Positions 1-63,597 of a stretch of 63,597 nucleotides of DNA are shown piece by piece; the first letter of the stretch is position 1, and each line of letters begins with the position of its first letter. The DNA is from Candidatus Altimarinota bacterium. Its GTDB lineage: Bacteria > Patescibacteriota > Gracilibacteria > UBA1369 > 2-02-FULL-48-14. The translations under genes and the position numbers were made by a program. The notes under the pieces were generated by a model. That model made no database searches and was not told the DNA's origin. It was given only the letters and a program-made list of their open reading frames with translations. The stretch lies in contig WFTC01000020.1 in NCBI GenBank assembly GCA_015485665.1, forward strand, positions 1-63,597, given 5' to 3'.

Positions 1-77
1 ATAATAAAGTATGCCATGAAAAATTGAACCTTAAGTTTGAAATAAATTATATAAATAATTATAAGAATTAAATTCTC

Positions 78-106
78 TGGACAAATTCTTTGAAGCGGAG
101 TAGAAT
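78..106 (+). promoter_or_regulatory. Promoter of rpmA
   Basis: The sequence shows TGGACA (78-83), a 17-bp spacer and TAGAAT (101-106). The -10 ends 27 nt before the rpmA ATG, giving a predicted leader of about 20 nt without a Shine-Dalgarno motif. Bases 1-77 upstream are very AT-rich and show no gene. Confidence 0.6.
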
Positions 107-133
107 GCGCTGGCAATCAAATTTTAAGATACT

Positions 134-418
134 ATGGCTCATAAAAAGGCAGCTGGGTCTACAAAAAACGGTCGCGATTCAAACGCAAAGCGGCTCGGCA
201 TAAAGAAAGCCGGAGGGCAATCAGTCAATGCAGGTTCAATTATTGTGAGGCAAAAGGGTACAAAATGGCATCCGGGTGAGAATGTTGGTATTGGGCGTGA
301 TTTTACGCTCTTTGCTCTCAAGTCTGGTGTTGTAAAGTTTACAAAGAAACGCAATTTGAAATTTGACGGCAACAGAAGGCGAGATACAATCGTACATGTG
401 CTTCCTTCAGTGAAGTGA
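134..418 (+). CDS. rpmA: Ribosomal protein L27
   Basis: Large-subunit ribosomal protein L27, which sits near the peptidyl-transferase centre. The 94 residues match the family over their whole length: the N-terminal MAHKKAAGS tail, the [11 protein letters not shown] segment and the [18 protein letters not shown] block are typical. There is no cleavable N-terminal extension of the kind found in Firmicutes, so the mature tail begins directly after Met1. rplU, its usual partner, is not in the 133 bases upstream, and the gene has its own promoter and a strong terminator, so it is probably transcribed alone. Confidence 0.97.
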
Positions 419-443
419 TTAAGATGATTGAAATTTTCATAGA

Positions 444-475
444 AAAAGGCTATTCTTCACTTGAATAGCTTTTTT
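444..475 (+). terminator. Rho-independent terminator after rpmA
   Basis: GCTATTC (449-455) pairs with GAATAGC (463-469) around a 7-nt loop. An A-run precedes the stem and a T-run (470-475) follows it. It begins 25 nt after the rpmA stop. Confidence 0.85.
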
Positions 476-496
476 CATTTCCTAACCCACGCAATT

Positions 497-763
497 ATGA
501 AAACAGCCGCAACCCTAAATCCACTTGCAGCAGCCATTTCTGTAGGAATACTTTGGGCGCTCACTTTATTTATCACCACTCTCATTTCCATTCAAAACGG
601 TTATGCAGAGTCAGCTTTAAATATTGTTGAAGGCATTTATCCTTTGTATGAAGTGACAACGGCAGGTGCTTTCTGGGGATTGCTTTTCGCTTTTTTGGAC
701 GGGTTCATTGGAACTTATATTCTAATTTGGCTTTATAACCAAATTCTCAACAAGATAAGTTAA
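497..763 (+). CDS. Small two-helix membrane protein, unknown function
   Basis: Predicted 88-residue integral membrane protein with two hydrophobic stretches, roughly residues 10-35 (ISVGILWALTLFITTLI) and 55-80 (GAFWGLLFAFLDGFIGTYILIW), joined by a short polar loop. The ATG at 497 is preferred. An in-frame TTG at 461 lies inside the rpmA terminator stem and would add an unlikely N-terminus. The stop overlaps the next start (TAATG), so the two genes should be translated together. I do not recognise the family. The layout is like small holin or TM-hairpin proteins, but nothing specific supports that. Confidence 0.6.
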   Translation: MKTAATLNPLAAAISVGILWALTLFITTLISIQNGYAESALNIVEGIYPLYEVTTAGAFWGLLFAFLDGFIGTYILIWLYNQILNKIS

Positions 764-1431
764 TGTCATTAGAGTCATTTTTTGGATTAGAGGAGAGTGA
801 ATCATCTGGAAGTGCGGAAGCTTCGGAGAAGTTTCGTGAACAGATGCGTAAAAATGCCAAAGCAATTAAGGCAATGGGCAAGCATCAGAAAAAGCAATCT
901 GCACAAGAAGATAAGCTGGCAAAGATTTTGATTTCTTTTCTTAAAGATCCAAGTAAAGAAGCAGCTGTATTTTTGGTGGTTAAGTTATTGCAAGATAATG
1001 TTCCAGGTGCTTTCATTTTGGCTGTTTTAAGTATTTCAGATTCAAGATTGCAAAAAGATACAATGGAAAGCTTGAGCTTGCTACTTCAATCAAAAGAGTC
1101 AGATATAATAAAATTTCGTGAAAATGAAATATTGTCCGATGACTTCAAGCAAGAGTTAAATGAGTGGGGAGAGCTGATTTACAGAGCGGGAGCACTTTTG
1201 CCGAGTAAAACTTTAAATTCAGTTTTAACGCAAGATTATAAGCTCAAATCCATTGTTCTTGATCTTATAGATTATTCACTTGAAGAATATTTCAAGCGTA
1301 AGGCTTTGGAATATTCCAAGGAGAAAACTCGTCATTTTGCACTTCTAAGTATTCAATCCGTATTAATAAAATTACGTGACCTAACTCAGGAAATGAGTGA
1401 TGTTGAGTGGATGGAAAGCTCACAAAATTAA
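763..1431 (+). CDS. Helical cytoplasmic protein, unknown function
   Basis: A 222-residue protein with no signal peptide or membrane segment. The first 60 residues are Ser/Glu- then Lys-rich and probably flexible or coiled. The rest alternates hydrophobic and charged residues as in helical repeats (FLKDPSKEAAVFLVVKLLQ, FILAVLSISDSRLQKD). I recognise no motif. It overlaps the upstream membrane-protein gene by one base (TAATG), suggesting a functional pair. It ends 18 bases before gnd and could be in the same transcript as the oxidative pentose phosphate genes. Confidence 0.7.
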   Translation: MSLESFFGLEESESSGSAEASEKFREQMRKNAKAIKAMGKHQKKQSAQEDKLAKILISFLKDPSKEAAVFLVVKLLQDNVPGAFILAVLSISDSRLQKDTMESLSLLLQSKESDIIKFRENEILSDDFKQELNEWGELIYRAGALLPSKTLNSVLTQDYKLKSIVLDLIDYSLEEYFKRKALEYSKEKTRHFALLSIQSVLIKLRDLTQEMSDVEWMESSQN

Positions 1432-1449
1432 AAAAATAACTTTTAAAAT

Positions 1450-2853
1450 ATGCGATGTGATTTGGGTCTTATAGGTCTTGGTACTATGGGAAAAGCTCTT
1501 GCCAGAAATTTGGCTTCTCATGGAATGAGAGTAAGCCTTTGGAATAGGACATATGAACGAATAATAAATTTTGTTGATGAGTTTGGAGCTGACTCATTTT
1601 ATGCTCCTAAAGATTTCAAAGATTTTATAAACAACTTAAAAGCTCCGCGCAAAATCATAATTATGTTGCCGGCTGGAGAGCCTACGCAAGTTATGTTAAA
1701 TCGTTTAACTGATATGCTGGATGAGGGTGATGCGGTTTTAGATGGTGCAAATCAATATTTTAGAGATTCACAGGCTTATCAAGAGATGATGGATAAAAAG
1801 GGGATTAATCTTTTGGGTTGTGGAATTTCAGGTGGTGAAGAAGGTGCCCTTTTAGGACCTAGTATTATGCCGGGAGGATCAAAAAAAGCATGGTTACTTT
1901 TTGAAGAAATACTTACTTCTATTGCAGCCAAAGATTTTAATGGGCAAGCATGCGTATCTTATATGGGTAAAGGAGGAGCTGGTCATTATGTAAAAATGGT
2001 TCATAACGGAATTGAATATGGAGAAATGCAAGCTCTTGCCGAGGTATTTGCAATTTTGCAAGGTTTTTATGGCTGTAGATACGATGAAATCGCTAATATT
2101 TTTGAAGAATGGAATCAAGGTCCTCTTTCTTCTTTTTTGCTTGAAGTTTCAATTGATGTGCTACGAAAAAAAGAAGAAGGGAAGCACATTTTAGATCTAA
2201 TTTTAGATAGTGCGGCTCAAAAAGGGACGGGCAGGTGGACTGCAGAAGAATCTTTATCTTTAGGTGTTCCAACTCCTTCCATTGCCGGTTCTGTTTTTAT
2301 GAGAGCGTTTTCTACAGATAAAGTATTAAGAGAGAAACTTGCCGGACATTTCAAGGAACAACATTTTAAAGAAGACAGATATTCATCAAGCTTGGATATT
2401 AAAGATGCTATTCTATATTTACAGCATGCACTCATATCTACACGTATTGCCAATTTTGAACAAGGTTTTGCTCTGTTAAAGGAAGCTGATAAAACTTATC
2501 AATTTGGACTGAATTTCTCAGAAATTGTACGTATTTGGCAAGGAGGATGTATAATTCGTGCAGATATATTAAAAGATATACATCAGTTCCTTCAGCCTGG
2601 ATGGAAATCTCTTTATTTTAGCGATTTTGCTTTCAAAATTTTAAAAGAAGCCCATTTCGGATGGAAAAAAATTGTGGAATTTACAGTTCAAAACTCAATT
2701 CCAAGTTTGTCTTTGAGTGGGGCACTTACTCACTTTGAAGCATCTCGGCAATCCCGAGGCAGTGCATACTTCATTCAAGGGCTTCGGGATAGATTCGGCG
2801 CTCATGGTTATAAGCGCATAGATAAAGAAGGAATATTTCACTCTGACTGGTAA
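1450..2853 (+). CDS. gnd: 6-phosphogluconate dehydrogenase, decarboxylating
   Basis: Oxidises 6-phosphogluconate to ribulose 5-phosphate plus CO2 with NADP+, the third step of the oxidative pentose phosphate pathway. Visible motifs are the N-terminal Rossmann GLGTMG (residues 9-14), the substrate-loop GCGISGGEEGALLGPSIMPGG, the catalytic KMVHNGIEYGEMQ helix and the family signature ending QKGTGRW (about 257-263). The C-terminus (SRGSAYFIQGLRDRFGAHGY) is the tail that reaches the partner's active site. At 467 residues it is full length for the long dimeric type. The stop is followed at once by the zwf ATG with no gap, so the two are co-transcribed. Confidence 0.96.
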   Translation: MRCDLGLIGLGTMGKALARNLASHGMRVSLWNRTYERIINFVDEFGADSFYAPKDFKDFINNLKAPRKIIIMLPAGEPTQVMLNRLTDMLDEGDAVLDGANQYFRDSQAYQEMMDKKGINLLGCGISGGEEGALLGPSIMPGGSKKAWLLFEEILTSIAAKDFNGQACVSYMGKGGAGHYVKMVHNGIEYGEMQALAEVFAILQGFYGCRYDEIANIFEEWNQGPLSSFLLEVSIDVLRKKEEGKHILDLILDSAAQKGTGRWTAEESLSLGVPTPSIAGSVFMRAFSTDKVLREKLAGHFKEQHFKEDRYSSSLDIKDAILYLQHALISTRIANFEQGFALLKEADKTYQFGLNFSEIVRIWQGGCIIRADILKDIHQFLQPGWKSLYFSDFAFKILKEAHFGWKKIVEFTVQNSIPSLSLSGALTHFEASRQSRGSAYFIQGLRDRFGAHGYKRIDKEGIFHSDW

Positions 2854-4302
2854 ATGGAAACAAACTCTGTTCATCAAATTGCTAAAAGTAACTTTACACT
2901 TTTTGTTTATGGCGCTTCCGGATCTTTGGCAAAATTAAAGCTATTTCCTGCTTTATATGAATTAGCTTCTCAAAAACGCATGCCAAAAGATTATCAAATT
3001 ATAGGTTACGCCAGAACTACAATGAAAGTGGAAGAATTCAAGTTAATCTTTGAAGAATCAGTAAGAGCGGCTCATGAAAATATTGATAAAGATATTATGA
3101 AAAAATTATTAAGACGTGTGCATTATTTCAGTGGCAAATATGACAGCATTGAAGATCATAAATCTTTTTTAAATTTTGTTCGTAAAATTGAGAAGGAGAA
3201 AAAGCGGGTTAGAATTGCGTATTTATCAGTGCCTCCATCAACTTTCACTGCAATTTTTAAAAGTTTGGGTAAGGTAAATTTCAATACTCGCATGTCAAGA
3301 TTGCGATTGATAATTGAAAAACCCTTTGGATATGATTTACAGTCGGCAAAGAAATTGAAAAGAGTGCTTTACAAGTCTTTCCAAAAAGAACAGATCTATC
3401 TTTTGGATCATTATCTCGGCAAAGAGGCTGTAAGCAATTTATTGTCTTTACGTTATGCAAATTCAATTTTGAGTGCTTTGTTATCAAAAAAATATGTGAG
3501 TAATATTCAAATAAGCGCATTGGAATCTAAAGACATTGAAGGCCGTGCAAATTATTTTGATAATGTCGGTATTTTGCGAGATATGATTCAATCCCATCTT
3601 TTACAGATTCTGGCTTATTTTACAATGTTTGCTCCTGAAGAAAAATCATCTGAAGCAATTCATAGGGGAAAAGCAAAAGTATTAAAATCCATTCGTATAC
3701 AAGCCAAAAATGTTGTTCGTGGTCAGTACAAATCATATAAAAATGAAAAAGGAGTGTCAAAAGATTCCACAACCGAAACTTATGCAGCTTTAAAATTAAC
3801 TCTGAATCATAAGCTTTGGAAAGGTGTACCGATTTATATTCGCAGCGGCAAAGCTTTGAAAGCAAAATGGACAGCCATTGTAATTGAATTCAAGCACGGT
3901 TTATTGCAAAGTAAACAAAAGAATATTGAGCCAAATCGTTTACTCATTCAACTGCAACCTTTTGAAAAGATAGAATTTCATTTATTGACTAAATTGGGAG
4001 GTAAAACTTTTGATTTTCATCCTATAAAAGCCGCTAAACTGATATATTGCAGTGGAGATTGTTTGAGTGAACATGGACGACTTTTTTTGGAGGTTGTGGA
4101 TGGAAGACAAGATTTATTTCTGAACTTTGAAGAGATTTTTGCTGCATGGAGGGTGATAGATCCACTACAGAATTACTGTAATAAAATGGGTGAAATAAGT
4201 TGTAGCCCCATTCTTTATAAAAAAGCTTCATTAGGACCCAAAGCTGCTGATCTTTTGATAGAAAAAGATGGATTCAAATGGTTTAACGCTTTTCCTTCAT
4301 AA
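2854..4302 (+). CDS. zwf: Glucose-6-phosphate 1-dehydrogenase
   Basis: Makes 6-phosphogluconolactone and NADPH from glucose 6-phosphate. The 482 residues match the family: a nucleotide loop GASGSLAK (20-27), IEKPFGYDLQSAKKL, the active-site block DHYLGKEAV (from Asp185) and QSHLLQILAYFTM. Two points are unusual. The nucleotide loop has Ser24 where most members have Asp (GxxGDLA). The residues before DHYLGKE are LL rather than the usual RI. It starts directly on the gnd stop and overlaps pgl by one base (TAATG). The three steps of the oxidative branch are therefore one transcription unit, though in the reverse of pathway order. Confidence 0.94.
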   Translation: METNSVHQIAKSNFTLFVYGASGSLAKLKLFPALYELASQKRMPKDYQIIGYARTTMKVEEFKLIFEESVRAAHENIDKDIMKKLLRRVHYFSGKYDSIEDHKSFLNFVRKIEKEKKRVRIAYLSVPPSTFTAIFKSLGKVNFNTRMSRLRLIIEKPFGYDLQSAKKLKRVLYKSFQKEQIYLLDHYLGKEAVSNLLSLRYANSILSALLSKKYVSNIQISALESKDIEGRANYFDNVGILRDMIQSHLLQILAYFTMFAPEEKSSEAIHRGKAKVLKSIRIQAKNVVRGQYKSYKNEKGVSKDSTTETYAALKLTLNHKLWKGVPIYIRSGKALKAKWTAIVIEFKHGLLQSKQKNIEPNRLLIQLQPFEKIEFHLLTKLGGKTFDFHPIKAAKLIYCSGDCLSEHGRLFLEVVDGRQDLFLNFEEIFAAWRVIDPLQNYCNKMGEISCSPILYKKASLGPKAADLLIEKDGFKWFNAFPS

Positions 4303-4979
4303 TGAGTAATTTTCGGTTTTTCTATTTGGAAGAAGATTTCTATGGATACGCACTTAAATTTGTTTTAAGTGTTATTGAAAGCACTTTGATAAAACAAAAA
4401 AAGTGCAGAATCGCTTTGGCTGGAGGTAGTACTCCAAAAGCTTTGTATAAAGCTATGGCAAGAGCTGAAATTGATTGGAAAAGACTGCATTTCACTTTAA
4501 CCGATGAACGCTATGTGGATTTTAATAATGACGAAAGTAACATGAAAATGATAGAGGACACTTTACTTGCATCCGTTCCAATCAAAAAAAATCAAATACT
4601 TTATTTTGACACCTCACTGCCATATGAAGATTCGGCATCAAAGATGGCTAGAGATTTACTTGCTTTAAAGGTAGGAGAAAAAGCTCTTTTTGATCTCTTA
4701 ATACTCGGGGCTGGGTCAGATGGGCATGTTGCATCGTTATTTAGTGAGGAAGATATTAAAAATAAGGCTCTGGCTCATGTGACAACAGCATCAGCTTATA
4801 ACACAAAAAAACGTATTAGTTTGGGTTTTAATGCACTCATTCAGTCTGAGCGGGCATTACTTTTACTTAAAGGGGAATCAAAGAGAGCGGTATTTCAATC
4901 CTTACAGAATCAATCTTCATCTACACCCATTGAATTATTACTTAAAAATGTTGATACGGAGGTTTTATATTGTGAATAA
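4302..4979 (+). CDS. pgl: 6-phosphogluconolactonase
   Basis: Hydrolyses 6-phosphogluconolactone to 6-phosphogluconate, the step between zwf and gnd. The 225 residues carry the SOL/DevB-type motifs: phosphate-binding ALAGGSTPKALY near residue 40, the TDERYVDFNNDESN block near 65-80, and ILGAGSDGHVASLF near 140-150. The first is shared with glucosamine-6-phosphate deaminases, but the TDERYV and SDGHVASLF blocks and the position after zwf indicate the lactonase. The start overlaps the zwf stop (TAATG). No terminator is visible before the next gene, which has its own promoter. Confidence 0.93.
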   Translation: MSNFRFFYLEEDFYGYALKFVLSVIESTLIKQKKCRIALAGGSTPKALYKAMARAEIDWKRLHFTLTDERYVDFNNDESNMKMIEDTLLASVPIKKNQILYFDTSLPYEDSASKMARDLLALKVGEKALFDLLILGAGSDGHVASLFSEEDIKNKALAHVTTASAYNTKKRISLGFNALIQSERALLLLKGESKRAVFQSLQNQSSSTPIELLLKNVDTEVLYCE

Positions 4980-5018
4980 TATCTATATTTCTTGCTAATT
5001 TGAAATACATAACTACGC

Positions 5019-5047
5019 TTGAATATAGACTGTAAAGATACTAGAAT
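5019..5047 (+). promoter_or_regulatory. Promoter of the small lipoprotein gene
   Basis: TTGAAT (5019-5024), 17-bp spacer, TAGAAT (5042-5047). The -10 ends 24 nt before the ATG at 5072. Confidence 0.6.
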
Positions 5048-5071
5048 CTCAGCATATCTAATTTAATGATC

Positions 5072-5464
5072 ATGAGAAATCAATTTGCTTTTTTGCTTCT
5101 TCTTAGTATGGGTCTGAGTGCATGTAGCTCACTTTTAACTGTGGCTACACCTGAAGAAATGGAAACTTATCCTGAAGCTAGAGGCATTATGGAGGCATGG
5201 CAAGAGATGACTGATTTGGCAAAAGCCGGAGACTGTGATGCTTTTCAGGAATATTCACGCAAAAATTTGATGGAGGAAGGTGATTGCAAGGAAGCTTTTG
5301 AATATATGCTAGATGCTCCTCAAATTGATTGGTCAAAAACTCAGTGGGATGCAAACAAAGGAAAAGGTAAAATATATGAAAAAGGGAAGGGGGATATTAC
5401 AAGCTTTATATACAGCACATCTGATGATATTTGGCGCTTTGATTCTGCATTTTGGTCAAATTAA
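5072..5464 (+). CDS. Small lipoprotein, unknown function
   Basis: A secreted lipoprotein of about 130 residues. The N-terminus has a short basic region, a hydrophobic core (FAFLLLLSMG) and a lipobox LSAC, so Cys would be lipid-modified after signal peptidase II cleavage. The mature part is acidic and aromatic, with two further cysteines (GDCDAF, GDCKEAF) that could pair. No family is recognised. Another in-frame ATG lies 6 bases upstream at 5066; 5072 is preferred because its distance from the -10 box fits the rest of the window. The stop region overlaps the convergent tkt gene by 4 bases. Confidence 0.75.
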   Translation: MRNQFAFLLLLSMGLSACSSLLTVATPEEMETYPEARGIMEAWQEMTDLAKAGDCDAFQEYSRKNLMEEGDCKEAFEYMLDAPQIDWSKTQWDANKGKGKIYEKGKGDITSFIYSTSDDIWRFDSAFWSN

Positions 5465-7356
5465 AAAGACTCAACAGCTTCAATAATATCTTTAACACCA
5501 AGACCTGCAAGTGCATAAAGTTCATCTGCAGTTCCTGAAAGTTGATAGTGCTCAACTCCCAAAGCTTTGAACATTGGAGTGATTCCCGCCTTTACTATGC
5601 TTTCTTGAACCAAGGCAGCCAAGCCTGTTCTTATGTGATGATCATGTACAGTGATAACTCGTCCTGTTTTCTTAATGGATGATAGTATTGTTTCATGATC
5701 AAAAGGCTGGAAGCTGCTTATGGCAATTACCTCTATATCTCCTCCCAAAGCTTTTGCAGCCTTTAATGCACGCTCCACCATTGGACCGGCAGCAAGCAGT
5801 GTAGCTCTTGAGCCTCTACGCAATATATCTGCTTTCCCCGGTTTAAATTGATAATTTTCATCAAAAAATATGCTACCATCTTCTTTTGTCAGTATTGGAA
5901 GTTTTGCTCTTCCCATGCGAACGTAAACATTCCCGTAATGCTTGGCAATATAACGAATTATACGGTCGCATTGATTAGGATCGGCCGGTTCATAAATATT
6001 TGTATGCATAAATCCAAGAAAAGAACTTATATCATCAATAGATTGGTGAGTGGGACCGTCTTCTCCTACCGAAAGTCCGCAATGAGTTGCAACCATTTTC
6101 ACATTGCACTCATTGATATCGTTAACTCTTGCTTGATCTTTGGCTCTGCTTGACATAAAGGCACCGAAAGTACTGCAAAAAGGAATAAAATCCCTCAGTG
6201 ACAATCCTCCTGACAAGCTAAGCATGTGTTGTTCAGCAATACCGCATTCAATGTGCTGCATTGGAAGTTCTTTTTTAACGGCAGCGGTTTTTACACTTCC
6301 AGCTAGGTCTGCGCTTAGAGCCAATACATTTTTGTTAAGGTGGGCAAGATCAAGTAAAGCTTTGCCGTAAGCACTGCGACAATCCGTAAAAGTATCAAGG
6401 TCATAAAGGACGGGAGCTCCGGTATCAATTTCCATTTTTTTACCAAATGCAACTTCCTTTGCTGTACGAATTTTATTTGGTAGAGAAGCAAGTCCTATTT
6501 CAAGCACTTTATTTTCTTCTTCATTCAAGGCGATTAAATTCAAAGCATCTTTTACTTGTTCATAACTTGGAGCCTTGCCATGCCAATCAGATTGTTTATT
6601 GCGTCCGCTTTCCTCCATAAAATCTATGCCATGGCCCATTATAGTTTTTGCAATAATAGCTGTGGGTTTTGATGACAGTGAGGCATCTCCAAGAGCATCC
6701 CACATTGCTTTGAAATCATGACCATCCACTTCAATTACATTCCAACCTGAAGCTCTATATACACCAAGTAAGTTTACAGGCATGATATTCTCAAGAGAAT
6801 CTGTAAGCTGTACTTCATTATAATCAATGAACAGTATTAAATTATTCAGCTGGAATTTATTTGCAAAATTTATCATTTCCCACACTTGCCCCTCCTGTTG
6901 CTCACCATCACCCATTATAAGAAAAGACTTATCATTATTCCCTTTTAATTTATCTCCAAGTGCAAAAGCCGCTCCTACACTTCCGCCAACACCAAGCGGT
7001 CCAGTGCCGTAATGAATTCCAGGTATTTTACGATTAACATGCCCTTCATACACATCATCTGGACGGCGAAATTTTTCAAGGACTGCTTCTTTCGGTATAA
7101 CACCTATCTCTGCCAAAACCGCATAAACAGCTGGGGAAATATGTCCGTTTGATACAACCACAGATTCATTTGTTTTACAAATTCGCATGGTATATATCAA
7201 AACAAGAAAATCCAATGCCGACAAAGATCCACCGGGATGTCCTGATTGTGCTTTTGCCACCATCTTTATAATGCTGGCACGGCATGATTTTGCAAATGTT
7301 TCAAGAAATGCAATATGTTCATCATTGAGTGGCTCACCAAGGTGCGGTATTTTCAT
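5461..7356 (-). CDS. tkt: Transketolase
   Basis: Thiamine-diphosphate enzyme that moves two-carbon units between pentose, triose and hexose phosphates. It is a single 631-residue chain with all three domains. The N-terminal TPP domain has SGHPGGSLSALDFL (near residue 40) and the GDGEQQEGQVWE cofactor motif (near 150). The pyrimidine-binding domain has IECGIAEQHMLSLSGGL (near 370), with the Glu that activates TPP. A C-terminal domain follows. Many bacteria and archaea split this protein in two; here it is fused. It is last in the tal-pgi-tkt operon and overlaps the pgi stop as ATGA, implying coupled translation. Confidence 0.95.
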   Translation of the reverse strand: MKIPHLGEPLNDEHIAFLETFAKSCRASIIKMVAKAQSGHPGGSLSALDFLVLIYTMRICKTNESVVVSNGHISPAVYAVLAEIGVIPKEAVLEKFRRPDDVYEGHVNRKIPGIHYGTGPLGVGGSVGAAFALGDKLKGNNDKSFLIMGDGEQQEGQVWEMINFANKFQLNNLILFIDYNEVQLTDSLENIMPVNLLGVYRASGWNVIEVDGHDFKAMWDALGDASLSSKPTAIIAKTIMGHGIDFMEESGRNKQSDWHGKAPSYEQVKDALNLIALNEEENKVLEIGLASLPNKIRTAKEVAFGKKMEIDTGAPVLYDLDTFTDCRSAYGKALLDLAHLNKNVLALSADLAGSVKTAAVKKELPMQHIECGIAEQHMLSLSGGLSLRDFIPFCSTFGAFMSSRAKDQARVNDINECNVKMVATHCGLSVGEDGPTHQSIDDISSFLGFMHTNIYEPADPNQCDRIIRYIAKHYGNVYVRMGRAKLPILTKEDGSIFFDENYQFKPGKADILRRGSRATLLAAGPMVERALKAAKALGGDIEVIAISSFQPFDHETILSSIKKTGRVITVHDHHIRTGLAALVQESIVKAGITPMFKALGVEHYQLSGTADELYALAGLGVKDIIEAVESF

Positions 7357-8588
7357 TTTGATTGAGATAAAAGTTTTTTTGTAAGAGTTTTGCCAAGCTC
7401 AACGCCAGGTTGATTGAAGGCGTCAATGCTATAGTATTCACCCAAAAATGCAATACTGGACTCAAAGAGCATAAATAGTTTACCAAGCTCATACTCATCT
7501 ATACGAGGAATTTTTATGGTTAAATTTGCCTTTTTATACTCTGACAATGCTTGCTCGGTAGCCTTTTTTTCAAGATTCATGAGCCTATGAAAACTTACAT
7601 TTGACAAATAAGACAAGTCCGGAACATCAATACTTGGCATTGAAGTTTCAGATCCTTCTTCCACTTCAATAAACATGATTAGCTTATCATTCGGACCTTC
7701 GTTATATAGTTGTATTTGAGAATGTTGGTCGGTAACTCCAAGAGCTCTGATTGGAGTCAGACCCTTGCCATCTTTTCCAATACTTTCTGCCAGTAATTGG
7801 CTATACCAGTCAGCAAAAGTCTGCAATCTGGTGGAATAAGGCATCATTACATTCATGCTTATTCCATGCCGCCAATCAAGCAGATATTGAATCGTGGCAA
7901 TTTGAAATGGAAAGTTAAGATCAAACTCTTCACTTTGGAAGGAAGCAAGCATGCTATCTGCTCCATCCAAAAGATTTTCAATATCAATACCCATTAATGC
8001 TGCAGGCAGCAGACCGACAGCTGTAAGAACAGAAAATCTACCACCAACATTTTTTGGTATATCTAGAGTGGCTATGCGCATTTCTTTGGAGAGTTTACGC
8101 AATACTCCATCAGTCGGATCAGTTATAAAAAGAAAATTTTTCGCAGATACTTTTTCTTTAAAATAAAAAAATTCTCCCATTGTTTCAGGGGTACGCCCTG
8201 ACTTGCTAATAACAAGAAATAGAGTTTCATCAAGATCTATTATCTTTTCAACTTCATCTACCATATCCAAATTATCCAATACAAATACTCGTGGAGATCC
8301 ATTTATATTCCAATAAGGTCCTTTTAAGGAATCTCTAAGGCAATTAATACCCAAAGCGCTTCCTCCTATGCCAAGTATTACAACATCTTTAAATTTGCCT
8401 TTTAAATTATGCGCCATTTCTTTTACAGCCAAAACAGGAGCTTTTAACTTTGGCAATGATGTAAAACCTTGACCTCTCTCATTAAATAGTTTTATAGAAG
8501 GAATTATTTTTTCTTCATGGGATTTGAGAGAGTCGTAACTCAAGCCATCCAAACCGAGAGCAATAATGGAACTTAAATCAAGCTTCAT
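7353..8588 (-). CDS. pgi: Glucose-6-phosphate isomerase
   Basis: Interconverts glucose 6-phosphate and fructose 6-phosphate, linking glycolysis to the pentose phosphate genes on either side. Family motifs are GIGGSALGINCL (phosphate binding, about 72-83), ISKSGRTPETMGEF (about 133-146) and SQLLAESIGKDGKGL (about 265-280). At 411 residues it is shorter than the roughly 450-residue Bacillus type and much shorter than the 550-residue E. coli type, but the SIS domains and signature residues are present. It overlaps tal upstream and tkt downstream by ATGA junctions. Confidence 0.94.
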   Translation of the reverse strand: MKLDLSSIIALGLDGLSYDSLKSHEEKIIPSIKLFNERGQGFTSLPKLKAPVLAVKEMAHNLKGKFKDVVILGIGGSALGINCLRDSLKGPYWNINGSPRVFVLDNLDMVDEVEKIIDLDETLFLVISKSGRTPETMGEFFYFKEKVSAKNFLFITDPTDGVLRKLSKEMRIATLDIPKNVGGRFSVLTAVGLLPAALMGIDIENLLDGADSMLASFQSEEFDLNFPFQIATIQYLLDWRHGISMNVMMPYSTRLQTFADWYSQLLAESIGKDGKGLTPIRALGVTDQHSQIQLYNEGPNDKLIMFIEVEEGSETSMPSIDVPDLSYLSNVSFHRLMNLEKKATEQALSEYKKANLTIKIPRIDEYELGKLFMLFESSIAFLGEYYSIDAFNQPGVELGKTLTKKLLSQSK

Positions 8589-9238
8589 AAGGAATCTTTA
8601 CGTGCCTTCCAATCAGCCATAAACTTTTCTAGTCCTATGGTTGTTTTGGGATGTTGAATTAATTTTAGGAATACGGATTTTGGCATCGTTACAACATCGG
8701 CTCCCAAAAGAGCGCATTCGGTCACATGGCGAGGATGTCTAATGCTGGCTGCCAAAATTTCAGTTTTAAATGTATAATTATTGAATATTTCGGTAATTTC
8801 TGAAATAAGACTCATCCCGTCTTGACCATCATCATCTAAGCGACCAAGAAAAGGACTTACAAAATCAGCTCCGGCTTTTGCAGCCAATAGAGCCTGATTT
8901 GCGGAAAATACCAATGTTATATTGCTGCGTATTCCTTCTTGATTGAATTTGTATACAGCTTTAAGACCGTTCTCGCTCATGGGCACTTTGATTACAATAT
9001 GCTTATTCCAAGAACTAAAAAGTCTGGCTTGTTCAAGCATGCCATCCAAATCGCTTGCCGTAACTTCCAGACTTACCGGACCTTTGACTGTTTCACATAT
9101 TTCTTTTACATGAGATTCAACTTTTATATTCCCTTCTTTTGACATCAGCGAAGGATTTGTTGTAACTCCGTCAATAATGCCCAAGCTTGCAACCTCTTTT
9201 ATTTCATCCAGATTGGCGGTGTCTAAAAAAAATTTCAT
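8585..9238 (-). CDS. tal: Transaldolase (short TalC/MipB-like type)
   Basis: Transfers a dihydroxyacetone unit between sugar phosphates in the non-oxidative pentose phosphate pathway through a Schiff-base lysine. The 217-residue length and the start MKFFLDTANLDEI with GVTTNPSLMSKEG are typical of the short subfamily. HIVIKVPMSENGLKA contains the catalytic lysine near residue 85. This subfamily also contains fructose-6-phosphate aldolases, but the operon with pgi and tkt argues for transaldolase. It is first in the operon and its promoter lies back-to-back with that of the LOG gene. Confidence 0.9.
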   Translation of the reverse strand: MKFFLDTANLDEIKEVASLGIIDGVTTNPSLMSKEGNIKVESHVKEICETVKGPVSLEVTASDLDGMLEQARLFSSWNKHIVIKVPMSENGLKAVYKFNQEGIRSNITLVFSANQALLAAKAGADFVSPFLGRLDDDGQDGMSLISEITEIFNNYTFKTEILAASIRHPRHVTECALLGADVVTMPKSVFLKLIQHPKTTIGLEKFMADWKARKDSL

Positions 9239-9262
9239 ATCAACTGTTTTTAATGTGCTATT

Positions 9263-9295
9263 AAGATAGCATTTATTTAAAAGATTTGCTATAAT
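9263..9295. promoter_or_regulatory. Back-to-back extended -10 promoters (tal operon and LOG gene)
   Basis: On - the reading is TGC-TATCTT (9271-9263), with the -10 ending 24 nt before the tal ATG. On + it is TGC-TATAAT (9287-9295), ending 24 nt before the LOG ATG. Both have the extended -10 TGN and neither has a clear -35. The whole divergent spacer is 81 bp. Confidence 0.55.
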
Positions 9296-9319
9296 GAACA
9301 GAAATTTAAAACAATAAAT

Positions 9320-10009
9320 ATGACCGCTGCAGATTTAAATTTGGAAGAGGAGCTTAGCCACAGGGAGTTTAGGGTGGCTATTTTTGGCTCTGCAAGACCA
9401 AAGGCTGTTGACCCCGTTTATCAAGATACTTACAAGCTTGCAAAAAATATTGCTTCTTTGGGTGTGGATGTGATTACCGGAGGCGGACCGGGACTTATGG
9501 AGGCTGCCAGTTTGGGGCATAGAGATGGAGACAGTGATTCAAGATCACATACTATTGGCATAAACATTAAATTACCATTTGAACAATATGTAAATCCAGG
9601 GGTTGAGATGTCAGATGAGCATGAGCGTTTTTCAACAAGATTGGATGAATTCATGTTGCTTTCATCGGCAGCAATAGTAATGCCGGGTGGTATAGGCACT
9701 GCACTTGAGCTTTTTTATACTTGGCAATTACTTCAAGTAAATCATATTTGCAAAATGCCATTGATTCTTGTTGGAGACATGTGGAAGCACCTTGTGTATT
9801 GGGTGATTGACCATCAACTGAAAAATAAATATGTAAGTCCTGAAGATCTAAACTCTGTGATTTGCGTCTCCAACGTTGATGAAGCATTTGAGGTCGTTAA
9901 AGAGGCAAAACGCATCTTTGACGAAAAAAATCCAGATGATGATTCTTGTATCAATTGGAAGAAATACGGAGAAAAATTCAATAGAGGTTTGGATGAGTCC
10001 TCAAATTAA
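9320..10009 (+). CDS. LOG-family nucleotide phosphoribohydrolase
   Basis: A 229-residue Rossmann protein of the LOG / TIGR00730 family, often misnamed lysine decarboxylase. Characterised members cleave nucleoside monophosphates to base plus ribose 5-phosphate. Motifs are VAIFGSARP near residue 20, TGGGPGLMEAAS near 55 and the family hallmark MPGGIGTALELFYTW near 118-132. The substrate cannot be told from sequence. Ribose 5-phosphate release would fit beside the pentose phosphate genes, but that is inference. The C-terminus is acidic. The gene abuts the stop of the convergent membrane-protein gene with no bases between. Confidence 0.85.
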   Translation: MTAADLNLEEELSHREFRVAIFGSARPKAVDPVYQDTYKLAKNIASLGVDVITGGGPGLMEAASLGHRDGDSDSRSHTIGINIKLPFEQYVNPGVEMSDEHERFSTRLDEFMLLSSAAIVMPGGIGTALELFYTWQLLQVNHICKMPLILVGDMWKHLVYWVIDHQLKNKYVSPEDLNSVICVSNVDEAFEVVKEAKRIFDEKNPDDDSCINWKKYGEKFNRGLDESSN

Positions 10010-10288
10010 TTATTTTTTCTTGGCGACTCGCCTTCTTTTAGCAGTAGTTTTTTTCTTTTCTGCAGGAGTTGGCATAGTGTTTTTATCGCAGCAAGAAGTG
10101 CAAGATCCTCCGAGAATCATCAATTTTACTCCCAAGATAAGCAGCAATACGGGCCAAAGGTAAGACCAAGTTTCTGAGGGAAGTATATCAATCCTTTGAA
10201 GAATTAAGACAGCACCGCTTACGAAAAGCAGAAGACCTGTCCATAATTCATAATCTTGGCATTTCTTTTTGCAGCATGAGGAAAGCAT
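10010..10288 (-). CDS. Small Cys-rich membrane protein (LiaI/DUF5668-like)
   Basis: A 92-residue protein. A cysteine-rich N-terminus (SSCCKKKC) is followed by two predicted membrane helices, about residues 16-32 (WTGLLLFVSGAVLIL) and 42-60 (YLWPVLLLILGVKLMILGG). The latter contains the WPVLLLILG signature of the LiaI/LiaF-type transmembrane region (DUF5668). A CTSCC motif and a strongly basic tail (KKKTTAKRRRVAKKK) follow. The paired cysteines could bind metal or form disulfides. The function is unknown; family relatives sense or respond to envelope stress. It is preferred over the overlapping opposite-strand frame because of this coherent topology. Confidence 0.7.
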   Translation of the reverse strand: MLSSCCKKKCQDYELWTGLLLFVSGAVLILQRIDILPSETWSYLWPVLLLILGVKLMILGGSCTSCCDKNTMPTPAEKKKTTAKRRRVAKKK

Positions 10289-10425
10289 AGGCGTGATGGA
10301 TTAAATAATTTCATCCTCATTATGCAATTAAGCAAGAATTTCGTCCAGAATCTAGACCTAGACAATAATTTGTGATATTATATAAAGACCGTTTTCAACG
10401 GACTTTAGAACTAACCTAAAATAAA

Positions 10426-10989
10426 ATGGCTGACGCACATCTAAATCAATCAATGAGCGGAGGAGTGAATCCCGCCACCACCACAGCACCGGCAAATTCA
10501 TCCAATAAAGAGCCTCTTTCAAATCCCGCAAACCTAAAAATAAATATTCCAGATGATGTTAAAGCTGGATCTTATTCCAATGCTGTTTCCGTAAATGTCA
10601 ATTCAAACGAAGTAGTTGTAGATTTCGGATATTTGCTTCCAAATACGCAAAAACCTGAAATTGAGGTAGTGGCTCGCATTAACTTGAGTATGAAAACAGC
10701 TGAATCTTTCATGAATGTTTTAAAGGGTGCAATGGAAGACTTTAAGAAAAAACAGAATGCGACTCCATCTTTTAATACTCAATCTGATGTTGGGGTAGCA
10801 CCGCCTCAATCCGCAATGCCTCACGCAATGCCAGCTCAGTCAGTATCACCATCAATGCACAAGTCAGCTCAAGTTGAGTCACCACGCAAACCTTCATATG
10901 AAAAGCCTAATGGCATGCAAGCCCAAGCACCTTCTTCAGGGTCTATTCCTCCCATGCCTCCCATGCCTCCCATGCATCAAAATTTATAG
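10426..10989 (+). CDS. DUF3467 family protein with Pro/Met-rich tail
   Basis: A 187-residue cytoplasmic protein. The central part (about residues 40-110) resembles DUF3467: SNAVSVNVNSNEVVVDFGYL, then VVARINLSMKTAESFMNVLKGAME. The family has no assigned function. The N-terminal 35 residues are Asn/Ala/Thr-rich. The last 60 are Pro/Met/Gln-rich and end in three copies of a 9-bp unit that encodes PPM repeats (about 10948-10975), likely disordered. Upstream, TATAAA at 10381-10386 could be the -10, and a small hairpin CCGTT/AACGG (10389-10401) lies in the leader. No operon partner is evident. Confidence 0.75.
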   Translation: MADAHLNQSMSGGVNPATTTAPANSSNKEPLSNPANLKINIPDDVKAGSYSNAVSVNVNSNEVVVDFGYLLPNTQKPEIEVVARINLSMKTAESFMNVLKGAMEDFKKKQNATPSFNTQSDVGVAPPQSAMPHAMPAQSVSPSMHKSAQVESPRKPSYEKPNGMQAQAPSSGSIPPMPPMPPMHQNL

Positions 10990-11017
10990 ATAGCATGGAA
11001 AAATTTGAATATCTTGC

Positions 11018-11046
11018 TTGCCAATAGATGTGATTTAACCTAGATT
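11018..11046 (+). promoter_or_regulatory. Promoter of glyS
   Basis: TTGCCA (11018-11023), 17-bp spacer, TAGATT (11041-11046), ending 22 nt before the ATG at 11069. The leader lacks a Shine-Dalgarno motif. Confidence 0.6.
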
Positions 11047-11068
11047 AGTTTCAAGTAATTTTCTTTGC

Positions 11069-12433
11069 ATGAATTTCATGGATGAAATTGTTGCGCTTTG
11101 CAAGCGACGAGGGTTTATTTATCCTGGCAGTGACATTTACGGAGGATTGGCAAATACATGGGATTACGGACCTTACGGTGTACAACTTAAGAAAAACATA
11201 CTTGATGATTGGTGGAAAACTTTCATTGAAGATAGAGATGACATGATGGGGTTGGATTCCGGCATATTGATGAATCCAAAAGTATGGGAGGCATCGGGTC
11301 ATCTTGGTAATTTTTCCGATCCACTTATGGACTGCAAGTCTTGTAAAAACAGAGTAAGGGCGGATCATTTGATTGAGAAGAGTACGGGAAAGCTTGCAGA
11401 TGGAATGTCAAATGAAGAGCTTTTTGAAGCAATTATTAAGGAAAATATAAAATGCCCATATTGTGGAAAGAGTGAATGGACCAAGCCGCGCGATTTTCAG
11501 ATGATGTTTAAAACTTATCAAGGCGTACTTGAAGATACTGCGTCAGAGATTTATTTAAGACCTGAAACAGCTCAAGGTATTTTTGTGAACTTTAAAAATA
11601 TTCTTGATTCAACGAGAGCAAGAATACCTTTTGGAGTAGGGCAATATGGAAAATCTTTTCGTAATGAAATTACTCCTGGAAATTTTATTTTCAGAACCCG
11701 TGAGTTTGAGCAACTTGAGATTGAATATTTCGTTCATCCGGATGAAGTGGATGAAAAATTTGATGAATGGATAGAATCTTTTAAGATTTGGTTTCACAGC
11801 TTGGGTGTATCTGCATCAAAGTTGAGGCTGCGCTGGCACTCTAAAGAAGAGTTGTCACATTATTCCAGTAAGACAGTTGATTTTGAATATGAGTATCCTT
11901 TCGGTTGGGGTGAGTTAATGGGGATTGCGCATCGTGGAGATTATGATCTTAGTCGTCATATGCAATTTTCAAGTGTGAAAATGCAATATAAAGATCCTGT
12001 TACAAATGAAGCATATATTCCACATACGGTGGAGCCTGCTCTCGGTCTGACCAGAACTTTGTTGATTGTTTTATTGGAGGCATATGAGCAAGAAGATTTG
12101 GGCGATGGCTCTTCACGGACTGTGCTGCACTTGCCGGCAAAATTGGCACCAATTCAGGTAGCTGTTTTCCCTTTGCAAAAAAAATTAAATGACAAAGGTG
12201 CAAAAGAGTTATACGGACAGTTAAAATCTCATTTTCGTGCTGAATATGATGATTCCGGAGCGATAGGTAAGCGTTATAGACGGCAAGATGAAATCGGAAC
12301 ACCTTTTTGTATAACATTTGATTTTGATTCAATTGAAGATGAATCTGTTACGGTGCGTTGCCGTGATACTATGGAGCAAGAGAGGGTAAAGGTGGAAGAT
12401 TTAATTGCTTATCTGAATAAGTCTCTTTCTTAA
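11069..12433 (+). CDS. glyS: Glycyl-tRNA synthetase (dimeric class II type)
   Basis: Charges tRNA-Gly. The 454 residues are the single-chain alpha2 type of archaea, Gram-positives and related bacteria, not the alpha2-beta2 GlyQ/GlyS type. The N-terminus GFIYPGSDIYGGLANTWDYGPYG is diagnostic. A zinc-type insertion follows with CKSCK near 92 and CPYCGKSEW near 131. Class II motif 2 is in FRNEITPGNFIFRTREFEQLEIEY, and motif 3 is near EPALGLTRTLL. The anticodon-binding domain (PIQVAVFPL to the end) is complete. An alternative ATG at 11078 would remove three residues. Confidence 0.96.
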   Translation: MNFMDEIVALCKRRGFIYPGSDIYGGLANTWDYGPYGVQLKKNILDDWWKTFIEDRDDMMGLDSGILMNPKVWEASGHLGNFSDPLMDCKSCKNRVRADHLIEKSTGKLADGMSNEELFEAIIKENIKCPYCGKSEWTKPRDFQMMFKTYQGVLEDTASEIYLRPETAQGIFVNFKNILDSTRARIPFGVGQYGKSFRNEITPGNFIFRTREFEQLEIEYFVHPDEVDEKFDEWIESFKIWFHSLGVSASKLRLRWHSKEELSHYSSKTVDFEYEYPFGWGELMGIAHRGDYDLSRHMQFSSVKMQYKDPVTNEAYIPHTVEPALGLTRTLLIVLLEAYEQEDLGDGSSRTVLHLPAKLAPIQVAVFPLQKKLNDKGAKELYGQLKSHFRAEYDDSGAIGKRYRRQDEIGTPFCITFDFDSIEDESVTVRCRDTMEQERVKVEDLIAYLNKSLS

Positions 12434-12445
12434 AATTTGAAAATC

Positions 12446-12454
12446 TGCTATAAT
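12446..12454 (+). promoter_or_regulatory. Extended -10 promoter for the ATPase-LCP operon
   Basis: TGC-TATAAT (12446-12454) ends 23 nt before the ATG at 12478. The -35 region is weak. It begins 12 nt after the glyS stop. Confidence 0.5.
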
Positions 12455-12477
12455 TGTAAGAATAATTCACTACTGCA

Positions 12478-15132
12478 ATGGCAGATTTTTTTACACAGTT
12501 TAAAGCAGCATTGGAGGAAGCTTGGCTTTACTTTCAGGTAAAAGGAGTGTGGATTTTGCTACTAATACTTGCATTGCCTTTACTTTATAAGTGGAGCTTT
12601 AAGTTTTTAAGGCTTTTTTACTCTTTGAACTCTTCAAAAGAGAGAGTTTATATGAAAATAACCATGCCTCGTCAAGAGTCCCAGAAAGATAAAGAAAAGG
12701 CGACAGATAAAGACTTTCGTGAAAGAATTTCAATTATGGAGCAACTTTACAGGGGTTTGCATGAGATTCGTGAATTGAATTTGGGGAACCGTATTAATGT
12801 TTTCTTTACACAAAGAGATATTGTTACTTTTGAGATTCATGCAAGATTCAAAGAGATAGCATTTTATTGCTCAATCCACCCTTATTACGCTGAAATACTT
12901 GAAAAACAAGTAACTTCTTATTATCCGGATGCAGATATTGAATATACGCGACCTCCTTCTTTACAGAATTATGGGGAAAAGAAGAAAAACTTTGTAAAAT
13001 CGTACTATCTTTATACTAAAAAAGTGGATTGGTATCCGCTTAAAACTTATAAAATAATTGAAAATGATCCTCTCAATGATTATACAAATGTTTTGTCCAA
13101 AATTGAGGATAATGAGCATGCGGTTATACAACTGGCGATAAGACCCAGAAATCCAAAATGGCAGAAGAAAGCGCAATCTTTTGGAACGGCACTTTTTAAA
13201 GGTAAAAAGCCAAAACAGGGAGGTTTTTTCTTGGGATTTTTACGTATTTTCGCATGGATTTTCACTGCACTTATTCAAGGCGTGGAAGCTGCAGATAAAA
13301 TGTCTCCGCCTCCGGGCGCGAATAGCGGAGATTCTTATGTTAGAATGCTGCAAACAGATGAAGAATTGGCAAAGCGAGTGGGAGAAAAAGCCGGCGATGT
13401 TGGCTTTGATACAACGCTTAGAATTTTTGCATCTTCAAATGCAGGTGAAGCAAAATGTGATGAAATTTTGAATGGCTTGCTTGTTGCTTACAATGTTACA
13501 AAAGATGCCGCATCAAATTGGATGCAATCAAGAAGAATTATTATTATTGACACTATTAACAGTAAAATTCAGCAGTGGGCACGCAAGCATGCAATTTTAA
13601 ACTTCCTTGAAAAACAATCCATCTTAGGTCCTCAAGAATTGTCTACTTTGTTTCATTTTCCAACTTCTCGTTACAACTACACGCCTGTAATTAAATGGAT
13701 GTCTTATAAAGTTTTACCTTTGCCTTCAGATGCTGCAGAAGAAGGCATACATCTTGGAGATAATGTTTATAGAGGAGTTAAAAGATCGGTTTATTTCAGG
13801 AGGAAAGACAGGCGCCGTCACCATTATATAATAGGGCAAACCGGAACCGGTAAATCTGCTTATATCAGTTGGATGGCTCGTCAAGATATTTGGAGTGGTG
13901 ATGGAGTTTGCGTGATTGATCCTCATGGCGATTTGATTGAAGACATTCTTCAGTATGTACCTAAAGAAAGAGCAAGAGATGTTATTGTATTTGATCCGGC
14001 GGATCTTGAAAGACCTATGGGGCTAAATATGCTTGAAGCCAAGACGGCTGAACAACAAGATATGGCATCTAGTCAGGCTACTGAAATATTCATAAAAATC
14101 TTTGGAGACGAGATTTTCGGACCTAGAATTCAGCATTATTTCAGAAATGCATGTTTAACTTTGATGGAAGATCCGGATGAGGGCGCAACTCTGCTTGATG
14201 TGCCGAGAATTTTTGTTGACGAGGAATTTATGAAATATAAAGTTTCAAAAGTTAAAAATCCAGTGGTTAGATCTTTTTGGGAGCATGAATATGCAAATAC
14301 AGGAGATAGAGAAAGACAAGAAATGATTCCTTATTTCTCAAGTAAATTCGGACCTTTCATAACAAATTCAATCATGCGCAATACCATAGGGCAGGCAAAG
14401 TCTGCATTTAATGTGCGTGAAGCAATGGATGAGCAAAAAATTCTATTGGTGAATCTTTCCAAGGGTAAATTAGGCACTCTCAACACTCAGCTTCTTGGTC
14501 TTGTTTTAGTTGCTCAGATTCAAATGGCAGCCATGAGCAGAGTGGATACACCTGAAGATGAGCGCAAGGATTTTTATCTTTATGTTGATGAGTTTCAAAA
14601 TTTTGCTACTGATACTTTTTGTTCAATTTTATCTGAGGCGCGTAAGTACAGACTGAGCCTTATTATGGCGCATCAATATATAAACCAATTGGTTGTGAAA
14701 GGTGATACGCAAATTAGAGATGCGGTTTTTGGTAATGTGGGAACTTTACAATCTTTTAAAGTTGGCGCTGAAGATGCCGAATATTTGGCGAAGGAATACG
14801 CTCCTGTACTTTCAGAACAAGATGTAATTGGCATTTCAAACTACAAAGCTTATATAAAATTGAATATCAAAAATGCCACTTCCAGACCTTTTTCACTCCA
14901 CACATTGTGGGATACCTCAAAAGCAAATAAAAAAGTGCGAGATATAATTAAAAAATATTCACGCATGAAATATGGTAGAAAAAGGCTTTTTGTCGAGCAG
15001 GAGATAGCCGCGCGAATAGGTATAGATTTGGAAGACCTTGGCGCGGAGGTAGATCCTGATTACACTGTGAAAGTAAATCCAACGGCATCCACAGCCACGA
15101 CTAAATCCAATATTAACAATGAAGATTCCTGA
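12478..15132 (+). CDS. Membrane-anchored HerA/TraD-like ATPase, copy 1
   Basis: An 884-residue protein with one N-terminal membrane helix (about 24-42, WILLLILALPLLYKW) and a long cytoplasmic region. The ATPase domain resembles type IV secretion coupling proteins and HerA/FtsK-type DNA pumps: Walker A GQTGTGKS (about 452-459), DPHGDLIEDIL just after it, and Walker B-type YVDEFQNF (about 703). No relaxase, VirB or Tra gene is nearby, so conjugation is not supported. The coding end overlaps the LCP gene by 14 bases, implying linked expression. A second copy of the family lies at 47512-49977. The role is unknown; DNA or protein movement across the membrane is the reasonable guess. Confidence 0.85.
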   Translation: MADFFTQFKAALEEAWLYFQVKGVWILLLILALPLLYKWSFKFLRLFYSLNSSKERVYMKITMPRQESQKDKEKATDKDFRERISIMEQLYRGLHEIRELNLGNRINVFFTQRDIVTFEIHARFKEIAFYCSIHPYYAEILEKQVTSYYPDADIEYTRPPSLQNYGEKKKNFVKSYYLYTKKVDWYPLKTYKIIENDPLNDYTNVLSKIEDNEHAVIQLAIRPRNPKWQKKAQSFGTALFKGKKPKQGGFFLGFLRIFAWIFTALIQGVEAADKMSPPPGANSGDSYVRMLQTDEELAKRVGEKAGDVGFDTTLRIFASSNAGEAKCDEILNGLLVAYNVTKDAASNWMQSRRIIIIDTINSKIQQWARKHAILNFLEKQSILGPQELSTLFHFPTSRYNYTPVIKWMSYKVLPLPSDAAEEGIHLGDNVYRGVKRSVYFRRKDRRRHHYIIGQTGTGKSAYISWMARQDIWSGDGVCVIDPHGDLIEDILQYVPKERARDVIVFDPADLERPMGLNMLEAKTAEQQDMASSQATEIFIKIFGDEIFGPRIQHYFRNACLTLMEDPDEGATLLDVPRIFVDEEFMKYKVSKVKNPVVRSFWEHEYANTGDRERQEMIPYFSSKFGPFITNSIMRNTIGQAKSAFNVREAMDEQKILLVNLSKGKLGTLNTQLLGLVLVAQIQMAAMSRVDTPEDERKDFYLYVDEFQNFATDTFCSILSEARKYRLSLIMAHQYINQLVVKGDTQIRDAVFGNVGTLQSFKVGAEDAEYLAKEYAPVLSEQDVIGISNYKAYIKLNIKNATSRPFSLHTLWDTSKANKKVRDIIKKYSRMKYGRKRLFVEQEIAARIGIDLEDLGAEVDPDYTVKVNPTASTATTKSNINNEDS

Positions 15133-16288
15133 TTACAATGTACTTCACATAGGTCCGGAGCATGATGAAATTGACAAGAATATTGCTTTGGGCGTAAAGC
15201 GTGCATACTTGGCACGAATTATTATGGGAATATTATCCGGTTTTGTAATAATTGCCATTATTTTCACTTATCAGGGGGTTAGTCGCTATATTAAGTCAAA
15301 TAATACTTATATCAGCACATTGATAGATGAAGTTGGTCAAGTAAGACAAGATAATCTTATTCTTAGCAATCAAGTGCAGTCTCAAGAGGCGGTACTCCAA
15401 TCTTTGGAGGAAGAATTTTCAACTCTGTTTAAATCTATAGAAGATACAGGTGGAGATATTTCAGGAATTGAGTCTATATTTGGAAGTTTGTTTGCATCAA
15501 AAGAGCAGGACTTGAATTTAAATAATGAAGTTGTACTTGCGGAAGAAGATGACACATTAGATATTTTAATTCTTGGAACCAATGGTATTCAAACGGATAC
15601 CATTATGATTGCAAGTATAAATAAAGAGCTTAAAAAGCTTTCACTGTTTTCAATTCCACGTGATCTTTACATAAACGGAAGGCGTATTAATACTTACTAT
15701 ACATTATACGGAGTTGAGCAGTTAAAGCGCATGGTCAAAGCTGTTACAGGGCTGCAAATTGATAAATATGTTCAAGTGGATTTGACTGGATTTATGGAAG
15801 TGGTGGATATTGTTGGAGCTTTAGAAATTAAGGTAGAAAAAAGTATTTACGATTCATATTATCCCAACGCTTATGGTGGCTATGAACCTTATTATATAGA
15901 AGCCGGCACTTATTTAATGGATGGTCAGGAGGCTTTAAAATATGCTCGTAGCAGAAAGAGCAGCTCTGATTTTGATCGTGCCCTGCGCCAGCAAGTAATA
16001 TTGGAAGCTTTAAAGGAAAAAATATTGCAACTTGGTTCAAGTATGGAAATGAAAGAACTGACAGAGTTATTTCAAGCTGCATTAGCCTATACAAACACAG
16101 ATATCACTTTGTTGGATTTAGTTGGATATTATTATGATTACAGAGGTTTTGAAGTGGAAAGCGGATTTGTATTGAGTACAAGTAATTATCTTTACTCAAT
16201 GATTAATGAATCCGGCGCATATATATTATTGCCAAAGGGTGGGAATTATATAGAAATACAGTCTGTAATAGACGAACTTGTTCATTGA
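15119..16288 (+). CDS. LytR-CpsA-Psr (LCP) family protein
   Basis: Membrane-anchored enzyme of the LCP family. Known members transfer lipid-linked polymers such as teichoic acids or capsule onto peptidoglycan outside the membrane. One transmembrane helix (about 31-53) is followed by a coiled linker (about 60-110). The LCP domain runs from DILILGTNGIQTDTIMI through FSIPRDLYI to YARSRKSSSDFDRALRQQ, with the conserved arginines of the phosphate-binding site. The typical Asp of GxDxR is replaced by Asn (GTNGI). It begins inside the end of the ATPase gene. With CsaB and SLH proteins elsewhere in the window, a wall-linked polymer is likely. Confidence 0.9.
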   Translation: MKIPDYNVLHIGPEHDEIDKNIALGVKRAYLARIIMGILSGFVIIAIIFTYQGVSRYIKSNNTYISTLIDEVGQVRQDNLILSNQVQSQEAVLQSLEEEFSTLFKSIEDTGGDISGIESIFGSLFASKEQDLNLNNEVVLAEEDDTLDILILGTNGIQTDTIMIASINKELKKLSLFSIPRDLYINGRRINTYYTLYGVEQLKRMVKAVTGLQIDKYVQVDLTGFMEVVDIVGALEIKVEKSIYDSYYPNAYGGYEPYYIEAGTYLMDGQEALKYARSRKSSSDFDRALRQQVILEALKEKILQLGSSMEMKELTELFQAALAYTNTDITLLDLVGYYYDYRGFEVESGFVLSTSNYLYSMINESGAYILLPKGGNYIEIQSVIDELVH

Positions 16289-16315
16289 TGAAAGTCTTGT
16301 TAGACTTGCTCGGCA

Positions 16316-16930
16316 ATGATTCAAACAAGACCTTTTATTGTCGTTGATCTGGAGACCACGGGCTTGGAACCGAAGTTGGACAAGATCATAGAGATTGCAG
16401 CTGTAAAAGTTGTTGGCGGAAAGATAGTGGATGAATGGAGCACTTTGCTGAATCCAAAAATTTTCATATCTCAAACAAGTACTGCAATAACTGGAATAAC
16501 AACGGATATGGTGAAAGATGCTCCATTGTTTAGTGAGGTTGCGGAAGATTTTTTGAATTTTATGGGGGAGGAAGCTATCTTTGTGGCACATAATGTTGAT
16601 TTTGATCATTCATTTATAAATGAGCAACTTCAAGCGCATGGCTATGAAGCTCTTTCCCATCCTTATTTATGTACTTATAAATTGGCTAAACAAGTACATC
16701 CGAATCTGTCCAAATATGGATTAGCTTTTTTGGCGGAAAATTTCGGAGTGCAGTTGCTAAAAGCGCACAGAGCTTTACATGATGCAAGAGCTACAGCTGA
16801 ACTGTTCATTAAATTTATTAATGTTTTGGAAAACGGAGGACTGAAATATGTAAAAGATATTCCAGTTATACAAAATATATCTTTGGAATCTCAAGATAAA
16901 ACTGTAGAAGGTCAAATAAGCCTATTCTAG
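16316..16930 (+). CDS. dnaQ: DnaQ-like 3'-5' exonuclease (DEDDh)
   Basis: A 204-residue exonuclease of the DnaQ/PolC epsilon group. The DEDDh motifs are all visible: ExoI VDLETTGLE (Asp10, Glu12), ExoII AHNVDFDHSFI (second Asp, about 100) and ExoIII HRALHDARATAELF (His then Asp, about 150-155). The replicative polymerase dnaE is also in the window and this type of DnaE usually needs a separate proofreader, so it may be the epsilon subunit. The symbol is tentative since bacteria carry several DnaQ relatives. It lies 27 bases after the LCP stop and is probably in that transcript. Confidence 0.85.
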   Translation: MIQTRPFIVVDLETTGLEPKLDKIIEIAAVKVVGGKIVDEWSTLLNPKIFISQTSTAITGITTDMVKDAPLFSEVAEDFLNFMGEEAIFVAHNVDFDHSFINEQLQAHGYEALSHPYLCTYKLAKQVHPNLSKYGLAFLAENFGVQLLKAHRALHDARATAELFIKFINVLENGGLKYVKDIPVIQNISLESQDKTVEGQISLF

Positions 16931-16942
16931 TTCACATAAAAC

Positions 16943-17017
16943 TGGTTGCGGGGGCAGGATTCGAACCTGCGACCTCCGGGTTATGAGCCCGACGAGCTGC
17001 CACTGCTCTACCCCGCG
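16943..17017 (-). tRNA. Initiator tRNA-fMet (CAU)
   Basis: A 75-base cloverleaf with anticodon CAU (16983-16985). Initiator hallmarks are visible: a C1 x A72 mismatch at the top of the acceptor stem and a GGG/CCC run in the anticodon stem. T-loop TTCGAAT is present and CCA is encoded. It is convergent with dnaQ, 12 bases away. Confidence 0.95.
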
Positions 17018-17057
17018 GCAGAACTTTACATAATAAATAGCAAAAGTGCAAACAGGA

Positions 17058-17366
17058 TTATGGCTTAATATTCCCTGTATTGTTTTCTACTCTTTCTAAA
17101 ATTTCTCTGAAACTTAGACCATAGTAGCGCAGAGCATCACATAGTTCTTTCATATTACGCAAGTTATAAATGTGAGGTATAACCATAACTTGACATGCAT
17201 CCTGTGCCTCATATTCTTTTTTAGAGAGCCAAGTTTGTGCTTTGCAGTAAAGACGGAAATACTTTAAAACATATTGCACAGCACGCCTGATATCTTCACA
17301 TTGCTCAGCAAGAAGCTTATCAGAAGCTCTATTTTCCTCTATGAGAGTAATAAGTCTCTGTTCCAT
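17058..17366 (-). CDS. Small helical protein between two tRNA genes, unknown
   Basis: A protein of about 102 residues with mostly helical character (IRRAVQYVLKYFRLYCKAQTWLSKKEYEAQ) and no recognised family. The ATG at 17366 is chosen over a GTG at 17375 because GAGGTG (17378-17373) stands 6 bases upstream, a good Shine-Dalgarno motif. That is unusual here, as the other starts I checked lack one. It lies between the CAU tRNA at 17443 and the initiator tRNA at 16943, all on -, so one transcript could hold all three. Both the RBS and its place between tRNAs are compatible with acquisition by transfer, which remains inference. Confidence 0.6.
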   Translation of the reverse strand: MEQRLITLIEENRASDKLLAEQCEDIRRAVQYVLKYFRLYCKAQTWLSKKEYEAQDACQVMVIPHIYNLRNMKELCDALRYYGLSFREILERVENNTGNIKP

Positions 17367-17442
17367 AATTCGCACCTCATAAATCTATATGGATCATATT
17401 AGTATTATGCAAAAATCACCAATTTAGTCAAGACTATTTTCT

Positions 17443-17519
17443 TGGTAGCAGAGGGCGGACTTGAACCGCCGACCCCAGGCTTATGAGTCCTGTGCTCTAA
17501 CCAGCTGAGCTACTCTGCC
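17443..17519 (-). tRNA. tRNA with CAU anticodon, probably elongator Met
   Basis: A 77-base cloverleaf with encoded CCA and T-loop TTCAAGT. The body resembles bacterial elongator tRNA-Met, including a GGGGTC variable-region segment. The anticodon loop is CTCATAA, so tRNA-Ile with a lysidine-modified CAU cannot be excluded. The anticodon stem has an A x G mismatch next to the loop, and the acceptor stem starts with a G-U pair. Confidence 0.85.
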
Positions 17520-17674
17520 ACATACACTTTGCTGATGCATTTTATGTAAAGCCGGCTTGTATAGCAAGTGATTGTATTACTACAATGCATTTTGAGCATG
17601 TCGTATCTGTAAAAAGGTAGATGGAATTACTTGCCCATACATATCCTTATTCCTGCAAATCAGCCTGACTGTCT

Positions 17675-20600
17675 TTAAGGATAGATTTGCATTCTATCAA
17701 TATTTGAATTTGGTATATACATGGTGATAGGTCCAATGTCATATGTGGCTGCATCTTGTGCAATGGCATCTCTAATTATCTGTATAAGCTTAGAATTCAA
17801 ATCATTGGCATATTTTTGCGCATCAAACTTCCCATTTGAAAGAAAATTATTTTGAAATACTTCATCAATCTGTTCTTCTATTTTGGAGTGTATGGTTTTC
17901 CCATGTTGAGTGCCAATGTTTGGCAACGGCACTTTATTAACTAATTTGCCGGCTCCAATACCAAGTATGCCACCTGCACCTGCAGCTGTAACTCCACCTA
18001 TTACTGCTCCGGGTGCACCGCCTAGAGGACCACCAATACTGGAACCAAGGACGGCTCCACCAACAATACTGGATGCAAGCAGGATAGGAGTTGCAATGCT
18101 TTGCACTTCTTCACCTGCCTTTGCTTCAATTTTAGAATTTATAATAGTATCGTAGAAGGCTGCTTCAATATGAAGGGCGATTTTATAATCTATTAATCTT
18201 TTCTTCAGGTTACTCAAGTTTTCGGCACGTGGAAGAATTTCAATTTCAAGGCGTCTTTTTGCATGATCACGAAAATAGCGTGGCCATTGTCCATCTAATC
18301 GTGTGAATTTTGAAACATCAATTTCAGATTCAAATTCTTTCATAAAGCGATTCACTTCAGAACGCATTTGCCTGTATTCACTAAGTTTTTCATTATGCTC
18401 CCAATCCAGAGCGCTGACTTCTTCACGAGTCCAGTCGGATGGATTTACAGCGGTATTTTTAAGAGTAAGCCATTCTTCAAAGTTTGGGATGGAGTTCATA
18501 ACCACACGTGCTTTTTTCCATTGAGATTTATTGTTTCTATTAAGAATAGATGTAAGATCACTTGATGAAAAATCAAACATAGAGATCTGACCCTCCGCTA
18601 CATTGCTGAAAAATTTTCTATATTCTTCAATATCTTGAGTATTTGAAGCTCTGAAAGCTCCAAAATCTATTTTTTCCATCCAAATTTGTGCTATATCTTG
18701 ACGGATCCAGTTATTTTTCAGACTTATTAAATTCTCATTTTGGTAGGATGAATCTATCCATTGCAGTATTTCAGCGGAAGCTTTTTGCCATGCAGATCTG
18801 TTTGGGGAATTGCGGCGTATCATGCTTTGTATCAATTCCTCTTCAACCTGCATAAATTCATCCGGGTCAGCTTCACGTCCGGCAATATTTATGGAACTTA
18901 ATAGTCCTTCTGGATTTTCAAGATAAATTTGATAGCCGGAAAGGTTTTGAGCTTCTTTCTTCATTTCCTGCACAGTTTCATCCACATAGTTTTTAATTTC
19001 TTTGTTATAAGAGCTGAATGTAGCCGGATCTTGATTCTTTAAAAAGGGATATATGTTTGCATTCAAATATTCATTGTACTCATCAATGTAACGTTTTAGT
19101 CGCCAGTTGATAAAATTATCAAATTCATCATCTGTAAAACTTTTTTCAATATCTGCAATGTTAGAATACAAATCTATTGCTTGCCTACGTAAGAAATCAC
19201 CGGAATATTTCATATAATCAATTGTATTTTCATTTTTTTGCGCTTCTCTCAGTGAGTATGGTGCTGACTGTTGTTCTGAGCCATAGAAAGGAATATTCAA
19301 ATTTGAATCTATAAAGCCTTGAAGTGATGAGGCATCCGCTTCTTTATATGGCTTCACTCCTTCCGCCTCCAGAGCTTTTATAAATGCATAGCTGTTGTAA
19401 CGTTCATCAATCCACAAATTTCCCTCTTTTGATTTTATTGCTCTTGCCATAACACTTGGAAATATCCCTTCAAAATAACTGCGCCATGCAACAGCTTCTT
19501 TTGAATTGAATTCTGCAGAGCTCGTATTCATAGGGTAGCTGAGCTCCATAATTTTCAATAAAATCATTTTATGGATAATGTCTGCACTTTTCATTCCTTC
19601 AATTCCAACTGTATCAAGATCTATGCTATCAACTTTTCCTTCAATAACATTTTCAAACTTTTCAATCCATTTCACATATTCCGGAGTCATTCCCATTTCT
19701 TTAACTTCACGAATATTCAGTTTACGGCTTTCACTAAGCCTGCCGGGACTTTCTGCAGAATTTGCAATTGATCTGGCCTTTGCTTGTAATTTATTCATGC
19801 GAGGAGCAATGATCCCATCAACTACTTCTTTTCTAAGTTTTTCATGCCATTCACCCTTATTAAAAATGGGATTTTTACTGTTATCACTAAAGTTTTCCGA
19901 ATATAAGAGCATGATTTTCCCTTTTACCTCATTATGCAAGACAGCCCTTTGAAAGGCGATTGCTTCCATCCATGCTGAATCTGCGCTTTGTATATCCAAA
20001 TTTCTGATATAAGTCCATAAATCATTCACCCCATCTAAATCCATTGGGAAATTTGGTATATCATCTTTCCCAGAGAAAGCAGCTCCAAGCTGGAACATTA
20101 CATCCTCAACCTCTTGATTTTCATCAACAAGACGCATTGCTTCATTTTCCGCAATGTTTTCCCATTCCTGACTTAATTCTTCAGGTATTTTTGTATCATT
20201 TTCAAGTAATACAATTTTTACTATTTCTTGATTTTTATAAATTATTTCTCCTTTACGTTTTTGCAAGCCCCACAGAATATCAACTTTCCCTTGTTTACTT
20301 TTAGGATTCATTGCCCATACTTTTTCTATTTGTATAGGCAAATTACCGGTAATGTATTTTAAGTCATTTTGCACAACCTCAAGAACACGTTCTTTTATTA
20401 CTTGCATTTCAATATCTTGGAAATTGGAAGTGCCAACTTTATCAAGAGATTCTTGAATGCGCACCTTTGGTGCCTCCCGTCCAGCTTGAAATATAATGGC
20501 AACGTGGCGTTCACGTACATTTAGTCCAAGGTGTGGAAGTGGTGGAGTGTTTATACTTTGCTTGGAAATCCATTCATGATTTTTTTCATCATATTGAAGA

Positions 20601-22105
20601 GTATCAAGCCCGTTTAGCACTGTTCCGGGGAAGAAGTCATTAACTCTTTGTTGCACGAGTTTTTTTGTTATATCACCAATTCTGTCTTGAACATTTTTGC
20701 CCACATGCAATGAAATTCCGCTTCGTGGATCTTTAAATGTGTGAAGTTTTCTATCAGTGTCATAATCATACTCCCAAGGATAATCATTAATACGCACATA
20801 TCTTTCGCCATCAAAGAGTCCAGGTAAAAGTTTTATATCTGTTTTTTTACTCTTTCCATTCTCATTCCAAGTGTCCAGACCCTTATTTTTGAAGTCATTT
20901 ATTATTCTTGCCTGCATAGCTGTCTCCAAAGGTGTTAAGATTGCTTCTTCAAGATCTATTCTGGTGGATATCAATGCACGGCTTACATCTTTTTGATTTA
21001 CAGTCATAAGGATGGCAGTATTTAAGTTAGAACCTTCAGCTTTATTTACGAATTTTTCATAAAATATATCCATACCATTTGATACAGTTTCTCGCATATT
21101 ACTTCCTTCACGATTGTTTTTGCGGGCAAGTAAAATCATAAAATCTTCCAAAGCTTTATAAGATGAAGCTCCATTCATGCTTTTGGCTTCATTCAAGCTC
21201 AGATCATCCATGCCTGCTCCCATACGAGCAAGGGCGTATGGGTCAATAGAGCGTTCGCCTTTACGAAAAGCTTGATTGAATACCCTGTAAATATCCTCAC
21301 AATCCGAATTTAGCATGCGTTCAAGATCACGAGCAGTTTGATCGTTTTCTATATTGAGTCCAGGGTACATTGCGGAGATTCTATCAAGAATATCCCCTTT
21401 ATCATTTATTATTTCGGAGCTTAATCCCAATATGTCAAAAAGGTCTTGTCCTTTTTCACTTTGACTGCGAACAATCATATTTGCAAGCAAGCCGCCTCCA
21501 CCTATAAGGCCGCTTGCAATTGCACCTCCTTTCATCCATTTTTTTATTTTTTCATTTCCACCATTCCAAAGCAAGGCAATTGCACCTGTAAGAGCAGCTG
21601 TTCCAACAAGAGTTGCCATGGGGTGCCTTTGAAACTCTTTGAAAATTTTAGAAAGACCATTCGCAGCATGTTTTGTTACATCATCTCTTAATGTTTCAGT
21701 TTGCAGAGCTTCTTTTCTCATTAAAATATCAATATGTGGTGCAAGATTTTCAGATAATTGCTTCAATATGCGCACAGCTTCTAACTTTTCTTCACCGCTC
21801 CTTCGTAAATCTTGGATAAATTTTTGAGAAAGAGCTGGATACTCATAAAAGGCAATTTCAATTGCATTTTTCATATTTTCTCCACTTAAAAGATCTCCGG
21901 CTACAAGTGGAGGGACAGATTCACGAAATTTTTGAGCAATAAGCATCAATTTATTCTTATTGCCGATATAGCTTTCAATATCCGCTTTAAGATGTTCAAG
22001 CTTATCTGCAGTTGTAGAAGATGCAGGCAGATTCTCAATTTTTTCATATTGCATCTTTCCACTTTCTTCACGAGATTTGACTAATCTTTCTTCCTTTCCT
22101 TCCAT
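17675..22105 (-). CDS. Giant 1476-residue protein with two Gly-rich hydrophobic regions, unknown
   Basis: One of the longest genes in the window, with no family I recognise. There is no signal peptide; the first 160 residues are charged and helical. Residues about 163-180 and 193-212 are hydrophobic and glycine-rich (LVGTAALTGAIALLW; IASGLIGGGGLLANMIV). About 1100 residues of Glu/Lys/Asn/Trp-rich, largely helical sequence follow. A second hydrophobic region at 1337-1386 is a glycine zipper (repeated GG or GxxxG). A polar tail of about 90 residues ends the protein. Such zippers insert into membranes in pore-forming and membrane-deforming proteins. It has its own promoter sharing a -35 with tig. 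Function unknown. Confidence 0.85.
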   Translation of the reverse strand: MEGKEERLVKSREESGKMQYEKIENLPASSTTADKLEHLKADIESYIGNKNKLMLIAQKFRESVPPLVAGDLLSGENMKNAIEIAFYEYPALSQKFIQDLRRSGEEKLEAVRILKQLSENLAPHIDILMRKEALQTETLRDDVTKHAANGLSKIFKEFQRHPMATLVGTAALTGAIALLWNGGNEKIKKWMKGGAIASGLIGGGGLLANMIVRSQSEKGQDLFDILGLSSEIINDKGDILDRISAMYPGLNIENDQTARDLERMLNSDCEDIYRVFNQAFRKGERSIDPYALARMGAGMDDLSLNEAKSMNGASSYKALEDFMILLARKNNREGSNMRETVSNGMDIFYEKFVNKAEGSNLNTAILMTVNQKDVSRALISTRIDLEEAILTPLETAMQARIINDFKNKGLDTWNENGKSKKTDIKLLPGLFDGERYVRINDYPWEYDYDTDRKLHTFKDPRSGISLHVGKNVQDRIGDITKKLVQQRVNDFFPGTVLNGLDTLQYDEKNHEWISKQSINTPPLPHLGLNVRERHVAIIFQAGREAPKVRIQESLDKVGTSNFQDIEMQVIKERVLEVVQNDLKYITGNLPIQIEKVWAMNPKSKQGKVDILWGLQKRKGEIIYKNQEIVKIVLLENDTKIPEELSQEWENIAENEAMRLVDENQEVEDVMFQLGAAFSGKDDIPNFPMDLDGVNDLWTYIRNLDIQSADSAWMEAIAFQRAVLHNEVKGKIMLLYSENFSDNSKNPIFNKGEWHEKLRKEVVDGIIAPRMNKLQAKARSIANSAESPGRLSESRKLNIREVKEMGMTPEYVKWIEKFENVIEGKVDSIDLDTVGIEGMKSADIIHKMILLKIMELSYPMNTSSAEFNSKEAVAWRSYFEGIFPSVMARAIKSKEGNLWIDERYNSYAFIKALEAEGVKPYKEADASSLQGFIDSNLNIPFYGSEQQSAPYSLREAQKNENTIDYMKYSGDFLRRQAIDLYSNIADIEKSFTDDEFDNFINWRLKRYIDEYNEYLNANIYPFLKNQDPATFSSYNKEIKNYVDETVQEMKKEAQNLSGYQIYLENPEGLLSSINIAGREADPDEFMQVEEELIQSMIRRNSPNRSAWQKASAEILQWIDSSYQNENLISLKNNWIRQDIAQIWMEKIDFGAFRASNTQDIEEYRKFFSNVAEGQISMFDFSSSDLTSILNRNNKSQWKKARVVMNSIPNFEEWLTLKNTAVNPSDWTREEVSALDWEHNEKLSEYRQMRSEVNRFMKEFESEIDVSKFTRLDGQWPRYFRDHAKRRLEIEILPRAENLSNLKKRLIDYKIALHIEAAFYDTIINSKIEAKAGEEVQSIATPILLASSIVGGAVLGSSIGGPLGGAPGAVIGGVTAAGAGGILGIGAGKLVNKVPLPNIGTQHGKTIHSKIEEQIDEVFQNNFLSNGKFDAQKYANDLNSKLIQIIRDAIAQDAATYDIGPITMYIPNSNIDRMQIYP

Positions 22106-22126
22106 TACGTGGATTTAAATCTTATA

Positions 22127-22178
22127 ATTATATACTTATTCAGAAAAAATTGCAATAGCGCTAAAGCTTGGGTATTGT
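22127..22178. promoter_or_regulatory. Divergent promoters sharing one palindromic -35 hexamer
   Basis: TTGCAA at 22150-22155 is its own reverse complement. Reading + gives TTGCAA, 17 bp, TATTGT (22173-22178), ending 23 nt before the tig ATG. Reading - gives TTGCAA, 17 bp, TATAAT (22132-22127), ending 21 nt before the ATG of the 1476-residue protein. Both spacers are exactly 17 bp. Confidence 0.65.
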
Positions 22179-22201
22179 GCCCGAGAAAATAATCCCAAAA
22201 A

Positions 22202-23485
22202 ATGGAAATAACACTTGAAAAGCTCAATAAGCTTGAGATGAAAATCACAGTATCTTTCAGTGAAGAGGAGATATTGCCTTACAAGGCAAAGGCTACATCT
22301 CAGTTACAATCTCAAGTGAAAGTGGACGGTTTCAGAAGTGGAAAGGTGCCAATGGAAGTTCTTGAACAAAAAATAGGTCACCATGCCTTTATGGGGAAAG
22401 TCTTGGATCTTGCAATAGGTGAGAGTTATGAAAAGGCAATTCAAGACAATAATTTGATGCCTATTGATTACCCAAAGATTAATGTAATAACTCATAATCC
22501 GCTTAAATATGAAGCTATTGTAACTTTATTACCGGAGATTGAATGGATTAAAGATTTGTCTGATTTAAAACTTAAAAAGCCTAAATTTAAAGTTGAAGAT
22601 AAAGAAGTTGATGAAGTTCTTGAAAATCTTCTTCGCAGAAGTACAAAATGGAAAGATGTTGATCGTCCAGCAAAAATGGAAGACCGTGTTGAGATTAATT
22701 TTGAAGGTTTTGATAAAGACGGAATTGCATTGGAAGGTACATCAAGTAAGAATCATCCTGTGATTTTAGGTTCAAACTCATTGATTCCGGGTTTTGAAGA
22801 AGAAGTTGTAGGAATGAAGAAAGATGAAGAAAAAGAATTTCAAATTGTATTTCCAAAAGACTATCATTCAAAGAAATTTCAAAATAAGAAAGTTAAATTT
22901 AAAGTAAAATTATGCCGTTTAGAAGAGCCGGACAAGCCTGAGCTAAACGATGCCTTTGCAAATGAAATTACCGGAGGACATAGAAAAACTTTGAAAGCTT
23001 TAAAAGAGGAAATCATTGAAGAGCTGCATAAGCAGAAGGAGCGTCAAGAAGAGTTGCAGATGGAAACAGACTTCTTAAAAGAATTGTCAAGCTATGTAAA
23101 AGCGGAGATACCGCAGCAGCTCATTGATCATGAAATTGATTTTATGATAGAGAGAATGAAAGAAGATCTGAAAAGGCGTGGAAAAACTTGGGAAGAGTAT
23201 GAAAAAGAGCTAAAAGAAGAGAAGAAAGATATAAGAAAAGAACTTTCAAAGTCTGCCAAAGAGCAAGTTCTTACAAGATTAGCATTGGAAGATGCTTATA
23301 AAAAAGCAAATATTGAAGTTACAGATGATGAAATTCAGAATGAAGTTGAAGAAATAATACTGCGTTATCCACCTGCCTTGACAGAGATGGCAAGAAAAAA
23401 TTTTGTTGAGGGGGGGGAGTCATGGAAAAAAGTCCACAACCAAATAAGACTCAGAAAACTTGTTTCCATGCATGTAGACAAATAA
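22202..23485 (+). CDS. tig: Trigger factor
   Basis: Ribosome-bound chaperone and peptidyl-prolyl isomerase. All three domains are visible in 427 residues. The N-terminal ribosome-binding domain contains VDGFRSGKVPMEVLEQKIG (about 40-58), with the GFRxGKxP docking signature. The FKBP-type domain (about 150-245) has GFDKDG, LGSNSLIPGFEEEVVGMK and the FPKDY block. The C-terminal arm is long, Lys/Glu-rich and helical. The promoter is shared in part with the divergent 1476-residue gene, and a strong terminator follows 13 bases after the stop, so it is probably monocistronic. Confidence 0.96.
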   Translation: MEITLEKLNKLEMKITVSFSEEEILPYKAKATSQLQSQVKVDGFRSGKVPMEVLEQKIGHHAFMGKVLDLAIGESYEKAIQDNNLMPIDYPKINVITHNPLKYEAIVTLLPEIEWIKDLSDLKLKKPKFKVEDKEVDEVLENLLRRSTKWKDVDRPAKMEDRVEINFEGFDKDGIALEGTSSKNHPVILGSNSLIPGFEEEVVGMKKDEEKEFQIVFPKDYHSKKFQNKKVKFKVKLCRLEEPDKPELNDAFANEITGGHRKTLKALKEEIIEELHKQKERQEELQMETDFLKELSSYVKAEIPQQLIDHEIDFMIERMKEDLKRRGKTWEEYEKELKEEKKDIRKELSKSAKEQVLTRLALEDAYKKANIEVTDDEIQNEVEEIILRYPPALTEMARKNFVEGGESWKKVHNQIRLRKLVSMHVDK

Positions 23486-23498
23486 TAATAACTTTCTG

Positions 23499-23547
23499 AA
23501 AAAGCCCTTAAAAGTAACATAAATATGTTTGTTTAAAGGGCTTTTTT
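23499..23547 (+). terminator. Rho-independent terminator after tig
   Basis: AAAGCCCTTAAA pairs with TTTAAAGGGCTTT across an AT-rich loop, and a T-run ends at 23547. The stem carries three G-C pairs plus a long A-T extension. Confidence 0.85.
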
Positions 23548-23560
23548 CAGGTTGAAAGTA

Positions 23561-23622
23561 TGAATAAATTTTATATTCATGCAGGCTGTTGCTTTATAAG
23601 CGATGAATATAAAATTTATTCA
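23561..23622. repeat. 20-bp perfect inverted repeat
   Basis: Arms 23561-23580 and 23603-23622 are exact reverse complements, nearly all A/T, with a 22-base spacer. It follows the tig terminator and lies 109 bases before the winged-helix regulator gene. No T-run follows, so it is not a standard terminator. It could be an operator, an RNA hairpin or a relic of a small mobile element. Confidence 0.8.
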
Positions 23623-23731
23623 AAATCTTTAGGGTGATTTTCCTCAAGAGAATGCGCTTTTCTTTGCTTTTGCTTGCTATTGGAACTAAAAAATTATACA
23701 TTCCGTTCAGGTCTGCATAAATTATGTATAC

Positions 23732-24292
23732 ATGCTCAAGCATTTATTTACATCTAAGACACGAATTAAATTATTGATTCTGTTCCTATTGAATCCGGAT
23801 GAAGAATATTATGTTCGGGAGCTTACTCGAGATTTAAAGGAACAGATAAATTCAATACGAAGAGAATTGGATAATCTTAAGAAAATGGGACTACTCAAGA
23901 GTCGTGTTAAAAACAGGAAAAAATACTTCAGTGTTAATACTGCTCATATTTTGTATCGTGATTTAAGAAATCTAATAATAAAAGCAACAAATTCAAGTGA
24001 TAACTTAATAAAAAACATAGCAAAGATGGGACATGTGGACTTTTTGCTGATTTCAGGAGTGTTTTTGAAAAAAAGCGGTCCCGTGGATCTATTGCTTGTA
24101 GGTGAGGTAGATAGAGATAAACTGGAGGAATTTTTAGATACCTTGGAAACCTATGAACCTATTAAATTCAGTATTTTGCCTACGGAAGATTTTGTATACC
24201 GAGTGAAATGTCATGATCAATTCATACTGGATTTGATTCAAGATCCTGAAAACATTATAGGTATAAATAAATTACAGAGGTATTTTACTTAA
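23732..24292 (+). CDS. Winged-helix regulator with nucleotidyltransferase-like C-domain
   Basis: A 186-residue protein. Residues 1-75 form a winged helix-turn-helix: SKTRIKLLILFLLNPDEEYYVRELTRDL, the recognition helix INSIRRELDNLKKMGLL, and a wing VKNRKKYFSVN. Residues about 105-186 (VDFLLISGVFLKKSGPVDLLLVGEVDRDKLEEFL) resemble the MNT-type nucleotidyltransferase fold, with a degenerate GxFxxxxxxxDLLLVG pattern. HTH-MNT proteins are common orphan regulators or antitoxin relatives. No toxin gene adjoins it. The start overlaps a 10-bp palindrome (23724-23733), a possible self-operator, and a 20-bp inverted repeat lies upstream. Confidence 0.75.
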   Translation: MLKHLFTSKTRIKLLILFLLNPDEEYYVRELTRDLKEQINSIRRELDNLKKMGLLKSRVKNRKKYFSVNTAHILYRDLRNLIIKATNSSDNLIKNIAKMGHVDFLLISGVFLKKSGPVDLLLVGEVDRDKLEEFLDTLETYEPIKFSILPTEDFVYRVKCHDQFILDLIQDPENIIGINKLQRYFT

Positions 24293-24325
24293 GCGTCATA
24301 TTAGCGTCATTATTCACAAAAAGTC

Positions 24326-24354
24326 TTGCAAAAACATATAAGCTTGCGTATAGT
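24326..24354 (+). promoter_or_regulatory. Promoter of rplS
   Basis: TTGCAA (24326-24331), 17-bp spacer, TATAGT (24349-24354). The -10 ends 25 nt before the rplS ATG. Confidence 0.65.
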
Positions 24355-24379
24355 TCCCGAGCTGCTTTAAGCTTTAATT

Positions 24380-24901
24380 ATGTCACAGGATATTTTAAAT
24401 CACGTTGCAAAGGCTTCAATGAAGCGAAGAGTACCATTGCTCAAACCGGGCATGACGATTCGTGTGCATCAAAAGATTAAAGAAGGTGAAAAGGTGAGAA
24501 CTCAAGTCTTTGAGGGATTGGTTATAAAGGTTAGTTCCGGAAACGGAGTGAATAAAACTTTCACAGTAAGAAAAATTGTTGGAGGTATTGGAGTTGAAAA
24601 GATTTTCCCTTTTTACGCTCCGGTTATAGAAAAAATTGAGCTTATGAAGAGGGGTAAAGTTCGTAGAGCCAAGCTTTATTATATGCGTAAACGTCAAGGT
24701 AAGGCTACTCGTTTAAGAGATTTACCATTGGGAGAACTTCAATGGCTTGAAGTTCAGGATGAAGAACTTACCGAAGCTGTATCTGAGACTCCACAGGCAG
24801 TTGAAGCTAAATCTGAGGTGGAAAATACAGCCGAGGATAAAGAAAAAACAGCCGAGGATAAAGAAAAAACAGCCGAGACTACGGAGCAATCAGATTCCTA
24901 G
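24380..24901 (+). CDS. rplS: Ribosomal protein L19 with acidic repeat tail
   Basis: Large-subunit protein L19, at the subunit interface. Residues 1-115 are a normal L19: [55 protein letters not shown] and a basic [20 protein letters not shown] end. The family usually stops near 115-125 residues, but here about 55 more residues follow that are acidic and low in complexity. They include two exact copies and a partial third of a 21-bp DNA repeat. The tail is probably flexible and may be clade-specific. The gene has its own promoter; csaB follows 67 bases later without a clear terminator. Confidence 0.96.
24827..24878 (+). repeat. 21-bp tandem repeat in the rplS tail
   Basis: Two exact copies (24827-24847, 24848-24868) and the first 9-10 bases of a third. 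Each encodes TAEDKEK. The unit length keeps the frame, so copy number could change without breaking the gene. Confidence 0.9.
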
Positions 24902-24968
24902 CTTTATCAAGGAATGTATAAGGGCATTTTTTTGTGTATGATAAGCGCATGTTTTATGTATTGGCGAT

Positions 24969-26030
24969 ATGAATGTCAAATCCATTCTGATAATTGGAAA
25001 TTATGGTGCGGGGAATTTGGGGGATGATGCCATACTAGGTGGTATTTTAAGAGATTTGAAAGAGATTTCTTACAAAGGAGAGATAATGATTATGCATGGA
25101 GGCGTTGTAAGTAGTGATAAAATCTATCAAGATTACAAAAAAGTACCTTTTATTCCTGCCGGAATTCGTAGTCGCTTCAATTTTAAACAAAAAAATGCTG
25201 CCATAGCTGCAATAAAAAGAGCTGATATGGTTATATTCGGAGGTGGAGGACTTTTTGTAGATAGTGAGAGCTGGAAAGCACCTTATATTTGGTATAAGCA
25301 AGCTGAATGGTGTAGAAAATTAAATACCACTTATATTTGTTATGCTCAGAGTATAGGACCTTTAAAATATAAAATAAGCAAATATTGGGCAAGAAAAACT
25401 TTTAGATTTGCGAAAGATATATTGATGCGAGATGAACAATCCCTTATGCAAATCAATAAATGGGGCATTGATAAAGCCATTCAAGGTACAGATCCGGCTT
25501 TTTCTTATCTTGCAACTTTACCGAAGCTGCAAAAAACAAATGATCTGCTCATATCCATTAGAAACTGGGGTTCTTTTTCAATTCATAGAGCGTTTGATAT
25601 TATTAAACCCATTTGCGAATTTGCAGAAAAAAATGATCTAAAGCCCTTACTGTTAAGTATGGACATGGCTACAAATGATGAAAAAACGGATCTTAAAAGT
25701 TTGGGATTGGATATATTGACTCCAAATTCCGTTGAAGAAGCTTTTCAGGCTATTTCAAAAGCATCTTTAGTTGTTGCAATGCGTTTGCATGTAAATATTT
25801 TTGCTTTATTTGCTGAATCTCCACTTATTTCATTATCTTACTCAAGCAAAGTTAAATCATTTTTAAAATCCCTTGGATTAATGGATATAGCAATTTTAGA
25901 ACCTGAAAATTGGGACTATACACAGATAAAGTCCGCTTTGGAAGTTGCATTGTATTCAAAACCAAAAGTAAATATACAAAACGCATTACAAACAAATAGA
26001 GAGTTTTTGTCAAAGAATATTGGCTTATAA
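24969..26030 (+). CDS. csaB: Polysaccharide pyruvyl transferase (CsaB-like)
   Basis: A 353-residue enzyme of the PS_pyruv_trans family. CsaB adds a ketal pyruvate to the secondary cell-wall polymer, the group that SLH domains bind. Family features are the start ILIIGNYGAGNLGDDAILGGIL, the GGGGLFVDS block near 95, SIGPLKYKISKYWARKTF near 135 and the C-terminal AMRLHVNIFALFAESPLISLSYSSKV (about 270-295). Three SLH-domain genes elsewhere in this window support the CsaB assignment over other pyruvyl transferases. A -10-like TATGAT lies at 24937-24942. It is convergent with rmlA, and the two stops overlap by 6 bases. Confidence 0.88.
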   Translation: MNVKSILIIGNYGAGNLGDDAILGGILRDLKEISYKGEIMIMHGGVVSSDKIYQDYKKVPFIPAGIRSRFNFKQKNAAIAAIKRADMVIFGGGGLFVDSESWKAPYIWYKQAEWCRKLNTTYICYAQSIGPLKYKISKYWARKTFRFAKDILMRDEQSLMQINKWGIDKAIQGTDPAFSYLATLPKLQKTNDLLISIRNWGSFSIHRAFDIIKPICEFAEKNDLKPLLLSMDMATNDEKTDLKSLGLDILTPNSVEEAFQAISKASLVVAMRLHVNIFALFAESPLISLSYSSKVKSFLKSLGLMDIAILEPENWDYTQIKSALEVALYSKPKVNIQNALQTNREFLSKNIGL

Positions 26031-26744
26031 TCCGGATTTACGCACATATTTTGACACTTCCATAAGTTGATCCAAAGATTCTCCACAATCCCCCCAAAAC
26101 TTATTTAAGATACTGTAAGTGATCTCTCCGGATTGAACATAATAATCATTAACATCTGAAATTTCCAATTCACCTCTATCTGAAGGAGAAAGTTTACGAA
26201 TATAAGAAAATACATCCGGCGTATAAAAATAACATCCGGTTACAGCAAAATTACTTGGAGCTTTAATGGGTTTTTCAATTATTTCAATAATTCTTTCATT
26301 TTCAAAACGCGGCACACCGTAACTTTGAGGGTGATCAACTTCTTTTAAGAAGATATGAGCTTTTTTACTTGATTTATTAAAACTGTTTAAAGCTGAACTT
26401 AGATCATCTTCAAATATGTTATCCCCCAAAATAACAGCCATTTTCTCTCTACCGACAAAATCTTGAGCCAAGCTCAGAGCTTGAGCTATTCCGCCTGCTT
26501 TTTCTTGTATTTCATAGTTTATTTTTAATCCAAAATTCACTCCACTTCCAAGCAGTTTCAAAAAATCGCCAATATGCTCCCGACCTGAAACAATAAGTAC
26601 AGATTCAATCCCCATCTCTTTCATTTTTAAAAGAGGATAGTAGATCATCGGTTTATTATAAACCGGAAGTAAATGTTTGTTTATGACTTTTGTAAGAGGA
26701 TTGAGTCTGGACCCTCTTCCTCCCGCTAGAATGACTCCTTTCAT
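26025..26744 (-). CDS. rmlA: Nucleotidyltransferase, glucose-1-phosphate thymidylyltransferase-like
   Basis: Makes dTDP-glucose from glucose 1-phosphate and dTTP. The true start is the ATG at 26744, giving 239 residues that begin MKGVILAGGRGSRLNPLT, the nucleotide-binding signature. Further motifs are NKHLLPVYNKPMIYYPL near 23, ILGDNIFEDDL near 105 and EKPIKAPSNFAVTGCYFY near 160. It is shorter than the usual 290-residue RmlA and resembles short sugar nucleotidyltransferases, so other sugars are possible. Its first 89 bases overlap the end of rmlB in another frame. rmlC and rmlD are not in the window. Confidence 0.88.
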   Translation of the reverse strand: MKGVILAGGRGSRLNPLTKVINKHLLPVYNKPMIYYPLLKMKEMGIESVLIVSGREHIGDFLKLLGSGVNFGLKINYEIQEKAGGIAQALSLAQDFVGREKMAVILGDNIFEDDLSSALNSFNKSSKKAHIFLKEVDHPQSYGVPRFENERIIEIIEKPIKAPSNFAVTGCYFYTPDVFSYIRKLSPSDRGELEISDVNDYYVQSGEITYSILNKFWGDCGESLDQLMEVSKYVRKSGL

Positions 26745-27690
26745 ATGAGTTGAGTTTATACCATTGAATTGTTTTGCGCATCCCTTCTTCAAAAGTAACT
26801 CTTGGTTGCCAACCTGTTTCTTTTGTAAGTTTACTGAAATCAATAGCGTAACGTTCATCATGTCCTTTTCTATCTTCAATGTAAGTAATCAAGTTCTCCG
26901 ATTGATTGAAGAATCTAAGAATTATTGATGCGATTTCAATATTTTCAAGTTCATTAGCTCCTCCAATATTATAAATTTCTCCTATTTGCCCTTTTTCAAT
27001 TATACTTAAAATTGCATCGCAATGATCTTGAACAAAGAGCCAATCTCTAACATTTTTGCCGCTTCCGTAAAGTTTTAAACTTTTGCCTTCTTTTGCACGT
27101 GATATAAGCAGTGGAATTAATTTTTCCGGATCTTGATAAGGTCCGTAATTGTTGCTGCAACGACTTATGCTTACAGGTAATCCAAAAGTCCTATAATATG
27201 CCATTACCAGCATGTCGGAAGCAGCTTTACTTGCTGAGTAAGGGCTACTTGGTTTAATGGCTGATTCCTCAGTAAATTTATCATGACTTCCAAAACCAAG
27301 GTCTCCATAAACTTCATCTGTTGAAATATGATGGAATCGTTTTACATCATGATTTAAGGCTGCATCTAACAGGACCTGCGTTCCCATTACGTTGCTGCGT
27401 ATAAATATTTCCGGATCTTCAATACTGCGATCAACATGAGTTTCAGCTGCAAAATTCACTACCAAATCAAATTTTTCTTTCTTAAACAGTGACATTACAA
27501 GACTCTTATCTTCAATTCTTCCCTCAACAAAAGATAGGCCTTGCACTTCAGCTTTCTTTAAATTACTTCTCTTACCAGCATAATTTAGAGCATCCAAAAC
27601 AAGCAATTTATCTTGAGGTCTACGCTGCATGTGAGTGTAGACATAATTAGTGCCAATAAAGCCTGCTCCACCTGTAATGAGAACTTTCAT
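26656..27690 (-). CDS. rmlB: dTDP-glucose 4,6-dehydratase
   Basis: Converts dTDP-glucose to dTDP-4-keto-6-deoxyglucose, an intermediate for rhamnose and other deoxysugars. It is an extended short-chain dehydrogenase of 344 residues: GGAGFIGTNYV (7-17), AAETHVDRSIEDP (about 80-92), STDEVYGDLG (about 122) and the YSASKAASD catalytic Tyr/Lys (about 152-160). It starts 4 bases after the infB stop. The last 29 or so residues lie over the 5' end of rmlA in a different frame and are unlike a normal RmlB end, so the true end may have drifted. Confidence 0.93.
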   Translation of the reverse strand: MKVLITGGAGFIGTNYVYTHMQRRPQDKLLVLDALNYAGKRSNLKKAEVQGLSFVEGRIEDKSLVMSLFKKEKFDLVVNFAAETHVDRSIEDPEIFIRSNVMGTQVLLDAALNHDVKRFHHISTDEVYGDLGFGSHDKFTEESAIKPSSPYSASKAASDMLVMAYYRTFGLPVSISRCSNNYGPYQDPEKLIPLLISRAKEGKSLKLYGSGKNVRDWLFVQDHCDAILSIIEKGQIGEIYNIGGANELENIEIASIILRFFNQSENLITYIEDRKGHDERYAIDFSKLTKETGWQPRVTFEEGMRKTIQWYKLNSYERSHSSGRKRVQTQSSYKSHKQTFTSGL

Positions 27691-27694
27691 ATCT

Positions 27695-29764
27695 TTAAAG
27701 TGTTTTCATTTTTTTCTCTTCAGTCCAAGCCTCAAAAATATCACCTTCTTTAATCTTTACTTTCCCTTCATAACGAATACCACATTCTGTCCCATTTTCC
27801 AGTTCAAGGACATCTTCATTTACTAATTTAAGACCGTTTATAACTCCGGATCCAATTTCTTCATTATCTCTAAAAACTTTAACACTGCATTTGCTTATCA
27901 AACGACCTTTTTGTATCACTCCACCCAGAACCATTTCATTTTTTCCGGTCCAAAAAACTTTTTTAACTTTAAATTGCCCAAGATCCACATGAATAATTTC
28001 AGGCTCAAGCATACCATTAAGTATCTTTCTAAGATCTTCAAGCATTTCATAAATTACTTGATATGTTACAACTTCAATATTGTAACGTTTCGCTAATTTG
28101 CGTACATGAGGATTGGCATTTGTATGAAAACCTATTACTAAAGTACCGGAGCTTGCAGCTCCCATCATTACATCTGATTCGGAAATGTCACCAACTCCGC
28201 TGTGAATAACTTTAATCGCCACATCATCCGAATGAATTTTAGCCATTGATTGCTTAATTGCTTCAAGCGAGCCTTGTGCATCAGCTTTTAAAACTACTTT
28301 AAGCATTTTAAGGGATCCCTCTTTTATTCTTTGTAAAATTTCCTGCATTCCCATACCTGATTGAATCATTGCTTCATGATGAAGAGCTTGCACTTTACTG
28401 GCTCTTTGTCGTGCTGTTTTTTCATCTTTTACAACCTGTAGAATCTGTCCACTTTCAGCACTTTCATTCAATCCGGAAATTTGTACAGTGCCGGAAGGGC
28501 CAACTGATTTCATCTTTTTCCCGGTATGGTCAATCATGGTTTTTACTCGACCATAGCTTTGACCAAGAATGAAGTTATCTTGAATATGCAATGTACCTGT
28601 ATTTATAAGAACTGTAGCAATATGTCCAAGATTTGCATCAAGGTGAGATTCCACAATTGTTGCAACAGCGGGACGTTTCGGATTGGCTTTCAACTCCAAT
28701 ACATCTGAGACAAGCAAAACACTCTCCAGTAAGTTTTCAAGACCTGTTTTTTTAAGAGCTGATACCGGCACCATAATGGTATCACCACCCCAATCTTCAG
28801 GTTGAAGACCATGTTCAGCCAATTCAGCTTTCACACGATCAGGATTTGCTCCTTCACGATCCATTTTATTTACAGCAACAACAATTGGCACTCCTGCATC
28901 TTTTGCATGATTAATGGCTTCAATTGTTTGCGGCATAACTCCATCATCGGCTGCAACAACCAAAATAGCCACATCGGTTGCTCGTGCTCCACGAGCACGC
29001 ATAGCTGTAAATGCTTCATGACCGGGAGTATCCAAGAAAGTTATTGCTCTACCTTTAACCTCAACCTGATAAGCACCAATATGTTGCGTAATGCCTCCTG
29101 ATTCTCCTTCCACCACATTTGCATCTCTGAGTGCATCCAGTAAAGTGGTTTTTCCATGATCTACATGACCCATAACACATACGACAGGTGGTCGTTCTTT
29201 CAGATTTAAAGCATCTTCTTCATGAATAAGTCTTTCCAAATTTCCAAGGTAAAGATCTTCTGCAGTTGCTTCACTTATTTCTTTTTTCAGTTCCACTCCT
29301 TGTCCATCTGTAATTATAACAGCTGTATCAAAGTCAATAATTTGGTTAATATTTGCAAGGATGCCGTTTTTCATAAGCCCGCCAATTAAAACAGCGGCAC
29401 TTAACCCTGTTTTTTCAGCTAATTCTTTTACTGAAATATGGTCGGGAATTTCAACAAGACTTGCAGTTATTTGACCTTGCACTCCAACACTTTTCTTCTT
29501 TTTTTTCTTTCCTGATACACTTTTGCCAGCCATTTTTTTTCTTTGATTCCTTATGATCTCACGTTCACGTTCATGATCAGCAGCTTCAGCATAAAGCTCA
29601 GCTCCAGTTTTCCCTGTTTTTCCGGCAAGTTCATCCATGATCAATTCCGCAATATCATCATCAATATTTTCTTCCACATCAAAGCCTAGCTCCAGAATGG
29701 TTTTTTTCATTTCAGCATCTGTAAAACCCAGTTTTGATGCTAATTGCGGTAGAGGTATGGGCAT
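27695..29764 (-). CDS. infB: Translation initiation factor IF-2
   Basis: GTPase that brings initiator tRNA to the ribosome. The 689 residues are short for IF-2, owing to a reduced N-terminus. A small N-terminal IF2-type segment ([25 protein letters not shown]) and a second one ([26 protein letters not shown], about 112) precede the G domain. G1 is [11 protein letters not shown] (about 204), G3 DTPGHEAF, G4 NKMD, and G5 is in [10 protein letters not shown]. Domains II-IV follow to the end. A TATAAA at 29781-29776 ends 11 nt before the ATG, giving a nearly leaderless mRNA if used. rmlB and rmlA follow on the same strand. Confidence 0.96.
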
Positions 29765-29824
29765 AAAATTGAGAATTTATAAAAAACCGACACTACTCTA
29801 GGTGAAAACAGATTTGAAGTAAAG

Positions 29825-30931
29825 CTACTCTTCCAAATGCGGTCGCTCTAAACTTTCCACTTGAACTTCTCCACCAATGCGACCTTCAGTTAGCTTATAT
29901 ATATCTTTATCAATTTTTTTAAATTCACGTGAAGCATGATTATAGGTATTCACGGTTGTACCAAGGTGCTTTCCAAGTTTTTTGAAATAATCTTCATAAG
30001 CATTTACATGCTTACCAAGCAGCTCAATACCTTTTAGGGCGCGAGATATATTCTCTCCCATTTCCAATGCTTTCAAGCCCTGAAGTACAGTTTGCAGGTA
30101 GGCAAAAAATGAACTTGGCGAAACAATAATAACCCTCTTGCTAAAAGCATACTCAATGAGATTTTGAGTATTTACCTTCAGAGATCCTACATTTTCAATG
30201 GTTAAATTGTAATAAATGCCTTCAGCCGGTACAAACATAAATGCAAATTCCGTTGTACCTTCCGATGGTCTAATATATTTAGCCGTTTCATCTATACGTT
30301 TTTTTACATCGGAACGAAATTCTTTAGATAGCCTTTCACGCTCGGAATTATCGGTTGCTTGAGACATTTGATTGTATTTCTCAAGAGAAAATTTTGAGTC
30401 AATGGGTATGATTAAGTTATTAAAGAAAATAACCGCATCCACTATTTCTCCATTTTGCATTTTATATTGCATTTCAAAATTGCCGTGTAAATGATTGGAA
30501 AGCAATGTTTCAAGTGCATATTCTCCTAATATGCCACGCTGTTTTGGATTTTTTAAAATATTTTCAAGGCTTTTCAGCTGTTCTGCAAAGCCGGCAACTT
30601 TTTGAGTTCCTTCTTGCACCCGGGTGAGGTTTTTCGTCATTTCTTGAATCATTGCCGCACTTTGTTTAAATTGCTTCTGAAGAGTCTGACTTGTATCAGA
30701 CTGTTGTTGTTTTAGCATGAGAGTCATTTGATATAGTTTTTTATCAATCTCCTCCTTGTTTTTATGCTGTCTGTTACTTAAATCATGCCTAAGATTTTCA
30801 AGCATTTGCAGCATTAATTTTTGACTCTGATCATCCTTTGGGATTTGAAGCTCTTTAAATTTAAAGTGCAGAAAAGTAAAAAGGGCAATTATACCAAAAA
30901 CTATCAGTATAAAAAAAACTATGTTTGACAT
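29825..30931 (-). CDS. rmuC: RmuC-family DNA recombination protein
   Basis: A 368-residue protein with an N-terminal membrane helix (about 3-24, IVFFILIVFGIIALFTFLHF) and a coiled coil (about 30-110). The RmuC core is GILGEYALETLLSNHL, then MQNGEIVDAVIFFNNLIIPIDSKFSLEKY, then FMFVPAEGIYYNL. RmuC limits inversions and rearrangements in E. coli, and the core has a restriction-endonuclease-like fold. A TATAAT at 30954-30949 is 17 nt upstream of the ATG. It is separated from rpsA by a terminator and a large inverted repeat, so it is likely an independent unit. infB follows 60 bases downstream. Confidence 0.92.
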   Translation of the reverse strand: MSNIVFFILIVFGIIALFTFLHFKFKELQIPKDDQSQKLMLQMLENLRHDLSNRQHKNKEEIDKKLYQMTLMLKQQQSDTSQTLQKQFKQSAAMIQEMTKNLTRVQEGTQKVAGFAEQLKSLENILKNPKQRGILGEYALETLLSNHLHGNFEMQYKMQNGEIVDAVIFFNNLIIPIDSKFSLEKYNQMSQATDNSERERLSKEFRSDVKKRIDETAKYIRPSEGTTEFAFMFVPAEGIYYNLTIENVGSLKVNTQNLIEYAFSKRVIIVSPSSFFAYLQTVLQGLKALEMGENISRALKGIELLGKHVNAYEDYFKKLGKHLGTTVNTYNHASREFKKIDKDIYKLTEGRIGGEVQVESLERPHLEE

Positions 30932-30997
30932 ATTGACAAGATTATTGAATTATATTAATATATTACAATGTCCTTTAAAAATTGATTCCAAGAACTT

Positions 30998-31083
30998 CTA
31001 AGCGAGTGTGAATTACTGAGGAGTGAAACATCTTTCATTGCCATACGTGGATTTTTACTTCTCAGTAATTCTTGCCCGCTTAG
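30998..31083. repeat. Large imperfect hairpin between rpsA and rmuC
   Basis: CTAAGCG (30998-31004) pairs with CGCTTAG (31077-31083). After a symmetric 5-base internal loop, a 15-bp arm (31010-31024) pairs with 31057-31071 with one mismatch. The apical loop is 32 bases. It is not a terminator, as it is followed by no T-run. It may be a structured RNA, a recombination site or a small repeat element. Confidence 0.65.
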
Positions 31084-31088
31084 CATAA

Positions 31089-31124
31089 CAAAAAGCCCCG
31101 CCAAAGAGCGAGGGCTTTTATTAT
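31089..31124 (-). terminator. Rho-independent terminator after rpsA
   Basis: Read on -, AAAGCCCTCGC pairs with GCGGGGCTTT (one bulge) around a short loop, then a T-run. It begins about 19 nt after the rpsA stop. Confidence 0.85.
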
Positions 31125-31142
31125 TTTAAAACAGAATTAAGA

Positions 31143-32285
31143 CTATGAATCTACTTCCTGTGACTCTGATTGTGATTCTGAACTTTCACCGTTTTCAGCA
31201 GGAGATTCACCTTCAGGCATAAGAGTTAATCCTATGCGTTTTTCGTCTTTATTTACCTCAATTACACGAGCTTCCACTTCTTGACCGACTTTCAAAACGT
31301 CTGCCGGATCTTCCGGTTGACCTAGGATTTCCGTATTGTGTATAAGTCCGTTTATATCATCATTAATCTTAACAAAAGCTCCGAATTGAGCCAATCTTGT
31401 AATTTTTGTTTTAATTGTACTTCCGACTTTGAAAGTTTTTTCAATTGCTTCCCACGGATCTTCAGTTAATTGCTTCATTGAAAGGGAAATCTTATCTCCG
31501 TCAATACCTATAATCTTCACTTTAACTTCATCACCGCGCTTTCCAAAGTCATGTGGGTTTGTTACATGCCCCCAAGCGATTTCCGAAATATGCACCAAAC
31601 CTTCCAGTCCGTCAAAAGCCACAAAAATACCGAATTTAACAATGCCGCTGATTGTTCCTTTAACTGTGCTTCCTATTGCAAGTCCGGTTAGAGCTTTTTC
31701 ACGTTCAGCTTTATAAGCTGCACGTTCGGAAAGAATTAGCTTACCGTTCTCTTTGTCTATATTAAGTATTTTGACAAGGAAATCTTTTCCAACCAGTTTA
31801 TTAAGTCGTGCCAAAATCTTGGCTGAATCCGCACCATTCACTCTGGGATAGTTGAGTGGAGCTAATTGTGAAACCGGTATAAAACCTTTAATTCCATCAG
31901 CATTAAGAAGTAATCCTCCTTTATTGGCTTCTTTAGGTTTAACTTTAATGGCTTCGTCATTTTCATAGGCTTTCAAGAATCTATCCCAAGTTTTTTCTTG
32001 ACTTGCTCGTCTCAAAGAAAGGACAACAAGACCATCTTCATTTTCTGCTTCAAGAACACAACTGACAACCTCATCTCCAGGGTTCAGTTCAGAGGCAGAA
32101 TTCATTGCATCCTTCATTTCCCTGCCTGTGATAATTCCGGTTAACACACCATCCAAATCAACAATGATGCAACTTTTATCAATGGATACAACTTTTCCTT
32201 TCACCAAATCACCGGGCTGGGGAAGGTTCAAGACAGGGGAGTCTTGAAGAAGTTCATCCATGTCTACAAAGATAGCTTTAGACAT
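31143..32285 (-). CDS. rpsA: Ribosomal protein S1-like, four S1 domains
   Basis: RNA-binding protein with four OB-fold S1 domains in 380 residues. Repeats begin near GDLVKGKVVSIDKSCIIVDLDG (about 24), a divergent second one near IKVKPKEANKGGLLLNADGIKGFIPVSQL (about 110), GSTVKGTISGIVKFGIFVAFDGLEGLVHISEI (about 205) and GSTIKTKITRLAQFGAFVKINDDINGLIHNTEI (about 290). E. coli S1 has six. Four-domain forms occur in Gram-positives and many small-genome bacteria. The acidic tail is Glu/Ser-rich. The ATG at 32285 is preferred to a GTG at 32300. Since most genes here lack Shine-Dalgarno sites, S1 may matter for start selection (inference). Confidence 0.93.
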   Translation of the reverse strand: MSKAIFVDMDELLQDSPVLNLPQPGDLVKGKVVSIDKSCIIVDLDGVLTGIITGREMKDAMNSASELNPGDEVVSCVLEAENEDGLVVLSLRRASQEKTWDRFLKAYENDEAIKVKPKEANKGGLLLNADGIKGFIPVSQLAPLNYPRVNGADSAKILARLNKLVGKDFLVKILNIDKENGKLILSERAAYKAEREKALTGLAIGSTVKGTISGIVKFGIFVAFDGLEGLVHISEIAWGHVTNPHDFGKRGDEVKVKIIGIDGDKISLSMKQLTEDPWEAIEKTFKVGSTIKTKITRLAQFGAFVKINDDINGLIHNTEILGQPEDPADVLKVGQEVEARVIEVNKDEKRIGLTLMPEGESPAENGESSESQSESQEVDS

Positions 32286-32417
32286 AGTTATAATTTGCAC
32301 ACCTGAGGGTTAAAATTATCAGCCGAGCATTCAGCCTCGGTGTGTCTCACGCACTGAAGACTCAAGCCAAGGCATTCTAATCTGAATGAGCCTTTATGTA
32401 AAGATAAATTGTCCTTT

Positions 32418-35081
32418 TTATTTTCCCACTTTATTTACACTTTTACTTTTAACTGATGATTTTTTTACGCCTGTTGCGGATCTACTTTGTTTACCTTTCT
32501 TTTTAAGGTAAACACCTTCACCCTTTTTCAATATTTGAACAATATCACCTTCTTTGAAATTACCATCCAGTATTCCTTGAGCAAGCGGGTCTTCTATCCA
32601 CTGTTGAACTTTGCGCCGAACAGGACGTGCTCCATATTCTGGGTCCATACTTAAAGTTGCAAGAATATCCAGAGCTTCTTTGCTCATATCCAAGCGGATA
32701 TGTTTGGAGGAAATGCGCTCTTCAAGCTCTGCAACATGAAGTTTGACAATATTTTTTATGCTCTCATGACTCAAAGGCTTAAATACTATGACATTGTCAA
32801 TACGATTTATAAACTCAGGTTTGAAGTTTTTCTTCAACTCTTTTAGTACTTCATCTTTTTTATGTTCAAAATTATTCAGGGCCGTATCCATTTCTTCATC
32901 ACTGAGTTTAAAACCTATTGGAGCTGCACTTTCCGTAAGTTTTGCTGCGCCTATATTTGAAGTCATAATGATGATTGTGTTTGTAAAGTCCACTTTACGA
33001 CCTTTACCATCCGTTAAAACACCATCTTCCAATATCTGAAGCAATAGGTTGAAAGTATCAGGATGAGCTTTTTCAATTTCATCAAATAGTATAACGGAAT
33101 AGGGTTTTCTGCGCACTTTTTCTGTAAGTTGACCTCCATCTTCATACCCTACATAGCCGGCTGTGGTTCCTGTAAGGCGAGAAGCATTATGCCTTTCCAT
33201 GAATTCACTCATATCTATTTTAATAAGAGCGTCTTCATCATTGTAAATTTCACGAGCAATTGTTTTCACTAATTCGGTTTTCCCAACTCCGGTTGGACCA
33301 AGAAAAATGAAAGAAGCAATAGGTCTTTTCGCATTAGATATACCTGTGCGAGAACGACGAATAGCCGTTGACACCTTTTCCAAAGCCTCATCTTGTCCAA
33401 GAACATATTTTCTAAGTGTATTTTCAAGATTTTTAAGTCTTGAGATATCTTCTTCAACAAGTTTTGTAGCAGGAACTCCGGTCATTCTTGAAATGACATG
33501 AGCAACATCTTCAGAATCAATACTGCCACGCATCTCACGAGGAATCTTTACTCGTTTTTCAGATTCTAAATCTTCCATGAGCTGCAGCTCTTGTTGGCGT
33601 AAATCGGCAGCCATTTCGTAATCTTGATTAATGACCGCTTTTTCTTTCTTCTTAACGATACTTTTGAGTTTCTTTTGCAGTTTTTTAACATTCTGATTGT
33701 CAGCTTTTGTATTCATGCCTTTGAGAGCAGAAGCTTCATCAATCAAATCTATTGCTTTGTCAGGTAAAAAACGATCATTTACATAGCGCTTTGACAAGCT
33801 TACCGCCGCTTTAATTGCGTCATCGTGAATGATAAGATTATGATGGTCTTCAAAGCTCTCTTTTAAACCTTTGAGTATCGCAATTGTCTCTTCTTCACTT
33901 GGTTCATCCACCATTACAGATTGGAAGCGGCGTTCCAGCGCAGCATCTTCCTCAATATGCTTGCGATATTCTGCCGTAGTCGTAGCACCAACAACCTGAA
34001 TTTTCGCTCTTGAAAGTGCTGGCTTCAAAATATTTGCAGCATCCAAGCTACCTTCGGCACTTCCGGCACCTATGACAGTGTGCAGCTCATCAATAAATAG
34101 AATTACATTTGGCTGCCCTGCAGCTTCTTCAATAATTTGCTTAATCCTTTCTTCAAACTCACCACGGTATTTTGTTCCAGCTACAACAGAAGCCATGGAT
34201 AAACTTAAAATGCGTTTATCCAGCATGGCATCTGGCACTTGTTCATTTGAAATACGAAGCGCCAATCCTTCCACAACCGCCGTCTTACCAACACCTGGCT
34301 CACCTATGAGCACAGGGTTGTTTTTTGTCTTTCTAAGAAGAATTGCTATACATCTTTCAATTTCTTTTTCTCTTCCTATCACAGGATCCAATTTGCCTTC
34401 GGCAGCATCTTTAGTTAAGTCATTTGTAAAATAATCCAGTGCAGGAGTTGCAGATTTGTTTTTACGTTTTTTTGCTTCAAATTCAGAAGTTTTATTTTCT
34501 CCACCCTGCAAAGCACCTTGAAGTCCGTTCAGGAAAAACTCAAGAGGATTTATTGGCTGCCCCGCTTGGGAAGGAGGGATTGCAGCGGTTGCAGTACCTG
34601 CAGCACCACCTCCGGAGCCATGTTTCATGCGTTCAAAGCTCATTAGAATTTCTTGCTTTACATCTGATGGTGCGATTTTCATATTCTCCAAAATCACAGT
34701 GGCTGCAGTATTTTCTTGATCAACAAGAGAAAGAAGTAGATGCTCTGTACCTACAAACATATGAGAACTTTCATGTGCACTGCGAATAGCATCTTCAATG
34801 ACTTTCTTTGCAAAGCCGGAAAGACCGCCAGGAGCCTTTCTTCCACTCTGAACAGATTGTGTGCGCCCAACGGTTTTCAATACGAGATTTACATTTTCCA
34901 AAGTAACGCCGAAATTTTGAAGAATGCTTGCACCAAGAGAATTCTTTTGAGAGAGTATTCCAATCAAAAGATGCTCTGTGCCAACATAGCTGGTACCTGT
35001 TTTTTTAGCTACTTCTTGGGCAACAATTAAAGCTTTTTTCGCCTCTTTTGTGAATTTATTAAACTGTTCTGAGTGTTCCAT
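32418..35081 (-). CDS. clpC: ClpC-type AAA+ unfoldase
   Basis: ATP-driven unfoldase of the Clp/Hsp100 group, 887 residues. The order is a double Clp N-domain (1-150), a glycine-rich linker, AAA1 with GEPGVGKT (about 259-266), a middle region holding a UVR motif (INQDYEMAADLRQQELQLMEDLE, about 475-500) and AAA2 with GPTGVGKT (about 595-602). The UVR motif and the IGF tripeptide in AAA2 (about 722), which docks ClpP in ClpC and ClpA, identify ClpC rather than ClpB. A basic Lys/Ser-rich tail of about 30 residues is extra. clpP is not in the window. The upstream CIRCE operator indicates HrcA control. Confidence 0.94.
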   Translation of the reverse strand: MEHSEQFNKFTKEAKKALIVAQEVAKKTGTSYVGTEHLLIGILSQKNSLGASILQNFGVTLENVNLVLKTVGRTQSVQSGRKAPGGLSGFAKKVIEDAIRSAHESSHMFVGTEHLLLSLVDQENTAATVILENMKIAPSDVKQEILMSFERMKHGSGGGAAGTATAAIPPSQAGQPINPLEFFLNGLQGALQGGENKTSEFEAKKRKNKSATPALDYFTNDLTKDAAEGKLDPVIGREKEIERCIAILLRKTKNNPVLIGEPGVGKTAVVEGLALRISNEQVPDAMLDKRILSLSMASVVAGTKYRGEFEERIKQIIEEAAGQPNVILFIDELHTVIGAGSAEGSLDAANILKPALSRAKIQVVGATTTAEYRKHIEEDAALERRFQSVMVDEPSEEETIAILKGLKESFEDHHNLIIHDDAIKAAVSLSKRYVNDRFLPDKAIDLIDEASALKGMNTKADNQNVKKLQKKLKSIVKKKEKAVINQDYEMAADLRQQELQLMEDLESEKRVKIPREMRGSIDSEDVAHVISRMTGVPATKLVEEDISRLKNLENTLRKYVLGQDEALEKVSTAIRRSRTGISNAKRPIASFIFLGPTGVGKTELVKTIAREIYNDEDALIKIDMSEFMERHNASRLTGTTAGYVGYEDGGQLTEKVRRKPYSVILFDEIEKAHPDTFNLLLQILEDGVLTDGKGRKVDFTNTIIIMTSNIGAAKLTESAAPIGFKLSDEEMDTALNNFEHKKDEVLKELKKNFKPEFINRIDNVIVFKPLSHESIKNIVKLHVAELEERISSKHIRLDMSKEALDILATLSMDPEYGARPVRRKVQQWIEDPLAQGILDGNFKEGDIVQILKKGEGVYLKKKGKQSRSATGVKKSSVKSKSVNKVGK

Positions 35082-35107
35082 TTATGCGTAGGTTAAATTT
35101 TCTCAAA

Positions 35108-35116
35108 ATATTATCA
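35108..35116 (-). promoter_or_regulatory. Extended -10 promoter of clpC (proximal)
   Basis: Read on -, TGA-TAATAT (35116-35108) ends 26 nt before the clpC ATG. A second candidate further upstream is TTGAGA (35202-35197), 18 bp, TGATAT (35178-35173); its -35 lies inside the CIRCE element. Confidence 0.45.
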
Positions 35117-35189
35117 GATTTTTAATCTTTCCTCACCTTTTCAGGCTTGCGCCTTGCTAGGAATAGTTTGCAATATCAGATTTATAATC

Positions 35190-35216
35190 TTAGCACTCTC
35201 AATTTTAGAGTGCTAA
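35190..35216 (-). promoter_or_regulatory. CIRCE operator (HrcA binding site) upstream of clpC
   Basis: TTAGCACTC (35190-35198), 9-base spacer, GAGTGCTAA (35208-35216): an exact match to the CIRCE consensus. The palindrome extends outward to 35186-35220. It lies 109 bases upstream of the clpC ATG and overlaps the -35 of the distal candidate promoter, consistent with repression until heat shock. hrcA itself is not in the window. Confidence 0.93.
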
Positions 35217-35232
35217 GATTATAAAATCAAGC

Positions 35233-36513
35233 TTATTCTTCTTCAACAGGGGAGATTGATTCTATCATGCTTTGCATTATACTCTCATAGTTTGCGGGAC
35301 CGCTGATTATGTAATATCTATCTTCAATTTCAATGCTAATGCTGACTGTGTCACCGGAACGAATCAAACCTTCGCTGCCGGAACTTGAAATATCAAGTCT
35401 TATTAAGGCTTGAGTATCATCTTCAAAAGGTTCATCTGAAAAATCATAACCTTGATCTTTCCCGCTATAATACCAGCTGGAAGGATATGACATAGTGAAC
35501 TTATACGGATTACTTTCAAATTCGCGGAATGACTCCACACTTTCTTGCTCAAGATCTGAAGGCTTTTCATTTTCAATGGATTCTTCCAAAGCTTCATCAT
35601 TTTCAATAGGTTTGGAATTTTCAATTTCATCACCTCCCATTTCATAGCTTTTTTCTTCGTTTGCATCACCTTCCTCTATTATAAATTCATCACCCTCGCT
35701 AATTGGAAGAAGACGAAACTCACTTACAAGTTCTGAGAATATATTTGAATTTTCAAGCGGGCTTTCATTGGAGATATGGGAGAAGGACAGTTCAATCAAA
35801 TCTTGCCCTCTTGGTATAAAATAATAGATGCTGCCATTTTCCTTTTTATATCTCAAAGCGAATTGTTGATCTGAGCCTATCATGCTAACTTGAGCATCTA
35901 TATCTGCAAGATCAGGATGTAAAATTGCAACTTGAGTCGCTATATCTCGTTTTCTATCAGAGCTTTCATTGTCTGAGGTAGTCCTAAGCTCGGAGTCCAA
36001 ATAAGCAATCAAAATAATATCCGGCTCAAAGGATTCATCTTTCTTTTGTTCATCTATGGGAGCAGTCAGTTTCACAGAATCTCTAAAACTCTCAATCTTC
36101 CAATTATCAGGATAACGCATGCTAAAGCCAAGTTCGGTATCAATATAATCCACAATTTTAACCTCAACATTTTCAATCACTTGCTCGGGAGCATCCGAGA
36201 TTCTTGTGATTTTAAATGCGGGTTTATCAATACCTTCATAGTTCATTATGAGACCCGCAGCTTCCACAGGTTTTGAAAGCTCATTGTCAAGATTATAACG
36301 TTCTGAAAAAGCATAATATATATTCCCGTCTTCATCCTCAAAAAGATGCGTAATCATGGAGTCCACCTTAATGCCACCCAAAGATTTAAATTCACCAACG
36401 ACAGTGCCATATTCTTGAGTGAGAGGTTCCAGAGTTTTGGTCTGGGTGCTACAGGCGGCAAGAAAGAGAGAGAAAAAAGTCATGCTTATTGCAAAAATAC
36501 GTCTGAATTTCAT
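35233..36513 (-). CDS. Lipoprotein with two PsbP-like segments, unknown
   Basis: A 426-residue secreted lipoprotein: signal MKFRRIFAISMTFFSLFLAAC with lipobox LAAC. Two segments look alike, about 130-250 (GFSMRYPDNWKIESF...) and 330-426 (PYKFTMSYPSSWYYSGK...). Both have the YPxxW start seen in PsbP-like and lipoprotein LpqN-like domains. A Glu/Asn/Ser-rich acidic linker (about 280-325) separates them. The role is unknown; such domains often bind ligands at the cell surface. It starts 9 bases after ruvB ends, so the two are co-transcribed, and its end is 16 bases before the CIRCE element. Confidence 0.8.
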   Translation of the reverse strand: MKFRRIFAISMTFFSLFLAACSTQTKTLEPLTQEYGTVVGEFKSLGGIKVDSMITHLFEDEDGNIYYAFSERYNLDNELSKPVEAAGLIMNYEGIDKPAFKITRISDAPEQVIENVEVKIVDYIDTELGFSMRYPDNWKIESFRDSVKLTAPIDEQKKDESFEPDIILIAYLDSELRTTSDNESSDRKRDIATQVAILHPDLADIDAQVSMIGSDQQFALRYKKENGSIYYFIPRGQDLIELSFSHISNESPLENSNIFSELVSEFRLLPISEGDEFIIEEGDANEEKSYEMGGDEIENSKPIENDEALEESIENEKPSDLEQESVESFREFESNPYKFTMSYPSSWYYSGKDQGYDFSDEPFEDDTQALIRLDISSSGSEGLIRSGDTVSISIEIEDRYYIISGPANYESIMQSMIESISPVEEE

Positions 36514-36522
36514 AAGGTCGGG

Positions 36523-37593
36523 TTATTTAGATTTGATGCCGAGATGATTATACACTTTTTCAGTGAGTAATCTACCTTTGGGAGTGCGTTTTAAAAAGCC
36601 CAATTGCATAAGATAGGGCTCGTAAATATCTTCAATTGTTGCCCTTTCTTCGTGGCTGGCTGCAGAAAGTGTTGAAAGTCCAACAGGTCCGCCTTGGAAC
36701 TGATCTGCCATAATGCTTAAAAGCCTGCGATCTGTTGAATTTAAGCCCATGGCGTCAATGCCAAGCAAATCTAAGGTGGCTCTTACAGTGGAAAGTCTTA
36801 TTTTTTCTTCGTTATGCACATGGCTGTAATCACGGGCTCTGCGAAGCAGCCTGTTTGCAATTCTGGGAGTTCTTCTTGAGCTTTGAGCAAGACATAATGC
36901 GGCTTCGTTTTCAATATCTATATTTAAAATTGACGCACTGCGGATGATTATGGCTTTAATATCTTCCACTTCATAAAAATTTAACTTTAAGACATTCCCA
37001 AACCTATCTCGCAAAGGAGAAGATATGTTGGATAGTTTTGTTGTGGCACCTATCAATGTGAAAGATGGAAGAGTCAATCGCATGCTGCGAGCAGAAGGAC
37101 CTTTCCCCACAACCAAATCCAAACAAAAGTCTTCCATGGCGCTGTAAAGAATTTCTTCAACTGCCGGTCTTAATCTGTGAATTTCATCTATAAACAGCAC
37201 ATCTCCTGCTTTTAAATTTGTTAGCAGGGCAGCCAAATCACCCGGTCTTTCTATAGCGGGCCCGCTTGTATTCTTAATATTAACCTTCATCTCTCTTGCT
37301 AAAATCATAGCGAGAGATGTTTTGCCAAGACCTGGAGGACCATGTAAAAGCACATGCTCCATGGATTCATTACGTTTTTGTGCAGCTTTTAAGAAAACTT
37401 CAAGATTGGCTTTAATTTCTTTTTGCCCTATATAATCTTTTAATCTTTGAGGTCGTAATACATTCTCGGACGCTTTGTCTTCAGTTTTGCTTGAATGGGA
37501 CTGAAGCTTTGATTCCGATTGAAAAGGGGTCTGTGAAAGATTTGAATTACTTTCTATCAATGAAGGAGGGGTTGTTCTCTTCCAATTTAGCAA
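36523..37593 (-). CDS. ruvB: Holliday junction helicase subunit RuvB
   Basis: Ring ATPase that drives branch migration with RuvA. Motifs are LRPQRLKDYIGQKEIKANL (about 46), Walker A GPPGLGKTS (about 89), Walker B DEIHRLRPAVEEILYSAMED (about 138), sensor LIGATTKLSNISSPLRDRFG (about 177), and a winged-helix end with GGPVGLSTLSAASHEE and QLGFLKRTPKGRLLT. The start at 37593 is TTG. No in-frame ATG exists near it, and the N-terminal 40 residues are Ser/Gln-rich and poorly conserved. ruvA and ruvC are absent nearby. It is divergent from the CPBP protease gene. Confidence 0.95.
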   Translation of the reverse strand: MLNWKRTTPPSLIESNSNLSQTPFQSESKLQSHSSKTEDKASENVLRPQRLKDYIGQKEIKANLEVFLKAAQKRNESMEHVLLHGPPGLGKTSLAMILAREMKVNIKNTSGPAIERPGDLAALLTNLKAGDVLFIDEIHRLRPAVEEILYSAMEDFCLDLVVGKGPSARSMRLTLPSFTLIGATTKLSNISSPLRDRFGNVLKLNFYEVEDIKAIIIRSASILNIDIENEAALCLAQSSRRTPRIANRLLRRARDYSHVHNEEKIRLSTVRATLDLLGIDAMGLNSTDRRLLSIMADQFQGGPVGLSTLSAASHEERATIEDIYEPYLMQLGFLKRTPKGRLLTEKVYNHLGIKSK

Positions 37594-37637
37594 AAGCTTC
37601 TTTAAAATGCACGAGTTAATACATGAGATTTTAGAAA

Positions 37638-38393
37638 ATGCCTTTTAATTTTACAGATTTTGCCAAAAGTTTCGGAGTTTCCATAGTTTTGACTCTACTC
37701 TTTACATTGCTTTTCAGCTCAATCCCAGGAGCGAATGAATTTATGTCAGATTTGCATCCAAGCATATCTTTCATATTAAGCTATTTGATTCAATGGGTGA
37801 TTTTCTTTTTCCCTTTATGGCTTTTCCTTATAGATAAACATGGGCTGAAGATGAAGGACTTCGGATTCAGGAAAATTTCACTTTTATCTCTTTTAAAGAA
37901 TGTAATTTCAATTTATCTACTTTACTTGCTTTTGGGATTTTCAATTGCTCTTTTATTAAAATTAATTGGTGGAGCTCCGGGATACGGAATGCAAGAATCA
38001 TATTTGCCTCTTTTCGGCAATGATGTTTGGGGGCTTGGGGTAGGCCTTATATTTGTTGTTTTTATAGCGCCTTTTGTGGAAGAGATTTATTTTAGAGGTT
38101 TTGTTTACAAGACTTTTGCAGGTACTTGGCCTATATGGCTGGCAAGTATACTTTCCGCAGCCCTCTTTGCTTTTGTACATTTTCAATTTCAGGTTTTTAT
38201 TCCACTTTTCATAGTGGGTCTCTTTCTTAATTGGTCATATCAAAAAACTCAATCTTTATGGGTGGCGATAGCTTTTCATGCACTGAATAATGCAATTGCT
38301 TTTGGTGCAGATATTTATTTTTATAATAACCCCGAGCTTTTGAATGAGTTGGTGCAGCAGATTGGATTAGTGTATAATGGAATAAGTTTTTAG
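37638..38393 (+). CDS. CPBP-family intramembrane glutamic protease
   Basis: A 251-residue membrane protein with about six hydrophobic helices. It carries the conserved CPBP/Abi motifs: FVEEIYFRGFVY (EExxxR, about 150-160), a following AFVHFQ histidine (about 185) and FHALNNAIAF (about 215-225). Relatives are prenyl-protein (CAAX-type) processing proteases or bacteriocin-immunity proteins. The substrate is unknown, and no peptide bacteriocin gene is visible. The tRNA-Arg gene starts 8 bases after the stop, so both are probably on one transcript. Confidence 0.88.
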   Translation: MPFNFTDFAKSFGVSIVLTLLFTLLFSSIPGANEFMSDLHPSISFILSYLIQWVIFFFPLWLFLIDKHGLKMKDFGFRKISLLSLLKNVISIYLLYLLLGFSIALLLKLIGGAPGYGMQESYLPLFGNDVWGLGVGLIFVVFIAPFVEEIYFRGFVYKTFAGTWPIWLASILSAALFAFVHFQFQVFIPLFIVGLFLNWSYQKTQSLWVAIAFHALNNAIAFGADIYFYNNPELLNELVQQIGLVYNGISF

Positions 38394-38401
38394 CCAAATA
38401 A

Positions 38402-38478
38402 GCCCGAGTAGCTCAGCTGGATAGAGCAGCGCCCTTCTAAGGCGAAGGTCACAGGTTCGAATCCTGTCTCGGGTACCA
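38402..38478 (+). tRNA. tRNA-Arg (UCU)
   Basis: A 77-base cloverleaf with anticodon loop CTTCTAA, hence UCU reading AGA/AGG. Acceptor stem GCCCGAG/CTCGGGT, T-loop TTCGAAT, and CCA encoded. Confidence 0.95.
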
Positions 38479-38499
38479 GAATCTTACTTGTCAAGGTTT

Positions 38500-38508
38500 T
38501 GCTGTAAT
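38500..38508 (+). promoter_or_regulatory. Extended -10 promoter of the SLH/C39 gene
   Basis: TGC-TGTAAT (38500-38508), ending 17 nt before the ATG at 38526. The -35 region is unclear. Confidence 0.4.
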
Positions 38509-38525
38509 ATTTTATTGTTAATTCT

Positions 38526-39722
38526 ATGAAAGATTATCTTAAAAAACCAATACTCATTTTTATAGGTACTTTTATGTTTACAGGTCTAGCTTTTTCAGCA
38601 GCTTATGAAGATGTATATGACACCGATCCTATCAATGAAGCTTTGGATTATCTTACTGAAAATGGCATAGTGGAAGGCTATAAAAATGGAGAGTTCAGAC
38701 CTTTAAATTTGATAAATCGTGCAGAATATACAAAAATGGTGGTGGAAGCTTTTAGTGAAGATGCACCTACACTTGAGAAGTATAGAAATTGTTTTACTGA
38801 CGTCAAAGATGAATGGTATGCACCTTATGTTTGTTATGCAAAAGAGCAAGGCTTTGTTGAAGGGTATGCGGAAAATCTTTTTGAGCCGAGTGAAAATATA
38901 AGCAGAGCTGAAGCTGTTAAAATTATAGTTTCAATTTTAGGATGGGAAAAAGAATCTTCAAGGTATAAAGGGAATTTTGCCGATATAGGCTTAAATGAAT
39001 GGTATGGAGATTATTTATGGGTTGCGGAGGAGCGTAATTTATTTGATAAACTTGATAGATATATTTCTCCTCATGAGTACATAACTCGCGCGCAGATGAG
39101 TCGTTTGCTTTATAGGGCTTTGCTTGTGGAAGAAGGTGAGGAGTTTGAGATAATGGAGCTATCTGATGATGCAAATACATTGACATACGAAGAGATTTTA
39201 GATTCAGGTATAAAACCGGCATATCCGGGAGATATGAAGTTCGCATCTAACTCGCAAGAAGGCTATCCTTATGGTTGCTATGCTTTTGCAACGAAGAATC
39301 TGCTTGAATGGAAATATGATTGGTTTTTGGATGTTCCTGAAGTGCAAGAAACAATCGGTTGGGATGGAACTTTTATTTGGAAACCTAATGAATTTTTAAA
39401 CTTTGCACAGGCTTATGATGTGGATGTTATTTTCACTTATAACGGCAATGCGGAGTTTTTCTTTAAAAAGTTAGCTATCGGAGAGCCTGTAATTGTATAT
39501 ATTCCTTATTATTTGGATGGTGTTAATATAGGTCATAATTTAGTTGCATATTCTTTTGATGAAAATGGAGTTTGGGTTGCGGACAGTTTGAGTGGTGGAT
39601 TGCAACGTCAAATTTCTTATGATGAAGTTTTCTATACAAGCGATATACTAACTACAAATTTAACTCAGTTAAGAAAACTTAAGGGTAATGGAACTCGTAA
39701 AGATCAAGTAATGGGTTATTAG
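38526..39722 (+). CDS. Surface protein: three SLH domains plus C39-like peptidase domain
   Basis: A secreted 398-residue protein with a signal peptide (about 1-26, cleavage near FSA-AYE). Three S-layer-homology repeats (about 28-76, 88-138, 149-199) each show the E/D-G-Y and R-A-E/Q pattern. The C-terminal domain (about 235-398) looks like a C39-type papain-fold peptidase: Cys251 in YPYGCYAFATKNLLEWK, His337 in GHNLVAYSFDENGVWVADS, and Asp353. The SLH repeats would hold it to a pyruvylated wall polymer, leaving the peptidase outside. The target is unknown. It is convergent with the ABC exporter, overlapping it by 4 bases. Confidence 0.88.
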   Translation: MKDYLKKPILIFIGTFMFTGLAFSAAYEDVYDTDPINEALDYLTENGIVEGYKNGEFRPLNLINRAEYTKMVVEAFSEDAPTLEKYRNCFTDVKDEWYAPYVCYAKEQGFVEGYAENLFEPSENISRAEAVKIIVSILGWEKESSRYKGNFADIGLNEWYGDYLWVAEERNLFDKLDRYISPHEYITRAQMSRLLYRALLVEEGEEFEIMELSDDANTLTYEEILDSGIKPAYPGDMKFASNSQEGYPYGCYAFATKNLLEWKYDWFLDVPEVQETIGWDGTFIWKPNEFLNFAQAYDVDVIFTYNGNAEFFFKKLAIGEPVIVYIPYYLDGVNIGHNLVAYSFDENGVWVADSLSGGLQRQISYDEVFYTSDILTTNLTQLRKLKGNGTRKDQVMGY

Positions 39723-40480
39723 CTTCGCATGCCAAGACCTTTTTTAAGAAGATGTGCGTTGAGAGCGACAAGTATTATTGTAAATGCAATGAGAAGCGAT
39801 ATGCTTAATCTGATATCAAAATCCGATTGCCCGTAAAAGCCATATCTAAATCCATCTATCATGTATAGGATTGGATTTGCTTTGGATATGTTTTGCCAGA
39901 ATATGGGTAGATCTCTAATAGAATAAAATACGCCGCCGAAATAAGTTAAAGGAGTCAAGATGAAGGTGGAAAAAATACTTACATCATCAAATTTTTTAGC
40001 AAAAATTCCGTTCACCAATCCACCCAAAGCAAAAACCAAAGCAGTAAGAAAAACAAAAAGTATTACAATGAGAAGATGCTCAACGTTTGGTCTTACAAAT
40101 GCAAATGATATCATAAATACCAAGGTGCCAACAATTATTCCTCTAAGAACTCCTCCCGAGGCATATCCCGCAATAATAACGGAATTCGGAGTGGGGGATA
40201 CCATAAGCTCTTCAATGCTTCTTTGAAATTTATTTCCAAAAAAAGAACTTACCACATTGCTAAAGCTGGAGTTAATTACAGACATCATAACCAGTCCGGG
40301 TACAAGAAAAGCCATATAGCTTACGCCATTTATATCGCTAACTTGTGAGCCTATAAAACTTCCAAAGACAATAAAATATAAACTTTGGTTTATAACTGGA
40401 GGAAGCAAGGTCTGAGACCATATTCTTAGAAAACGTGTACTTTCTTTTCTTAGCAGAGTTGTAAAGGGTATCCAGATCAT
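39719..40480 (-). CDS. ABC-2 type transporter permease (YadH-like)
   Basis: A 253-residue membrane protein with six predicted helices and the ABC2_membrane layout. It is very like E. coli YadH in length and pattern: FLVPGLVMMSVINSSFSN, the FQRSIEELMVSPTPNSVIIAGY coupling region, LGGLVNGIFAKKFDDVSIFSTFILTPLTYFGGVFY and a C-terminal FRYGFYG. It pairs with the ATPase gene upstream through an ATGA overlap. The substrate is unknown. YadGH-type exporters are often tied to envelope polymers, and its place between SLH genes fits that loosely. Confidence 0.9.
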   Translation of the reverse strand: MIWIPFTTLLRKESTRFLRIWSQTLLPPVINQSLYFIVFGSFIGSQVSDINGVSYMAFLVPGLVMMSVINSSFSNVVSSFFGNKFQRSIEELMVSPTPNSVIIAGYASGGVLRGIIVGTLVFMISFAFVRPNVEHLLIVILFVFLTALVFALGGLVNGIFAKKFDDVSIFSTFILTPLTYFGGVFYSIRDLPIFWQNISKANPILYMIDGFRYGFYGQSDFDIRLSISLLIAFTIILVALNAHLLKKGLGMRS

Positions 40481-41388
40481 TTTAAAAGTTTAAGAAACAG
40501 TTGTTCCATTCGGTTTGTTTTTGGCTGAATATCATTTACTAAAATACCTTTTTCGGATAACTTTTGAATTAATGCTGTAATTGATTCATTTGCAGCGATT
40601 TCAACTTCCATTATTTGTTTTTGAGCTTTTTCATTATTATAGACTTCAAGAACATAAGATTGTTTTTCAAGAGATTTCAGCAGTTCTTGTACGCTGCCTT
40701 GCGCAATTACTTTTCCTTCACGAATCATAGCCATATTTTTACAAAGCTGTTCAACCTCTTCCAGATAATGAGTTGTCAAAAGAATTGTCATACCTTCTTT
40801 GTTAAGTTCTTTAAGATATTTCCACATGCCATACCGCAGTTCCACATCCACACCGGCAGTTGGTTCGTCCAAAATCAATAATTTAGGTTTATGAATAAGA
40901 GCACGAGCAATTAAAAGCCGCCGTTTCATTCCACCTGAAAGAGAGCGTGAAACTTTATTTCGCTTATCCCATAAATCAAGAGCTTTCAGGATTTCTTCTG
41001 CTCTTTTTTCAGCAATTTTTCGTGGAACTCCAAAATAACCGGCTTGACATACAATAATATCTATAACTTTTTCAAAAACATTGAAATTGAATTCTTGAGG
41101 TACTACACCGATTTGACTTTTAACAGCATTTATATCTTTATCAAGATCATAATTAAAAACATGAACTTTTCCGGCGCTTTTATTTACCAAGCTTGTGAGT
41201 ATTCCAATTGTTGTGGTTTTTCCGGCGCCATTAGATCCAAGTAGCGCAAAAAAATCTCCTTCTTCCACACTTAAATTCAAACCTTTCAATGCTTTTGTGC
41301 CGCCGGCATAAGTTTTTCTAAGCCCTTTAATTTCTATAGCCAAACTTCTTTTCATAATAATTTTTTTCATCTTGAATGAATTAAGCAT
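40477..41388 (-). CDS. ABC transporter ATP-binding protein (YadG-like)
   Basis: The ATPase partner of the downstream permease. It has Walker A GSNGAGKTTT (about 52-61), Q-loop VVPQEF, signature LSGGMKRRLLIARAL (about 148-162), Walker B LLILDEPTAGVD (about 168-179) and the H-loop TTHYLEE. Three in-frame ATGs exist (41388, 41370, 41355). Homologues usually begin near the last, just before LAIEIKGLRKTY, so the longest form given here may be 6-11 residues too long. A C-terminal domain of about 70 residues follows the nucleotide-binding core. It overlaps the permease by ATGA. Confidence 0.92.
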   Translation of the reverse strand: MLNSFKMKKIIMKRSLAIEIKGLRKTYAGGTKALKGLNLSVEEGDFFALLGSNGAGKTTTIGILTSLVNKSAGKVHVFNYDLDKDINAVKSQIGVVPQEFNFNVFEKVIDIIVCQAGYFGVPRKIAEKRAEEILKALDLWDKRNKVSRSLSGGMKRRLLIARALIHKPKLLILDEPTAGVDVELRYGMWKYLKELNKEGMTILLTTHYLEEVEQLCKNMAMIREGKVIAQGSVQELLKSLEKQSYVLEVYNNEKAQKQIMEVEIAANESITALIQKLSEKGILVNDIQPKTNRMEQLFLKLLK

Positions 41389-41395
41389 ATAAACA

Positions 41396-41436
41396 TGAAA
41401 AAGAGCAAGCCTCTTTTTTGAGATACCTGCTCTTTC
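41396..41436 (-). terminator. Rho-independent terminator after the SLH gene at 41468
   Basis: Read on -, AAAGAGCA pairs with TGCTCTTT over a loop of about 20 bases and ends in a T-run. It separates the SLH gene from the ABC exporter genes on the same strand. Confidence 0.75.
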
Positions 41437-41467
41437 CGATTATCATGCTTTTTTGATGCTGCTTTCT

Positions 41468-42817
41468 TTAATCTTTATATTTTGCGTAATACATATTATT
41501 TACCATTACAGCTGCTTCTGCACGGCTTAGATAGCGATTTGGCTGAAAAGATCCATCTTCATATCCTTCCACAACTTCCAAGTCGGCAGCTGCACGAATA
41601 TATTTTGCGAACCAATCGCTTTCCGCAATGTCATAGAAAGGAGTTGAGTATGAATCACCTTCAATTCCAGCAAGACGCATCAATATAACAACTGCATCTA
41701 CACGATTTAAAGAGTAGTCCGCTCTAAAGTCAGTATCTCCATCAATCACATCCAGATTATAAGCGGCGATTGCATATTGAGCATACCAGTCTTCTTCACG
41801 ATCAACATCATCAAATGGGTTTACTTTATATGTATAAAATTCCGTATCTACACCTGCATTCAGCAGAGCCATTTTTAGAAATTCAGCTTTTGAAACTCTT
41901 GTGTTTGGGCGAAAATTTACAGAATCAATTTGAAGAATTTGACGACAATAAAGTTCACGAATGGCTGATTGAGCCCAGTGATAATCTGTATCAAGATAGT
42001 TTGGAGTACAAGATTCATTTCCTCCGGAAATTTGCATGTCAATGCTTACTTTATTATCTCCATCCATAATTAGGTCAGTAGCTTTTTGCTCATAACCTGG
42101 AACACTTACCACAAGTCTATAAGAGGTTATATCTTCACTTATATTTACTGCAAGAAGGTATTGCCCATCTCCTTGAGAAAGCACTCCATATATTTCATTA
42201 TCACTTCCTTCAGAAAGCATGAAGTTTTCCTCAGAGAGATTATTTACCCCATTGCCATCATTGTCTTCAACTGTGATTTTGGTGAAGTACGCTACGACTG
42301 ATATTTGAACAGCGGCACCGCCTTCCGAAACTTCATCAGCTGAAATACGTATCCAATAAGCATTGGGTGATAGAGAGCCGTTTCCTGCTTCAAATGAGCC
42401 TTGAGACCAATTATTTGGAGCTTTAAAACTGAAGCTTTCTTTATCAACATAAAGAAAATCATCAAAATAAGAGGTGTCAACATCAAGAGATTCCCAAACA
42501 GATCCATCATAATAATCAAATTCAAGTTTAGGGTCGTCTGCAAATTTAACGCTTTCACTAAGATCAATTTTAACTTTATCAAAAGGAACTTCCATGCCGA
42601 TATACAAATATTGAGTGGAATCTTCATCTCCTTTAAAGAATTCCACTTCATCACTATTACTATAGTTTACAAATTCCACTTCACCTGAATATGTACTTTC
42701 AGAATATATATAGCTTGCATTTGCATTGGTGCCATCCATGGCTACAGCTGCAAAAGCAATAACCGGCATAGAAATTGCAACTAACAAGCTTGATACAAGT
42801 TTTGTTGCTTTCGGCAT
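41468..42817 (-). CDS. Surface protein with C-terminal SLH domains
   Basis: A secreted protein of about 449 residues. The start at 42817 (MPKATKLVSSLLVAISMPVIAFAAVA) gives a clean signal peptide; a TTG at 42880 is part of the -35 box. The mature N-terminus is beta-rich, with a segment that looks like a jelly-roll or discoidin fold (WISADE, ANASYIYSESTYSGEVEF). It is followed by an Ig/PEGA-like domain (about 200-280). Three SLH repeats occupy the last 160 residues (TDYHWAQSAIRELYCRQIL, DDVDREEDWYAQYAI, YDIAESDWFAKYI). No catalytic motif is visible, so a structural or adhesive role is likely. The promoter upstream is very close to consensus. Confidence 0.88.
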   Translation of the reverse strand: MPKATKLVSSLLVAISMPVIAFAAVAMDGTNANASYIYSESTYSGEVEFVNYSNSDEVEFFKGDEDSTQYLYIGMEVPFDKVKIDLSESVKFADDPKLEFDYYDGSVWESLDVDTSYFDDFLYVDKESFSFKAPNNWSQGSFEAGNGSLSPNAYWIRISADEVSEGGAAVQISVVAYFTKITVEDNDGNGVNNLSEENFMLSEGSDNEIYGVLSQGDGQYLLAVNISEDITSYRLVVSVPGYEQKATDLIMDGDNKVSIDMQISGGNESCTPNYLDTDYHWAQSAIRELYCRQILQIDSVNFRPNTRVSKAEFLKMALLNAGVDTEFYTYKVNPFDDVDREEDWYAQYAIAAYNLDVIDGDTDFRADYSLNRVDAVVILMRLAGIEGDSYSTPFYDIAESDWFAKYIRAAADLEVVEGYEDGSFQPNRYLSRAEAAVMVNNMYYAKYKD

Positions 42818-42851
42818 AATAATTGAGGTTATGTAATTGTAAATAGATACA

Positions 42852-42880
42852 ATGATAACCGAAAATACAGGAATTGTCAA
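42852..42880 (-). promoter_or_regulatory. Near-consensus promoter of the SLH gene
   Basis: Read on -: TTGACA (42880-42875), 17-bp spacer, TATCAT (42857-42852), ending 34 nt before the ATG at 42817. It is the best -35 match I found in the window, so the product may be abundant, as expected for a surface-layer protein. Confidence 0.75.
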
Positions 42881-42900
42881 CTATACTTTATAAGCCCATA

Positions 42901-43420
42901 CTATATCTCAAATTTAGCAAGTAGGGCAGACAGCAAAGAGCGCAAATTCTCTATATGACATTCTCGAACGGATTCTGGGCATTTTGGACTCATTGCATCT
43001 AAATATCTTATAATTGCATCTAAATCCATTATTAAAAGTGATATATCACTTTTAATACTAACATAGATTACTTCACCAGCCTCCAGTTTAGATACTCCCT
43101 CATAAAGAGAAATAATTTTATTCCTTAGGTAATCAAAATCCATTGTATTTAAATACCACCAACCCGGATCTAATGCTTTCAATCTCTTAATAAAAGAGTC
43201 CAAAACAGATTCACTTGGAAGATGAGATCCTTACATTGATTTTATTTTTTTATAAATGCCTTGTGGCATGTATCTAATAGATATTTCCCACCAGATTTGG
43301 ATTAAGAAGACACAATTTCTCCTTAGAAATCCTCGCATGTGGATTCTTTTTTTCTATATCATTTAAAAGGTCAGAAACACTATATTCATTCGGAGTTTCT
43401 GGTGTTTTGAAATGTTCCAT
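42901..43420 (-). pseudogene. Broken gene, fragments in two frames, unknown product
   Basis: A 48-codon frame opens with ATG at 43420 (MEHFKTPETPNEYSVSDLL) and stops at 43274. The frame one base over is open across that point and stops at TAA (43233-43231). It then continues in the same frame without another stop to 42901, giving the 100-residue segment SFIKRLKALDPGWWYLNTM...LLAKFEI, whose only early start is TTG. One frameshift and one stop codon would therefore restore a single chain of about 170 residues. No family is recognised. It lies 14 bases after the M23/SLH gene on the same strand. It could instead be two or three small genes. Confidence 0.5.
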
Positions 43421-43434
43421 TATAAAATTGCTTA

Positions 43435-45702
43435 TTAAAGTTTAGGAATATCAAGTTGTATGCTGTAAGCAGCTCCATCATTATATAGAACTACAATTAA
43501 TCTATAAATAACTTCAGCAACTTCAGCTCTGGTCATTGCATTTCCAGGATTAAAATTGCTGTTGGAATTCAAGCTAGGGAAGATATTTTTTTCTAAAGCA
43601 TATTGTACATAAGGCGCATACCACTCCAGATTGTCTACATCTGGGCTTGGATCTTCAATCACAACAGGGTCAACGCTTATGTCCATACTGGTAAATAGCA
43701 TTTTTAGGAATTCAACTCTATTCACTCCTTGTGTAGGTTTAAAGCTGCCATCCGGATAACCTTGTACAACGCCTTTATCTGCGGCGGTTGCAAGATAGTC
43801 TGAGTACCACTCTCCACTTTCTGCAGTATCTTTAAAACTTACTGTTCGTCCAAGCACAAGGTCAAGGTCAAAGCCTGAGAAAATCATTTTTAGAGCTTCA
43901 ATGCGTGATACTTCACGATCTGGCTGGAAAGTGCCGTCAGGGTAGCCGGAGATCGTGCCTTTGCTCCTTAAATAGTTCACGGAGGTATAATAATATGCAG
44001 AACGACTTAAATCTGTAAAGTCTTGAACTTCTATAGCTTTGCTTTCCGTAATTTTCTTTCCATATTTTACTTCCAGTACAATGTCATCAATGTCTGTGGC
44101 GTACAGTTCAACTTCAGCTATGCCTGTTTTAAAGTCATCTGTATGAATTTGTGAAGGAGATAGTGTAGCTTCACCTTCCACTACTTTGATTTCTACTATA
44201 CCGTCTCCTCGAATATCCGGTGTAGGGTTGCCTTCAAGATCCCAAGCTTGAATTTGAATTATTTCTTTTACATTGGGTATGAAATAGCCGTCACTTGCGA
44301 CTCCGAATTTTGCAAAAGGTTGAATGTCATCAATAACGTTGAGTGGGGTTGTTGTAAAAGTTGAACCGCTTACTGTAAAAATTATATTGGTTTCTCCTTC
44401 CAGTTCTCCATAAAGCTCAAGAGTTGCAATGCCTTCTTTAAAGTCTTGTTTATCAAGAAAGTTACGATTCAACTTGGCTACATCTTCTTCGCTGAAACTT
44501 ATATTTATATCTTCAGTAAATTGAGGGTCTTTCAATATTTCACCCATGGCATCGTAAAGTGTTATTTCAATTTGACGTTTATCTCCAGTGAGTATGAAAT
44601 TCGGCATATCTACTTCCATATCTGCAATGTCCATAATAGATATAGAATTAATTTCGGATTCTTCTTCATCTTCATCTTCGTCTTCTAAATCAGTCTCAAT
44701 TGGCTCCTCGGCATCGGATTCAAGCTCATCAATGAGAGCATCCACATTTTCAGAATCCACTTCAATAATATTTTCTTCAGATGGTGTAGATTCTTCAGGA
44801 GCAACATAACTTTCAACATTATATTTTAATACATATTCAGCTGGATCAGACATATAGGCATAAACATTGTCAATCCCCAAACCTTCATTTACCGCACCCC
44901 AAAAATCTAAACCAGCCGCTTCAGCTTCACTCCACGTGAATGGCCAGTAAGGTGTCCAAGGTACATCCTCCAAAGCAAGCTGCCAGTCTAGATGAGCTGT
45001 ATCTGTTGCAGTTTGTCCGCTAAGTGCAATAATTTCTCCCATTTCCACAATATCACCTTCATTGACATAAATATCTGAAAGGTGAGAGTAGGAGAAATAA
45101 ATTGTGGTTTTTTCATCAGGATTATCAGGGCGAGGTGCATTTTCCGTTTTGACTACAATATGATTACCAAAACCGGAAGATTGTTCACGTACTTTAATTA
45201 CTTCTCCAGCTACAGCAGATCTTACGGGTGTGCCTTCAGGTACTATCCAATCAATTCCAGGATGGCTTCCACATCCTACTCCACAACTATCCAACTTATA
45301 ATTGCCTGCATAAGGTACGGTAATATTGTACTGCAAATTCATCTTCTCAATATCTTGAGGATTGCTCCAATCGATATTGCTTATGTCAAAAGTCAAGTTT
45401 TCTTGTGTATATTTAGGTAAAAGGCTTGGAATGAAATTTTCAGGTCCTGCTGCTTTAAGTTCTGAATAGGTCATTTCTCTTTCAGACGAAGATAGCTCCG
45501 TGTAGTCAAGCATTTCATCAAAAGGTGGAACTGCCCCTTCAAAAGTATAATCTGGCTGATCTAAAACCGACCCCATTAACAAATCCGGATAATTGATCTG
45601 AATGCTTCCTATTGACAGAGCCAAAAGGGCTAAAATGCCGCTCAAGCCTCTAAAAATTTTCTTTTTGGATACTTTAGAGAGAAATGATTGTTTTTTTTCC
45701 AT
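43435..45702 (-). CDS. Surface protein: M23-like (LytM) domain, Ig-like region and three SLH domains
   Basis: A 755-residue protein with an N-terminal signal or anchor helix (about 17-35). The M23 domain (about 125-250) has HPGID (His147, Asp151), YSHLSD (His207) and TAHLDWQ, where the usual HxH is His237-x-Asp239, so one zinc ligand is changed. A Glu/Asp-rich linker (about 310-350) and two beta-sandwich-like repeats (about 360-560) follow. Three SLH repeats end the protein (YYTSVNYLRSKGTISGYPDGTFQPDREVSR, then two more). It probably binds or cuts peptidoglycan while tethered to the wall polymer. It has its own promoter. Confidence 0.9.
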   Translation of the reverse strand: MEKKQSFLSKVSKKKIFRGLSGILALLALSIGSIQINYPDLLMGSVLDQPDYTFEGAVPPFDEMLDYTELSSSEREMTYSELKAAGPENFIPSLLPKYTQENLTFDISNIDWSNPQDIEKMNLQYNITVPYAGNYKLDSCGVGCGSHPGIDWIVPEGTPVRSAVAGEVIKVREQSSGFGNHIVVKTENAPRPDNPDEKTTIYFSYSHLSDIYVNEGDIVEMGEIIALSGQTATDTAHLDWQLALEDVPWTPYWPFTWSEAEAAGLDFWGAVNEGLGIDNVYAYMSDPAEYVLKYNVESYVAPEESTPSEENIIEVDSENVDALIDELESDAEEPIETDLEDEDEDEEESEINSISIMDIADMEVDMPNFILTGDKRQIEITLYDAMGEILKDPQFTEDINISFSEEDVAKLNRNFLDKQDFKEGIATLELYGELEGETNIIFTVSGSTFTTTPLNVIDDIQPFAKFGVASDGYFIPNVKEIIQIQAWDLEGNPTPDIRGDGIVEIKVVEGEATLSPSQIHTDDFKTGIAEVELYATDIDDIVLEVKYGKKITESKAIEVQDFTDLSRSAYYYTSVNYLRSKGTISGYPDGTFQPDREVSRIEALKMIFSGFDLDLVLGRTVSFKDTAESGEWYSDYLATAADKGVVQGYPDGSFKPTQGVNRVEFLKMLFTSMDISVDPVVIEDPSPDVDNLEWYAPYVQYALEKNIFPSLNSNSNFNPGNAMTRAEVAEVIYRLIVVLYNDGAAYSIQLDIPKL

Positions 45703-45728
45703 ATTTTTTTATTTTTGTGTATCCTCCC

Positions 45729-45757
45729 ATTATAAGTAAAATTTAAGTTTTTTGCAA
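45729..45757 (-). promoter_or_regulatory. Promoter of the M23/SLH gene
   Basis: Read on -: TTGCAA (45757-45752), 17-bp spacer, TATAAT (45734-45729), ending 26 nt before the ATG at 45702. The -35 hexamer lies immediately upstream of the tsaE ATG on the other strand. Confidence 0.7.
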
Positions 45758-45758
45758 G

Positions 45759-46166
45759 ATGAACTTTTCAAGCAAATCAGCAGATGAAACTCAAGCTTTA
45801 GCTGCAATCTTGTTAAAAAAGTATTCTGAACATCGTATTTGGCTTTTGGAAGGTGAATTGGCTGCAGGAAAGACTGAGGTGGTGAAAGGCTTAGCGAAAG
45901 CTTTGGGTTGTAAAGAAAATATTTTCAGTCCAACTTTTGCCTATTTGCATGAATATGGAAATATATTGTTTCATTATGATCTTTATAGGTTGAAAACTTA
46001 TGATGAAGAACTGATGCAACTTTTAAATGAACACTGTCAGGTAAAAGCACATATTGCGATTGAATGGCCTTCTCGCATGAATTTACAGTTTGCTATGCCA
46101 TACTTGCATATTCAAATAGATCATCAAGGTGGAGATGAACGTCTTATCAAAATTACTCCTCATTAG
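45759..46166 (+). CDS. tsaE: tRNA threonylcarbamoyladenosine biosynthesis ATPase TsaE
   Basis: Small P-loop ATPase that works with TsaB and TsaD to make t6A at position 37 of ANN-reading tRNAs. The 135 residues include Walker A GELAAGKTEVVKGL (about 32-45), the SPTFAYLHEY block (about 62-71), FHYDLYRL (about 76-83) and IAIEWPSRM (about 105-113). The Walker A is GxxAAGKTE rather than the common GxLGAGKTT but keeps the Gly-Lys-Thr core. tsaB and tsaD are not in the window. It is divergent from the M23/SLH gene. Its 3' end overlaps the convergent 3D-domain gene by 14 bases. Confidence 0.92.
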   Translation: MNFSSKSADETQALAAILLKKYSEHRIWLLEGELAAGKTEVVKGLAKALGCKENIFSPTFAYLHEYGNILFHYDLYRLKTYDEELMQLLNEHCQVKAHIAIEWPSRMNLQFAMPYLHIQIDHQGGDERLIKITPH

Positions 46167-47421
46167 CTAAAATTACATAGAGATTCGGCAATGCCAATTG
46201 AGGAAGAGTATTTTCAATTTGATCTCTTTGGTAAGCCATTAAACTTTTTGCTTCATAACGAGATTCAATTATTTTGTTTAAAGCAGAACGTGTTCCTGGG
46301 CCAACATAACCTGCAGCCGGATCATTTTTGTCTGTTACAAGACCTTGCCTTTGTTGGAATTTAAATACTGCATTTTCAGTAACTTCATCAAATATGCCAT
46401 TGGCTTTATAAAGCAGACCCATTCTTACCAGTTCTTCTTGCAGCTTAACAACCAATTCACCACTGTCACCTAGTTTTAAAGCGGAAGCAAATAGAGATGT
46501 ATCTTCAAACAAATCATTGTAACGAGAGAGTAGAATACTGCCACGCTTCAATTGAACACTCTTTAGAGCTTGTTCTTCATTACTCAAAAGCTTATCAAAT
46601 TCAGTGCGGGTCTTGATGCCGAAATGCCCAGCTCCCATTTCAGATGGATCACTTACAATATCAAAGTCACTTTGAAAATTAAATACAGCTTGAGCTACTT
46701 CCGGACCGTAAAAATTGGTGGGTTCGCCCTTATAATAACCCCATTCTATTAGATACTTTACAAGTTCACTAACTTCTTCACTTTCAGTGCCATAATAAAT
46801 ATCCTCTTTGAAATATAGAGGAGAAAGTACTGTTGAATATACAAGGTCTTCAACAGCCAAGAAAGCATCAAAATAAACTTCATCTTCCAAGTCGGGTCTT
46901 ACCCCATAAACAAGTACATCTACGGTTCTTTTGCCCCAATTCAATGCACGTTGAAGACCTTCATCACCATATCCGAACCAAATATCCAAACGATCATATT
47001 CATATCCTCTTTCACCGGCAAGAACAATTGCTCCTCCAACATCTCTGCAAGTTGTTAAGCCCACACCCGGAATATAAAATTTCGTACCAAATTCATAACC
47101 TGCCCTACTTCCATCTTCCAAGGTTCTGTAGCGAGGGCAGGCAATCATACCTGGATAAACCGGCGTTCCATCCGCTCCATTTGTGCCGTTCCCATTCAAA
47201 TAAATATCGCTTTCATAACTTCCTGTTGCATATTTTTCTTGGTTTGGAAGTGGAGAATAGTAGCCTGAAATGACAAATGTTTCCACATAATAGTCTTGAA
47301 TATCCTCAGGAGGAGAGGGCGCTTCTTTTGCAATAGCTATATACCCAATTTCAAGTGGACTTATATAAAATCCAAACATAAGGGTAATGCTAAGAAGACA
47401 GTTTAAAGTTTTTATTTTCAT
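46153..47421 (-). CDS. Secreted 3D-domain protein with peptidoglycan-binding repeats
   Basis: A 422-residue exported protein with a signal peptide (about 1-31). The 3D domain (about 45-170) shows VSGYYSPL, a conserved DVGGAIVLAGERGYEYDRLDIWF stretch and the KRTVDVLVYG end. In MltA- and YabE-type enzymes this fold is a lytic transglycosylase core with catalytic aspartates. Two PG_binding_1 repeats follow, about 215-260 (LVKYLIEWGYYKGE...AVFNFQSDF) and 315-365 (VKLQEELVRMGLLYKANGIFDEVTENAVFKFQQ). It probably remodels peptidoglycan. An extended -10 promoter is present upstream. Confidence 0.88.
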   Translation of the reverse strand: MKIKTLNCLLSITLMFGFYISPLEIGYIAIAKEAPSPPEDIQDYYVETFVISGYYSPLPNQEKYATGSYESDIYLNGNGTNGADGTPVYPGMIACPRYRTLEDGSRAGYEFGTKFYIPGVGLTTCRDVGGAIVLAGERGYEYDRLDIWFGYGDEGLQRALNWGKRTVDVLVYGVRPDLEDEVYFDAFLAVEDLVYSTVLSPLYFKEDIYYGTESEEVSELVKYLIEWGYYKGEPTNFYGPEVAQAVFNFQSDFDIVSDPSEMGAGHFGIKTRTEFDKLLSNEEQALKSVQLKRGSILLSRYNDLFEDTSLFASALKLGDSGELVVKLQEELVRMGLLYKANGIFDEVTENAVFKFQQRQGLVTDKNDPAAGYVGPGTRSALNKIIESRYEAKSLMAYQRDQIENTLPQLALPNLYVILANEE

Positions 47422-47447
47422 TTAATTTTATTTTTTTGTTTCTATAA

Positions 47448-47456
47448 ATTATAGCA
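47448..47456 (-). promoter_or_regulatory. Extended -10 promoter of the 3D-domain gene
   Basis: Read on -: TGC-TATAAT (47456-47448), ending 26 nt before the ATG at 47421. Confidence 0.55.
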
Positions 47457-47511
47457 AAGAAGCTACATTGATTCACGTGTACTTACTTGACTCCTTCCAG
47501 TATTATGCTCT

Positions 47512-49977
47512 TTATATTAAAGCTCCAAGCCTGCGGAAGATTTCTCGTTCTACAAAGGCTTTATCTTTTCCATATTTCAAGCGACTTAATTGTACCAAAG
47601 CATCTGCAATGGCGGGATTGCCGCTTTCAAGATAGGGATTTACCGGAATAATACTGAAAGGTTTTGAAGGTTGGGTGTCAATTGACAGTTTCATTACGGC
47701 TTTATATTTATCTGTATTGATTAAGTCTTGATCAGAAAAAATAGGTGCCATTTCTTTAGCCATATATTCCGCATCTTGCGCTCCTATCTTATAACACATA
47801 ATGGATCCAACATTTCCAAAAACAGCATCTTTCAAGTTGACGCCGGAGCTTCTACGACCGCCGCTCGTTTCCAGCTGTGCAAGATATTGGTGAGCCATAT
47901 TCAAAGATAAACGATACTTACGTGCTTCAGACAATATAACTTCAATTGAGTCGGTTACATAGTTTTGAAATTCATCAATGTACATGAAAAAGTCACGGCG
48001 ATCTTCTTTCGCCATTCTTTGGCGCCTAAGTGCCGCAACTTGTAATTTGGAAACAATAATCATGCCCAATAATTTTGAGTTGATATCTCCAGTCTCTCCT
48101 TTAGACAAGTTTACGAGCAGAATTTTTCCTGTGTTCATACAGTCTGAAATATCAAAAGCGGATTTCGTCTGACCTATGATGTTACGCATGAGTCCGTTTG
48201 TTACAAATTGCCCGAATTTAGATGCAAAATAAGGAATCATTTCTTGTTTTTCTCTTGCACCCGTTTTAGCCATTTGATTCTCCCAAAAAGATTTTACAAT
48301 GGGATTTTGAATATTTTTGGTCTTTTCTTTCTGAAAATCATCATCGGTAAATAAGCGAACGATATCAGTTAAAGCACCTCCTCCTTCGGCTTCCATTAAA
48401 GTCAAACAACCATTTCTGAAATAATCTTGAATGCGTGGACCAAATATTTCTTCATCAAATAGTTTGATCATTATATTCATTGCATCCAATGCAATCATAT
48501 CACGCTCCTCAGGCGTTTCAGCCTCAAGCAAGTTAAGACCCATTGGACGCTCCAAATCACCGGGATTAAAATAAATAACATCATCAGCACGCTCCTTTGG
48601 TATAAAAGGTAATAAATCTTCAATAAGTTGCCCGTGAGGGTCCATAACACATACACCTTTCCCATTTTTAAAATCTTGCCTAATCATAACTTGCAATATG
48701 GATGACTTACCCGTCCCTGTTTGTCCGATTACATAAAAATGTCGAAAACGATCTTCATTCTTCATATAAACTGGAGTGCTGACACCCCTATAAACATTAT
48801 GTCCGAGCAATAAACCTTCTTTAGGTAAATTATGAGGAGGTGGGGCAATTTTATAATTTTGCCAATTTATATTTGGAGCTTTGTTGTATTTTATATTCGG
48901 CAAATGAAAGAGGCTTGCTAATTCTTCAGGTGTAAGAATCATTTTTTTGAAGCGTCTTGGTATATACATATCACGCATTAAAAAATGAGGAATAATATCA
49001 CCGATATATTTATCTCTTGTGCCAAGTGAATTGTTATCAGTTGTAGCGTATTGAGCAAAAGAGGTTTTCATACTTGCCAAGATAGAGTCCGCCTTATCTT
49101 TTCTGTCTGAACTTGCAACTAAGCGTATGATGGTATCAAAGCCAGTTTGAGTATTTTTTTCTTCAATTGCTTTGATTTGCTCATCTAATAAAGGAGTGGT
49201 GCGTCCCGCGCTTTGATCAGGTAAAGATGATTCCGAGCTTCCCCTGAAAATCATTGACAAAAGATCAGAAATCCATTTCAAAGGATTAAAGCTAGCAAGC
49301 AAAGATTCACTATCTTTATTTTCCATAAGATTTTTTGCTATCTCCCTGCCTTCTTTTTGCCAACCATTAGGTTCAGGTTTGAGCATGATTTGAATTACTG
49401 CACCTTCATGAACTTCAAGCTTGGAAAGAGCATTTGTAATCCCGTTTAAAGGATCACTACTCATACGCATATAAGTTTTAATAGGGTATGAGTAAGGTTT
49501 TGTAGTATGCATAAAACAATGTGAAACCGCAGAATCTTCTTGAAAAATGTTATAATCCTCAGTCTCTTCAATATAAGTGTCCGGATAATAAGTTGTAATC
49601 AATTTCTCAACCACCTTTTTAAGATAATTTGGAAGCACAACATAAAAATCTATTCTGCTATCTTTCAGTACATACTCAAAAGAAAGGAAGTCTTGACCTT
49701 TTATTCTTGCACTCCATTTGCCAGCTGCCAAGGAGGATAAAGACTCAAAGAATTGCTTCATAACACCAATGCTTTCTTTGAAATCTGCATTACCACCCAA
49801 GCTTTCACGATCAGCCTCCTTATCTTCTTTGGATTCCTTTTTAGGAATCCTTATCTTTAAAAAAACCATATTCAGGCAACGCTTTTTATTATAAAAAGCA
49901 CGAACGCGCAAGAGCACCATCCATCCGATGAATGCAATGGCTAAGGAAGCGGAAATGACAGTTAAAATTAAGTTCAA
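47512..49977 (-). CDS. Membrane-anchored HerA/TraD-like ATPase, copy 2
   Basis: An 821-residue relative of the ATPase at 12478-15132, with the same layout: an N-terminal membrane helix (about 4-25), a long conserved middle part and an ATPase with Walker A GQTGTGKS (about 417-424), DPHGQLIEDLLPFIP and YIDEFQNY (about 665). The two share long near-identical stretches such as NVYRGV, ERPMGLN and EARKYRLS. The start is TTG at 49977, chosen because it gives the helix directly. It lies last in the DUF5665-dnaE-aspS run, 21 bases after aspS. The copies differ in the middle region and may serve different cargo or form a hetero-oligomer. Confidence 0.85.
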   Translation of the reverse strand: MNLILTVISASLAIAFIGWMVLLRVRAFYNKKRCLNMVFLKIRIPKKESKEDKEADRESLGGNADFKESIGVMKQFFESLSSLAAGKWSARIKGQDFLSFEYVLKDSRIDFYVVLPNYLKKVVEKLITTYYPDTYIEETEDYNIFQEDSAVSHCFMHTTKPYSYPIKTYMRMSSDPLNGITNALSKLEVHEGAVIQIMLKPEPNGWQKEGREIAKNLMENKDSESLLASFNPLKWISDLLSMIFRGSSESSLPDQSAGRTTPLLDEQIKAIEEKNTQTGFDTIIRLVASSDRKDKADSILASMKTSFAQYATTDNNSLGTRDKYIGDIIPHFLMRDMYIPRRFKKMILTPEELASLFHLPNIKYNKAPNINWQNYKIAPPPHNLPKEGLLLGHNVYRGVSTPVYMKNEDRFRHFYVIGQTGTGKSSILQVMIRQDFKNGKGVCVMDPHGQLIEDLLPFIPKERADDVIYFNPGDLERPMGLNLLEAETPEERDMIALDAMNIMIKLFDEEIFGPRIQDYFRNGCLTLMEAEGGGALTDIVRLFTDDDFQKEKTKNIQNPIVKSFWENQMAKTGAREKQEMIPYFASKFGQFVTNGLMRNIIGQTKSAFDISDCMNTGKILLVNLSKGETGDINSKLLGMIIVSKLQVAALRRQRMAKEDRRDFFMYIDEFQNYVTDSIEVILSEARKYRLSLNMAHQYLAQLETSGGRRSSGVNLKDAVFGNVGSIMCYKIGAQDAEYMAKEMAPIFSDQDLINTDKYKAVMKLSIDTQPSKPFSIIPVNPYLESGNPAIADALVQLSRLKYGKDKAFVEREIFRRLGALI

Positions 49978-49998
49978 GTCAGGCGTGGTAAAGAAAGC

Positions 49999-51819
49999 CT
50001 AAATATCATCGGCTATGCTACGAATATGCATTTCTTTAACAGATTCTTCAGGTAGTGGGGAAGGAGCGCCCGTCATCAGATCCTTAGCTTTTGAGTCTTT
50101 TGGGAAGGCTATCACTTCCCTAATATTCTCTTCATCTTGCAATAACATCAAGATCCGATCAAGCCCCCAAGCTATACCTCCATGAGGTGGTGCTCCATAA
50201 GAAAAAGCTTCAAGCATATGTCCGAAACGTCGCTCTATTTCATCATTATTCAAGCCTAAAACTTTAAAAATTTTCTTTTGAACTTCCGGAGAATGTATAC
50301 GAATTGAACCTCCACCTATTTCATTGCCGTTCATGGCTATGTCATATGCTTTTGCAAGAACTTTTTCAGGTTCAGAATCCAGAAGATCAATATGCTCGTC
50401 TTTCGGAGCGGTGAAAGGATGATGAGCTGAACTTAAACGTCCTTCTTCTTTGCTGTATTCAAATAAAGGGAAATCTATAACCCAACAACAAGCAAGTTTA
50501 TTTTTATCACGCATTTGCAGCCTGTCTGCACAAGCAATACGTACTTTCCCAAGAGCATTGCAAGCGGTTTCAAAATCGTCCGCTGTAAAAAATATTATAT
50601 CACCTGTTTTTGCATTCATACGTTCAATCAGGCTATCAATTTCTTTTTCGGATAAAAACTTTGAAATTGGGCTTATTATTCCGTCGTCTGTTAATTTTAT
50701 ATATGCAAGACCCTTAGCGCCATAAATTTTTGCGGTGTCAGTTAATTCATCAATTTCTTTCCTGCTGAATTTTGATTCACAAGGGACGCACAGAGCTTTT
50801 ACAAGACCGCCTTCTTTAATCGCTCTTGTAAATACTTGAAATTCCGATCCAGACAACAAATCAGATACATCTTTAAGTTCCATATCAAAACGCATATCTG
50901 GTTTGTCGGATCCAAATCTGCTCATTGCTTCATGCCAGCTGAGTCTAGGGAAGGGATCAAACAACATTTCTTTTTCGGGACATAATTCCTTGAATAAAGT
51001 TTTTAAAATGTCTTCATTTATGGAAATGATCTCTTCTTCGGAGGAAAAAGACATTTCCATATCAAGCTGAGTGAATTCAGGCTGACGATCTCCACGAGAG
51101 TCTTCATCTCTAAAACAACGTGCAATTTGAAAATATCTATCCATTCCTCCAACCATCAAAAGTTGTTTAAGCTGTTGGGGTGATTGAGGAAGTACATAAA
51201 AAGTTCCGGGATAAAGTCGTGCAGGCACAATAAATTCACGAGAACCTTCAGGTGTACCTTTCAATAAAATAGGTGTTTCAACTTCAACAAAGCCCTTCTC
51301 ATCAAAGAGATCACGGGTGCGTTTTATGAAACGATGGCGAAAAATAATATTATTTTTCATTCTTTCCCTACGCAGATCCAAATAACGATACTTAAGTCGT
51401 ATCTCCTCATTTGCATCTTTTGGGTTGTCAATTTCAAATGGTGGAGTTTTAGATCTATTCAGGATTTGAATATGATCTACAATCACTTCAATTTGACCTG
51501 TTTGTATAGACTTGTTTTCTTGTTTTGTAGGGCGTTTTGAGACGATTCCTGTAACCTTCAAAACGTATTCGTTACGAATCTCTTCCGCAATACGATGAGC
51601 TTCTTGATTCACAGATGGATCAATCGTCAGTTGAGTGAGTCCATGTCGATCTCGCAGATCTATAAATATGAGATCACCATGATCTCTTCTACGATGTACC
51701 CATCCGCTAAGAGTAACGGTTTTGCCCTCGTGTTCGGGCCTGAGGTCATTGCAACTGTGTGTTCTGTACATTTGTAGAAAGCGTTTAATTCGCAGCCATT
51801 TTAGAGCTTTCGCTTTCAT
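49999..51819 (-). CDS. aspS: Aspartyl-tRNA synthetase
   Basis: Charges tRNA-Asp (and tRNA-Asn if the enzyme is non-discriminating). The order is a bacterial OB-fold anticodon domain (GWVHRRRDHGDLIFIDLRD), class II motif 1 near FVEVETPIL, motif 2 ARCFRDEDSRGDRQPEFTQLDMEMSF, a GAD insertion typical of bacterial AspRS, and motif 3 GGIAWGLDRILMLL. The given start overlaps the dnaE stop as ATGA. A later ATG at 51771 gives the more usual N-terminus MYRTHSCNDL, so the 16 extra basic residues are uncertain. Whether a GatCAB route to Asn-tRNA exists cannot be seen here. Confidence 0.95.
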   Translation of the reverse strand: MKAKALKWLRIKRFLQMYRTHSCNDLRPEHEGKTVTLSGWVHRRRDHGDLIFIDLRDRHGLTQLTIDPSVNQEAHRIAEEIRNEYVLKVTGIVSKRPTKQENKSIQTGQIEVIVDHIQILNRSKTPPFEIDNPKDANEEIRLKYRYLDLRRERMKNNIIFRHRFIKRTRDLFDEKGFVEVETPILLKGTPEGSREFIVPARLYPGTFYVLPQSPQQLKQLLMVGGMDRYFQIARCFRDEDSRGDRQPEFTQLDMEMSFSSEEEIISINEDILKTLFKELCPEKEMLFDPFPRLSWHEAMSRFGSDKPDMRFDMELKDVSDLLSGSEFQVFTRAIKEGGLVKALCVPCESKFSRKEIDELTDTAKIYGAKGLAYIKLTDDGIISPISKFLSEKEIDSLIERMNAKTGDIIFFTADDFETACNALGKVRIACADRLQMRDKNKLACCWVIDFPLFEYSKEEGRLSSAHHPFTAPKDEHIDLLDSEPEKVLAKAYDIAMNGNEIGGGSIRIHSPEVQKKIFKVLGLNNDEIERRFGHMLEAFSYGAPPHGGIAWGLDRILMLLQDEENIREVIAFPKDSKAKDLMTGAPSPLPEESVKEMHIRSIADDI

Positions 51820-54800
51820 GCCACAAGAAGCTTTTCAAGCTTTTCTTTAAATTCTCTGCTTACTTTAATGCCGAAAGGCACTTTTATGCGTTTTAATTTA
51901 TCAGCTTGTAGCATGTGTATTTCAACAGGCATATCGCCTTTATTTGCCTCTAAAAGAGCTTTGATTTGATGTACGGTTTCAGGATGGCACTCCTCGTTCA
52001 TCTCTATAATAAAAGGACCTTTCCCATTTTCAGATTCTTTATGCTTTTCATGGATTGAACGGTGAGTCAAGACACCCAAAATACGTTCATTTTCATCAAA
52101 TTCTCCGATTTCTTTTGCTCTTTGAATCATCCTATCAAGAGATAAGACTTTAAGCTTTTCAACAATAATTTGCAGGTCATCACCTCTTTTAGATAGCTTT
52201 CCTTGAATTGTAACTACCTGATCTGGCTCCACAACTTTTCCAAATTCTTCATATGCACGAGGGAATAATACGAAAGGAATGCGTGCAGTGGGGTCTTCTA
52301 TTTCACCAAAGCACATATATTTAGCTTTTTTTGTCATGACCCTTCTGTTTTGAGCTATCATACCGGTAACAGATATATTTTTATTTATTAGGTGAGAGCT
52401 TAAATTGCGAATCAGTTTTGATTTTCCGGAAATGTATTTTTTAAGTCCTTGCAGTGGATGTCCGCTAACATAAAGACCTAAAAAATCTTTCTCCCATTTT
52501 AATTTTTGAGCTTGCGTGGCGGTTTCCACTTTTGCCAATTTTAAATCAGGAGTTTCGGATTGATCCATCATTCCAAAGATATCAGTTTGCCCTTCTGAAA
52601 CAGAATTTTGAATATTTTTGGCATATGTGGAAATTTCATCATAACTGGCGGCAAGTTGTGCACGTTCCCCAAGCTCATCCAAAGCGCCGGAACAAGAAAG
52701 AGCTTCAATCGTTTTTTTGTTTAATACCTTTGCAGGCACTCGTCTTGCAAAATTTTCAATACTTACAAATGCACCTTCAACTTCACGAGCGGCTATAATT
52801 TGTCTGACAGGACCTTCTCCTATGCCTTTTACAGCAGTTAGTCCAAAACGAATATGATGATCGTCAATAACGGTAAAATGAGCTCGTGATTCATTTATGC
52901 TCGGTGCAAGTACGTCAATTCCCAAATGACGACACTCCTCAATCTCAATAACTATTCTATCTGTATTCTCTGCATCAGCAGTTAGCAAGGCTGCCATGAA
53001 TTCTGCAGGATAGTGAGCTTTTAAATATGCTGTTTGATATGCGATAAGAGCATAACAAGCCGCATGAGATTTATTGAATCCATATCCAGCAAAAGGTTCT
53101 ATTACTTCATCAAACATTTTAACTGCCAGAGTTTTATTATGTCCTTTTTTCATGGCTCCATGGATGAACTTTTCCCTTTGCGCAGCTAATTCAGAGGCTA
53201 TCTTTTTACCTATTGCACGTCTTAGCAAATCCGCTTCACCCAAGCTAAAACCGGCGAAAATACGAGCAATCTCCAAAATTTGCTCTTGATAAATGGCTAT
53301 CCCATAAGTGCTTTTCAGTATACTTTCCAGTGATTTATGTAAATATTCAACTTTCTTTTTTCCGTGTTTGCCATCTATATAATTTGAGATGAACTGCATG
53401 GGTCCCGGACGATAAAGAGATACCATTGCCACAAGATCGCCAAATTCAGTTGGCTTAAGTTCTCGCAAATATCTCTTCATTCCTGCTGATTCAAGTTGGA
53501 ACACACCAGTTGTTTGACCGCTTTGCAAAAGCTTATAGGTTTTGTGGTCGTCCATTGGCAATCGTCCAAGGTCTATATGTAGATTTTCTTTTGTGCGTTT
53601 TAAAATCCCCAAAGTTGTCTCCATAATACTCAAATTCTTAAGACCCAAAAAATCCATTTTCAAAAGACCCAATTCCTCAAGAGGCTTCATTGAGTATTGT
53701 GTGATCACACCTTCTTTATTACCTGTAGCTCTTTGAAGAGCAGTATTTTCCACGAGTGCCTCTCTGGAAATAATTACAGCACAAGCATGGGTTCCAACTT
53801 GGCGAATTGTACCTTCCAATTTTGAAGCGGTATCTAGAATTTCTTTTGCATGGGGATCTTGAGAATAAATCTTGGAAAGCGCAGGATCTTCACGAATTGA
53901 AATATTCAAAGGAGCATATTTGCCAAAAATTGCATCAGGAACCGTTTTGGCAATCACATCAACTTCGGCATAACTGTAACCGAGGGCTCTTCCGGCATCT
54001 CGTATTGCAGCTTTTGGAGCCAAGGTGCCGAAAGTGATTATTTGAGCGACATGATCTTCTCCATATTTTTGTGAAACATAGTTTAAAACTTCATCTCTTC
54101 TGGTATCTGCAAAATCTATATCTATATCAGGCATGCTTATACGCTCAGGATTCAAGAAGCGCTCAAAAAGCAATCCATGCTCCAAAGGATCAAGTTCAGT
54201 TATATTGAGGCAATATGCAATCAAGGCACCGGCTGCGCTACCACGCCCTGGACCGACTACAATTCCTTGCTTCTTTGCATAATCAACAAAATCATGAACT
54301 ATCAAAAAGTATGTATCAAAGCCCATTTTATTTATAACTTCAAGTTCGTAATTAAGACGATCTATAACTTCTCTCGGTGCTTCATTCCCATAGCGTTCTA
54401 TGAGTCCTTTTTCACAAAGCTCTCTAAGGTAATCTTTCGGACTTTTATTTCCGGTATCAAAAGAAGGGATTTTATTTTCACCGAATTGCAGTTCAACATT
54501 GCAACGTTCAGCAATCCTAAGGGTATTTTCAGTGGCTTCTTTGCAGAAACGAAAAGATTCAAGCATATCCTCTGCTGAGCGAAGTGAATAGTTTCCGCTA
54601 AATTTGAAGCGATGAGGGTCCTTGACGCTTTTCCCTCCTTGTATGCAGATTAAAACATCATGAGCATCAGCATCTTCCGTTTTTGCATAATGACAATCAT
54701 TCGCTGCAAGCAATGGGGCATTCATTTCACGCCCGAGTTCAAGTAATTTCTGATTTACAATGCTCCAGTTGGCTATTTCAGGGTGATGCTGCATTTCCAA

Positions 54801-55307
54801 GAAGAAAGAATTTTTGCCGAAGATAGACTGATAAGTTCTGATTCGCTCCTTTGCCTTTTCAATTTCATTTTCCAAAATCGGCTTTGCAATTACTCCATTC
54901 AGACTGCCGGAAAGAGCTATCAAACCTCTTGAGTATTTCCGAAGCAAATCATCATCTATGCGAGGCTTATAATAAAATCCATCCAAAGATGCGAAGGTGG
55001 ATAATTTTAACAAGTTATGGTAGCCTTCGTTATTTTCAGCTAAGAGAACAATTGATGCATGTCTGTTTTCCGGTGTTTTAATACGATGTCCCATAGGGGC
55101 AATATATGCTTCCATACCCAAAATAGGTTTGATACCTTCTTTTTTTGCAAGTTTATAAAATTCAATCAGCCCGTAAGTTACCCCGTTGTCAGTAATGGCA
55201 ACAGCCGGCATTCCATATTCTTTTGCCAAACTTAAGTATTCTTTAGGTTTAGCAAGTGCTGATAGTATGCTGTAGTGGCTATGATTGTGTAGATGTACAA
55301 AACTCAT
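51816..55307 (-). CDS. dnaE: DNA polymerase III alpha subunit
   Basis: Replicative DNA polymerase, 1163 residues. The PHP domain at the N-terminus keeps metal ligands (HLHNHSHYS at 5-13 and further His/Asp motifs), so it may bind metal. The palm domain has the catalytic PDIDIDF (about 392-398) after GPGRGSAAGALIAYCL. A helix-hairpin-helix region (LTAVKGIGEGPVRQII), an OB domain (ISVTGMIAQNRRV) and a short C-terminal end follow. It starts in an ATGA overlap with the DUF5665 gene and ends in one with aspS. The DnaQ-like gene at 16316 is a candidate proofreader. Confidence 0.96.
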   Translation of the reverse strand: MSFVHLHNHSHYSILSALAKPKEYLSLAKEYGMPAVAITDNGVTYGLIEFYKLAKKEGIKPILGMEAYIAPMGHRIKTPENRHASIVLLAENNEGYHNLLKLSTFASLDGFYYKPRIDDDLLRKYSRGLIALSGSLNGVIAKPILENEIEKAKERIRTYQSIFGKNSFFLEMQHHPEIANWSIVNQKLLELGREMNAPLLAANDCHYAKTEDADAHDVLICIQGGKSVKDPHRFKFSGNYSLRSAEDMLESFRFCKEATENTLRIAERCNVELQFGENKIPSFDTGNKSPKDYLRELCEKGLIERYGNEAPREVIDRLNYELEVINKMGFDTYFLIVHDFVDYAKKQGIVVGPGRGSAAGALIAYCLNITELDPLEHGLLFERFLNPERISMPDIDIDFADTRRDEVLNYVSQKYGEDHVAQIITFGTLAPKAAIRDAGRALGYSYAEVDVIAKTVPDAIFGKYAPLNISIREDPALSKIYSQDPHAKEILDTASKLEGTIRQVGTHACAVIISREALVENTALQRATGNKEGVITQYSMKPLEELGLLKMDFLGLKNLSIMETTLGILKRTKENLHIDLGRLPMDDHKTYKLLQSGQTTGVFQLESAGMKRYLRELKPTEFGDLVAMVSLYRPGPMQFISNYIDGKHGKKKVEYLHKSLESILKSTYGIAIYQEQILEIARIFAGFSLGEADLLRRAIGKKIASELAAQREKFIHGAMKKGHNKTLAVKMFDEVIEPFAGYGFNKSHAACYALIAYQTAYLKAHYPAEFMAALLTADAENTDRIVIEIEECRHLGIDVLAPSINESRAHFTVIDDHHIRFGLTAVKGIGEGPVRQIIAAREVEGAFVSIENFARRVPAKVLNKKTIEALSCSGALDELGERAQLAASYDEISTYAKNIQNSVSEGQTDIFGMMDQSETPDLKLAKVETATQAQKLKWEKDFLGLYVSGHPLQGLKKYISGKSKLIRNLSSHLINKNISVTGMIAQNRRVMTKKAKYMCFGEIEDPTARIPFVLFPRAYEEFGKVVEPDQVVTIQGKLSKRGDDLQIIVEKLKVLSLDRMIQRAKEIGEFDENERILGVLTHRSIHEKHKESENGKGPFIIEMNEECHPETVHQIKALLEANKGDMPVEIHMLQADKLKRIKVPFGIKVSREFKEKLEKLLVA

Positions 55308-55606
55308 TTCAGTGAATCAATTGTTTCCAGCCATAGATTCATTGCTTCTGCAAGATCTGAGAAAATCGGTATTTCTCCAAGTACTTTTCTTGTTATAAAT
55401 CCGGCAAGTGTAAGTATTAAGGCAGAACCTATTACAAAGCCCAAACCTTGGAAACTGCCAACCAAAAAATTTCTCCACATAATGCTCCAAGGATTGGATA
55501 AATATTTAACATACTTTATAAAATTACGTTCCTTATCCACCAAAAAATCCACATGAGCCACTCTTGGAGCTAAACGAGAATCAAGTTTTGTCTTTTTCTT
55601 TGGCAT
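55304..55606 (-). CDS. DUF5665 membrane protein
   Basis: A 100-residue protein with a basic N-terminus, an amphipathic segment (YVKYLSNPWSIMWRNFLVGSFQGLGFVIG) and one hydrophobic helix (about 58-78, ALILTLAGFITRKVLG). The NFLVGxxxGLGFxxG pattern followed by a hydrophobic helix and IPxxxxLAE is what I associate with DUF5665. The function is unknown. It is the first protein gene of the dnaE run, overlapping dnaE by ATGA, and starts 13 bases after the tRNA-Leu gene. Confidence 0.78.
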   Translation of the reverse strand: MPKKKTKLDSRLAPRVAHVDFLVDKERNFIKYVKYLSNPWSIMWRNFLVGSFQGLGFVIGSALILTLAGFITRKVLGEIPIFSDLAEAMNLWLETIDSLK

Positions 55607-55619
55607 AAGATAAAAATCA

Positions 55620-55704
55620 TGGTGCTCGGGGAGAGACTCGAACTCTCACACCCTTGGGTACTGGTTCCTAAGACCAGCGCGTCTACCAATTCCGCCACCC
55701 GAGC
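55620..55704 (-). tRNA. tRNA-Leu (UAG)
   Basis: An 85-base tRNA with the long variable arm of tRNA-Leu. Anticodon loop CTTAGGA gives UAG, reading CUN codons. Acceptor stem GCTCGGG/CCCGAGC, T-loop TTCGAGT, and CCA encoded. DUF5665-dnaE-aspS follow closely on the same strand. Confidence 0.95.
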
Positions 55705-55791
55705 GCAAATGCATATTAGTGATTCTTGGAGTGAAATTCAAGGTATCTGAAGCTTTACAGAATCAATAATTGAGGTTATGTCTATTTTCTA

Positions 55792-55820
55792 TTGACGTTG
55801 AAGTCTCTCATCAATATCTT
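55792..55820 (+). promoter_or_regulatory. Promoter of the sigma4-HARE gene
   Basis: TTGACG (55792-55797), 17-bp spacer, TATCTT (55815-55820), ending 41 nt before the ATG. The leader is longer than for most genes here. Confidence 0.55.
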
Positions 55821-55861
55821 AGGTACACATTCACCTTGAATTTCTAACATAATTTTTTGCC

Positions 55862-56932
55862 ATGACAAGTGCATCGAATGATACGGTTCCCGTTTTAAAA
55901 CTCAATTTAACCGAGATCATCGAAGATATTTTCATGGTTCTGACGGAGAAGGAGAAAGAAGTGGTAGTGAAGCGATTTTCCTTGGACAATAAAGAAAAAA
56001 GAACACTTGAGAGTATAGGGCAAACTTTTAACGTTACTCGTGAAAGGGTAAGACAAATTGAAAAAATTGCTCTTGGGAAACTGAGGCGCACCGTAAGCAG
56101 CACAAAACTCAGATATATACATGAAGTCGCAAGCGCGCTTTTACGCAAAGAAGGGGGGATCATGCTTGAAAATGCTTTGATAGACAAAATTCTGGAGATG
56201 ATAGAAAAAACTGTAGATGTAGATCAATATATCGTTCGTCTTGCGCTGACAATATCTCCACATTTGGAGTCAATTGAAAAAAATAATATGTACCGTCTTG
56301 CTTGGTATTTAAAAGATATGGCCTCAAAGAGTCTTATTGAGAATACTCTCAAGGCAGCCATAAAAGCTTTAAAAAACAATAAAGATATTCTTAAAGAAGA
56401 TGCATTGTTATCTTTAATGCAGAAAGCAACGCATGCAGATACATCTTTTTGCAGTTCTGTTCTGACTATAGATCATAGAATTAAAAAAGTGAAAGAAGGT
56501 TACGGGCTTATGACATGGAGACACATAAACCCAAAGAGTATTAGAGATAAGGCTTTGATTGTACTCAGAAGAGCCGCAAAGCCTATGCATTTTGTAGATA
56601 TTGCAAATCGTATTCTTGACAGCCACTTCGATGGAAAGAGAGTTACAGTTCAAGCTGTTCACAATGAACTTATACGTTATCCGCAGTTTGTACTTGTTGG
56701 ACGTGGCTTATACGCCTTGAAGGAGTGGGGTTATCAAGATGGAACTGTTGCAGATATTATTGAAGCCATTCTTTCAAAGAAGAGTCCCATGACAAAACAA
56801 GAGATCATAAAAGGGGTTTTAAAACAAAGGCAAGTAAAAAAAGGTACCATTTCATTGAATCTTCAGAAAAATCCGCAATTTGTTCGTGTGGGGCGCGCGG
56901 TTTATACACTTGATCTGTCAAAAAAGACATAA
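55862..56932 (+). CDS. Sigma-70 region 4 fused to two HARE-HTH domains, putative RNA polymerase regulator
   Basis: A 356-residue protein. Residues 26-77 match sigma-70 region 4: LTEKEKEVVVKRFSL, then an HTH with LESIGQTFNVTRERVRQIEKIALGKLRR. The helix is nearly that of a primary sigma factor, but regions 1-3 are missing. Residues about 227-290 and 296-350 are two HARE-HTH winged helices (PMHFVDIANRIL...YPQFVLVGRGLYAL; PMTKQEIIKGVL...NPQFVRVGRAVYTL). That fold is found in the RNA polymerase delta subunit. Together they suggest a factor that binds promoters or RNA polymerase. The middle is helical. It is translationally coupled (TAATG) to the HIT gene. Confidence 0.82.
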   Translation: MTSASNDTVPVLKLNLTEIIEDIFMVLTEKEKEVVVKRFSLDNKEKRTLESIGQTFNVTRERVRQIEKIALGKLRRTVSSTKLRYIHEVASALLRKEGGIMLENALIDKILEMIEKTVDVDQYIVRLALTISPHLESIEKNNMYRLAWYLKDMASKSLIENTLKAAIKALKNNKDILKEDALLSLMQKATHADTSFCSSVLTIDHRIKKVKEGYGLMTWRHINPKSIRDKALIVLRRAAKPMHFVDIANRILDSHFDGKRVTVQAVHNELIRYPQFVLVGRGLYALKEWGYQDGTVADIIEAILSKKSPMTKQEIIKGVLKQRQVKKGTISLNLQKNPQFVRVGRAVYTLDLSKKT

Positions 56933-57255
56933 TGGCTGAAGAAAAAACACTTTTTCAAAAGATCATTGATGAAGAGTTGCCGGCCACTTTTCATTATAAG
57001 GATGATAAGTGTGTTGTTATTTCAGACAAATATCCGGATGCGCCACTACATCTTTTGATAATTCCAAGGAAGCCAATACCTAGCATTCATCATATTGAAG
57101 ATGAAGATTTGCCTTTGATTGCACACATGATCAAGGTGGCTAAAGAAATGGCAAGCAAAAATGGATGTGAAGGGTATAAATTGTTATTTAATGTTGGCAA
57201 AAAAGGCGGACAAGTTATCTTCCATTTGCATTTACATTTACTGGGTTGGAACTAG
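56932..57255 (+). CDS. HIT-family nucleotide phosphohydrolase
   Basis: A 107-residue protein of the HINT-like branch. LFQKIIDEELPATFHYKDDKCVVISDKYPDAPLHLLIIPRK is the classic start, and the catalytic histidine triad is HLHLHLLG near the C-terminus. HINT enzymes hydrolyse nucleoside phosphoramidates such as AMP-lysine. The natural substrate is unclear. It overlaps the preceding gene by one base (TAATG). The short C-terminus (GWN) is a little truncated compared with the usual GGR ending. Confidence 0.92.
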   Translation: MAEEKTLFQKIIDEELPATFHYKDDKCVVISDKYPDAPLHLLIIPRKPIPSIHHIEDEDLPLIAHMIKVAKEMASKNGCEGYKLLFNVGKKGGQVIFHLHLHLLGWN

Positions 57256-57296
57256 GCTTAAAAAACTCCAATTTTGCCAATCTGGCTCCTTTTATC

Positions 57297-57797
57297 TTAT
57301 TGGGCAAAGTTGTGCACAACTCTCAGCCACATTTCTTTCAACTGTTCAATGCTGAGCAGTGCTATCTCTTGGATCTGCCTTGCCAGCCGCCTGAGTCGCA
57401 TAAGAGTAATGTTCATATGGTGATATTGACCTTTACGGCGGAATTTATTCATATCTTCTTCAAGCTTCGCTTGTTCTTTTTTCAGTACTTTTCTTACTTG
57501 GGCTTTCATTACAGAGGCTGAGGGTGCGGATTTTAGCAATTTTGTACGTAATAGCTCTCTCTCCGTAATTGCAACACTTCCATCTCCTTTATATCCTTGC
57601 GAGCCATGCTTGGAATTACCTTGACCGTATGAAGAAGCTGAAGAAGATTCACTTGGAGATTTTTTTGCTATTTCACTAACCTTTCCATCAACTGTTTTTA
57701 AAGTTTCTCCAATATCTTGTATTTGTTCAGGTTCAATTGAAGGTTGCTGAATGTCGGTATTTGGCTTTTGTGGTAAAAGATCCTTTTTATAGGTCAT
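57297..57797 (-). CDS. Protein with disordered N-terminus and basic coiled coil, unknown
   Basis: A protein of about 166 residues. The first 85 are Pro/Ser/Gly/Gln-rich and probably disordered. The second half is strongly basic and helical (MKAQVRKVLKKEQAKLEEDMNKFRRKGQYHHMNITLMRLRRLARQIQEIALLS) and could bind nucleic acid or a ribosome. No family is recognised. The ATG at 57797 is preferred to a TTG at 57815, because a TGA-TATAAT extended -10 ends 21 nt upstream of it. It is divergent from valS. Confidence 0.65.
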   Translation of the reverse strand: MTYKKDLLPQKPNTDIQQPSIEPEQIQDIGETLKTVDGKVSEIAKKSPSESSSASSYGQGNSKHGSQGYKGDGSVAITERELLRTKLLKSAPSASVMKAQVRKVLKKEQAKLEEDMNKFRRKGQYHHMNITLMRLRRLARQIQEIALLSIEQLKEMWLRVVHNFAQ

Positions 57798-57818
57798 GAG
57801 AATTTTTGATTCCAAGAA

Positions 57819-57827
57819 ATTATATCA
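57819..57827 (-). promoter_or_regulatory. Extended -10 promoter for the gene at 57297-57797
   Basis: Read on -: TGA-TATAAT (57827-57819), ending 21 nt before the ATG at 57797. Confidence 0.55.
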
Positions 57828-57882
57828 TAATTCAGGGGTAGCGGCAAGTATGGATTGATTTGAAAGGCAATTAGCAGGCATC

Positions 57883-57911
57883 TTGTTTGAGTTGCGTTAC
57901 TGTAGTATAAA
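57883..57911 (+). promoter_or_regulatory. Promoter of valS, nearly leaderless
   Basis: TTGTTT (57883-57888), 17-bp spacer, TATAAA (57906-57911). The -10 ends only 10 nt before the ATG at 57922, so transcription starting about 7 nt after the -10 would leave a leader of 3-4 nt. Confidence 0.5.
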
Positions 57912-57921
57912 TGAAAGCGTT

Positions 57922-60549
57922 ATGACAAGTATTCCAACTACATTCAACGCTGCAGACTTTGAAGATAGGCTGTATGCTCTCTGGAGCAAATCAGGTGCTT
58001 TTCAGCCTAAAGATCATGATGATAAAGAGGCTTTTACACTTATGATGCCCCCACCAAATGCAACCGGAACTCTTCATCTTGGGCATGCCACTATGCTTGC
58101 TATAGAAGACATTATTGTAAGATACAAAAGAATGCAGGGTCATCCAACACTGTATCTTCCGGGGACGGATCATGCGGCAATAGCCACTCAAAGTGTGGTT
58201 GAAAAAAAACTTCAAGAAAAAGGTGTTAAGAACCCTCTTGAAGAATTAGGTCGTGAAGCTTTCTTGAAAGAGATAAGAGATTTTGTTGAAGTCAGTAAAT
58301 CAACCATCAAGAAACAAACAAAAAAAATGGGTACCAGCTGTGATTGGTCTCGTGAATGTTATACATTCAGCGATGAACTGAATCATGCGGTGAATACAAT
58401 TTTTCAGATGATGTATGAAGATGGGCTTATTTATCGTGGTGGACGCATTGTCAATTGGGATCCTAAAATGAAAACCACCGTTTCTGACGATGAGCTTGAA
58501 TATGTAGAAGAAAAGGCAAAATTTTACTATTTTAAATATGGTCCTGTTGTAATTGGAACAGCTCGTCCGGAAACTAAATTTGCAGATAAAATTATAGTTG
58601 TTCATCCCGATGATAAGCGTTACCAAAATATCATAGGAAAAGAATTTGAAGTTGAGTGGATAGAAGGAAAGATTAATGCAAGAGTGATTGCAGATGAATG
58701 TATAGATCCCGAAATGGGGACGGGAGCGATGACGATAACCCCAGCACATAGCTTTGTAGATTTTGAATTGGCGCAAAGGCACAAACTAGAAGCTCCTCAA
58801 ATTATAGATTTTGATGGGCGAATAAAACCTGAGTTTTCAAAAGCATGCGGAGGTATGCAAATCAAAGATGCGAGAGAGGCTGTGGTTAAGATGCTTGATG
58901 AGAAAGGACTTCTTGTGAAGGTTGATGAAAATTATGTGCACAATATTGCTTTGAATTATAGGGGTAAAGCTGTGGTTGAACCTCAAGTAATGGATCAATG
59001 GTTTGTAGATGTAAATAAGCCTGTTATAAATTGGAAAGATAAGAAATCTTCAATTAAAGACGTACTTCAAGATGTTGTTTTAAGCGGTATGATTCGTTTG
59101 GTTCCGGAACGCTTCAATAAAGTTTATTTTCATTGGATAGACAATCTTCGTGATTGGTGTATTTCAAGGCAGATTGTTTGGGGGCATCGCATTCCTGTTT
59201 GGTATAAAGATGGAGAAATTAAAGTGCAGCCAAAATCTCCGGGCAAGGATTGGGTACAAGATGAAGATACCTTGGATACATGGTTTAGTTCGGGGCTGTG
59301 GACTTTTTCAACTTTGGGTTGGCCAAATAAAACGCGAGATCTGGAGCGATTCGCACCAAGCACTGTGCTTGAAACAGGTTATGATATTTTATTTTTCTGG
59401 GTTGCCAGAATGATTATTCAAAGTACTTATGCTATGCGTAAATCTGGTTATTCAGAAGAAAAGTCCATACCTTTCAAAGATGTTTATTTGCATGGTTTGA
59501 TTAGAGATATTCATGGAAAAAAAATGAGCAAATCTCGTCCGGAGACATGTATAGACCCTTTGGATATGATAAAAAAATATGGAACTGATGCCGTACGCTT
59601 AAGTTTGGTTATTGGTTCAACTCCTGGTAATGATATGCGGCTTTACGAAGAGAAAATTGCTGGTTTTCGTAATTTTGTAAATAAAATCTGGAATGGTGCT
59701 CGTTTTGTTCTAATGAATTTGGAAGGAAAAGAAAGAGAGATTAAAGTTGAAGAACTTACACGGTCTGATAAATGGATATTAACACGCCTCAATGAGGTGA
59801 TTGAAAGTGTTACAAACAAGCTTGATAACTATGCTTTTTCAGAGGCTGGTTTGATTATTTATGATTTCTTTTGGGGTGAGTTTTGTGATTGGTATGTGGA
59901 AATGAGCAAAGTAACAAAAAATGAGTCTGTGCTTTCATATGTACTTAAAACTTCACTGAAATTGATGCATCCTTTTATGCCATTTGTAACGGAAGCTATT
60001 TGGGTAAGTTTAAATGAAGATAAAATGCTAATAATAAGTGAGTGGCCAAAAGTGAATCCAAAGTGGAATTTTCCATCTGCAAGTGATGAAATGGATAGGG
60101 TAATGCAAGTGGTAAGGGAAATACGCAAATTAAGGTCTGAATCAAAAGTACCTGCCGCTAAAAAAATTCATTGCATTATTTATGCTCATGAAGACAAAGA
60201 TTTAATAAATGATAAAGCTGAAATAATAAAGCGTTTGGCTAACTTGTGTGCATTGGATATTTCAAAAACAGGAGAGAGAGTAAATAAGGCTTTATCTGCT
60301 TTTGTTGGAGATGTTGAGATTTATTTGCCACTTGCAGAGCTTTTAGATATGGAGGCTGAGAAAGCAAGAATAGAAAAAGAAATAGATTCTTTACAGACTT
60401 ATCTTACCTCTCTTGAAAAGAAGCTTTCAAATGAGGCTTTTATCAAAAATGCACCAGCGAGCGTTGTTGAAAAAGAAAGGGTAAAGCTTAAAGATGCTGA
60501 GCAAAAATTGCTAAAATTGAGAGTGCAGATTGATGAGCTGTGCAAATAG
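57922..60549 (+). CDS. valS: Valyl-tRNA synthetase
   Basis: Class I synthetase charging tRNA-Val, about 875 residues from the ATG at 57922. A TTG at 57883 is the -35 hexamer of the likely promoter, so it is rejected as start. Motifs are PPPNATGTLHLGHA (HIGH type, about 39-52), the editing domain with GTARPETKFADKIIVVHPDD, DQWFVDV, WFSSGLWTFSTLGWP, the catalytic loop GKKMSKS (KMSKS), and a C-terminal coiled coil (EAEKARIEKEIDSLQTYLTSLEKKL), the tRNA-binding arm typical of ValRS. Confidence 0.96.
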   Translation: MTSIPTTFNAADFEDRLYALWSKSGAFQPKDHDDKEAFTLMMPPPNATGTLHLGHATMLAIEDIIVRYKRMQGHPTLYLPGTDHAAIATQSVVEKKLQEKGVKNPLEELGREAFLKEIRDFVEVSKSTIKKQTKKMGTSCDWSRECYTFSDELNHAVNTIFQMMYEDGLIYRGGRIVNWDPKMKTTVSDDELEYVEEKAKFYYFKYGPVVIGTARPETKFADKIIVVHPDDKRYQNIIGKEFEVEWIEGKINARVIADECIDPEMGTGAMTITPAHSFVDFELAQRHKLEAPQIIDFDGRIKPEFSKACGGMQIKDAREAVVKMLDEKGLLVKVDENYVHNIALNYRGKAVVEPQVMDQWFVDVNKPVINWKDKKSSIKDVLQDVVLSGMIRLVPERFNKVYFHWIDNLRDWCISRQIVWGHRIPVWYKDGEIKVQPKSPGKDWVQDEDTLDTWFSSGLWTFSTLGWPNKTRDLERFAPSTVLETGYDILFFWVARMIIQSTYAMRKSGYSEEKSIPFKDVYLHGLIRDIHGKKMSKSRPETCIDPLDMIKKYGTDAVRLSLVIGSTPGNDMRLYEEKIAGFRNFVNKIWNGARFVLMNLEGKEREIKVEELTRSDKWILTRLNEVIESVTNKLDNYAFSEAGLIIYDFFWGEFCDWYVEMSKVTKNESVLSYVLKTSLKLMHPFMPFVTEAIWVSLNEDKMLIISEWPKVNPKWNFPSASDEMDRVMQVVREIRKLRSESKVPAAKKIHCIIYAHEDKDLINDKAEIIKRLANLCALDISKTGERVNKALSAFVGDVEIYLPLAELLDMEAEKARIEKEIDSLQTYLTSLEKKLSNEAFIKNAPASVVEKERVKLKDAEQKLLKLRVQIDELCK

Positions 60550-60561
60550 TTTTTTTTGCGC

Positions 60562-60567
60562 TATAAT
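60562..60567 (+). promoter_or_regulatory. -10 box implying a leaderless mRNA
   Basis: TATAAT (60562-60567) ends 6 nt before the ATG at 60574. Transcription starting about 7 nt after the box would begin on the ATG itself. The box follows the valS stop by 12 nt; no clear -35 is visible. Confidence 0.45.
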
Positions 60568-60573
60568 GTAAAG

Positions 60574-62471
<1,898 letters not shown>

Positions 62472-62538
62472 CTACAATGTACTGAAAGTGCAAACTTTGA
62501 TTTATTTCTTTAATTGTCTGATTATGGTTGAAGATATG

Positions 62539-62793
62539 ACTGAATTTCAAAAAGAGGTTTATGCTTTTGTGCGCAATATACCAAAGGGGAAGACTATGAC
62601 ATACGGTGAGGTGGCTAAAGCTATAGGTCGCCCAAAGGCATATAGAGCAGTTGGGAATGCACTAAACAAAAATAAAGATTCGGCAATTCCATGTCATAGA
62701 GTAATAAAAAGGAATGGTGACTTGGGTGGTTATAATAGGGGATATGAAGAAAAATATAAACTTTTAAAATATGAAAAAGCCTTACCTTCGTAA
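62539..62793 (+). CDS. Single-domain MGMT-like alkyltransferase
   Basis: An 84-residue protein made only of the DNA-binding/active-site domain of O6-alkylguanine-DNA alkyltransferase: TMTYGEVAKAIGRPKAYRAVGNALNKN (HTH with the Arg finger) and IPCHRVIKRNGDLGGYNRG. The active-site cysteine in PCHRV is present, unlike ATL proteins where Trp or another residue replaces it, so it may be a real methyl acceptor. An in-frame ATG 15 bases upstream (62524) and a GTG at 62488 are alternatives. A weak GTGCAA, 17 bp, TAATTG promoter favours 62539. The 3' end overlaps the nuclease gene by 23 bases. Confidence 0.85.
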   Translation, partial: TEFQKEVYAFVRNIPKGKTMTYGEVAKAIGRPKAYRAVGNALNKNKDSAIPCHRVIKRNGDLGGYNRGYEEKYKLLKYEKALPS

Positions 62794-63544
62794 ACAATTT
62801 CTGTTTAACCCATACAGTGCAAAGCCATACAGATTAAGTCGCAGCAAGGTGGAGCTTTTTATGGATTGTCCTTTTTGTTTTTATATGGACCGCCGTCTTG
62901 GCTTGAGAAGACCAGGAAAGATAAATTATCACCTGAATAATGCGGTGGATTTTTTACTTAAGAAAGAATTTGATGCTTACCGTAAAAGCGGCAGACCTCA
63001 CCCTTTAATGATTCAAGAGGGACTTAGGGCTACACCATATTCCCATGACAAAATGGAATTTTGGCGTGAGCCTCTTCGTGGAGGTTTACAATATTTGGAC
63101 CATACAAGATCCTTTTTGTTAACTGGCGCTCCAGATGACCTTTGGCTGAATTCCGAAATGAAAATTCATGTTGTAGATTATAAGGCTACACGTGCACTAA
63201 CAAAGGAAAGTTTAAGGTCAGGAATGCATAAATCTTATGAACGCCAAGTGGAATTTTATACTTATTTACTTGAAAAAATGGGCTTTCCTGTTTCGCTTGA
63301 AGCTTTTTTTGTAGTTGCTTCGGTAAAAATAAACTCTCAGGCTTTTGATGGTAAATTGGAATTTGATCTGCATCTTATAAGGCACAATGTAAATTTGGCT
63401 TGGGTGGATAAAGTTTTAACTCAAATAAGAAATTGTTTAATGTCAGATGAAAGTCCCTTACCTAGTGCAAATTGTGAATATTGCAACTACAGAAAAGCTT
63501 ATAAGCAAATAAATACATCTCCAAGGCAAGGGGTTTTATTATGA
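62771..63544 (+). CDS. PD-(D/E)XK nuclease with Cas4/AddB-like Fe-S cysteines
   Basis: A 257-residue protein of the PD-(D/E)XK superfamily. The nuclease core shows GAPDDLWL (Asp122 or Asp123), VVDYKAT (Asp136, Lys138) and QVEFYTYLLEKMG (Gln159), the order seen in RecB- and Cas4-type nucleases. Four cysteines frame it: Cys33/Cys36 in FMDCPFCFY and Cys235/Cys238 in ANCEYCNYRKAY. This is the arrangement that holds a 4Fe-4S cluster in AddB and Cas4, though here both pairs are C-x2-C. No cas1, cas2 or CRISPR repeats and no helicase are nearby. Overlap with the MGMT-like gene suggests a DNA repair pair. Confidence 0.82.
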   Translation: MKKPYLRKQFLFNPYSAKPYRLSRSKVELFMDCPFCFYMDRRLGLRRPGKINYHLNNAVDFLLKKEFDAYRKSGRPHPLMIQEGLRATPYSHDKMEFWREPLRGGLQYLDHTRSFLLTGAPDDLWLNSEMKIHVVDYKATRALTKESLRSGMHKSYERQVEFYTYLLEKMGFPVSLEAFFVVASVKINSQAFDGKLEFDLHLIRHNVNLAWVDKVLTQIRNCLMSDESPLPSANCEYCNYRKAYKQINTSPRQGVLL

Positions 63545-63597
63545 ATTATTTAAGATATTCTAAATCAATTTAACTGAGGCAATATTTACCCATTAAA

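Follow-up and report, generated by a model that had tools for sequence, protein, structure and literature searches.

A fast-evolving, undescribed protein family encoded divergently from tig in one order of Patescibacteria

The described proteins closest to the one analysed here, which we call P, are a Gly-zipper family and the NTF2-like folds. The Gly-zipper/DUF6861-type family (Pfam PF21724, E 0.72) is like P in composition around residues 1343-1387, but the match lies below the cut-off and is limited to a species-specific insertion that homologues of P lack. Part of the N-terminal model of P also resembled a designed NTF2-like protein (9r00) with a Foldseek probability of 0.94, a likeness that is not significant at E 0.13 and an rmsd of 16 Å. 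Searches of Pfam, PHROGs and NCBIfam gave no match to P above curated cut-offs, in agreement with the preliminary description, which had recognised no family in it, and no clear match to a cytosolic family was found. The P profile reached E ~0.05 at best among PDB sequences, with unrelated proteins, and a Foldseek search of the N-terminal model against PDB and BFVD returned nothing at E<=0.001. A literature search, which was not exhaustive, found no earlier description of the locus.

The window (the whole stretch of DNA analysed, 63,597 nucleotides) contains P as its longest ORF. The reading frame was recovered as first described, running on the minus strand from an ATG at 22105 to a stop at 17675 through 1,476 codons with 0 internal stops, and the source genome (860 kb, 23 contigs) carries a single copy. 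The gene had also been credited with a strong promoter; a promoter-like site is indeed present, but shuffled DNA of the region yields a mean of 1.0 such sites, and the credit cannot be upheld. P is one of the largest genes of a reduced genome and has stayed at the same locus in most of the order, yet none of the libraries searched annotates it. Elsewhere in the window, 12478-15132 and 47512-49977 encode a pair of large, mutually related VirD4-like ATPases that carry membrane segments at the N-terminus, as read by eye from the ORF translations.

Table 1. Features of P and its surroundings (positions in the window).
Feature	Position	Strand	Basis
P (1,476 aa), member of an undescribed family spread across the order	17675..22105	-	ORF, homologues, no known-family match
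Gly-rich insertion, window species only, residues ~1331-1395	17921..18115	-	absent in G004/G005; lowest occupancy in 18-member alignment
C-terminal helical module, residues 988-1271	18293..19144	-	repeat HMM (window P among building sequences)
Alpha/beta domain with GYPY-type motif, residues 421-640	20186..20845	-	strands and two helices, pLDDT ~55-75
Helical domain after the putative hairpin, residues 240-370	20996..21388	-	pLDDT mostly 74-93, dip at ~290-310
Conserved hydrophobic Gly-rich pair with short Lys-containing loop (putative membrane hairpin), residues 162-212	21470..21622	-	18-member alignment; low pLDDT
N-terminal helical domain, residues 35-135	21701..22003	-	AlphaFold2 pLDDT ~85-90 over most
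Promoter-like TTGCAA-17-TATAAT 5' of P	22127..22155	-	10-of-12 match; one site expected by chance
tig (trigger factor), divergent from P, marks syntenic locus	22202..23485	+	

P had been called an orphan, a label that did not survive comparison with its relatives. A direct protein search with P against 99 relatives gave matches confined to its own family (f1), in 4 of the 5 other genomes, with pairwise E values of 2e-7 to 2e-20 that do not depend on profiles. All four homologues lie directly divergent from tig, as was to be looked for according to the preliminary description, and have 1,287-1,454 codons, the copy of G001 being cut by a contig end; the fifth genome (G002, 69% complete) yielded no match to P or to tig. 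Across the same genomes the identity of P is only ~18-25%, compared with 47-52% for tig and 64-75% for a neighbouring HTH protein. The orphan-like look of P is therefore explained by fast divergence rather than by a recent origin, and because P diverges faster than its neighbours it is missed by sequence searches, while synteny with tig does find it.

Profiles extended the family to the order. One built on the N-terminal domain from five sequences recovered 13 more members from the order's other families, and the enlarged profile, covering the N-terminal half, matched in 52 of the 89 order genomes (43 of the 62 of good quality). Window P itself scores E 6e-76 (profile A5) and 1.4e-136 (profile A2), with its own sequence included in both profiles. 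Among 380 genomes sampled evenly across the phylum, nine matched, seven within the order and two, weakly, outside it. Named relatives, reached via the linked peptidase C described below, are Gracilibacteria and Peregrinibacteria MAGs. P thus belongs to an undescribed, fast-evolving family of one Patescibacteria (Peregrinibacteria-related) order of ultra-small bacteria, encoded divergently from tig, and its homology and synteny were observed directly.

We also looked at the tig locus across the order. A large ORF within ~2.6 kb of tig (minimum length 450 codons, or 250 for ORFs truncated where a stretch ends) is divergent from tig in 62 of the 69 order genomes in which the upstream region of tig could be read, and directly adjacent in 53, a count in which not every ORF is P, the first often being protein A and several being too divergent to assign. 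Considering that ~14 of the ~47 likely genes of the window reach 450 codons (counted by eye), a gene of this size would lie next to tig in this orientation far less often by chance. The usual order elsewhere is tig, then divergently A, B, P, a membrane-protein gene (often or in some genomes) and peptidase C. In those other families P has 477-1,448 aa, A has ~540-1,150 aa where its profile matches, and B has ~110 aa (about 103-146 aa), while C combines a signal-like N-terminus with HExxH and a conserved FEDFAE motif. Across the 89 order genomes C was found in 50, B in 33 and A in 24. The A and B profiles, which match elsewhere and so served as positive controls, gave no match in the window's family; there C was found in G004 only, with no match in the window's genome, so that the window lineage has lost its partner genes A, B and C. 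As P stands without a C match in 4 of the 5 window-family genomes that carry it, P does not require C, and C was rejected as an obligatory partner. Comparison of the P and A profiles showed no relation (E 0.75).

Parts of this arrangement recur in other places. A second copy of B (L188:6324-6644, G041:C30) is flanked by two other large genes, one of 1,251 codons and one of at least 1,480, so that the large-small-large pattern appears again outside the tig locus. In L190 a B-like gene has as neighbours a glycosyltransferase-like gene and two others, 902 codons and at least 964 codons long. In the window, 763-1431 encodes a 222-aa protein ~16 kb from P whose homologues in many of the order's other families are encoded close to A-B-P-C.

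The domain order of P was read from alignments and from an AlphaFold model of residues 1-680, built with 18 sequences (mean pLDDT 65). The long charged helical body proposed earlier is in part borne out, as helical domains are predicted at 35-135 and 240-370, but residues 421-640 are predicted to be alpha/beta. This last domain carries the GYPY-type motif, NDYPWEYDY in window P, which is also present in other members of the family. The model of residues 660-1476 was unreliable (mean pLDDT 40) and was left out of the fold search. In this region a helical module of ~245 aa occurs once in window P, once in G005 and as three tandem copies in G004 (L009, ~588-1322; ~30-38% mutual identity by self-comparison and repeat HMM), and G003 has a different two-copy repeat of ~158 aa. 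Most of the 34 best-conserved columns of the family hold Gly, Pro, aromatic or aliphatic residues; polar positions (E19, D42, K188, N209, D288, K351, D900 and E1314) each recur in no more than 10-13 of 15-18 sequences. The alignment contains neither a conserved His or Cys nor an acidic residue that is invariant, which makes an enzyme unlikely.

Both hydrophobic Gly-rich stretches exist where they had been placed, at 162-180/194-212 and 1336-1389, with hydropathy peaks of 1.55-1.73 in window P and 1.2-1.9 in homologues. Results showed that they differ in history. The N-terminal pair recurs in one position in the 18-sequence alignment; its small residues are conserved, the loop carries W-K, and L-x-N follows the second segment. 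The C-terminal stretch belongs to an insertion of ~65 residues that is missing from G004 and G005, the two homologues that align through the region, and the alignment occupancy at 1351-1375 is 1.3 of 18. Therefore, the two "glycine zippers" do not make up a single conserved device; of the membrane regions proposed earlier, the N-terminal pair is conserved and its membrane association is plausible, if borderline, judging from sequence, while the C-terminal segment drops out as species-specific. Two long proteins encoded away from tig in family f13 (L121:2520-6575 and L122:4615-7968; 1,351 and 1,117 codons) weakly match the region of the hydrophobic pair (E ~1e-3 and 3e-5) and are possible distant paralogues of P.

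Our preferred reading, to which we give a probability of only about 0.4, is that P is a mainly cytoplasmic, membrane-anchored, non-enzymatic scaffold with a variable helical arm. P would be made in the cytoplasm and tethered by the hydrophobic hairpin at the inner side of the cell membrane, where the N-terminal and alpha/beta domains may hold partners and the C-terminal helical arm, variable in length, could set the reach or the binding specificity. The scaffold role is deduced from the absence of catalytic residues and fold matches and not from a positive match. Against the anchored reading, the segments are mildly hydrophobic with low pLDDT (~40-60 at the N-terminal pair), and insertion of the putative hairpin is a prediction. 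Alternatively, P may be fully soluble in the cytoplasm, as a scaffold or as a cytoskeletal or chromosome-associated protein, with the pair buried as a helical hairpin or serving as the core of an oligomer. The mild hydropathy, the Lys residues within the pair of several homologues, the lack of any segment above 1.2 in G025 and the high-confidence helical domains on either side of the pair all fit such a protein; however, a hydrophobic pair stands at this position consistently across the family and the model, with its low pLDDT there, shows no confident burial of it, and we regard a soluble P as somewhat unlikely.

The main difficulty for an anchored P lies in its topology. By the positive-inside rule, the Lys-containing loop would put both large domains outside, contrary to the missing signal peptide: window P, as read from its sequence, starts with a charged N-terminus and no hydrophobic stretch, and no convincing signal-peptide-like N-terminus was found among its homologues; the G062 protein shows a hydrophobic start, but with a start codon that was picked mechanically. 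The role in adhesion or host contact raised by the preliminary description is unsupported considering this N-terminus. P might still be exported or surface-exposed by an unrecognised route, acting as an adhesin or effector on neighbouring cells with the Gly-rich segments inserting into a membrane. Its very fast divergence relative to tig in the same genomes, the modular repeats, the link of its relatives to a secreted metallopeptidase and the pore-like Gly-rich insertion of the window species would agree with this, but the N-terminus of the window protein does not, no adhesin or toxin matched above cut-off, and vertical conservation at one locus in most of the order speaks more for a housekeeping-type component than for a mobile effector. 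We consider export improbable.

The length variation, the hydrophobic segment and the long helical build of P could also recall a phage- or mobile-element-derived assembly, of which P would be a remnant (a tape-measure-like or injection-type part) fixed beside tig. A weak PHROG match (E 0.0011) points the same way; it covers the Gly-rich insertion only, and outside this low-complexity segment A, B and P have no meaningful PHROG match. Moreover, no viral structure matched at E<=0.001 in BFVD, tblastn against plasmid sequences gave no match, and no phage structural genes were recognised around P. Such an origin is very improbable.

Returning to P as an anchored scaffold, A and B may join P in a single envelope-associated assembly in the order's other families, where the secreted peptidase C would work on the outside of the membrane. 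Extending this, the tig-divergent A-B-P-(membrane protein)-C locus could be an undescribed envelope-spanning apparatus of one episymbiont-type order, with P as its membrane-anchored core, kept alone in the window lineage; we put this forward as a speculative and rather unlikely extension. If P is an envelope scaffold, it would offer a handle on how minimal, probably host-dependent cells build their surface.

In comparison with known systems, the P family is undescribed in the libraries searched, and a new category could be claimed only with a mechanism. Pfam, PHROGs and NCBIfam were also searched with all three of the proteins A, B and C, and PDB sequences with C. The order-wide HExxH...FEDFAE metallopeptidases of the C family (for example L009:12343-13017 and L037:13800-14612, with 11 other loci in alignment A4) gave weak matches to Peptidase_Mx, ATLF and LP_HExxH_w_tonB (PF15887, PF07737 and TIGR04549), all below curated cut-offs, and protein C is a remote relative of known zinc metallopeptidases.
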